A stretch of DNA of 34,797 nt from Flavobacteriales bacterium (GTDB taxonomy: Bacteria; Bacteroidota; Bacteroidia; Flavobacteriales; UBA1820), in NCBI GenBank assembly GCA_017620815.1, contig JAGAUI010000007.1, positions 1 through 34,797 on the forward strand, given 5' to 3'. This document shows, one piece after another, positions 1 through 34,797 of this stretch. A model generated the notes under the pieces. The model was not told the origin of the DNA. It worked only from the letters and a program-made list of their open reading frames with translations, and did not search any database. Numbering within the stretch: the first letter of the stretch is position 1; each line of letters begins with the position of its first letter. Position numbers and translations under genes: made by a program.

Positions 1-166
1 ATTTAAAACTAAAAAGCCACCTCTTGGCGGCTTGTGGGAGCAGAGGGACTTCATTCGCCCCAGGTGGCTTGAAAAGCAAAACTATTTAAAACTAAAAAGC
101 CGCCTCTTGGCGGCTTGTGGGAGCAGAGGGACTTCACTCGCCCCAGGTGGCTTGAAAAGCAAAACC
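1..166. repeat. 83-bp tandem repeat carrying a tRNA 3'-end fragment and a hairpin
   Basis: Two complete 83-bp units, 1-83 and 84-166, differ at only a few positions; the first 20 bases of a third unit start at 167 and run into the tRNA-Val terminator. Read on the minus strand, each unit contains about 15 bases identical to the 3' end of the adjacent tRNA-Val (acceptor strand and part of the T stem; plus positions 36-48 and 119-131) and then a GC-rich hairpin followed by a T-run like a terminator. So each unit looks like a copied and decayed tRNA tail plus terminator. The array touches the window edge, so the copy number is unknown. Remnants of integration at the tRNA are one explanation, slippage duplication another. 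Confidence 0.85.
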
Positions 167-176
167 ATTTAAAACT

Positions 177-203
177 AAAAAGCCACTCTGCGAGTGGCTT
201 TTA
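177..203 (-). terminator. intrinsic terminator of tRNA-Val
   Basis: An 8-bp stem (181-188 with 192-199, loop 189-191) lies immediately downstream of the tRNA on the minus strand and is followed there by a T-run. A matching A-run on the other side extends the stem. It is the expected end of the tRNA transcript. Confidence 0.8.
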
Positions 204-207
204 TCGT

Positions 208-281
208 GGGAGCAGAGGGATTCGAACCCCCGACCCTCTGCTTGTAAGGCAGATGCTCTGAACCAACTGAGCTATGCTCCC
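208..281 (-). tRNA. tRNA-Val (anticodon UAC)
   Basis: This 74-nt cloverleaf reads on the minus strand. The 7-bp acceptor stem GGGAGCA/TGCTCCC is perfect, the D arm contains AGTTGG, and the anticodon stem TCTGC/GCAGA closes the loop CTTACAA, giving anticodon TAC, which reads GUA. The T arm has GGTTCGAAT with one G-U pair. CCA is not encoded. A matching promoter lies just upstream and a hairpin terminator just downstream. folC ends only 66 bases before the tRNA start with no visible terminator between, so folC readthrough could also feed it. Confidence 0.95.
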
Positions 282-301
282 TTGTGTCTTAAAGACGAGT
301 G

Positions 302-332
302 CAAAGATACATAAAATTTATATCTCTGCAAA
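302..332 (-). promoter_or_regulatory. Bacteroidetes-type promoter for tRNA-Val
   Basis: On the minus strand TTTG (plus 329-332) is followed after exactly 19 bases by TATCTTTG (plus 302-309). This matches the TTTG-N19-TAnnTTTG consensus of the primary sigma factor in this phylum. The predicted start is about 15-20 bases before the tRNA. It is the best match in the window. Confidence 0.85.
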
Positions 333-347
333 TGTTTTTGAAAAAAA

Positions 348-1619
348 TTATTTTTCCTCTGAAAATCCTACCCCCATCAGTGCATCGGCTACCACAAACG
401 TACTGCCTCCTATATATATCACATCTTCTTCCTTGGCTTTGTTCATTGCCGCATTAACAGCCTCTCCTACATTATCATACGCTACTCCTATCAGGTTTTT
501 ACCAGCAGCTTTTTCTTTTAATTCATCTACGCTCATCGCCCTGCGTACAGACGACTGGGTAAAATAATATCTGGCCGTCTTTGGCAGTAAATCCAGCACA
601 CTATCCACGTCTTTGTCCCCTACCATACCAAATACTATATGAAGATTATCATATGGTGTCTGTTCCAATTGTGATACCACTTCGCTTATACCATTGACAT
701 TATGTCCTGTATCACACACCACAAGGGGTTTTTCTCTTAAAATCTGCCATCTACCCATAAGATGGGTGTTTTTTATGACATTTTTTATGCCTCTGGATAT
801 TTTATCCTCTCCCAACGAAATTCTATCTTTAAGCAGTTCACACACTGTTATAGCAGTAGATATATTAAAACGTTGGTAACTACCTTTAAGAGGACACCCA
901 TACTCCTGCCAATTATCTTTTACCGACACCAGATGCACTGCAGTATCTTTATCTCTAGCCTCTCTTACAAAGACTGGCAATATCTCATCATCGGCTTCAC
1001 CTAGTACCACAGGAACACCTTGTTTTATGATACCAGCCTTTTCTCGTGCTATCTCACAACGTGTATTACCCAAAAGAGCCGTATGGTCTAGAGCTATATT
1101 GGTCACGACACTCATTATAGGAGTGATGACATTGGTTGAGTCTAGACGCCCTCCCAACCCTGTCTCTATCACCGCTATATCCACTGCTTTTTCCTTGAAA
1201 TAAGAAAACGCCATAGCTGTACTCATCTCAAAAAAAGAAAAATGATTTTCCTTCAAAAAAGCAAAATTACTCTCTACAAAATCCCTTACATACTCCTTTT
1301 CTATCATCTGTCCACCCACTCTTATCCTCTCACGGAAATCCAGTAAATGCGGCGAAGTGTATAGTCCTACATTATACCCAGCCTCCATTAACACCGAAGC
1401 TATAAGATGGGAAGTAGAGCCTTTGCCATTGGTACCAGCGATATGTATAGCACACAATCCTTCGTGAGGATTACCCACATGTTCCATAAGACGTAACGTA
1501 GATTCCAGTCCCGGTTTATATGCTCCCGCTCCTATATTCTGAAACATAGGCAGTGCATTATATATCCAGTCTATAACCTCATCATATGTCAAAAGATTTT
1601 GTTTCATAGTAGTGAGCAT
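348..1619 (-). CDS. folC: bifunctional folylpolyglutamate synthase/dihydrofolate synthase
   Basis: This cytoplasmic ATP-dependent Mur-ligase-family enzyme adds glutamate to dihydropteroate and to folates. The 423-residue length fits the family. The N-terminal ATPase signature GTNGKGS is at residues 62-68, followed by the family segments TSPHL and ETGLGGRLDSTN, and a C-terminal Mur-ligase domain containing CDTGHN is visible. ATG at 1619 is used, but a second ATG four codons in (1607) is equally plausible because neither has a Shine-Dalgarno sequence. It begins 19 bases after tonB and is the last gene of the glyA-exbB-exbD-tonB-folC run. Pairing with glyA links serine-derived one-carbon units to folate retention. 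Confidence 0.93.
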   Translation of the reverse strand: MLTTMKQNLLTYDEVIDWIYNALPMFQNIGAGAYKPGLESTLRLMEHVGNPHEGLCAIHIAGTNGKGSTSHLIASVLMEAGYNVGLYTSPHLLDFRERIRVGGQMIEKEYVRDFVESNFAFLKENHFSFFEMSTAMAFSYFKEKAVDIAVIETGLGGRLDSTNVITPIMSVVTNIALDHTALLGNTRCEIAREKAGIIKQGVPVVLGEADDEILPVFVREARDKDTAVHLVSVKDNWQEYGCPLKGSYQRFNISTAITVCELLKDRISLGEDKISRGIKNVIKNTHLMGRWQILREKPLVVCDTGHNVNGISEVVSQLEQTPYDNLHIVFGMVGDKDVDSVLDLLPKTARYYFTQSSVRRAMSVDELKEKAAGKNLIGVAYDNVGEAVNAAMNKAKEEDVIYIGGSTFVVADALMGVGFSEEK

Positions 1620-1638
1620 AAAAGAATAGGAGAACTAT

Positions 1639-2484
1639 CTATCCTCCTATCCTGAAATTATAAATGATATATCCTTCTTGTTCTACTTCACCAGTAGGAT
1701 TGGCTGTCCATTTGGTCTGTAATGCTGCACGTTCGGCGTTACGTAACAGCACTGGGTCTGTAACTTCTGTACCTTGCAGCGAACATTTGGCATAGATGAC
1801 ATTACCCTGTCTATCCACTCTTATCTTCACTCGCACCACCCCTTGGTCACGACCTGTGTATTCGGGTTTGGGGCGTGTAACGGCACGTCTTCCCGACAGA
1901 TGATAATTCCCATCTCCTCCACCTCCCGAGACGCCATAGCGGTCTGATGATATACTACCATCTTTTGCTCCTTTCACGCCACTTCCATTACTATCACCCT
2001 TTGAAGCATCTGTTCCACCAGAAAATATATTGGCCAGAGCAGATGTCGTAGATTGAGATGGGCGTGGTTTTTCCACCACTTTTTCTACTTCTGGTGCGGT
2101 CTTGGGAGTTTCAGCAGCTTTTTTCTCTGTTTTTTTTACAGGTTTGGGAGTGGTTTTAACAGGTTTTTCCACAGGCTTTTTTTCTGCCTTTTTTACTTCA
2201 AGGGGGGATTCTTCTTCCTGTGTGATTAGCTGCTGCTCACTTATCTCTATCTCCCTAGCGATAGTTTTGGGAGTAGCTACTTCTACCTGTTCTCTATAAT
2301 CCACCACAGGACGCCCTACAGCTTCCACATCGGCTCCAAATGCCACTATCACACCCGAGAGTGGCGGAGGGTCTAGATACTTAACCCCACATATAAACAA
2401 TAGCAATACCATCACAGCGTGGACTATAACAGTTACAGCCACACCACGACGACGGTCTTGACGTTGTTTATACATCACTGTCAT
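1639..2484 (-). CDS. tonB: TonB-family energy transducer
   Basis: TonB spans the periplasm and passes energy from the ExbB-ExbD proton channel to TonB-dependent outer-membrane receptors. The 281-residue protein has an arginine-rich cytoplasmic start, one membrane segment at about residues 14-34, a Lys/Pro/Glu-rich extended region (about 90-145), a Gly/Ser-rich linker (about 155-195) and a C-terminal TonB domain (about 200-281) containing GVVRVKIRVDRQGNV and ending YNFRIGG. It starts 12 bases after exbD. An alternative ATG lies three codons downstream. Bacteroidetes carry several TonB paralogues, so its particular receptor partners cannot be inferred. Confidence 0.9.
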   Translation of the reverse strand: MTVMYKQRQDRRRGVAVTVIVHAVMVLLLFICGVKYLDPPPLSGVIVAFGADVEAVGRPVVDYREQVEVATPKTIAREIEISEQQLITQEEESPLEVKKAEKKPVEKPVKTTPKPVKKTEKKAAETPKTAPEVEKVVEKPRPSQSTTSALANIFSGGTDASKGDSNGSGVKGAKDGSISSDRYGVSGGGGDGNYHLSGRRAVTRPKPEYTGRDQGVVRVKIRVDRQGNVIYAKCSLQGTEVTDPVLLRNAERAALQTKWTANPTGEVEQEGYIIYNFRIGG

Positions 2485-2496
2485 CTATCCAATGTT

Positions 2497-2907
2497 TTAT
2501 CGGCGAGATTTTTTGGGTGCTTGAACACCTAGTATAGGAGTGAGTCCATTACGACGAGCCAGTTCAAATAGGTCTGTTACCTTTTGAAGTTCTATGGTAT
2601 TTTCTCCACGTATGAGGATAGTTGTATTATCACTTTGGCTAGCAGCTATCTCTTGTAGGCGTGGTTCTATATCTGAATAGCTCACCTGTTCTTTATCTAT
2701 ATAATAGCGACCATCGGTAGTGGCGGTGATAGCTATTATCTGCTTTTTGGTAGTCTGGGCACCAGCCTTTGGGAGTATTATCTCTATGGCATTGGTAGTG
2801 ATGACCGTAGCCGAAAGCATAAAGAAGAGCAATAGCAGGAATATGATGTCTGTCATGGACGACATAGAAAATTCTGCCGATACTTTATTTCTACCTTTAA
2901 GGTTCAT
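2497..2907 (-). CDS. exbD: ExbD/TolR-family biopolymer transport protein
   Basis: ExbD is a single-pass inner-membrane protein that works with ExbB as a proton channel driving TonB. The 136-residue protein has the canonical start of the family: a short basic N-terminus, then AEFSMSSMTDIIFLLLLFFM, with the conserved channel Asp in the TDI motif and one membrane helix, followed by a periplasmic TolR-like domain. I chose ATG at 2907. The frame stays open to 2952, but that extension is encoded by a perfect inverted repeat and reads as non-family sequence. The gene lies between exbB and tonB. Only one exbD is present, whereas some relatives have two. Confidence 0.9.
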   Translation of the reverse strand: MNLKGRNKVSAEFSMSSMTDIIFLLLLFFMLSATVITTNAIEIILPKAGAQTTKKQIIAITATTDGRYYIDKEQVSYSDIEPRLQEIAASQSDNTTILIRGENTIELQKVTDLFELARRNGLTPILGVQAPKKSRR

Positions 2908-2923
2908 AGGATTATGAGTTTGG

Positions 2924-2956
2924 TAATTTGCACGCCCCAGCGGGGCGTGCAAATTA
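2924..2956. promoter_or_regulatory. perfect 15-bp stem-loop between exbB and exbD
   Basis: Positions 2924-2938 are the exact inverse complement of 2942-2956, with a 3-base loop. The inner half is GC-rich. No T-run follows on the transcribed (minus) strand, so it is not a standard terminator. Its position between cotranscribed genes suggests an mRNA-stability or processing element setting the exbB:exbD ratio. Confidence 0.7.
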
Positions 2957-2973
2957 CTATTGACGAGATATTA

Positions 2974-3693
2974 TTATTTGGCTGGTTCAGAAAGAAGGTC
3001 TAGGAATTCAGTTATAGACACTTCTATGCGGTTTACGACTTTGTTTATGCGAGATACAAGCAAGTTATAGAACATCGAAGCCATGATACCTACTATAAGT
3101 CCTGCTACAGTAGTTGTCATCGCAGTAGATATACCGCCCGAAAGGTCCTGTATCTCTACCTGACCACCCGCATTTGCCATAGACTGGAAAGCTATGACCA
3201 TACCTACCACTGTTCCCAAGAATCCCAACATAGGAGCCACACTAGAAATCATCGCCAGATGGCTTATGCCGCTTTCCATATTGAACACTTCCTGTTTACC
3301 GCTATTTTCTATGGAAGAAGATATGTCTTCCAGTGGTTTACCTATACGGTCTATACCTTTGGCAATAAGGCGAGATACGGCAGTATCCTGCTGTGCACAT
3401 AGGTCTTTGGCTTGTTTTAGCTTACCGTCAGAGACTAGCATTTTTATGTTATTCATAAAATTGGCATCCAGTTTTGCCTCGCGGTTAATAGCCGATGTGC
3501 GTTCTGTAAACAGATATATAGAAATGATAGACAAGACAAACAGTATGCCTATGATGACCATACCACTCCATCCACCGCTTTGTATCATCTGCCATATAGT
3601 CTGCGTTTTCTCTACCGATACTTCTGATGCCAATAGGTCTTCGCCTGTAGCAAGAGTATCTGCCACTTGGATTACGTTAAACAAAAGACTCAT
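2974..3693 (-). CDS. exbB: MotA/TolQ/ExbB-family proton channel protein
   Basis: ExbB forms the multimeric inner-membrane scaffold that uses the proton gradient to energise TonB. The 239-residue protein has a first membrane helix at about residues 44-63, a long cytoplasmic loop, and two further helices at about 145-170 and 190-212 with the family segment VAPMLGFLGTVVGMVIAF and the TTTVAGLIVG stretch. These are diagnostic for the MotA_ExbB domain. It follows glyA by 21 bases and precedes exbD and tonB. The N-terminal 40 residues are not strongly conserved in the family and could be a periplasmic tail. Confidence 0.92.
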   Translation of the reverse strand: MSLLFNVIQVADTLATGEDLLASEVSVEKTQTIWQMIQSGGWSGMVIIGILFVLSIISIYLFTERTSAINREAKLDANFMNNIKMLVSDGKLKQAKDLCAQQDTAVSRLIAKGIDRIGKPLEDISSSIENSGKQEVFNMESGISHLAMISSVAPMLGFLGTVVGMVIAFQSMANAGGQVEIQDLSGGISTAMTTTVAGLIVGIMASMFYNLLVSRINKVVNRIEVSITEFLDLLSEPAK

Positions 3694-3714
3694 CTTGTGT
3701 ATGTTTTAATTGTT

Positions 3715-4995
3715 TTATTTATCTCCTTTAAATAGAGGATACTCACCCATAAAGTCTGCCACTTTACCACCCAATGCTTTGAGTTTGCGTGGATGACCTA
3801 TGTTATTAAGAGCTTCGTCTATGAATTCCACCACTGCCTCCATGTCTTTTTCTTTAAGACCACGAGTAGTGATAGCCGCTGTTCCTACACGGATACCCGA
3901 TGTTACATATGGTGATTTATCATCAAATGGAACCATATTTTTATTTACAGTTATATCTGCCTGTATAAGAGCATTTTCTGCTTCTTTACCTGTGATACCC
4001 TTGTTACGTAGGTCTATGAGCATCATATGGTTATCTGTACCACCAGAAACTAGGTCATATCCACGTTCTACAAATGCACGAGCCATAGCGTCGGCATTTT
4101 TCTGGATAGAAAGAGCATACTTGAAGAAATCGTCAGATAGAGCTTCTCCAAATGCCACAGCCTTACCAGCTATAACGTGTTCTAGAGGGCCTCCTTGGTT
4201 ACCAGGGAACACAGCAGAATTGATAAGCGAAGACATCATACGTGTCTGTCCTTTAGGTGTTTTAAGACCGAATGGGTTTTCATAGTCTTTACCTATCATT
4301 ATCATACCTCCGCGAGGTCCACGCAACGTCTTGTGTGTAGTGGTAGAAACCACATGGCAGTGTGGCACTGGGTCTGAAAGAAGACCTTTGGCTATAAGAC
4401 CTGCTGGGTGTGATATATCGGCAAAAAGGAATGCTCCTACGCTATCGGCTATCTCACGGAAACGAGCAAAATCTATATCACGAGAATATGCCGATGCTCC
4501 ACATACTATCATTCGTGGGCGTTCCTGCTGAGCTATATCATAGATATGGTCATAGTTAAGACGTCCTGTTTCTTTTTCTACACCATAGAAACTAGTCTGA
4601 TACAGTTTACCAGAAAAGTTTACAGGAGAACCATGAGTAAGGTGACCACCATGTGAAAGGTCAAATCCTAGAATCTTATCCCCGGGTTTAAGGAAAGCTG
4701 CATATACAGCTGTATTGGCTTGTGAGCCAGAGTGAGGCTGCACGTTCACATATTCTGCACCGAATAGAGCTTTTGCACGTTCTATAGCTATTGTTTCTAC
4801 TTGGTCAACTACTTCACAACCTCCATAATAACGAGCTCCGGGATAACCTTCGGCATATTTATTGGTAAGGATAGAACCCATAGCTTCAAGCACTGCACTA
4901 CTTACATAGTTTTCAGATGCTATAAGCTCTATTCCATAGGTCTGACGTTCTCTTTCGTCCTCTATAAGGTCAAAGATAAGTTTATCTCTTTTCAT
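3715..4995 (-). CDS. glyA: serine hydroxymethyltransferase
   Basis: This cytoplasmic PLP enzyme interconverts serine and glycine and produces 5,10-methylene-tetrahydrofolate. It is 426 residues long, the usual size. The N-terminal ELIASEN (residues 23-29), the [13 protein letters not shown] substrate-site segment and the PLP lysine in [14 protein letters not shown] (Lys222) are all present. The frame is open to an ATG at 5040, but ATG 4995 gives the normal family start, and the likely promoter at 5055-5062 would place the upstream ATG within about ten bases of the transcript start. It leads the operon that ends in folC, so folate charging and folate polyglutamylation are cotranscribed with the TonB system. 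Confidence 0.95.
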
Positions 4996-5054
4996 AATAG
5001 TATATGGTATTTTATGATTTATATTTACTTTTTTTCCCATCTCTTTTAAAGAGC

Positions 5055-5062
5055 CAAAGTTA
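5055..5062 (-). promoter_or_regulatory. -7 element for the glyA operon
   Basis: TAACTTTG on the minus strand matches TAnnTTTG and lies 60 bases upstream of the glyA ATG. I see no good TTTG at the expected -33 spacing, so this rests on the -7 box and its position. Confidence 0.6.
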
Positions 5063-5141
5063 CAAATAATATATCAAATATATGCACCCATCCTCATTTT
5101 TATTTAATGATATGACTTTTTTACATTTAAGGTATAACATA

Positions 5142-5181
5142 ACTGAAAAAAAGACACTTTTACTGAAAAAATGTCACTATT
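5142..5181 (+). repeat. 20-bp imperfect tandem repeat upstream of clpB
   Basis: Two 20-base units (5142-5161 and 5162-5181) share ACTGAAAAAA and a GACACT/GTCACT end. A related GAAAAAGACAC occurs at 5214-5224, nearer the clpB start. The nearby TAGTTTTTG at 5195-5203 is one base longer than a standard -7 box. The repeats could be an operator or alternative-sigma element controlling the chaperone gene. This is inference; no known heat-shock operator (CIRCE, HAIR) is present. Confidence 0.5.
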
Positions 5182-5260
5182 ATAGGGATTAGCATAGTTT
5201 TTGCTGTTATGATGGAAAAAGACACAAACCCTCTATTAACAAAAATTAAAAAAGAAAACT

Positions 5261-7852
5261 ATGGATTTTAGCAACTTTACAACCAAAAGCCAACTCTCTA
5301 TCCAGAGTGCCCAGCGTCTGGCATCTGAAAGAGAAAACCCGTATATAGAAAACGCACATATCCTAGAAGGCATATATGAGCAGGACGACAATGTCATATC
5401 CTTTCTACTAGGCAAAAGCGGAGTGAATGCAGAAGACATTCGCCGTCAGGTGGATACCATTATGAAGTCTTATCCCAAAGCATCTGGTGCTAGTATAACC
5501 TTTTCTCGTGATGCGTCTAGAATGCTTTCCTATGCACAAGAGATAGCCCGCTCCATGAAAGACTCTTATGTCACCATAGAACACATAATCATAGCCATGA
5601 GCCGTGGGAATGATGAGATTTCACGTCTTTTCCATCAGAACGGCATCACAGAAAAAGACTTGAAAGTCGCCATAGAGCAGTTGCGTAAAGGACAGAAAGC
5701 AAACAGTCCATCACAGGAAGACACCTACCAATCCCTAGAAAAATACGCCAATAACCTCAACCAAATGGCTCGAGAGAATCGTCTGGACCCAGTCATAGGT
5801 CGTGATAGCGAGATACGGCGTGTCCTTCAAATCCTCTCCCGCCGCACCAAGAACAACCCTATCCTCATAGGCGAGCCCGGTGTAGGTAAAACAGCCGTTG
5901 CCGAAGGTCTTGCACACCGTATAGTAAAGGGTGATGTCCCACAGAATCTGCTTGATAAGACTATCTATTCGCTGGATATGGGAGCATTGGTAGCTGGAGC
6001 CAAATACAAAGGCGAATTTGAAGAACGACTCAAAAGCGTGGTAAAGGAAGTTAGTTCGTCTGATGGAGACATCATACTGTTTATAGACGAGATACACACA
6101 CTGGTAGGAGCAGGAGGTGGAGAAGGTGCTATGGACGCTGCCAATATCTTAAAACCAGCCCTTGCACGAGGAGAATTGCGTTCCATAGGTGCCACTACCC
6201 TTAACGAATACCAGAAGTATTTTGAAAAGGACAAAGCTCTGGAACGTCGTTTTCAGAAAGTGATGATAGAAGAGCCAGATTTTGATTCTACTGTATCCAT
6301 ATTGCGTGGTATCAAGGAAAAATACGAGACACACCACCACATACGTATCAAGGATGACGCTATCATTAGTGCAGTAGAACTATCTACACGCTATATCACA
6401 GACCGTTTTCTCCCAGACAAGGCGATAGACCTTATAGACGAAGCCGCATCCAGATTACGTATGGAGATGAACTCCCGTCCCGAAGAACTAGATGAACTAG
6501 ACCGCCGTATCATGCAGCTAGAGATAGAACAGGCCGCCATACGCCGTGAGAAGGATGAAGTCAAACTTTCTGCCATAGCAGCCGAACTTGCCAATCTTAA
6601 AGAATCCCGTTCACAGGTAGAGGCACGTTGGCTTACAGAAAAAAATATAGTAGATGACATTCAGAAGACCTTATCACACATAGAAGACCTCAAGTTCCAG
6701 TCATCGGAAGCAGAACGCAATGCAGACTATGCACGTGTAGCCGAGATACGTTACAGCCTGCTCAAAGAAGCCCAAGACCACATAAATGAACTCAATACCC
6801 GCCTCAAGGAAATGCAAGCAAACGGTACAGCTCTTATAAAAGAAGAGGTAGATAGCGAGGATATAGCCGAAATAGTCTCCAAATGGACAGGCATACCTGT
6901 ACGGAAAATGATGGCATCAGACCGCGAAAAACTCCTTCATCTAGAAGAAGAGCTACACCACCGTGTAGTAGGACAAGACAGAGCCATTACCGCCATAGCC
7001 GATGCCGTACGTCGTTCACGAGCTGGACTTCAAGACCCACGAAAACCCATAGGCAGTTTTATGTTTCTGGGTACAACCGGTGTAGGTAAGACAGAACTAG
7101 CACGAGCCTTAGCAGAATTTTTATTTAATGACGAGAAGGCCATGGTACGTATAGATATGTCTGAATATCAGGAGAAACATTCTGTAAGCCGACTAGTAGG
7201 AGCCCCTCCGGGATACATAGGTTATGATGAAGGAGGACAACTCACCGAGGCTGTACGCCGTCATCCATACAGCGTAGTGCTTTTTGACGAGATAGAAAAA
7301 GCACACCCAGACACCTTCAACATCCTACTTCAAGTCCTAGATGATGGCCGTCTTACCGACAACAAAGGTCGTACCGTTGACTTTAAGAACACTATCATCA
7401 TCATGACCTCAAATATAGGTTCACACCTTATAATGGACGCTCTGCAGGGAGAAGAAAACCCCAGCAATGAACTGCTAGATAAGACCAAAGAAAAAGTATT
7501 TGAGTTGCTTAAGATGAGTATCCGTCCAGAATTTCTCAATCGTATAGACGAGATAATAATGTTCTCTCCTCTATCCCGTGAGGATATCAAGGAGGTAGTA
7601 AGACTGCAAATAAAATCACTTTCTTCTATGCTCTCCAAGCGTGATATAAGCCTCACAATAGATGAAAACGCCATAGAGATACTATCTAGCGAAGGTTATG
7701 ACCCACAGTATGGTGCCCGTCCTATAAAACGTGTCATCCAACGCGACCTTATGAATTCTCTTTCCCGCTCTATTATTTCGGGAGAGATAGAACCTGCCTC
7801 ACAGATAACGGTAAGCGGTGATAATGGCAAATTGGTCTTTAAGAACTCATAA
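5261..7852 (+). CDS. clpB: ATP-dependent disaggregase ClpB
   Basis: ClpB is a cytoplasmic AAA+ hexamer that works with DnaK to pull apart aggregated proteins after stress. The 863-residue length is standard. The Clp N domain covers about residues 1-145. The first AAA+ module has Walker A GEPGVGKT at 204-211 and Walker [11 protein letters not shown] near 272-281. The long coiled-coil middle domain (about 400-530), which separates ClpB from ClpA/ClpC, is intact. The second AAA+ module has GTTGVGKT at 604-611 and LFDEIEKAH, and the sequence ends in the ClpB D2-small domain with [11 protein letters not shown]. It is a single-gene unit, divergent from glyA and closed by a terminator. Confidence 0.96.
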
Positions 7853-7876
7853 TTATTTTTATAATTTTCACTACAT

Positions 7877-7912
7877 CAGCCTTATTTTTCTACAGAAAAT
7901 GAGGCTGTTTTG
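7877..7912 (+). terminator. intrinsic terminator of clpB
   Basis: CAGCCT...AGGCTG arms, extended by A/T pairs to about 13 bp with two G-T wobbles, are followed directly by TTTT. It sits 25 bases after the clpB stop. Confidence 0.75.
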
Positions 7913-7923
7913 TTTAAATGTCG

Positions 7924-7931
7924 TACCTTTG
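7924..7931 (+). promoter_or_regulatory. -7 element for the GT35-like gene
   Basis: TACCTTTG matches TAnnTTTG and gives a 5' leader of roughly 55-60 bases before the ATG at 7993. No convincing -33 TTTG is at the standard spacing. Confidence 0.65.
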
Positions 7932-7992
7932 CACTTTCCTTTTCGGGAGAGCATCATTTAATGAAAATAAACCAAAATAAATAAAAACCAAT

Positions 7993-9654
7993 ATGGCAAA
8001 CACTCTACCGGCGCCTTTCACGCCACCCTACCAGCTAGACCCTCGTTTTGAGAAAAGCGTAGCATATTTCTCTATGGAATATGCCATAGACCAGAGCTTG
8101 AAGATATATTCTGGTGGTCTAGGATTTTTGGCTGGTTCGCACATGCGTAGTGCTTACCAATGCCGTCAGAACCTTATGGGTATAGGTATCCTATGGAAAA
8201 ACGGATATTATGACCAGAAACGTGCAGCAGACCAGACTATGGAGGTACGTTTTGAAGAGAAAATATACAAATTCCTAGTAGATACAGGAATAAAATTCAC
8301 AGTAGATATACACCATTCTCCTGTGTGGGTTAAGGCATATTACCTAGACCCTAAAACATTTGGCACTGCTCCTATGTTCTTCCTCACTACCGACCTTGAA
8401 GAGAACGACTGGCTAGGACGCAGCACCACATTCCGTCTATATGATTCAGACCCACAGGCAAAAATCGCCGCTTCTATCGTTCTAGGACGTGGAGGTATTA
8501 AACTTCTAGAAAAACTAAACTACATGCCAGAAATCATACACCTTAACGAAGCTCACGCTGTAACAGCGGCTCTAGAGTTGTATGAAAAATATCAAGACGT
8601 AGAAGAAGTACGCAAACACGTGGTATTCACTACCCACACTCCAGAAGAAGCAGGTAACGAAAAACACCCAGTGGATATGCTTAACAACATGAGTTTCTTT
8701 GGTAACATACCTCTAGAGGTAGCCAAAGAGATATCTGGAGTAAAAGACGGTATCTTTAATCACTCACTTGCTGCTCTACGCCTTTCTTGCCGTGCAAACG
8801 GTGTGTCAAAACTTCACGGGGAAGTATCTCGCCTTATGTGGAAAGACTATGAAGGCATAGCTCCTATCACTCACGTTACCAATGCACAAAACAAGTCTTA
8901 CTGGGCAGACTACATGCTAGAACAAGCTCGCGTTACCAATAACGACTTGATGCTTATATCTCGTAAAAAATCTCTTAAAAAGAGCCTTTTCTCTCACGTT
9001 GCAGACCAGTGCGGTACCATATTTGACCCACATGTACTTACCATAGTATGGTCTCGTCGTTTTGCAGAATACAAACGCCCAGACCTTATTACTCGCGACA
9101 TGAACCGTTTCCGCCGTCTTATGGAAAACACCCAATACCCAGTACAGATAATATGGGCAGGTAAACCATACCCGGGTGACCAAGGTGCCATAAACACATT
9201 TAACAAACTGGTGGACTTGTCAAAACAGTATAAAAACATGGCTGTTCTAGTAGGTTATGAACTATGGCTATCTCGTAAGCTTAAACTAGGAGCAGACATT
9301 TGGCTTAACAACCCACGTATCACTCGTGAGGCCTCTGGTACATCTGGTATGACAGCCGCCATGAACGGTGCTATCAACCTTTCTACCAATGATGGTTGGA
9401 TGCCAGAATTTGCCAAAGATGGTTTCAACTCATTCATCATCCCTGCACAGGACTACAAACTTCCTACTTATGAGCAGGACATACGTGATATGGACAACTT
9501 GTTTGACATACTAGAAAACAAGGTTATCCCTCTATATTACGAAGACCCTAAGGCTTGGACAGAAATGATGTTCAACTCTATGAATGACGTTACTCCATTC
9601 TTTGATTCTTCTCGTATGGTTACAGAATACTACGAAAAGATTTATAACGAATAG
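7993..9654 (+). CDS. short GT35 alpha-glucan phosphorylase-like protein, PLP lysine replaced
   Basis: This 553-residue cytoplasmic protein belongs to the short glycogen/alpha-glucan phosphorylase-like group. Visible family features are the N-terminal VAYFSMEYA, IYSGGLGFLAG (about residues 40-50), HLNEAHA, TTHTPEEAGNEKHP and a C-terminal GT-B half with RRFAEYKRPDL and EASGTSGM. In catalytic phosphorylases the residue after this SGM is the lysine that binds pyridoxal phosphate; here it is Thr454 (ACA at 9352). It may therefore be a non-PLP glycosyltransferase, or a glucan-binding or otherwise altered enzyme. Phosphorylase naming should be treated with care. It is monocistronic, with its own promoter and a strong terminator. 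The CTA-before-G codon bias is especially clear here. Confidence 0.85.
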   Translation: MANTLPAPFTPPYQLDPRFEKSVAYFSMEYAIDQSLKIYSGGLGFLAGSHMRSAYQCRQNLMGIGILWKNGYYDQKRAADQTMEVRFEEKIYKFLVDTGIKFTVDIHHSPVWVKAYYLDPKTFGTAPMFFLTTDLEENDWLGRSTTFRLYDSDPQAKIAASIVLGRGGIKLLEKLNYMPEIIHLNEAHAVTAALELYEKYQDVEEVRKHVVFTTHTPEEAGNEKHPVDMLNNMSFFGNIPLEVAKEISGVKDGIFNHSLAALRLSCRANGVSKLHGEVSRLMWKDYEGIAPITHVTNAQNKSYWADYMLEQARVTNNDLMLISRKKSLKKSLFSHVADQCGTIFDPHVLTIVWSRRFAEYKRPDLITRDMNRFRRLMENTQYPVQIIWAGKPYPGDQGAINTFNKLVDLSKQYKNMAVLVGYELWLSRKLKLGADIWLNNPRITREASGTSGMTAAMNGAINLSTNDGWMPEFAKDGFNSFIIPAQDYKLPTYEQDIRDMDNLFDILENKVIPLYYEDPKAWTEMMFNSMNDVTPFFDSSRMVTEYYEKIYNE

Positions 9655-9674
9655 TAAATTCTAGTCTATATTTT

Positions 9675-9707
9675 AACGCCCGCCACCTCAAGTGGCGGGC
9701 GTTTTTT
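9675..9707 (+). terminator. strong intrinsic terminator
   Basis: A 12-bp stem (9675-9686 with 9692-9703), almost all GC in its inner part, has a 5-base loop and a T-run to 9707. It closes the GT35-like gene. Confidence 0.9.
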
Positions 9708-9742
9708 ATGCAAAAAAAAATGAAAATATGAGCATCTATCAC

Positions 9743-9774
9743 TTTGGCTTTTTGTAAATATATCTATACTTTTG
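9743..9774 (+). promoter_or_regulatory. promoter for cmk
   Basis: TTTG at 9743-9746, a 20-base spacer and TACTTTTG at 9767-9774 fit the Bacteroidetes consensus with one extra spacer base. The predicted leader to the cmk ATG is about 23 bases. Confidence 0.75.
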
Positions 9775-9802
9775 CATACATAGTACACATATAATTATAT
9801 TT

Positions 9803-10480
9803 ATGAATAAACCTATCATCATAGCCATAGACGGAGTTTCTGGGAGTGGCAAAAGCACTATGGCTCGCACACTGGCAGCCAAATATAATTTCATGTATGT
9901 AGATACAGGAGCCATGTATCGTGCTGTTACTCTATATGCCATAGAGAAAGGCTACCTTACAGGAGACACCCTGCTTAAAAAACAACTCATAGACGACTTG
10001 CCCGATATAGATATATGTTTTGACAGTGATGGACACACCCTACTATGCGGCATAGATGTAGAGAGTAAGATAAGAGGCATGGAAGTATCATCTGGAGTGA
10101 GCAAGATAGCCACCATACCCGAAGTACGCAGTGCTATGGTTGACCAGCAACGCAAGATGAGTCACAGCCACAGCGTCGTTATGGATGGTCGAGATATAGG
10201 CACCACTGTATTCCCCAATGCCGATGTCAAGCTCTATGTAACTTCATCGGCCGAAGTACGTGCCCGCCGACGTCTGGACGAACTCACAGCCAAAGGCGAA
10301 AAGGTAGAGTATGATACTATCCTTAAAAACATTACCGAGAGAGATTACATAGATTCTTCGCGAGAGGTATCCCCTCTTACCAAAGCCCCCGATGCCATAG
10401 AGATAGATAACTCCCACATGAGCATAGAAGAACAGAACTCGCTCATTAACAGCATAGTAGAAAAACATTTGTCTATGTAA
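9803..10480 (+). CDS. cmk: (d)CMP kinase
   Basis: This cytoplasmic nucleoside-monophosphate kinase phosphorylates CMP and dCMP for nucleotide salvage and synthesis. It is 225 residues long with the P-loop GVSGSGKST at residues 11-19. The CMP-binding segment VDTGAMYRAVT, the DGRDIGT motif and an R-rich lid with RRRLDEL followed by RDYIDSSRE are all in family order. It is a single gene with its own promoter, between terminators. rpsA, a frequent neighbour of cmk in other bacteria, is absent here. Confidence 0.95.
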   Translation: MNKPIIIAIDGVSGSGKSTMARTLAAKYNFMYVDTGAMYRAVTLYAIEKGYLTGDTLLKKQLIDDLPDIDICFDSDGHTLLCGIDVESKIRGMEVSSGVSKIATIPEVRSAMVDQQRKMSHSHSVVMDGRDIGTTVFPNADVKLYVTSSAEVRARRRLDELTAKGEKVEYDTILKNITERDYIDSSREVSPLTKAPDAIEIDNSHMSIEEQNSLINSIVEKHLSM

Positions 10481-10555
10481 TTAATCACAACATAACATTA
10501 TTATTCCTCGCCAATTTTATTTGCTTAAAAAATTATTTTACCACATATAATTTAT

Positions 10556-10563
10556 TAACTTTG
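10556..10563 (+). promoter_or_regulatory. -7 element for the OmpA/TPR lipoprotein gene
   Basis: TAACTTTG matches the consensus and lies 49 bases before the ATG at 10612. The region around it is very AT-rich and no clear -33 box is at the right spacing. Confidence 0.65.
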
Positions 10564-10611
10564 CTACCAAATAAAAAGAAATAAAAATCAATTAATTCAC
10601 AATCACAAGAT

Positions 10612-12285
10612 ATGAAACACTTTATTTTAAAAACTCTTTCTCTAGCTCTTATAGCAGTGGTTTTTACTAGCTGTAACGGTTGGAAAGAACTGGCCAAAGA
10701 TTACTACACTGTAACGCCAGACCCTCTAGAAGTAAACGGAGGTAAAGTATCATTTGACATCAATGCACAGATACCTGCACAGGTGTTCAAAAAGACTTAT
10801 GCTCTTAAAATCACTCCAGAACTAGTTTATGGTAGCTCATCTACTGCTCTACCTGCTGTAACTTATCAGGGCGAAAACTTCCCAGGTAACAACACAGTTA
10901 TCCCTTATGACGAAGGTAAAGCTGTAACTTATTCTGCTTCTACTCCTTATAAACCAGAGATGGAAAAATGCACACTAGTTGCACGTCTTACAGGTCTTAA
11001 AGGTAAAAAAGCCAAAGAACTAGGAACTATAGAACTAGCCAAAGGTGTTATCACTACAGCTCTTTCTGTAAAAGATGAATACCTTCCTAGCTACGCTCCA
11101 TCAGAATTTGTACGCGACACAGACACTTACCAGAGTGGTCTAGTACACTTCCTAGTAAATTCTGCATATGTACGTCCTGCACAGCTTAAAACAGCTGGAT
11201 ATAAAGCTCTATGTGATTTTGTTAAGATGGCCGTTAAAGACACTTCGCTAGTTATCACTGGTGTAGAATTCATAGGTCACGCTTCTCCAGAAGGTGAGGC
11301 TACTCTTAACGAAAACCTATCTATAGACCGTGCCAAAGCAGTTGAAAAATACTTCCAGAAAGTAATAGAAAAAGCTCAGGTAGCAGGTTGGGGTAACAGC
11401 GGCTTCTACACAGAAAAAGGTGAAGGAGCAGACTGGGACGGTTTCTTTGAACTGCTAGCAAACTCTTCTATCAGCGACAAAGATATGATTAAACGCACCC
11501 TAGATGGCGAACCTCTTCTATCTACCAAAGAAAAAACTCTTAAGAGCCTAGAAAGCACTTATGGTGATATCCACGACAAGATTCTTCCAGAATTGCGTCG
11601 TACAGAAATCCGCGTGAAATACACTATCAAAGGTCGTACAGACGAGCAAATACATACTCTTGCTATCAAAGAACCAAACGTTCTTACAGCCAACGAACTT
11701 ATCTATGCTGCTGAAGCTCTAGCAACTAGCGAAGACGAACAGATAGCTATCCTTAAAAACGCTATCAAAGTTTATCCTAACGACTACCGTGGTTATAACA
11801 ACATGGGTGTAGCTCTATGGGATAAAGGCGACCGCGAAGCTGCAATCAATGCATTTGGTGAAGCTGCTGCCAAATCACAGAACGATATAACAGCCAATAA
11901 CACTGCTGTTGCTCGCCTTGTAAAAGGTGACGTAGCTGGTGCCAAAGCTGCCCTAGCCAAATCAAATGCCGATGAAGCTGCTTATAACAAAGGTATCATC
12001 GCTATCATGGAAGGCGACTATAAAACTGCCGCACAGAACATGAACGACCTACCTTCATATGACACAGCCCTAGCTCAACTGCTAGCAGGTGATAACGCTG
12101 CCGCTATACAGACTCTTAACGCTCTAGGTGAAGAAGATGCACAGGTTCTATACCTTAAAGCCGTAGCTTATGCTCGTGGTGGTCAGAACGCCAAAGCCAA
12201 AGAAACTCTAGCCAAAGCTGCTGCTATAGACCCTACATTGAGTGTCAAAGCACAGAATGATATGGAATTCCGTAACCTTAAATAA
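10612..12285 (+). CDS. outer-membrane lipoprotein with OmpA-like and TPR domains
   Basis: The 557-residue protein has a lipoprotein signal ending FTSC with the lipidated Cys at residue 21, so it should sit in the outer membrane facing the periplasm. Residues about 35-200 form an uncharacterised beta-rich region. About 215-350 resemble an OmpA-type peptidoglycan-binding domain (FIGHASPEGE followed by RAKAVEKYF), although it is interrupted by an insertion. About 365-555 are TPR-like helical repeats rich in Ala, Asn and Lys (for example YPNDYRGYNNMGVALW). It probably tethers or organises envelope proteins. Codon use is highly biased toward a few codons, as in strongly expressed genes. Similar OmpA/TPR proteins occur in Bacteroidales, but I cannot assign a named orthologue. 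Confidence 0.85.
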   Translation: MKHFILKTLSLALIAVVFTSCNGWKELAKDYYTVTPDPLEVNGGKVSFDINAQIPAQVFKKTYALKITPELVYGSSSTALPAVTYQGENFPGNNTVIPYDEGKAVTYSASTPYKPEMEKCTLVARLTGLKGKKAKELGTIELAKGVITTALSVKDEYLPSYAPSEFVRDTDTYQSGLVHFLVNSAYVRPAQLKTAGYKALCDFVKMAVKDTSLVITGVEFIGHASPEGEATLNENLSIDRAKAVEKYFQKVIEKAQVAGWGNSGFYTEKGEGADWDGFFELLANSSISDKDMIKRTLDGEPLLSTKEKTLKSLESTYGDIHDKILPELRRTEIRVKYTIKGRTDEQIHTLAIKEPNVLTANELIYAAEALATSEDEQIAILKNAIKVYPNDYRGYNNMGVALWDKGDREAAINAFGEAAAKSQNDITANNTAVARLVKGDVAGAKAALAKSNADEAAYNKGIIAIMEGDYKTAAQNMNDLPSYDTALAQLLAGDNAAAIQTLNALGEEDAQVLYLKAVAYARGGQNAKAKETLAKAAAIDPTLSVKAQNDMEFRNLK

Positions 12286-12300
12286 TAATAGGTACTCCTT

Positions 12301-12334
12301 AAAAAGGCACCGCCCACAGGGCGGTGCCTTTTTT
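12301..12334 (+). terminator. strong intrinsic terminator
   Basis: The stem GGCACCGCCC/GGGCGGTGCC with loop ACA is flanked by an A5 run and a T6 run, at 12301-12334. It closes the OmpA/TPR gene. Confidence 0.92.
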
Positions 12335-12399
12335 CATATCCTATATTTTCCCATCCTATAAATAATATCTCATACCATATAAAATCTACAAATAAGCCG

Positions 12400-12407
12400 T
12401 ACCTTTG
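12400..12407 (+). promoter_or_regulatory. -7 element abutting the MATE gene start
   Basis: TACCTTTG ends only 6 bases before the ATG at 12414. With the usual start point 4-7 bases after the box, the transcript would begin at or within a few bases of the start codon. No clear -33 TTTG is seen. Confidence 0.6.
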
Positions 12408-12413
12408 TCCCCT

Positions 12414-13775
12414 ATGAAAATAGAGAACGAATACATAGCCAATATACGTCTAGCACTACCTGTGATGTTGGGTCAGAGTGCCAATGTCCTTACGGGACTA
12501 GTGGATAACTATATGTTGGCACGTCTGGGTGGAAACGAAGGAGAACTGGCTCTTTCTGCTGGAGCTACTGCAGGAGCTGTATTCATACTAGTGTTACTGG
12601 TAGGAACGGGTATTTCTTGTGGTATGACACCTTTTGTAGCGTTCTCTCACGCCCAAAAAGACAGCAAAGAGATAGACCGTATATTCCGCAATGGATGGGT
12701 GATGAACGCCTGTATAGGTATCATATTTGCAATGCTACTATATGTTACAGCACCTCTTTTATCACACCCTGCACTAGGGCAAGTAGATGAAATAACGTCG
12801 CTGGCTATACCCTACCTACGCATAGTGGGATTTTCGCTCATACCAGTTATGATATTCCAGAGCTATAAACAGACTATAGATGGACTGGGAAATACTTGGA
12901 TAGGGATGGCCGCCGTCATACTCTCCAACGTGGTGAACATAACAGCCAACTATGCTCTTATATATGGTAACTGGGGTTTTGAAAAGATGGGTGTAGAAGG
13001 TGCTGCTTGGGGGACATTTATATCTCGCGTGGCACTGGTAATGATAATGATATTTATCACTGCTTTCCATAGAGACTTGAAACACTTTATAAGGATAAAC
13101 ATCTTTAAGGGCATATCGTGGAAACCCATACGCAAGATATTGGGCATAGGGATACCCACAGGCATGCAGATGTTATTTGAGATGGGAGTCTTCAGTGCTG
13201 CTGCACTGCTAGCAGGACGTTACGGGCAGACATATATGTCTGCTCACCAAATAGCCGCACAGGTAACAGGTCTTACATACACATTTGTTTCGGGAATGGC
13301 GGTAGCTGCCACCATACGCGTGAGCCACTACCTAGGTTTAGGGGACATTATGGGCATACGCCGGGCATCTCGTTGTGCATATGTCATGGTAGTAGGTCTT
13401 ATGGGGATATTCGGGTTATGCTATGTGATATTCAATGAGGATATTCCAGCACTCTTTTTTGAGAGAGGGAGTGATGTTGTAGCCTACACTGCCCCACTGT
13501 TTATATATGCTGCTATATTTGAACTTTTTGACGGGATACAGGTCGTCAGCCAAGGAGCATTACGCGGTCTTCAAGACGTAAAAATACCCACAGCTATCAC
13601 AGCCGCAGGATATTGGGCGGTAGCATTCCCTCTGGCGGTTATACTGGGAGTATGGTGTGATATGAAAACAGAGGGAATATGGATAGGACTCGCTTCGGGG
13701 TTGATTTTTTGTGCAATAATGCTTACCTTGCGGCTTGTAATCATGATGCGTCATATAAAAGTTAAATACAACTAA
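12414..13775 (+). CDS. MATE-family multidrug/cation efflux transporter
   Basis: This inner-membrane exporter uses a sodium or proton gradient to expel drugs or cationic metabolites. The 453-residue protein has about twelve membrane helices in two halves. Family features are RLALPVMLGQ in the first helix, GLVDNYMLARLG and a second-half repeat beginning GIPTGMQMLFE. I start at ATG 12414; a TTG three codons upstream lies inside the likely -7 box and is rejected. The position of that promoter predicts an almost leaderless mRNA. The substrate cannot be told from sequence. The small gene 13789-14022 follows 13 bases after the stop and may be cotranscribed. Confidence 0.92.
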   Translation: MKIENEYIANIRLALPVMLGQSANVLTGLVDNYMLARLGGNEGELALSAGATAGAVFILVLLVGTGISCGMTPFVAFSHAQKDSKEIDRIFRNGWVMNACIGIIFAMLLYVTAPLLSHPALGQVDEITSLAIPYLRIVGFSLIPVMIFQSYKQTIDGLGNTWIGMAAVILSNVVNITANYALIYGNWGFEKMGVEGAAWGTFISRVALVMIMIFITAFHRDLKHFIRINIFKGISWKPIRKILGIGIPTGMQMLFEMGVFSAAALLAGRYGQTYMSAHQIAAQVTGLTYTFVSGMAVAATIRVSHYLGLGDIMGIRRASRCAYVMVVGLMGIFGLCYVIFNEDIPALFFERGSDVVAYTAPLFIYAAIFELFDGIQVVSQGALRGLQDVKIPTAITAAGYWAVAFPLAVILGVWCDMKTEGIWIGLASGLIFCAIMLTLRLVIMMRHIKVKYN

Positions 13776-13788
13776 ATCAATACATTAT

Positions 13789-14022
13789 ATGGATTTACCT
13801 AAATTTTTGATAGGAGATAATACACGTTGTGATGATGCGATTTTTGTCATTCACACAGAATACCCTCGTTTTATCATAGACCTAGTAACCGAAGACGTAG
13901 AATGGATGGAAGACGTCAGCGAAGAAGACCCAGCTATCCTAGCCGAAGAGTCTGAACGTCTTTTTGCCGAAGCTGCTGCATTTTATGACAGCGAAATAGA
14001 ACGTATAGAAAAAGAATTATAA
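13789..14022 (+). CDS. conserved acidic small protein, function unknown
   Basis: The 77-residue cytoplasmic protein starts MDLPKFLIGDN and has a compact first half with FVIHTEYPRFIIDLV, then a strongly acidic, probably helical second half rich in Glu and Asp. I recognise the type as a small protein conserved in Bacteroidetes with no assigned function. It lies 13 bases after the MATE gene and 20 bases before the YqeY-family gene, so it is probably cotranscribed with them. The absence of Cys or His clusters argues against a metal-binding role. Confidence 0.8.
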   Translation: MDLPKFLIGDNTRCDDAIFVIHTEYPRFIIDLVTEDVEWMEDVSEEDPAILAEESERLFAEAAAFYDSEIERIEKEL

Positions 14023-14042
14023 ACACCATAAAAAGAAAAGAT

Positions 14043-14492
14043 ATGAGCCTAGAAGCACAAGTTATGGACCGTATGAAAGAGGCCATGAAAGCCAAAGATA
14101 AAGTAGCACTAGAATCACTACGTGCTATAAAATCGGCTATACTACTTGAAAAGACATCTGGAGCAGGAGGAGAAATAACATCTCAAGGAGAGATAAAACT
14201 ACTCCAACGCCTAGTAAAACAACGCAAAGACGCCGCTGCTATATACGCCGAACAGAACCGTACAGACCTTGCCGATGCCGAACTAGCACAGGTAGCCGTC
14301 ATAGAGCAGTTCCTTCCAGAACAGATGTCCCCAGAAGCACTAGAAGAAGAGATAAGCAAAATCATAGCACAGCTAGGTGCATCTTCTTCTTCAGACATGG
14401 GTCGTGTTATGGGTGTAGCGTCCAAATCTCTAGCCGGCAAAGCCGAAGGCAAAGCAATAGCAGACATGGTTAAAAAACTATTGGCTAGATAA
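14043..14492 (+). CDS. GatB/YqeY-domain protein
   Basis: The 149-residue protein matches the YqeY family, a helical domain also found at the tail of the GatB subunit of the tRNA amidotransferase and thought to bind tRNA or its complexes. The start SLEAQVMDRMKEAMKAKDKVALESLRAIKSAI, read as helix 1-2, and the later EQFLPEQMS and MGRVMG...KGKA-type ending fit the family (SSDMGRVMGVAS, GKAEGKAIADMVKK). Its cellular role is not well defined. It is the last gene of the MATE-small protein-YqeY run. Confidence 0.9.
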   Translation: MSLEAQVMDRMKEAMKAKDKVALESLRAIKSAILLEKTSGAGGEITSQGEIKLLQRLVKQRKDAAAIYAEQNRTDLADAELAQVAVIEQFLPEQMSPEALEEEISKIIAQLGASSSSDMGRVMGVASKSLAGKAEGKAIADMVKKLLAR

Positions 14493-14621
14493 CTCACGAT
14501 GCTAAAATTAAGCTAAAAAAGTTATAATTCTGTCTTTTATCTTAAAGTTGTTGGTGGAGTGGGATTTATTCCATAAAATTGCAACTTGAAAAAAAGACAC
14601 ATCATTATAAGCGATTTTTAT

Positions 14622-15440
14622 ATGTTGAAAAGAACACTTATACTGCTCTCTATCATAGCACTAGCTACTAGCTGCCTTAAAGAAGCGAGCAAATATGAAC
14701 AACAAGAACATACAGACAAGGTAAATGCACAGGGCATAGAGCTATACATGCGTACCCACAAAGTAGTGGATACCCAGTATGGTCCAGAGATTCAACCCGC
14801 ACAAGACGGCGACCCAAATAACCTATGGGAAACACGCCGTACTGCTCCTGTTACAACATCTACACCATATTCAGACCTAGTAGGTCATGCCTTTATGGAT
14901 ACCACTACCGTCAAGGTTGTAGAACCATCGGGAGATACGGTAAAACGTCCTACTGGCATATGGATTTATGTTCACAACGCAGGATACTATAACCAATTCC
15001 CCAAAGATTCAAGTGCCGTACTGGTAAAATACACTGGATACCTTATAGATGACGAACCATTCTCTATCCAGCCTACCGGTGCTACATTCTACCTTAATAG
15101 TTCTACTATCACTGGTTTCAGTGCAGGAATGAAATACTTCCAACCCGGACACCTAGAAGAAGTAAAATATGAAGGTTCAGATAAAACATACATGTCATAT
15201 GAACATGGAGGCACAGGTCTTCTTATCATCCCTTCCAAATTTGGTTATGGAGACGAGGTGTCTGGCTCTATCCCACCAAATTCTGTACTTATATTTAACA
15301 TCAACTTACTATCTATAGCAGATTTCCTTCCAGATGGTGAAAAATTTGAAAAAACTATGGCTCTAGTACATAATCGTTCTCTTACCAAATGGCTACCTAT
15401 GTTGCCAGTGTCTTCATACATAGCCAAAGAAAAGAAATAA
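14622..15440 (+). CDS. FKBP-type peptidyl-prolyl isomerase lipoprotein
   Basis: This periplasm-facing lipoprotein has a signal peptide ending ALATSC with Cys at residue 18. It is 272 residues long. The C-terminal half reads as an FKBP domain (about 140-245): VKYTGYLIDDEPF, then a GFSAGMKYFQPG segment, IPSKFGYGDE and IPPNSVLIFNINLLSI. FKBPs accelerate proline isomerisation and help envelope proteins fold; related Bacteroidetes lipoproteins include GldI. ATG 14622 gives a clean signal peptide, whereas the open frame back to a TTG at 14586 does not. A second, shorter FKBP lipoprotein follows 15 bases later. Some aromatic pocket residues differ from classic FKBP, so enzyme activity is not certain. 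Confidence 0.88.
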   Translation: MLKRTLILLSIIALATSCLKEASKYEQQEHTDKVNAQGIELYMRTHKVVDTQYGPEIQPAQDGDPNNLWETRRTAPVTTSTPYSDLVGHAFMDTTTVKVVEPSGDTVKRPTGIWIYVHNAGYYNQFPKDSSAVLVKYTGYLIDDEPFSIQPTGATFYLNSSTITGFSAGMKYFQPGHLEEVKYEGSDKTYMSYEHGGTGLLIIPSKFGYGDEVSGSIPPNSVLIFNINLLSIADFLPDGEKFEKTMALVHNRSLTKWLPMLPVSSYIAKEKK

Positions 15441-15455
15441 CACCACTATATAGCT

Positions 15456-16040
15456 GTGAATAAAATCTTTGTCCACATAAACAGAACATTATCATTGCTT
15501 ATGGCAATGATAATGTTTTTTATGTTATACTCCTGCCAAAAGAGCCCTACTATTAGCAGCGTTCAGAACGAAAAAGATGATAAACTCATAGCCGAATTTA
15601 TAGCCTCCCACTCTATATCTCCTTCAGGCGAAATAGTATCTAGCAGCCAGGGAGGTTCTATTCCACTTTCAGACACTATTTACTCTACACAAGACTTTCA
15701 TATAGTCCATCTATCTCACGGTGCAGGCGTTAGCCCTAGTATCAATGACCGCGTGGACATCACTTACCGAGGATACTACCTGCATGATTTACACCTTTTT
15801 GACAGTAAAGACACCCCTACACCTGTATGGTTATCGGGAGCGATAGAAGGGATAAGTAAAGCTGTTACAAGCATGAAAACAGCATCTAATGACAACCCTA
15901 TCCCCGGTAAAGCATGGGTGATAATACCTTCACGCATGGGTTGGGGAGCAGATGATATGGACACCCCTTCTGTACCCGCCAATACTTGCCTTCTATACTA
16001 CATAGAACTGCATTCTATAAGCACCATAGAGAAACAATAA
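15456..16040 (+). CDS. second FKBP-type peptidyl-prolyl isomerase lipoprotein
   Basis: The 194-residue protein starts at GTG 15456, 15 bases after the previous gene. That start gives a lipoprotein signal with Cys27 in MLYSCQKS; the ATG at 15501 would leave too short an export signal. The C-terminal domain (about 95-190) follows the FKBP pattern: VDITYRGYYLHDLHLFD, a SGAIEGISKAVTSMK segment, VIIPSRMGWGAD and VPANTCLLYYIELHSI. It is a diverged paralogue of its upstream neighbour and probably cotranscribed. The Ala in VPANT replaces the Pro-Pro step (IPPN) of typical members. Confidence 0.85.
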   Translation: MNKIFVHINRTLSLLMAMIMFFMLYSCQKSPTISSVQNEKDDKLIAEFIASHSISPSGEIVSSSQGGSIPLSDTIYSTQDFHIVHLSHGAGVSPSINDRVDITYRGYYLHDLHLFDSKDTPTPVWLSGAIEGISKAVTSMKTASNDNPIPGKAWVIIPSRMGWGADDMDTPSVPANTCLLYYIELHSISTIEKQ

Positions 16041-16105
16041 CACTCTCACCATACTCTCCCTGCCTTTTCTTTTGCAGAAAGGGCTGTAAAATTATACCCA
16101 AAAAA

Positions 16106-16137
16106 TTTGGCAATATCAAACCATTGTCCTATTTTTG
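16106..16137 (+). promoter_or_regulatory. promoter for the coiled-coil/zapA unit
   Basis: TTTG at 16106-16109, a 20-base spacer and TATTTTTG at 16130-16137 fit the consensus. The predicted leader before ATG 16167 is about 25 bases. Confidence 0.75.
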
Positions 16138-16166
16138 TCCTAGATAGGAAGTAGTGTAGCTAATAT

Positions 16167-16466
16167 ATGGAAAATCATCTCCAAATAATTGATAAACTGA
16201 TAACATCGGTACGTATTATAAGAGAGCATGCCCGTATATTACGAGACGAAAACTATAGACTTAAGCAGGAATTTGAAACCTTAAAACAGGAGAACAAAGG
16301 ATTATTTGAGTCTTTGAAGGAAAAGGAAGAAGAATTGCGTATGGCTCGTCTGGCACAGGGAGTAAATGACCCCAAACAGACTGCTGCACTGAAAGCACAA
16401 ATCCAACGCATGATAAAAGATATAGACAAAAGCATAGCTCTATTGTCTGATACATCACAACGTTAG
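16167..16466 (+). CDS. small coiled-coil protein upstream of zapA
   Basis: The 99-residue cytoplasmic protein is almost entirely heptad-like helix, with a Lys/Glu-rich core around residues 20-65 (RDENYRLKQEFETLKQ) and a second helix at about 70-95. It lies 42 bases upstream of zapA and shares its promoter. In other bacteria ZapA acts with the coiled-coil ZapB, and this protein's size and position fit a ZapB-like partner, but low-complexity coiled coils match many proteins. I therefore give no gene name. Confidence 0.8.
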   Translation: MENHLQIIDKLITSVRIIREHARILRDENYRLKQEFETLKQENKGLFESLKEKEEELRMARLAQGVNDPKQTAALKAQIQRMIKDIDKSIALLSDTSQR

Positions 16467-16508
16467 AGAGAGTCATAAACGCACATCATAAAATAAGGAA
16501 TTATCAAC

Positions 16509-16844
16509 ATGGCAGAAGGAAATCAAGACGAGTTTAAAATCAACGTTTTCATAGCCGATGAAAAATTCCAGGTATGTATCCCACGGGATGAATCCCAATC
16601 TGACAAAGAACACATCATCCGTTGTGCTGTAGATGAAATAAACACAGCTATAAGAGAGCTTAAAAAAGAGAATCCTCGTATGAGTACAACTAGAGCATTA
16701 GCTGCAGTAGCTCTCCAATTAGCACAAAACTATGAGAACGACATTCGCCTATATGGTGAGGCTTTGAAGAGCAAGATAGGTGTGCTCCACAGCGAAATCA
16801 TAAACGAATTGTCTATCATTAAAGAAGAAAAAAAGGAAAATTAA
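16509..16844 (+). CDS. zapA: cell-division protein ZapA
   Basis: ZapA binds and bundles FtsZ filaments at the division ring. The 111-residue protein has the family layout: an N-terminal beta region with FKINVFIADEKFQVCIP, then helix RCAVDEINTAIRELKKENP and the characteristic RALAAVALQLAQNYEND, then a C-terminal coiled coil. It follows a coiled-coil gene by 42 bases. The next element is a structured RNA and then rny. In gammaproteobacteria the 6S RNA gene also lies directly after zapA. Confidence 0.9.
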   Translation: MAEGNQDEFKINVFIADEKFQVCIPRDESQSDKEHIIRCAVDEINTAIRELKKENPRMSTTRALAAVALQLAQNYENDIRLYGEALKSKIGVLHSEIINELSIIKEEKKEN

Positions 16845-16874
16845 AGGAAAACAAGAAAAGGTTAAACACATATT

Positions 16875-17082
16875 CCTGCATAAGTTCTAGGTACATTTGA
16901 GTAAATTCAACACGACGTTTCATACGGAAACAGGTTGATGCTGCAAAGACAGAGTGCACTCTCTAGTAGAGTACTTTTAGAAATAAAAGACATTGCATTG
17001 TTCTGACCATCATCACGGTTCTAATTCCTGGTCATACCGGAATTTACTTTCAACTACATAGGCGAACTTATGCAGGTTTTTT
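16875..17082 (+). ncRNA. ssrS: structured RNA, probably 6S RNA
   Basis: The zapA-rny gap holds a long closed fold. The 13-base 5' end (16875-16887) is the perfect inverse complement of 17064-17076, which is followed directly by six T. Inside it, 16900-16908 pairs with 17040-17048, 17004-17009 pairs with 17029-17034, and 16951-16962 is a perfect palindrome near the apex. A rod of about 200 nt with an internal loop and a terminator in its closing stem, next to zapA, is what 6S RNA looks like. 6S RNA binds RNA polymerase holoenzyme and dampens transcription. The alternative is a large structured leader of rny, whose ATG is only 13 bases beyond the T-run. Confidence 0.65.
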
Positions 17083-17095
17083 ATACACTTACATT

Positions 17096-18670
17096 ATGAA
17101 CTGGATTATATATGTGGCGGTAGGAATAGTGGCAGGAATCATAGCTGCGGTAGTCATCATGCTATCAAACCGTCGCCGCCTTACCAAAGAAAACGCTCGT
17201 CTGGTGAGCGAAGCCAAAAAAGAAGCAGAAACACTCCTACGCGAGGCACGCATAGAAGCAGAATCTCTCAAAAAGGACAAAATCCTCCAAGCCAAAGAGA
17301 AATTCATAGAGCTTAAAGCCGAACACGAGAAAATCATCAACCAGAAAAACCGCAAGATAGCCGAAAGCGAACAACGTGCCTCACAGAAAGAAGCTCGTCT
17401 ATCACAGATGTTGGAAGAGCAGAAAAAGAAAGAACGTCAGCTAGAAAACGGCATCACAGAAAACGAAAAACTATCTGAAAAACTATCCAAAAAAACCGAA
17501 GAACTAGAACGCCTACACTCCAGCCAAGTAGAAAAACTAGAAGAGATATCTGGATATTCTGCCGAAAAAGCCAAAGAGGAACTGTTTGATATACTTAAAG
17601 GTGAGGCTCGTGCAAACGCCATGAGCTACATTCAGGAAACTATAGAAGAAGCCAAACTCACCGCCAAAAACGAAGCCAAAAAGATAGTCATTCAGACCAT
17701 ACAGCGTACGGCCACTGAAGATGCGATAGAGAACAGCGTTTCTGTTTTCAACATAGAGTCTGACGACATCAAGGGTCGTATCATAGGTCGTGAAGGTCGT
17801 AACATACGTGCATTGGAGGCTGCTACGGGTGTAGAGATAATAGTAGATGATACTCCAGAGGCTATCATTCTATCTTGTTTTGACCCTGTACGCCGTGAGA
17901 TAGCACGCCTTTCTCTCCACAAATTGGTTACAGATGGTCGTATCCACCCTGCACGCATAGAGGAAGTAGTAGCCAAAACCCGCAAACAAGTAGAAGACGA
18001 AATCATCGCTACTGGTAAAAAGACAACGATAGACCTAGGTATTCACGGTCTTCACCCAGAACTTATCAAGGTGATAGGTCGTATGAAATACCGCTCTTCA
18101 TATGGACAGAACCTACTGCAACACTCCCGCGAGGTAGCCAATCTAGCAGGAACAATGGCCGCCGAACTAGGTCTTAACGCCAAACTTGCCAAACGTGCAG
18201 GTCTTCTTCACGACATAGGTAAGGTACCAGACAGCGAGAGCGAGACTCCACACGCTATACTAGGTATGGAATGGGCAGAAAAATATGGTGAACACCCAGA
18301 CGTATGCAACTCGATAGGTTCTCACCACGACGAAATGGAGATGAAGACACTCATAGCTCCTATCATACAGGTATGTGATGCTATATCGGGAGCACGTCCA
18401 GGGGCTCGTCGTCAGGTGGTAGAAAGCTACTTGCAACGCCTCCGCGAACTAGAAGAGATGGCATTGGGATTTGACGGGGTGGTCAAGGCATTTGCTATAC
18501 AGGCAGGTCGCGAATTACGTGTGATAGTAGAGTCAGACAAGGTTTCAGACCAACGTGCAGCCGAGATTTCGTTTGATATATCACAAAAAATCCAGAACGA
18601 GATGACATATCCCGGTCAAGTACGTGTGATAGTCATTCGTGAGACACGTGCGGTAAACGTAGCAAAATAA
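17096..18670 (+). CDS. rny: ribonuclease Y
   Basis: RNase Y is a membrane-anchored endoribonuclease that starts mRNA turnover. The 524-residue protein has one N-terminal membrane helix (about 2-22), a long charged coiled coil (about 25-190), a KH RNA-binding domain with [10 protein letters not shown] starting at residue 227, and an HD phosphohydrolase domain with LLHDIGK, the catalytic His-Asp pair being residues 372-373. Length and domain order are standard. The start at 17096 follows closely on the terminator-like end of the structured RNA, so expression may depend on readthrough or on a promoter inside that RNA. A strong terminator follows. Confidence 0.96.
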
Positions 18671-18690
18671 TTTATACAGATACTCATTAA

Positions 18691-18721
18691 AAACGCCCGC
18701 CTTTCGGCGGGCGTTTTTTTT
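18691..18721 (+). terminator. strong intrinsic terminator of rny
   Basis: ACGCCCGCC pairs with GGCGGGCGT around a TTTC loop, with a preceding A-run and at least eight T after it. Confidence 0.92.
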
Positions 18722-18813
18722 CACTCCTTAATTCAAAAATCATCCAAACAACTATATTTATCATTCAAAATCTTTATCTTTACCACTTGTAAATCCTAGC
18801 ATCATAATTTATA

Positions 18814-19722
18814 ATGAATAAAAATATATTTTACACTCTGTTGTTATTTTTCATACTCGTATGCGGAGCAAATGCACAAGAGATTTCGTCAGACAAGATA
18901 GTAAAAACTATCCTCTCCCCTTCTCGTAAATCATCACCCATCACAGTTGTTGCACATCGTGGGGACTGGCGTCACTTTCCAGAAAACTCACTTAAAGGCA
19001 TTGAAAGTGCCATTCAAAAAGGGATTGACGTGATAGAAATAGACCTAGCAATGACTAGCGATAGTGTACTGGTATTGATGCACGACCGCACAGTTGACCG
19101 CACCACCAACGGCAAAGGACGAGTAGATAGCTATACACTGGACTCTATACGTACACTACGTCTTAAAAACGGTTGGGGAGGGCTGAGTCATTATGGCATA
19201 CCTACACTGGAAGAGGTTCTCAATCTGGTAAAGGGACGTGTGGTTATAAACATAGACAAGGGTTTTGATTATTTTCCACAGGTATATGCATTGACAGAAA
19301 AAACAGGCACCACCTCTCAAATCATCATTAAGAGTGGATATCCCTATAAAAAAGTAAAAGCCGTCCTAGATACCCAGACAGGAGGCAAAATGATTTATAT
19401 GCCTATCATCAATATCCTCAAGGAAGGACAAGAGGAAATGCTAGACGAATACCTTAAAAATATGCCTTGTGCAGCATATGAAATAGTATTCCCTAGACTC
19501 ACACCAAAGGTAAACGAGACTTATTCCAAAATCATATCATCTGGAGGTCGTGTATGGGTAAACACTCTGTGGAATAGCCTATGTGCTGGCATGACAGATG
19601 ACGCCGCAGCCGATGACCATAAAATATACGACCAACATATAGAAATGGGAGCAACTATCATACAGACAGACCGCCCAGAAATGCTCATACAACACCTCAA
19701 AAGCAAAAAACTCCATCGCTAA
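18814..19722 (+). CDS. secreted glycerophosphodiester phosphodiesterase
   Basis: This enzyme hydrolyses glycerophosphodiesters from phospholipid turnover to glycerol-3-phosphate and an alcohol. The 302-residue protein has a cleavable signal peptide (about 1-21, ending GANAQ), so it is periplasmic. Catalytic motifs of the GDPD TIM barrel are present: AHRG (47-50) with the HR pair, ENS (57-59), EIDL (75-78) carrying metal ligands, and HD (90-91) followed by RTTNGKG. A late QTDRPE segment is also typical. The symporter gene starts 18 bases after its stop, suggesting one transcript. Confidence 0.92.
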   Translation: MNKNIFYTLLLFFILVCGANAQEISSDKIVKTILSPSRKSSPITVVAHRGDWRHFPENSLKGIESAIQKGIDVIEIDLAMTSDSVLVLMHDRTVDRTTNGKGRVDSYTLDSIRTLRLKNGWGGLSHYGIPTLEEVLNLVKGRVVINIDKGFDYFPQVYALTEKTGTTSQIIIKSGYPYKKVKAVLDTQTGGKMIYMPIINILKEGQEEMLDEYLKNMPCAAYEIVFPRLTPKVNETYSKIISSGGRVWVNTLWNSLCAGMTDDAAADDHKIYDQHIEMGATIIQTDRPEMLIQHLKSKKLHR

Positions 19723-19740
19723 TACCTATTATTCTACCAT

Positions 19741-21156
19741 ATGGAAACATTTAACTCACTTATCTCTTCTGCCAACGATTTTATATGGACATACATCGTA
19801 ATAGGGCTACTATGTATCACTGGACTACATTTCACTATACGTACACGTTTTGTGCAGTTGAGTCTTAAAGAGATGTTCCGTCTGCTAGGAGGCAGTACAC
19901 ATAAATCATCTACAGGTAAAAACATCTCCTCCTTCCAAGCATTCTGTGTATCACTGGCATCACACGTAGGAGTAGGAAACCTATCGGGTGTAGCCATAGC
20001 GATAGCTGTAGGAGGTCCCGCTGCCGTGTTCTGGATGTGGGCTATTGCTGTGATAGGGGCAGCGTCTTCGTTTGCAGAATGTACGCTAGCACAGGTCTAT
20101 AAACAGAAGTCCAAAGATTCATTTATAGGAGGGCCTGCATACTACATGCTTTATGGCGTGGGACGTAGATGGATGGGGGTACTTTTTGCTGTGCTTATAT
20201 CGATAACATTTGGATTTGCATATAATTCCGTCCAATCCAATACCGTTAGTTCGGCAATGGAACATTCCTTTGGACTTGAACCTTGGATAGTAGGTGTAGT
20301 ACTGGCCATTATCACACTTATAGTCATATTTGGAGGCATACACCGCATAGCTCATATTTCTTCACTCATAGTACCAGTTATGGCTCTTATATACATAGGA
20401 GTTGCTATCTATATAATATGCTGCAACATAACTATGTTTCCTAGTGTGATAGGAGAGATATTCTCTGAAGCATTCGGTGCAGAACAGTTTGCAGGAGGAG
20501 CATTGGGAGCTGGTGTGATGCAAGGAATACGCCGTGGTCTTTTCTCCAACGAAGCAGGTGAAGGTTCCACTCCTAATGCCGCCGCAACAGCCACCGTTTC
20601 TCACCCCGTAAAACAAGGTCTTATACAGGCTTTGGGAGTATTTACAGATACACTGCTTATATGCTCCTGCACAGCATTTATAATCCTAGTGGCCGACGTC
20701 CCTCTAGACGGGTCGGTAACAGGAATACAACTCACCCAGATAGCCATAGATAAATATATGGGAGGCGTGGGACACATATTTATAACACTAAGCATACTGC
20801 TATTTGCATTTAGTTCCATAATAGGCAACTACTATTACGGTGAAGCCAATATCAAATTCATCACCTCCCGCCCTATATACCTTACCATCTATCGTATAGC
20901 CGTAGGAGCAATGGTATTTCTAGGCAGCATACTCACCCTAGACGTAGCTTGGGGACTGGCAGATATCACTATGGCTATGATGACAACAGTCAATCTAGTG
21001 GCTATACTTATCCTTTCCCGTATAGTATTCATAGTCCTTAAAGACTACCGCAACCAGAAAAAACGCGGCATAGAAGACCCTACATTCTCTACTCGCACCC
21101 TTAATGATGCTGGCATAAACAGCCGAGGCATACATTGGGATGAGATAGAGAAATGA
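19741..21156 (+). CDS. sodium:alanine/glycine symporter family protein (AGCS)
   Basis: This inner-membrane transporter couples uptake of a small neutral amino acid to sodium. The 471-residue protein has about ten or eleven membrane helices and clear AGCS motifs: SLASHVGVGNLSGVAIAIA, GGPAAVFWMW, FIGGPAYYM and GLFSNEAGEGSTPNAAATA. It follows the glycerophosphodiesterase by 18 bases; there is no evident metabolic link, so they are probably just cotranscribed. The exact substrate (alanine, glycine or glutamine in the family) is not resolved. Confidence 0.93.
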   Translation: METFNSLISSANDFIWTYIVIGLLCITGLHFTIRTRFVQLSLKEMFRLLGGSTHKSSTGKNISSFQAFCVSLASHVGVGNLSGVAIAIAVGGPAAVFWMWAIAVIGAASSFAECTLAQVYKQKSKDSFIGGPAYYMLYGVGRRWMGVLFAVLISITFGFAYNSVQSNTVSSAMEHSFGLEPWIVGVVLAIITLIVIFGGIHRIAHISSLIVPVMALIYIGVAIYIICCNITMFPSVIGEIFSEAFGAEQFAGGALGAGVMQGIRRGLFSNEAGEGSTPNAAATATVSHPVKQGLIQALGVFTDTLLICSCTAFIILVADVPLDGSVTGIQLTQIAIDKYMGGVGHIFITLSILLFAFSSIIGNYYYGEANIKFITSRPIYLTIYRIAVGAMVFLGSILTLDVAWGLADITMAMMTTVNLVAILILSRIVFIVLKDYRNQKKRGIEDPTFSTRTLNDAGINSRGIHWDEIEK

Positions 21157-21218
21157 TAAATAGAGTTAATATGTAGTTAAACATATTTTATCCATAAACT
21201 AACAGAAAAATATAACAC

Positions 21219-21226
21219 TATATTTG
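21219..21226 (+). promoter_or_regulatory. -7 element for the beta-barrel gene
   Basis: TATATTTG matches TAnnTTTG and lies 28 bases upstream of the ATG at 21255. The -33 position has no clear TTTG. Confidence 0.65.
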
Positions 21227-21254
21227 CCATATAGAACATTAAAAATATAAACAA

Positions 21255-21878
21255 ATGAAAAAAATACTCATAGCTATCATGTGTTTGGCGTTTATAAACG
21301 TAAACGCCCAAGACAAAAAATGGACATTCCGTGCCGATGCAGGACTAGTTCTGTCCAAAGTAAGTACACAAACCGATAATGGTGTCCGTACAGGTGTAGT
21401 AGTGTTCTTTGGAGGTCAGTATCAGATAAATGACTACATTGGAATACAGACAGGTCTTCAATATGCTCACACACCTGCCAAATTCAAATATGTGGATTTT
21501 TCTACCACTACACCAGAGACCTATAACTACAAGATAAACTACCACAGATTAAGTATTCCAGTACTTGTCAAGGGTTATCTTATGCCTACCGATAAACTAG
21601 GTCTTAATATCTTTGCTGGGCCACAGGTAGATTTTGCACTTAAAGAAGACGGCTCTACAAATGGTTATGCTGCCGATTTTGACGAGGTAACACGCGGTGT
21701 AACACTATCTGGAGTGATAGGCATAGGATATGACTTCAAGTGTGGACTCACCCTAGCACTATCACAGACACTAGGTCTTACAGGTGTAAACCAATCTATA
21801 AACGGAAAATACCCTGCCAATTTCCCCAACACTTCAAAACTCAACTACGCATCATTACGCATAGGTTGGAGATTTTAA
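21255..21878 (+). CDS. small outer-membrane beta-barrel protein (porin-like)
   Basis: The 207-residue protein has a cleaved signal peptide (MKKILIAIMCLAFINVNA, then QDKK) and then alternating strands with Gly and aromatic residues, ending LRIGWRF with a C-terminal Phe, as expected for an outer-membrane barrel of about eight strands. The layout (DAGLVLSKV near the start, GIQTGLQY, then LSIPVLVKGYLM and FAGPQVDFAL) resembles the outer-membrane beta-barrel/PorT-like family common in Bacteroidetes. Its function (structural or secretion-linked) is unknown. It has its own promoter and shares a bidirectional terminator with ftsY. Confidence 0.85.
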   Translation: MKKILIAIMCLAFINVNAQDKKWTFRADAGLVLSKVSTQTDNGVRTGVVVFFGGQYQINDYIGIQTGLQYAHTPAKFKYVDFSTTTPETYNYKINYHRLSIPVLVKGYLMPTDKLGLNIFAGPQVDFALKEDGSTNGYAADFDEVTRGVTLSGVIGIGYDFKCGLTLALSQTLGLTGVNQSINGKYPANFPNTSKLNYASLRIGWRF

Positions 21879-21911
21879 TATAAGTGGTCATTGGCAGTAT
21901 CCATACATATA

Positions 21912-21945
21912 AAAATCGCCGCTCCCTTTAGGGAGCGGCGATTTT
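21912..21945. terminator. bidirectional terminator between the beta-barrel gene and ftsY
   Basis: ATCGCCGCTCCC pairs with GGGAGCGGCGAT around TTTA, flanked by A-runs on the left and T-runs on the right, so it can serve both convergent genes. Confidence 0.9.
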
Positions 21946-21964
21946 CATCGTCTAGTCTTACATA

Positions 21965-22969
21965 TTACATAGTAAAGAAACTATCTGCAAATTCCATCTT
22001 GTCAAACGCCTGAAGGTCATCTATTCCTTCGCCCACACCTATATATTTTACTGGCACACGCAACTGGTCTGATATACCTATCACCACACCACCTTTGGCA
22101 GTACCATCTAGTTTGGTTATGGCCAACGAAGTAACCTCTGTAACAGCCGAAAACTGTTTGGCCTGTTCAAATGCGTTCTGTCCTGTGCTACCATCTAGAA
22201 CCAACATCACTTCATGAGGAGCATCTGGGATTACTTTCTGCATCACACGTTTGATTTTGGAGAGTTCTGCCATGAGGTTTACTTTATTATGCAGACGTCC
22301 AGCTGTGTCTATTATCACAACATCTGCACCCTGTGCCTTGGCCGATGACACTGCATCAAATGCCACCGATGCGGGGTCGGCGCCCATCTGTTGGCTTACC
22401 ATAGGCACTCCCGAACGTTCTGCCCACACACGCAACTGGTCTATAGCCGCTGCACGGAAAGTATCGGCAGCACCTAGCACTACTTTATATCCTCTCGATG
22501 TAAATTGAGAAGCCAGTTTACCTATAGTAGTGGTCTTACCCGCTCCGTTTACTCCTACCACCATTATAACGTGAGGATTATCCCCATGACGAGAGATGGT
22601 AAAGTTCACATTTGCTTCGTTATCATTTTCTGCCAGCAATGCCGAAACCTCCTCTCTCAATATCCTGCCCAGTTCATCACTACCCAGATATTTGTCACGT
22701 TTTACACGTTCCTTGATACGGTCTATAATTTTAAGCGTGGTGTCTATGCCTACGTCTGAAGATATGAGAGCCATCTCCAGTTCATCCAGCGTATCGTCAT
22801 CTATCTCGTCTTTGGCAGCGACAAAACGTTTTATCTTATCAAAAAACGAAGATTTGGATTTCTGCAATCCCTCTTCCAATGCTTTTTTCTGTTCTGCTTC
22901 TCTCTTTTCTACTTCCTCTTGGGTGGCCGAAGGACGAGAAGAAGAAAATAATTTTCCGAAAAATCCCAT
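21965..22969 (-). CDS. ftsY: signal recognition particle receptor FtsY
   Basis: FtsY is the membrane-associated SRP GTPase receptor that docks ribosome-SRP complexes at the Sec translocon. The 334-residue protein has a short Lys/Glu-rich N region (about 1-45) rather than the long acidic A domain of enterobacteria, then the four-helix N domain and the G domain. G1 is GVNGAGKTT (139-147), followed by DTFRAAAIDQL, the G3 DTAGRLHN and the G4 TKLDGTAKGG. It is the last gene of rpmB-rpmG-DUF4295-ftsY, but is separated from DUF4295 by 135 bases that contain a hairpin. Confidence 0.96.
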   Translation of the reverse strand: MGFFGKLFSSSRPSATQEEVEKREAEQKKALEEGLQKSKSSFFDKIKRFVAAKDEIDDDTLDELEMALISSDVGIDTTLKIIDRIKERVKRDKYLGSDELGRILREEVSALLAENDNEANVNFTISRHGDNPHVIMVVGVNGAGKTTTIGKLASQFTSRGYKVVLGAADTFRAAAIDQLRVWAERSGVPMVSQQMGADPASVAFDAVSSAKAQGADVVIIDTAGRLHNKVNLMAELSKIKRVMQKVIPDAPHEVMLVLDGSTGQNAFEQAKQFSAVTEVTSLAITKLDGTAKGGVVIGISDQLRVPVKYIGVGEGIDDLQAFDKMEFADSFFTM

Positions 22970-23006
22970 AATAACACAGGTTTTTTATTTGACCTTTATG
23001 TACGAC

Positions 23007-23038
23007 AAAAAGTCGCCCGTTTCAACCAAGCGACTTTT
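23007..23038 (-). terminator. terminator-like hairpin between the DUF4295 gene and ftsY
   Basis: Arms AAAAGTCGC and GCGACTTTT flank a 13-base loop; on the transcribed strand the stem ends in a T-run. It could end or attenuate transcription before ftsY. The same gap has a second inverted pair (TCCTG at 23046-23050 with CAGGA at 23066-23070), which might form an alternative structure. Confidence 0.55.
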
Positions 23039-23104
23039 GTATATTTCCTGCCTATCTCTCATATACAGGAGACACGCAGATTTTTATCTTAAGCTGCACT
23101 AAGA

Positions 23105-23257
23105 CTACTTTTCTTTCAACCAAGCGTCTACTTCATCACCATTCATTACTTTTTCTACAAAAGTATATGCTCCTGTTTTAGGAGATTTGACCATTTTTAT
23201 AGCTTTGGTCAGTTTTTTGGTGGAAGTTTGCAGCGTTGCTACTACTTTCTTTGCCAT
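23105..23257 (-). CDS. DUF4295 family small protein
   Basis: This 50-residue basic protein was read directly on the minus strand: it begins MAKKVVATLQTSTKKLTKAI, continues with KMVKSPKTGAYTFVEKVM and ends AWLKEK. It matches the short DUF4295 family that sits after rpmG in Bacteroidetes. The Lys-rich composition and position, 28 bases after rpmG, suggest a ribosome-associated role, but function is not established. Confidence 0.9.
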   Translation of the reverse strand: MAKKVVATLQTSTKKLTKAIKMVKSPKTGAYTFVEKVMNGDEVDAWLKEK

Positions 23258-23285
23258 TTTATTCTAGTGAGGTTTAAGGTTTACC

Positions 23286-23474
23286 TTATTTTATTTCTTT
23301 GTGGATAGTGTAACGTCTGAGTATTGGGTTGTATTTTTTAAGCTCTAGACGGTCAGGCGTATTCTTTTTATTTTTGGTAGTTATATAACGAGATGTACCT
23401 GGCATACCTGAATTTTTATGTTCGGTGCATTCCAATATAACCTGTACGCGGTTACCTTTTGCTTTTTTGGCCAT
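23286..23474 (-). CDS. rpmG: 50S ribosomal protein bL33
   Basis: The 62-residue large-subunit protein starts [20 protein letters not shown] and has the conserved [20 protein letters not shown] core. It has only one Cys, so it is the zinc-free form. It follows rpmB by 65 bases in the standard order rpmB-rpmG-DUF4295-ftsY and is transcribed with them. Confidence 0.97.
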
Positions 23475-23539
23475 TTTCTTGTCTTGTTAAACTGTTTCTA
23501 AAATTATTTACCTACTCTTATCTTGTGAAAAAAGATGGA

Positions 23540-23776
23540 TTATTTGATAAATCCGTTTTTCTCAACATCCAAAAGTACCTGGTAAATACCTTTTTTGTCG
23601 ATAGTTTTAAGTGCCTTTGCACATACTTTAAGGGTAATCCATCTACCCTCTTCTGGGATATAAAAACGTTTCTTCTTCAGATTGAGGTTAAATCTACGCT
23701 TTGTTTTGTTCATAGCGTGAGAAACATTGTTCCCTTTTATAGCCGTTTTACCGGTAAGATCACAAATCTTTGACAT
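23540..23776 (-). CDS. rpmB: 50S ribosomal protein bL28
   Basis: The 78-residue large-subunit protein starts MSKICDLTGK and contains the family signature GNNVSHAMNKTKRRFNLNL, then RWITLKVCAKALKTIDKKG. It is the first gene of the ribosomal/SRP cluster, so the cluster promoter should lie just upstream. It also has a possible -7 box 48 bases upstream. Confidence 0.97.
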   Translation of the reverse strand: MSKICDLTGKTAIKGNNVSHAMNKTKRRFNLNLKKKRFYIPEEGRWITLKVCAKALKTIDKKGIYQVLLDVEKNGFIK

Positions 23777-23823
23777 TTTTTATATTGACTTTTTGTTTAT
23801 TTTATATGCTCGATTGCAGAGTG

Positions 23824-23831
23824 CAAAGTAA
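23824..23831 (-). promoter_or_regulatory. possible promoter for the rpmB cluster
   Basis: On the minus strand TTACTTTG differs from TAnnTTTG at one position, with a TTG about 20 bases further upstream. The location, about 48 bases before rpmB, fits. Confidence 0.5.
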
Positions 23832-23908
23832 CGAATTATTTATCACATAGGCAACCCATTTAAAAAATTTATTCAGCTTTTTTTAGCTTATTTTTTTCAC
23901 CCTACACT

Positions 23909-24364
23909 TTACCGCTCAAAACTCTCATAATCAGGCAAATCCCTCATATAATAAAACCTCTCACTCTCTCTATCTATCACCGCATAGACAGTTTTAAGTC
24001 CATTTGTAAGACATATAATCCTCCCTCCTAGGCTCATATGATATTCCACAGCTTGGTCCATTACCTCTTGTGTGATAGCCACACTTGAAGCTTTGCACTC
24101 AACTATGATATCGGGTTTCATTTCGCGAGAATAGAAAACTATATCGGCTCGGCGAGTCTTTCCATTGAGAGAGAGAGATTTTTCCACTGCCATACGTCCA
24201 CCGGGATAACCCTTGACATATATGAGGAAATGGAGAAAATGCTGTCGCACCCATTCTTCGGGAGTGAGGGCTACATAACGACGACGCACCACATCATACA
24301 CCTGCATCGCATCCTCTACCCTACGCACCCGCAATTCTGCTTGCGGCAAATTCAATTTCTCCAT
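23909..24364 (-). CDS. stand-alone HsdR_N-type nuclease-fold protein
   Basis: The 151-residue protein matches the type I restriction enzyme R-protein N-terminal domain (HSDR_N_2 type). The PD-(D/E)xK-like core is visible: RADIVFY (Asp), then DIIVECKA with the ExK pair, followed by QAVEYHMSLGGRIICLTNG. In full HsdR this is the DNA-cleaving domain, but here no helicase, HsdM or HsdS is nearby, so it is not a restriction system. Proteins like this occur beside holA or glmM in Bacteroidetes and may act in DNA repair or maintenance. It starts 21 bases after glmM and is the last gene of the E2-holA-lipoprotein-glmM run. Confidence 0.85.
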   Translation of the reverse strand: MEKLNLPQAELRVRRVEDAMQVYDVVRRRYVALTPEEWVRQHFLHFLIYVKGYPGGRMAVEKSLSLNGKTRRADIVFYSREMKPDIIVECKASSVAITQEVMDQAVEYHMSLGGRIICLTNGLKTVYAVIDRESERFYYMRDLPDYESFER

Positions 24365-24385
24365 CTCCTTTTTTCTCTACACCTA

Positions 24386-25777
24386 CTAGCACAAAGATTT
24401 TATAACCTCCATTATATCTACACCTAGTTTATCGGCTTCCTGCTGGGTTTTGGCCTCGGTATAGATACGAATGATAGGTTCGGTGTTACTCTTACGTAGA
24501 TGCACCCATGATTCTGGGAAATCTATCTTCACACCATCTATATCACTCACTTTTTCTGTAGCATATTTTTCTTTCATCTTGGAAAGGATAAGGTCCACGT
24601 CTATCTCGGGAGTGAGAGATACTTTGGCCTTACTCATAAAGTATGCTGGCAGTTCTTTTTTAAGTTCAGACATCTTCATCTTTTTATGTGCCAAATGTGA
24701 AAGGAACAGTGCCACACCCACCAGAGCATCACGCCCATAGTGTGATTCTGGATATATGACACCTCCGTTACCTTCTCCCCCTATCACACAGCCATTCTTT
24801 TTCATAAGGGTAACTACGTTTACCTCTCCTACTGCCGATGCCTCATACGAGCAACCATGAGAAGCTGCCACATCGGCCAATGCACGAGAAGAAGACATAT
24901 TGCTCACAGTAGAACCCGGTGTATGGGCTAGCACATAGTCTGCTACTGCTACTAGTGTATATTCCTCTCCAAACATCTCTCCATTCTCATCCATAAATGC
25001 TAGGCGGTCAACGTCTGGGTCTACGACTATACCCATATCGGCACCATCGGCAGCGATTACAGATGCAATACCAGTAAGATTTTCTTTAAGAGGTTCTGGG
25101 TTGTGAGCAAAACGTCCATTTGCCTCGGCATTTAAGACTTTAACTTTTTTCACTCCCAATGCCTCCAACATAGCAGGGATGGCTATACCTCCTGTAGAAT
25201 TTATACCATCTACCACCACTTCAAAATCGGCAGCCTCTATAGCCTCTTTATCCACCAGTTTTAAATCCAGAACCTTTTTAACGTGTTCTTCTATTGATTT
25301 ATCAAAACATGTTACTTCGCCCAGAGAATCAACATCGGCATAGTCGTACTCATCGGCAGCGGCTATACGCAACACCTCTGCTCCCTGTGCAGCGTCTAGA
25401 AATTCTCCCGCACTGGTAAGCAGTTTAAGTGCATTCCACTCTTTAGGGTTATGACTAGCTGTGAGGATTATACCTCCATCGGCAGCAAAATGTGTTACCA
25501 TTAGCTCCACAGTAGGAGTAGTAGATAGACCCAAATCTATCACATCCACACCCATACCTTGAAGTGATGCCACAACCAACGATTGTACCATCTGCCCAGA
25601 TATACGAGCATCTCGTCCTACGACTACGCGTAAACGTTCACTCTTTCCAGCATTTTCACCTTTGAGCCATGTAGCATAAGCCGATGCAAATTTTACTGCA
25701 TCCAGAGGAGTGAGGTTATCTCCCACCTTACCTCCTATAGTTCCACGGAATCCCGAAATAGATTTAATAAGTGCCAT
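24386..25777 (-). CDS. glmM: phosphoglucosamine mutase
   Basis: GlmM converts glucosamine-6-phosphate to glucosamine-1-phosphate for UDP-GlcNAc, peptidoglycan and LPS synthesis. The 463-residue protein has the start IKSISGFRGTIGGKVGD, the phosphoserine loop LTASHNP with Ser108, the metal loop DPDVDRL, the sugar-specificity loop GGEGNGGV and the C-terminal phosphate-binding loop RKSNTEPIIRIY. The beginning and length match the glmM group of Bacteroidetes rather than phosphomannomutases, although family members overlap in sequence. It lies 30 bases after the lipoprotein gene. Confidence 0.93.
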   Translation of the reverse strand: MALIKSISGFRGTIGGKVGDNLTPLDAVKFASAYATWLKGENAGKSERLRVVVGRDARISGQMVQSLVVASLQGMGVDVIDLGLSTTPTVELMVTHFAADGGIILTASHNPKEWNALKLLTSAGEFLDAAQGAEVLRIAAADEYDYADVDSLGEVTCFDKSIEEHVKKVLDLKLVDKEAIEAADFEVVVDGINSTGGIAIPAMLEALGVKKVKVLNAEANGRFAHNPEPLKENLTGIASVIAADGADMGIVVDPDVDRLAFMDENGEMFGEEYTLVAVADYVLAHTPGSTVSNMSSSRALADVAASHGCSYEASAVGEVNVVTLMKKNGCVIGGEGNGGVIYPESHYGRDALVGVALFLSHLAHKKMKMSELKKELPAYFMSKAKVSLTPEIDVDLILSKMKEKYATEKVSDIDGVKIDFPESWVHLRKSNTEPIIRIYTEAKTQQEADKLGVDIMEVIKSLC

Positions 25778-25807
25778 AAATTAAGTATTTGCGTTAATAA
25801 TTAAATT

Positions 25808-26605
25808 TTACTCATAATATAGGTGCGTACGCTTCACTTCCTGAACCCTATTCTGCATAAAGATAGTTTCACGACGCGTCCAGTTACCTTTTTCATCTTT
25901 GTCATAATAAAGAAACTCCTGAGATGAAGAGTTCTTAAGGAGCATATCTTTGGTTTCTATTTTTGTTATATTGTTTTGATTGTCATAGTCATAGAGAGTC
26001 TCTATATCAGAACTTTTACCATTAGGGTCATAAGCCATCATACTTATATGGCGACCTTTGGCATCGTTTTTATAAACTATCTCACCCATTTTATTTCCTT
26101 CAGCATCTTTGTTTATTTCCTTAATTACATTACCGTTTTTGTCATACTCAAAAAAAGTAGAACCATCCACCTTTTTACTTTCTGCATTTACAGAGGAAAT
26201 AGATGTAAGTCGTCCCGATGCCGAATAACGATGTATAAACGTACGCACCAATTTGTCATCAACATACATTTCAATCATCGTGAGATTGCCGTCTTTATCA
26301 TATAGATACTTCTCATAAAGTTTAGCATTGCTACTTGTAGAACGCAATTCTGTAAGATACCCACCTTCATTAAATTCATACACACGCACTATATCATATT
26401 CACCAATGCCTGTAGTATCTCTATCCTTTGCTATAAAAGACCTTTCGTTATCGGGCATATTGCGTACACATTCTTTCACTTGTTTTACACTCCCTTTAAG
26501 ACCATGATTTTCCCAATCTGTCTTTTTGACCCCTGCTCCACCACATGAAACAAACATCACCCCAAATAATAGCACCAGTGCTAATCCAATTTTTTTCATC
26601 ATCAT
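25808..26605 (-). CDS. YD-repeat-like lipoprotein, function unknown
   Basis: The 265-residue protein has a lipoprotein signal (MFVSC, Cys21) and is therefore envelope-anchored. The body consists of beta-hairpin units resembling RHS/YD repeats, for example YLYDKDGNLTMIE, FFEYDKNGNVIKEIN and LYDYDNQNNITKIE. These repeats form extended or shell-like beta structures. No enzyme motif is visible. It sits inside a housekeeping operon, 17 bases after holA and 30 before glmM. It lacks the core and toxin domains of RHS proteins. Confidence 0.85.
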   Translation of the reverse strand: MMMKKIGLALVLLFGVMFVSCGGAGVKKTDWENHGLKGSVKQVKECVRNMPDNERSFIAKDRDTTGIGEYDIVRVYEFNEGGYLTELRSTSSNAKLYEKYLYDKDGNLTMIEMYVDDKLVRTFIHRYSASGRLTSISSVNAESKKVDGSTFFEYDKNGNVIKEINKDAEGNKMGEIVYKNDAKGRHISMMAYDPNGKSSDIETLYDYDNQNNITKIETKDMLLKNSSSQEFLYYDKDEKGNWTRRETIFMQNRVQEVKRTHLYYE

Positions 26606-26622
26606 ATATATTTTATGTTCTT

Positions 26623-27633
26623 TTATAAATTTATCATAGAAAAAATAAGTTCTTTGTATATATCATAAACAGACACTCCTGTAGCTCCTACACCTTTTGA
26701 CATAAGGTCTATGCGGCGTAATACATCTATAGCTCTCACACTCTGTTTAAGGTTATAGTACTGTGCTGCCATTTGATAATCTTTTACCACAAATGGCGGA
26801 ACACCCAACTCTCGTGCCAATCCCGCTGGTGAGCGGTCTGTACTATTGTGATACAGTATCATCTTGGTAAAAAAGCCATATAGTATAGCTACCGTAGCTA
26901 TAGGAGAAGCGTCTTTGGAGGTAGAGAAGTACTCTGCTATACGCATAGCCTTGACAGCATCGCGGGTAGATATAGCACGTTGGAATTCAAAATTATTAAA
27001 CTCACGAGAGATACCTATGTATTTTTCTACCATATCGGGTGTAAGGGTACTACCCGCAGGAAGAACCAATGACACTTTTTTCATCTCCTGTGCTATACGC
27101 GAGAGGTCGGTACCTAGGCTCTCCATTATCATCATCACAGCCTTCTGTGTAAGACCTATTCCATACTGCTCTAGATTTTCCTTTATAAATAGAGGCAATG
27201 TATTTTCATATACCTTTTTACTCTCATACATCACTCCATTTTTAAGGATAGATTTATAGACAGATTTACGGGCATCCATCTTTTTGCCCTTGTAACACAA
27301 GACCAGCACTGTTGTAGGCGAAGGCGATGATACGTATCCTGCCAATTTATCTATCTGTGTGTCCAGAGATTGAGCCTCTCGCACTATCACTACTTGGCGG
27401 GCAGCTCCCATAGGGAAACGTTGGGCTGTATCCACTATATCGGCTATGGTGGAGGTAGAGCCATACATCACCACTTGGTTAAAGGCTCTTTCTTCTTCTG
27501 TAAGCAGATTTTCCTCGGCATAGGAAGACAATAGGTCTATATAATAAGGTTCCTCACCCATAAATAGATATATAGGTGATGGATTTTCTTTTATACCTTT
27601 CTTTATTACAGATATCTGTGTCTCCTGTGGCAT
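26623..27633 (-). CDS. holA: DNA polymerase III subunit delta
   Basis: HolA is the clamp-loader subunit that opens the sliding clamp during replication. The 336-residue protein begins with the expected YLFMGEEPYYID (the degenerate P-loop region of delta) and has the delta pattern through its AAA-like domain and helical collar, with GTDLSRIAQEMKKVSL and late DYQMAAQYYNLKQSVRAIDVLRR. Its ATG begins at the base next to the E2 stop codon, with no gap, so translation is probably coupled. Confidence 0.92.
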   Translation of the reverse strand: MPQETQISVIKKGIKENPSPIYLFMGEEPYYIDLLSSYAEENLLTEEERAFNQVVMYGSTSTIADIVDTAQRFPMGAARQVVIVREAQSLDTQIDKLAGYVSSPSPTTVLVLCYKGKKMDARKSVYKSILKNGVMYESKKVYENTLPLFIKENLEQYGIGLTQKAVMMIMESLGTDLSRIAQEMKKVSLVLPAGSTLTPDMVEKYIGISREFNNFEFQRAISTRDAVKAMRIAEYFSTSKDASPIATVAILYGFFTKMILYHNSTDRSPAGLARELGVPPFVVKDYQMAAQYYNLKQSVRAIDVLRRIDLMSKGVGATGVSVYDIYKELIFSMINL

Positions 27634-28863
27634 TTAGTCTATCGTTTTATCTTTATCCCATTTACATAGATAGTCTGCTACATCTTTCATGAACTTACCT
27701 GCCAATCCTCCATCTATCACACGATGGTCATAAGACATACTCATATACATTTTCTTTCTTATGGCTATCACATCCTGTCCATCTACACACAGTACAGCAG
27801 GGAGTTTTTCTATCGTTCCTATAGCTAGGATAGCCACTTGAGGGAGGTTAATGATAGGAGTCCCAAATAGCGTACCAAATGTACCCACATTGGTAAGGGT
27901 GAATGTTCCTCCTGTAATTTCATGAGGGCGTAATTTTCCACTTCTAGCTCTAGAGGCAAGGTCATTTACCTTTGAAGCCATCTGGGGGAGGGATAGAGCA
28001 TTGGCACTATGAATGACAGGAACTATCAATTCGCCTTCTGGAGTAGCTACTGCCATACCTATGTTTATATCACGATGCAGTATCACGTTATCCCCATCTA
28101 TCTGCGAATTTATCATTGGATTTTTCTCCAATGCTCGTGCTATTGCCATCATAAATATAGGCGTATATGTAAGGTGTTCTCCATATTTCCCTTCAAATTC
28201 TGCCTTGATACGTTTACGCCATATGGATAGTTCTGTAACGTCCACCTGTGAAAACGAAGTAGCATGAGCCGCTATCTCTATGGAATGTTTCATATTTTCG
28301 GCTATAAGGCGTCGCATACGGCTCATGGGTATCACTTCATCTTCTACCCTAGCAGAAGCATCTATTCCTTTATACTCACGTCCTGCCTTAATGTATGAGA
28401 GTATATCATCCTTGGTTACACGACCTTTAAGTCCTGTACCTTTTACTTGTTCCAATTCGGCAAGGGGGATACCCTCTACCCGTGCCACCTGACGCACCAG
28501 AGGAGAATAAAATCTAGACGAATTTCCATAATCTTCTCCCACTATCTTCACATCACACTCTCCATCACATCTTACCTCTCCTTGCAATATCTCTTCCTGC
28601 TCACTTTCTTCTTTTTCTACATCTGGAGTATCTATAACGGCTACCACTTGTCCTACGCGTATTACGTCATCTTTTTTAAAAAGAATGTCTATCACCACAC
28701 CACTTACGTGGCTGGTGATTTCGGTATCGACCTTATCGGTAGCTATTTCGGCTACTACATCATCTATGGCTATGGTATCTCCCACAGCACATTTATACTC
28801 TATGAGGACAGCTTCCTCTACCCCCTGCCCCATACGAGGGAGTACGATATTTACTTTTGACAT
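27634..28863 (-). CDS. dihydrolipoamide acyltransferase (E2) of a 2-oxo acid dehydrogenase
   Basis: This 409-residue E2 subunit passes acyl groups to CoA. It has one N-terminal lipoyl domain (1-80) with EIATDKVDTEI, the lipoylated lysine being Lys44, then an E3/E1-binding domain at about 118-160 (YSPLVRQVARVEGI...GRVTKDDIL), and a C-terminal catalytic domain ending DHRVIDGG with the catalytic His380. I use ATG 28863; the frame stays open to 28905, but those residues are not family-like. No E1 or E3 gene is nearby, so whether it serves pyruvate, 2-oxoglutarate or branched-chain acids is open; the single lipoyl domain fits branched-chain-type complexes. Confidence 0.92.
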   Translation of the reverse strand: MSKVNIVLPRMGQGVEEAVLIEYKCAVGDTIAIDDVVAEIATDKVDTEITSHVSGVVIDILFKKDDVIRVGQVVAVIDTPDVEKEESEQEEILQGEVRCDGECDVKIVGEDYGNSSRFYSPLVRQVARVEGIPLAELEQVKGTGLKGRVTKDDILSYIKAGREYKGIDASARVEDEVIPMSRMRRLIAENMKHSIEIAAHATSFSQVDVTELSIWRKRIKAEFEGKYGEHLTYTPIFMMAIARALEKNPMINSQIDGDNVILHRDINIGMAVATPEGELIVPVIHSANALSLPQMASKVNDLASRARSGKLRPHEITGGTFTLTNVGTFGTLFGTPIINLPQVAILAIGTIEKLPAVLCVDGQDVIAIRKKMYMSMSYDHRVIDGGLAGKFMKDVADYLCKWDKDKTID

Positions 28864-28883
28864 AAATATTTTTTTATTATAAG

Positions 28884-28891
28884 CAAATTTA
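28884..28891 (-). promoter_or_regulatory. -7 element for the E2-holA operon
   Basis: TAAATTTG on the minus strand, 21 bases upstream of the E2 ATG, matches TAnnTTTG. It predicts a leader of only about 15 bases. No clear -33. Confidence 0.6.
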
Positions 28892-28935
28892 CACATTATA
28901 TCCATACCTCATACATTTTTTCGGCATTTTATCAC

Positions 28936-28943
28936 TACTTTTG
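28936..28943 (+). promoter_or_regulatory. -7 element for the GH3-family gene
   Basis: TACTTTTG matches TAnnTTTG, 22 bases before the ATG at 28966. It is divergent to the E2 promoter within the same 102-base gap. Confidence 0.6.
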
Positions 28944-28965
28944 TAGATAGAAGTTATGACACGTT

Positions 28966-30501
28966 ATGATTAAAAACACACTTAACCGCATCATAGGCAC
29001 AGTACTACGCCGCGAATACTCCCGTGTAGAGCATTTCCGTTCTCGTGCCACTAGTTGCCAATGGGATATATTCAGCCGTCTTATAGAGAGAGGGAAAAAC
29101 ACAGCATTCGGTACAGACCATCATTTTTCCTCTATATCTTCATATGAAGATTTCTGCAAAAGAGTCCCTGTACGCACATACGAGAGCCTATTTCCTTATA
29201 TAGAAAGATGTCTATATGGAGAGAAAAACGTTCTATGGGACAAGCCTTTGCGTCATTTTTCCAAATCATCTGGCACGACCAATGCCCAAAGCAAATACAT
29301 ACCCATAAGCAGTGAATCCCTCTCCCAATGCCACATAAGAGCAGCCCGAGACCTAGTATCCTCATACCTTACCCTCCATCCCGATAGCCGTATGTTCACA
29401 GGAAAAGCCCTAAGGTTGGGAGGGTCATTAAGAGCCAATGATTTCGGTACAGGGATAAAGACAGGCGACCTTTCGGCTATACTGATGAGCAATACTCCGC
29501 GATGGGCCGATATGTACTCCACTCCATGCTTAAAGACCTCTATCATAGAAGATTGGAATGAAAAACTGCCTCGTATGGTAGAGGAGGTACGCCGTGCAGA
29601 TGTAACATCACTTGCGGGAGTACCTTCGTGGATGTTGGTGATGTTAAATACCGTAATGGAAGCATGTGGAGCAGATGACATAACACAGGTATGGCCACAT
29701 CTGGAGCTATTTATGCACGGTGGCATATCATTTTCTCCATATCGCGAGATATACAAACGCATAATCCCTTCACACAATATGCACTACTATGAAGTTTATA
29801 ACGCATCGGAAGGGTTCTTTGCTTTCCAAGACACCATAGAGGGAGGTGATATGCTACTTATGAGCGACCATGGGGTATTCTATGAGTTTATACCTATGAG
29901 TGTTTTCGGTACAGAAAGAGAATATGCCCTGCCGCTGGAAGGAGTAGAATGTGGAATAAATTACGCTATGGTCATAACTACCAACGGAGGTCTATGGCGT
30001 TATCTTATAGGCGACACCGTTCGTTTCACATCTGTCAATCCCTATCGCATAGTAATCACAGGACGCACCAAACAATACATCAACGCATTTGGTGAGGAGC
30101 TAATGGTAGAAAATGCCGATAAAGCCCTACTCAAAGCCTCACAAGTATGTAATTGTGATGTAGCCGAATACACTGCCGCCCCTGTATTTATGGAGCAATC
30201 CTCCAACGGTGCCCACCAATGGATAATAGAATTCAACACTCCTGCCAGTGATATGGAGTTATTTATTGATACGTTTGACGCTACACTTATGGAGCTTAAT
30301 TCAGACTATCGTGCCAAACGTTACAGCGATGTAACGCTTCGCCGTCCACTGGTAAACGTAGTGCCTCGTGGCACGTTTTACAATTGGATGGAGAGCCGCG
30401 GCAAACTAGGCGGGCAGAATAAAGTGCCTCGTCTTTCGGGAGATAGAACTTATGTAGAATCTATACTTGCCCTAGTGGGAGACAATGTAGAATCCTACTA
30501 G
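28966..30501 (+). CDS. GH3-family acyl-adenylating enzyme
   Basis: The 511-residue cytoplasmic protein belongs to the GH3 group of the ANL superfamily. Plant members conjugate amino acids to hormones through an acyl-AMP intermediate; the role of the bacterial members is mostly unknown. The three nucleotide-binding motifs are visible: SKSSGTTNAQSKYIP (about 99-113), YNASEGFFAFQ, and the motif-3 equivalent RYLIGDTVRFT. The C-terminal domain includes RPLVNVVPRGTFY and FNTPA. It has its own promoter and ends at a bidirectional terminator shared with the aminopeptidase gene. Confidence 0.9.
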   Translation: MIKNTLNRIIGTVLRREYSRVEHFRSRATSCQWDIFSRLIERGKNTAFGTDHHFSSISSYEDFCKRVPVRTYESLFPYIERCLYGEKNVLWDKPLRHFSKSSGTTNAQSKYIPISSESLSQCHIRAARDLVSSYLTLHPDSRMFTGKALRLGGSLRANDFGTGIKTGDLSAILMSNTPRWADMYSTPCLKTSIIEDWNEKLPRMVEEVRRADVTSLAGVPSWMLVMLNTVMEACGADDITQVWPHLELFMHGGISFSPYREIYKRIIPSHNMHYYEVYNASEGFFAFQDTIEGGDMLLMSDHGVFYEFIPMSVFGTEREYALPLEGVECGINYAMVITTNGGLWRYLIGDTVRFTSVNPYRIVITGRTKQYINAFGEELMVENADKALLKASQVCNCDVAEYTAAPVFMEQSSNGAHQWIIEFNTPASDMELFIDTFDATLMELNSDYRAKRYSDVTLRRPLVNVVPRGTFYNWMESRGKLGGQNKVPRLSGDRTYVESILALVGDNVESY

Positions 30502-30504
30502 GCG

Positions 30505-30553
30505 GGCAATAAAAAAAATCCCGTCCCTTGAGGGACGGGATTTTTTTATTGCC
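30505..30553. terminator. long bidirectional terminator
   Basis: GGCAAT-A8-TCCCGTCCC pairs with GGGACGGGA-T7-ATTGCC around a TTGA loop with a single A bulge. A/T runs on both sides let it terminate the GH3 gene and the convergent aminopeptidase gene. Confidence 0.93.
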
Positions 30554-30561
30554 ACTATTTA

Positions 30562-32352
30562 TTACTTACGATACAGCGGAGCACATTTTTCTGCTAGCCA
30601 CTTTGCGTCTTCACCTTCTACTAGAGGTAGGACTTTTGCCAGAACATCGGCATGGTAAGCATTAAGCCACTCTATCTCTTCGTCTTTCATCATATCTATA
30701 TCTATAAGACGAGTCTCAATAGGACATAGTGTCAAGTATTTAAAACCAAGCCATTTACCTAGTTCGTTTTCATGTTTCTTTTCTAGTAACACGCAGTTCT
30801 CTATACGTATGCCAAAACCTCCTGTTTTATAATAACCGGGTTCGTCAGACACTATCATACCTTCCTGCATAGGCACTCCTACAGGTATTCCCTTGTTACC
30901 AAAACTTACAGGGCCTTCGTGTACGTTCATCGCTGCACCCACTCCATGTCCAGTGCCGTGCCCATAGTTAAGATGGTATGCCCACATCTCTTTGCGAGCT
31001 ATCGCATCAAGCTGTGGCCCACTATATCCCTCTGGGAATACCAATCTTTCTATGGCTATATGAGCTTTAAGCACAGCAGTATATGCACGTTTTTCCTCTT
31101 CCGATGGTTCTCCTATGTACCACACACGGGTAATATCGGTAGTACCGTCTTTGTATTGGGCACCTGTGTCTATGAGTATCATACCACTGCCTTCTATCTT
31201 TTTGGCTGCACCTTTTTCTGGACGATAATGCACTATAGCTCCGTTTTCCTTAAATCCTACTATCGCTCCAAAACTTTCTGTGATGTAACCTTCCTGTTTA
31301 CGGCGTATGTCTATGACAAGTGATGCGAGGTCGGCCTCATCATATCCTTTTTCCACAGCTTCGCTTTCCACACGGCGGAAGAATTCTGTAAGGGCAACTG
31401 CATCTTTAAGCATAGCACTACGCATACCCTCTATTTCAGATGGATTTTTAACGCATTTTGCCATAGCAACTGGCGAAGTAACGTTTTTAACCATCACATC
31501 GTCTGATAGTAATTCACGATGATATGCCGAAAATTTACCTGCATCTACACACAACACATCACCTTCTTTACCCTCTTTAAGCCAATCTTCTACAGCCTCA
31601 TATGGACGCACCGTTACATCTATTGACTGCAAGTATGATTTTACTTCGCCAGATAGTTTAACCTCATCTATAAACAGTGTAGATTGAGTATCTGAAATAG
31701 TGAGATAAGCATATGTTACAGGATTACAAGCTACATCGCCTCCGCGTATGTTAAGGGTATATGCGACTTCGTCAAGTGCATCTATGATGATAGCATCGGC
31801 ACGATTGACACGCAAGAATGCTCTTATAGCCGATATTTTACTTACCGCACTCTCGCCTGCTATTTTTATATCGTGAACATACACTGGAGCTGTTGGCATT
31901 GCAGGGCGGTCTTCCCACACATTTGCCGCACAGAAATCAAGTGCCAATTTTATACCTCGACTAGAAAGAGTAGAGCGTATATCTCCCGCTGCTGCTAGTG
32001 AGAACACACGTCCATCTATACCTACCGTCTGTCCCGAAGTCATATTTTCTGCTATCCACGTTACCCATTCGGCAGCGGTCTGCACCACTAGAGGATGCAT
32101 CACATATTCTGTACCTTCTATCTCTTTTTCACACTGTATGAAATAACGCGAATCCGCCCATACTCCTGCATGAGAAGCGGTAACCACTACCGTTCCTGCA
32201 CTTCCCGTAAAGCCCGATATCCACTCACGCATAGCATAACAACGTGCCGAATACTCGCTCTGGTGAGCATCAGATGATGGAATGATAACCGCATCTATAT
32301 TGTTTTCAGCCATATAGGCTCTCAATTTTTTCAGTTTTTCGTCTATGGTCAT
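30562..32352 (-). CDS. Xaa-Pro aminopeptidase (M24B)
   Basis: This metalloenzyme removes N-terminal residues preceding proline. The 596-residue protein has the three-domain layout of the long aminopeptidase P1 type: two creatinase-like N domains (about 1-300), then the pita-bread M24 domain (about 310-540) and a short C-terminal extension. Metal-binding and catalytic segments are DTGAQYKDGTTDITR, NYGHGTGHGVG, MNVHEGP and DEPGYYKTGGFGIRIEN. No export signal is present, so it is cytoplasmic. It is a single-gene unit, divergent to the rhomboid gene. Confidence 0.94.
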   Translation of the reverse strand: MTIDEKLKKLRAYMAENNIDAVIIPSSDAHQSEYSARCYAMREWISGFTGSAGTVVVTASHAGVWADSRYFIQCEKEIEGTEYVMHPLVVQTAAEWVTWIAENMTSGQTVGIDGRVFSLAAAGDIRSTLSSRGIKLALDFCAANVWEDRPAMPTAPVYVHDIKIAGESAVSKISAIRAFLRVNRADAIIIDALDEVAYTLNIRGGDVACNPVTYAYLTISDTQSTLFIDEVKLSGEVKSYLQSIDVTVRPYEAVEDWLKEGKEGDVLCVDAGKFSAYHRELLSDDVMVKNVTSPVAMAKCVKNPSEIEGMRSAMLKDAVALTEFFRRVESEAVEKGYDEADLASLVIDIRRKQEGYITESFGAIVGFKENGAIVHYRPEKGAAKKIEGSGMILIDTGAQYKDGTTDITRVWYIGEPSEEEKRAYTAVLKAHIAIERLVFPEGYSGPQLDAIARKEMWAYHLNYGHGTGHGVGAAMNVHEGPVSFGNKGIPVGVPMQEGMIVSDEPGYYKTGGFGIRIENCVLLEKKHENELGKWLGFKYLTLCPIETRLIDIDMMKDEEIEWLNAYHADVLAKVLPLVEGEDAKWLAEKCAPLYRK

Positions 32353-32457
32353 ATCTATAATTATTATTGGTAAAACAATGCCCTAAAATTAGAAAAAATA
32401 TAGAATATAAATCATTTTTAAGACAACAAAAATTGTTTTTTTCCCGCAGTAATTACT

Positions 32458-32465
32458 TATTTTTG
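32458..32465 (+). promoter_or_regulatory. -7 element for the rhomboid gene
   Basis: TATTTTTG matches TAnnTTTG and lies 24 bases before the ATG at 32490, predicting a leader of about 20 bases. A TTG lies near -33, at a spacing longer than usual. Confidence 0.6.
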
Positions 32466-32489
32466 TCTCATAGTTAAAAACCACATTCT

Positions 32490-33137
32490 ATGCCAGAATT
32501 CATAGTACTGCTCATCATAGGAGCTTGCATTGCCGTGTCATATAAAGGATTCAACGATTCATCCTTTAAGAGAAAATACATGTTTAACATAGGTGATATT
32601 GCTCACCGTAAGCAATACTACCGAATGTTTACATGTGGTTTTCTCCATAGCGACTGGACCCACCTTATAGTTAATATGCTAACGCTGTATTTTTTCTATC
32701 GCACACCTTATATGGCTCTAGGCAGCGGAGCTTTTCTTATGATATATGTAGGCGGACTGGTCTTTTCATCGTGGTATAGCTACATGATTCACCATAAGGA
32801 TTACTATTATTCTGCACTAGGAGCATCGGGAGCGGTGAGTGCTATATTACTTTCTGCTGTAATGCTTAATCCTACTATGAAGATGATTATATTTCCCATA
32901 CCCCTACCTCTGCCGGGATGGATATTTGCGATAGCATATATAGTCTTTTCTTCATTTGGTATGCACAACACTAATACCCGCATAGGACATTCGGCTCATT
33001 TGGGCGGAGCGGTGATAGGAATAGTCATCACATTATTGATGCGTCCATATATGATATGGGAGGCTCCGTTATTTACATCGGGGATTACACTGCTGTCCAT
33101 AGTGTTGCTGCTGCTGGAATTAAAACGCAAGAGATAA
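32490..33137 (+). CDS. rhomboid-family intramembrane serine protease
   Basis: The 215-residue inner-membrane protein has six to seven helices. The rhomboid core is intact: HSDWTHLIVNM (His53, His58, Asn62), the nucleophile motif GASGAV with Ser113, and the catalytic His in GHSAHLGG (His170). Rhomboids cut membrane proteins within or near the bilayer; the substrate is unknown. It is a single gene with its own promoter. It is the last gene in the window with the host's usual codon use; the following genes look acquired. Confidence 0.92.
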   Translation: MPEFIVLLIIGACIAVSYKGFNDSSFKRKYMFNIGDIAHRKQYYRMFTCGFLHSDWTHLIVNMLTLYFFYRTPYMALGSGAFLMIYVGGLVFSSWYSYMIHHKDYYYSALGASGAVSAILLSAVMLNPTMKMIIFPIPLPLPGWIFAIAYIVFSSFGMHNTNTRIGHSAHLGGAVIGIVITLLMRPYMIWEAPLFTSGITLLSIVLLLLELKRKR

Positions 33138-33177
33138 ATTTCACAAACAATCATTAGGCTTTTTCATGCATTCTCAT

Positions 33178-33185
33178 TATATTTG
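33178..33185 (+). promoter_or_regulatory. possible promoter upstream of the toxin-tip gene
   Basis: TATATTTG matches TAnnTTTG, 84 bases before ATG 33270. If used, the transcript has a leader of about 80 bases containing a five-codon ATG-stop reading frame at 33222. A real but weak candidate; the area is very AT-rich. Confidence 0.45.
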
Positions 33186-33269
33186 TCGTAATTTATTTGC
33201 CAATCTAAAAATTAAAACAAATATGAGTAGCAAAATATAAGGTATTTATCTGGGATACAGACCAAAGGA

Positions 33270-33830
33270 ATGTACGCCCGACGTGAAGACAAAGAAAAAG
33301 CATTATCCTATGCAGAAAAAGCTGCTATTGCAAAAAAAGAAGAAGAAAAACAGATAAAAGAAATAGAAAGACAACTGAGAAGTCAATATTCTGGCAATAG
33401 AACAACATTGCAAAGATTAAGTTTTAAAACAACATATTTACATTATAAATTTGGAGGAGGAAGACCTTTATATGTTGATATAACTGGAGAGTATATTCCA
33501 ACAATATCTGCAAAAAAACATTTTAACAACGAAATAGGGAAAGAAGCCGATGTCAACACATTTGATTTCCGTCACTTAAGCAATATAGGAGTAACTATAG
33601 GTTCTGCAAGATGGAAATATTTAGGGAATAATACAGTAGAAGTTGTAGGGAATGGCACTTACGATTTTAACCTAGACGATTTTAAGATAAATCAACGAAA
33701 CATCGGAACTATTATAGGAAGTATACTTCACAACAGCCCATTAAATATTGTACCTTTTGCCAGTGTACTCACTTATGGAGGAAGACCATTTAAAATATAC
33801 ATTAAAGGAAAAGCTAAAATAAATCCATAA
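33270..33830 (+). CDS. orphan RHS-type toxin C-terminal tip-like protein
   Basis: The 186-residue protein has no signal peptide or membrane helix. Residues about 1-42 are charged coiled coil; about 43-60 contain GNRTTLQRLSFKTTYLHYKF, and about 110-185 contain a TYDFNLDDF segment, RNIGTIIGSI and YGGRPFKIYIKG. In layout it recalls the variable C-terminal tips of Bacteroidetes RHS-repeat proteins. This is memory-based, and I know no enzymatic role. Upstream in frame there is only a short open stretch (from 33228), with no RHS core, so the gene looks 5'-truncated or displaced. Codon use is foreign: 7 of 12 Leu are TTA and 7 of 11 Arg are AGA, unlike neighbours. The next gene starts one base after its stop. 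Confidence 0.7.
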   Translation: MYARREDKEKALSYAEKAAIAKKEEEKQIKEIERQLRSQYSGNRTTLQRLSFKTTYLHYKFGGGRPLYVDITGEYIPTISAKKHFNNEIGKEADVNTFDFRHLSNIGVTIGSARWKYLGNNTVEVVGNGTYDFNLDDFKINQRNIGTIIGSILHNSPLNIVPFASVLTYGGRPFKIYIKGKAKINP

Positions 33831-33831
33831 A

Positions 33832-34305
33832 ATGAAAAAAATTTTTAAAATATCTGCAATTATAGCCATACCTATTCTATGCGTAGTCATATTTACAACA
33901 CTACTCGTAAGCAGTGCTATTTTAAGAAATATGAGCACTCATATAGTGGGACAATACAGCATATCTTGTGACAATTTTCTTGAAAAATGCTATAACGATC
34001 AGAGCAAGACTGGCATAGCATATGACGATGGTGTTTACATAAAAAAATACACTTATAATGAGCAATTCATACTCTTGGACACTTGGAAAAGGAAAGACAA
34101 CTGTATACATTATGAAAACCCTTGGTTTATAGCAAAGACAGAAGGCCGCATAGAGATGCTTAAATGTTATTATCCTGCTCTATACATCATAGACGTTAAA
34201 CAGGATTCTATCTATGGCCCTATGGATATAAAAGAATATGTAGAGATGAGAGAAAAACTTGGCGTACCAGATGATATGACTCTCAAAGTAAAACTTAAAA
34301 TATAA
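33832..34305 (+). CDS. small membrane-anchored protein, putative immunity protein 1
   Basis: The 157-residue protein has one N-terminal membrane helix (about 5-30) with basic flanks, so the rest probably lies outside the cytoplasm. The body reads like a small single-domain protein, with an acidic/aromatic middle and a C-terminal tail YIIDVKQDSIYGPMDIKEYV then LGVPDDM. Tails of this form occur in small Bacteroidetes proteins found beside polymorphic toxins. It starts one base after the toxin-tip gene, suggesting translational coupling. Its last 44 residues are the same as in the next gene, while the rest is only distantly alike. Function is inferred from context only. Confidence 0.7.
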   Translation: MKKIFKISAIIAIPILCVVIFTTLLVSSAILRNMSTHIVGQYSISCDNFLEKCYNDQSKTGIAYDDGVYIKKYTYNEQFILLDTWKRKDNCIHYENPWFIAKTEGRIEMLKCYYPALYIIDVKQDSIYGPMDIKEYVEMREKLGVPDDMTLKVKLKI

Positions 34306-34306
34306 A
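34177..34306 (+). repeat. 130-bp exact direct repeat, copy 1
   Basis: These bases, covering the 3' end and stop codon of the first membrane-anchored gene, are identical to 34668-34797, at a distance of 491 bp. Upstream of the repeat the two genes are clearly diverged. Confidence 0.95.
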
Positions 34307-34325
34307 ACCCATAGCACATAATCAT

Positions 34326-34796
34326 ATGACAGAACTTAAAAGAGCCCTTATCATTATCCCATTATCGATAATCATTATCCCTCTCCTGATATTGTTAGCA
34401 CAAGGATTATATATGTGGAGCGACAGCCCAGAAGAAATAGCAGGGAGATATCTTATATGCTATGAGCCTCACTTTACACTGGGGATAAAAACAGGAGAAA
34501 GCACTTGGAATCTGTATGATGAGAATATGTTTATAGAGAACATAGAACATTCAGACGACTTTATACTCATCTATGCCCTCCGCTCCCCAAACGACATATT
34601 ACAAAGCGAGGATTGGATAATAAGCAAATGGAATGATGTGGAAAAAATTAAAAATGATTTTTCCCCCGCTCTATACATCATAGACGTTAAACAGGATTCT
34701 ATCTATGGCCCTATGGATATAAAAGAATATGTAGAGATGAGAGAAAAACTTGGCGTACCAGATGATATGACTCTCAAAGTAAAACTTAAAATATAA
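34326..34796 (+). CDS. small membrane-anchored protein, putative immunity protein 2
   Basis: The 156-residue paralogue of the preceding gene starts 20 bases after it. It has an N-terminal membrane helix (about 7-29, Ile/Leu-rich), a diverged middle (IAGRYLICYEP and FILIYALR align with GQYSISC and FILLDTW of the first), and the identical C-terminal tail ending LKVKLKI. The stop codon is at 34794-34796, one base before the window ends, so the gene is complete but its downstream context is unseen. Probable orphan immunity or decoy gene in an array; function is inferred from context only. Confidence 0.7.
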   Translation: MTELKRALIIIPLSIIIIPLLILLAQGLYMWSDSPEEIAGRYLICYEPHFTLGIKTGESTWNLYDENMFIENIEHSDDFILIYALRSPNDILQSEDWIISKWNDVEKIKNDFSPALYIIDVKQDSIYGPMDIKEYVEMREKLGVPDDMTLKVKLKI

Positions 34797-34797
34797 A
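34668..34797 (+). repeat. 130-bp exact direct repeat, copy 2
   Basis: Identical to 34177-34306 and cut by the window end, so it may extend further. Exactness at synonymous sites implies recent duplication or gene conversion. Confidence 0.95.

What the first reader, a model, noticed from the sequence alone, without database searches (positions are those of the whole stretch)
34177..34797. Two paralogous membrane-anchored genes share an exact 130-bp 3' end but differ elsewhere
The two genes diverge through their first 110 residues, yet their last 44 codons and stop are identical base for base, including synonymous sites. This fits a cassette array in which a constant 3' tail serves as recombination homology while variable N-terminal and middle parts are exchanged. 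That arrangement would let the cell collect different immunity proteins behind one landing site.
Basis: partly seen in the sequence, partly recalled or inferred. Interest (0 to 1): 0.8.

Follow-up and report, generated by a model that had tools for sequence, protein, structure and literature searches.

The report
Paired immunity-like genes sharing recombined tails
Two neighbouring genes in an uncultured gut bacterium, probably shields against a cell-wall toxin, differ in their front parts but have an identical back end kept alike by recombination, a known way for bacteria to reshuffle such shields, seen here in a new lineage.

Summary
Confirmed: genes A (33832-34305) and B (34326-34796) share an exact 130-bp 3' end (34177-34306 = 34668-34797): 42 identical codons, TAA and 1 nt. 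Upstream, the proteins are 18% identical. The window is a whole contig of a 1.73-Mb draft genome in the genus of Candidatus Merdimorpha (Flavobacteriales). It ends at the repeat because the assembly broke there: contig C30 begins with the same 137 bp, and sibling species G002 carries B followed directly by C30's genes. No third copy follows.

The tail is recombined. In G002 a different gene precedes B, sharing only the last 88 bp, with a sharp edge. One tail site is C in both G000 copies and A in both G002 copies. B itself looks exchanged between species (dS 0.21 against 0.65-1.80 nearby).

Function, inferred: gene X before A carries a domain found at the C-terminus of Rhs toxins, and distant A/B relatives directly follow such toxins. 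The domain weakly resembles colicin M. A and B are probably membrane-anchored immunity proteins beside a frameshifted toxin remnant. This matches known tipC/esaG immunity-paralogue recombination. A 'landing-site cassette array' is overstated: two copies, no recombinase gene among the neighbours.

The parts
33270..33830 (+). Gene X, 186-aa ORF; homology to G001 X begins further upstream (ATG at 33223) but a 1-bp frameshift separates that start from the frame. Its C-terminal 130 residues are a polymorphic-toxin domain also found at the C-terminus of Rhs proteins.
33832..34305 (+). Gene A, 157 aa: one N-terminal hydrophobic helix plus a soluble domain; candidate immunity protein, starts 1 nt after X's stop
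34177..34306 (+). Constant 130-bp 3' tail, copy 1 (42 codons, TAA, 1 nt)
34307..34325 (.). A-B spacer, nearly identical in G002 between A' and B'
34326..34796 (+). Gene B, 156 aa, same architecture; 97% identical protein in G002 with unusually low dS
34668..34797 (+). Constant 130-bp 3' tail, copy 2; end of contig C19, overlapping the first 137 bp of contig C30
32490..33137 (+). Rhomboid-family gene, upstream flank of X-A-B; in G001 it is followed by a terminator and the phosphoribosyltransferase gene without X, A or B

Best explanation
X-A-B is a small toxin/immunity remnant. X is a frameshifted gene for a toxin domain otherwise found at the C-terminus of Rhs proteins, possibly a diverged colicin-M-like domain acting on lipid II in the periplasm. 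A and B are tandem immunity paralogues, each held by one N-terminal helix with its domain in the periplasm. Their front and middle parts have diverged, presumably to fit different toxin variants, while the C-terminal part is a conserved structural core. Homologous recombination between the tails (gene conversion or crossover) keeps them identical and lets variable parts or whole genes be swapped, also between species. Shown here: identical tails, one concerted site, sharp tract edges, low dS of gene B, sequence links of X to Rhs toxin domains and of A/B to the genes behind them. Inferred: immunity function, periplasmic topology, lipid II as target, and any adaptive value of the exchange.
For: 130-bp identity with saturated divergence upstream. 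G002: the gene before B differs, tail shared over 88 bp at 87/88 with a sharp edge (27 of the preceding 42 bases differ); site 87 is C/C in G000 and A/A in G002. Gene B dS 0.21 against 0.65-1.80 in 43 equal-sized windows of the three downstream genes; DNA identity falls right after B's stop. X-type domain matches Rhs C-termini, hhalign 98.0%, E 2.1e-13; Rhs core confirmed by NCBIfam. Distant A/B relatives directly behind such Rhs genes in G439, G005 and G705, profile match 93.9%, E 1.6e-7. X and an A/B-type gene are adjacent also in G001 and G003. Toxin profile's five best PDB hits are colicin M, E 0.0023-0.0032, over its catalytic domain.
Against: The concerted-evolution evidence rests on one site and two genomes. 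Low dS of B could reflect one ordinary transfer event. The colicin M link is unstable: other versions of the profile put unrelated proteins first or find nothing, Pfam Colicin_M does not match, and the catalytic His is not conserved. Some toxins of the family have a different downstream lipoprotein. No function was tested; the genus has no Rhs core protein detected.
Confidence: 0.62

Rival explanations
1. A single recent conversion or unequal crossover copied B's 3' end onto A (or the reverse) in G000, with no continuing exchange and no role in acquiring immunity; the similar tails in G002 stem from the common ancestor or from one transfer.
For: One event suffices for the 130-bp identity in G000; only one site shows a within-genome pattern.
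Against: G002 has its own near-identical tail pair with a different edge and a different upstream gene, so at least two events are needed, and B's low dS adds a third.
Confidence: 0.25
2. A and B are not immunity proteins but small envelope proteins of unknown role that happen to be duplicated.
For: No curated family with a function matches; the model of B has no fold match in PDB at E <= 0.001; the toxin gene next to them is broken.
Against: Co-occurrence with the same toxin domain in the genus and, independently, behind Rhs genes of other genera.
Confidence: 0.2
3. The shared tail is an assembly artefact.
For: The contig ends exactly at the repeat and the genome is a draft.
Against: Independently assembled G002 shows two near-identical tails at the same place; in C19 copy 1 is bridged by unique sequence on both sides.
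Confidence: 0.03

Closest known systems
TipC immunity paralogues (streptococcal T7SS, against TelC lipid II phosphatase) and EsaG paralogues of S. aureus (PMC9484751)
   Same: Tandem immunity paralogues with variable parts and shared nucleotide blocks (one near the 3' end) that recombine; TipC is membrane-bound and protects against a lipid II-cleaving toxin.
   Different: Unrelated proteins and phylum; up to 15 (tipC) or 12 (esaG) copies there, two here; no 5' block here; toxin beside it is broken.
Colicin M and its immunity protein Cmi (PMC8469651, PMC5821083)
   Same: Toxin-domain profile aligns to colicin M's catalytic domain with D-x-Y-D in register; Cmi is likewise a small periplasmic protein with one N-terminal anchor.
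   Different: Similarity is weak, the motif's His is missing, X itself lacks the first Asp, and A/B share no detected similarity with Cmi.
DUF3997 (PF13162), family of unknown function
   Same: C-terminal part of A, B and the Rhs-linked relatives matches the end of the model; the G142 relative exceeds the cut-off.
   Different: A and B stay below the cut-off; no paper in the library names the family.
Orphan immunity arrays of gut Bacteroidales (rAID, PMC12247911)
   Same: Immunity-like genes without an intact toxin in a gut bacterium.
   Different: No recombinase seen, two genes only, different protein families.

Membership tests
Recombining tandem immunity paralogues (esaG/tipC kind) | Tandem paralogues with a variable part and a block of very high nucleotide identity | tested here: met
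   130-bp identical tail, 18% aa identity elsewhere
Recombining tandem immunity paralogues (esaG/tipC kind) | Recombination between copies seen across genomes | tested here: met
   Different tract edges and a shared within-genome base in G000 and G002; thin: one site, two genomes
Recombining tandem immunity paralogues (esaG/tipC kind) | Genes neutralise a cognate toxin | not testable with these tools
   Only association: X next to A/B, relatives behind Rhs toxins
Rhs polymorphic toxin C-terminal domain (X) | Homology to variable C-terminal domain of Rhs proteins | tested here: met
   hhalign 98.0%, E 2.1e-13; hosts carry Rhs core
Rhs polymorphic toxin C-terminal domain (X) | Fused to an Rhs/YD core | tested here: not met
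   X stands alone; no Rhs core detected in the four genus genomes
Colicin M family (toxin X) | Match to the Colicin_M model | tested here: not met
   PF14859 finds nothing at these loci even at E 10
Colicin M family (toxin X) | Active-site motif DxYDx5HR | tested here: inconclusive
   D-x-Y-D present in most relatives and in register with colicin M; the HR part is not; X reads G-x-Y-D
DUF3997 (A, B) | Score above Pfam cut-off | tested here: not met
   16 and 18.5 bits against 25
rAID orphan immunity array | Associated recombinase and array of orphan immunity genes | tested here: not met
   No recombinase family in window ORFs of 150 aa or more or the first genes of C30; two genes only

The most novel reading that the evidence does not exclude
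The 3' tail works as a modular exchange point: divergent immunity genes for an undescribed Rhs-borne, colicin-M-like toxin family are swapped between species by crossovers in the flanking tails, each gene being replaced as a unit bounded by the tail of the preceding gene and its own.
Probability: 0.25. Interest if true: 0.55.

Novelty: new member of a known kind. Interest (0 to 1): 0.36.

Why it matters
If true, it extends recombination between immunity paralogues, described for Gram-positive type VII systems, to a small-genome gut Flavobacteriales lineage, and it points to an unannotated Rhs toxin domain with a DUF3997-like partner, giving a testable function to a family of unknown role.

Tried and rejected
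Assembly duplicate: rejected by G002. Phage or plasmid origin: no match of B in the phage or plasmid collections and no exact tail match in viral contigs. Further copies of the tail: none in G000 beyond the contig overlap; an A/B-like pseudogene on C30:6012-6302 has a different end. A hit at G001:C102 was a chance match in an unrelated gene. Hits in G045 and G092 fall in what I read as a heme-biosynthesis gene and were dropped. Fold search of B gave nothing at E <= 0.001; X modelled alone was unusable, pLDDT 37. Defence-system library: nothing. The shorter lipoproteins behind some Rhs toxins of this family do not match A/B, so not every such toxin has an A/B-type partner. The colicin M link was tried with five alignments and is only suggestive. 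What lies before A' in G002 could not be read: its contig ends there and the upstream region is missing from that genome.

Full report
Observation. The window is the complete contig C19 of a 42-contig, 1.73-Mb genome. Its last two genes, A (33832-34305, 157 aa) and B (34326-34796, 156 aa), share their final 130 bases exactly: 34177-34306 equals 34668-34797. Upstream of the tail the proteins align with 18% identity over 114 codons and synonymous sites are saturated. Protein conservation cannot explain the identical synonymous sites of the tail.

Why the window ends there. Contig C30 of the same genome starts with the same sequence; the exact overlap with the end of C19 is 137 bp. After the tail C30 has a strong terminator-like hairpin (-38.6 kcal/mol, z -10), then a phosphoribosyltransferase gene on the other strand, a glycine-transporter-family gene and an M42 peptidase gene. 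Sibling species G002 (contig JAFYKQ010000057.1, water buffalo cecum MAG) has B, 97% identical in protein, followed by this same gene order. So C19 and C30 are most likely neighbours, B is the last copy, and the break is the assembler's failure at the repeat. The other genus members held are G001 (JAQUTH010000001.1) and G003, Candidatus Merdimorpha stercoravium.

Recombination. G002 has another gene, A', in front of B. Only its last 62 codons are on the contig; they differ from A, yet its final 88 bp match the B' tail at 87 positions, whereas 27 of the 42 positions before differ. The edge is abrupt and lies elsewhere than in G000, where identity covers 130 bp. At position 87 of the tail both G000 copies have C and both G002 copies have A: copies resemble their genome-mate more than their counterpart in the other species, as gene conversion predicts. 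It is one site, so the support is real but thin. Gene B itself is too similar between the species: dS 0.21 over its first 112 codons, against 0.65 to 1.80 in 43 equal-sized windows from the three genes downstream; DNA identity falls from 96-100% to 88, 84 and 77% in the 100-base windows after B's stop. The simplest reading is that a stretch from the tail of the preceding gene to the tail of B was exchanged between the species by homologous recombination. This is inference.

Site history. In G001 the rhomboid gene is followed directly by a terminator-like hairpin and the phosphoribosyltransferase gene: no X, A or B. G001 instead has X- and A/B-like remnants, X frameshifted and the A/B-like gene lacking its N-terminus, between GAPDH and an S46 peptidase gene. 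G000 keeps an A/B-like pseudogene at that same place (C30:6012-6302). In G003 the end of X is followed directly by an A/B-like gene. X and A/B thus occur as a pair and are gained, moved and lost.

What the genes are. A and B have one N-terminal hydrophobic helix and a beta-rich domain (model of B: mean pLDDT 73.7, tail region 86-93 apart from the last residues). Pfam's only relevant hit is DUF3997, below its cut-off. A profile search over 396 genomes of the phylum found few distant relatives. In G439 and G005 the relative lies directly behind an Rhs protein gene, and the C-terminal domain of these Rhs proteins is homologous to X: X-type sequences alone against Rhs C-termini alone give 98.0% probability, E 2.1e-13. 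A search with the toxin domain found more in the order, among them open frames of 2,202-2,338 codons; those I read are each followed by a gene for a lipoprotein-like protein. Four hosts score above the curated cut-off for the Rhs core. The partners in G439, G005 and G705 match A/B at 93.9%, E 1.6e-7; those in G594, G604 and G562 do not. The toxin domain matches no Pfam or NCBIfam toxin model.

Likely mechanism. One toxin profile placed colicin M as its five best hits in the PDB (E 0.0023-0.0032), aligned over colicin M residues 136-266, with the family's D-x-Y-D on the catalytic D226-x-Y228-D229 (residues per PMC8469651). This is a lead, not proof: related profiles gave colicin M or pectocin M2 at E 0.13-0.2 below unrelated proteins, X-type sequences alone none, Pfam Colicin_M none, and the motif's His is missing; degenerate versions of the motif are known (PMC5821083). 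[quoted passage not shown] X is frameshifted near its start in G000 and in the middle in G001, so A and B would now be orphan immunity genes.

Comparison. Recombination between tandem immunity paralogues through conserved nucleotide blocks is documented for esaG and tipC; tipC protects against a lipid II phosphatase, is membrane-bound and has blocks near both gene ends (PMC9484751). The present case works like that on present evidence, with a different family, phylum and copy number. I file it as a new member of a known kind; immunity function itself is untested.

Observation right; immunity guess plausible and now supported by association; recombination at the tail supported; array and landing site not shown. 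The rest of the window is housekeeping genes with no recombinase recognised.

Noticed in passing
window 1-166: Tandem pair of an 83-bp unit (96% identical) at the other end of the contig, next to tRNA-Val (206-281, minus); the assembly probably broke in this repeat too. No Rfam family beyond the tRNA.
   Followed up: partly
L004 (C30) 6012-6302, minus strand: A/B-like pseudogene (internal stop, middle part missing) between the S46 peptidase and GAPDH genes, where G001 has X and A/B remnants.
   Followed up: yes
L042 73-597 (minus strand): In G439 the A/B-like gene is followed by a second toxin-like gene with a Pfam ribonuclease (barnase-type) domain, E 6e-13.
   Followed up: no
L051, L052, L053: The same toxin family has a different, shorter lipoprotein as downstream partner in another genus, so the domain seems to pair with more than one immunity type, as reported for ColM bacteriocins.
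   Followed up: partly
L054 and L057 (G721 contig C28): Two Rhs-type toxin loci of this family on one contig, each with its own lipoprotein gene behind it and a further Rhs C-terminal fragment downstream: a toxin-module array.
   Followed up: no
window 25808-26605, minus strand: 265-aa lipoprotein-like gene with RHS repeats (Pfam PF05593, E 2.8e-9) in a genome with no Rhs core protein detected.
   Followed up: no
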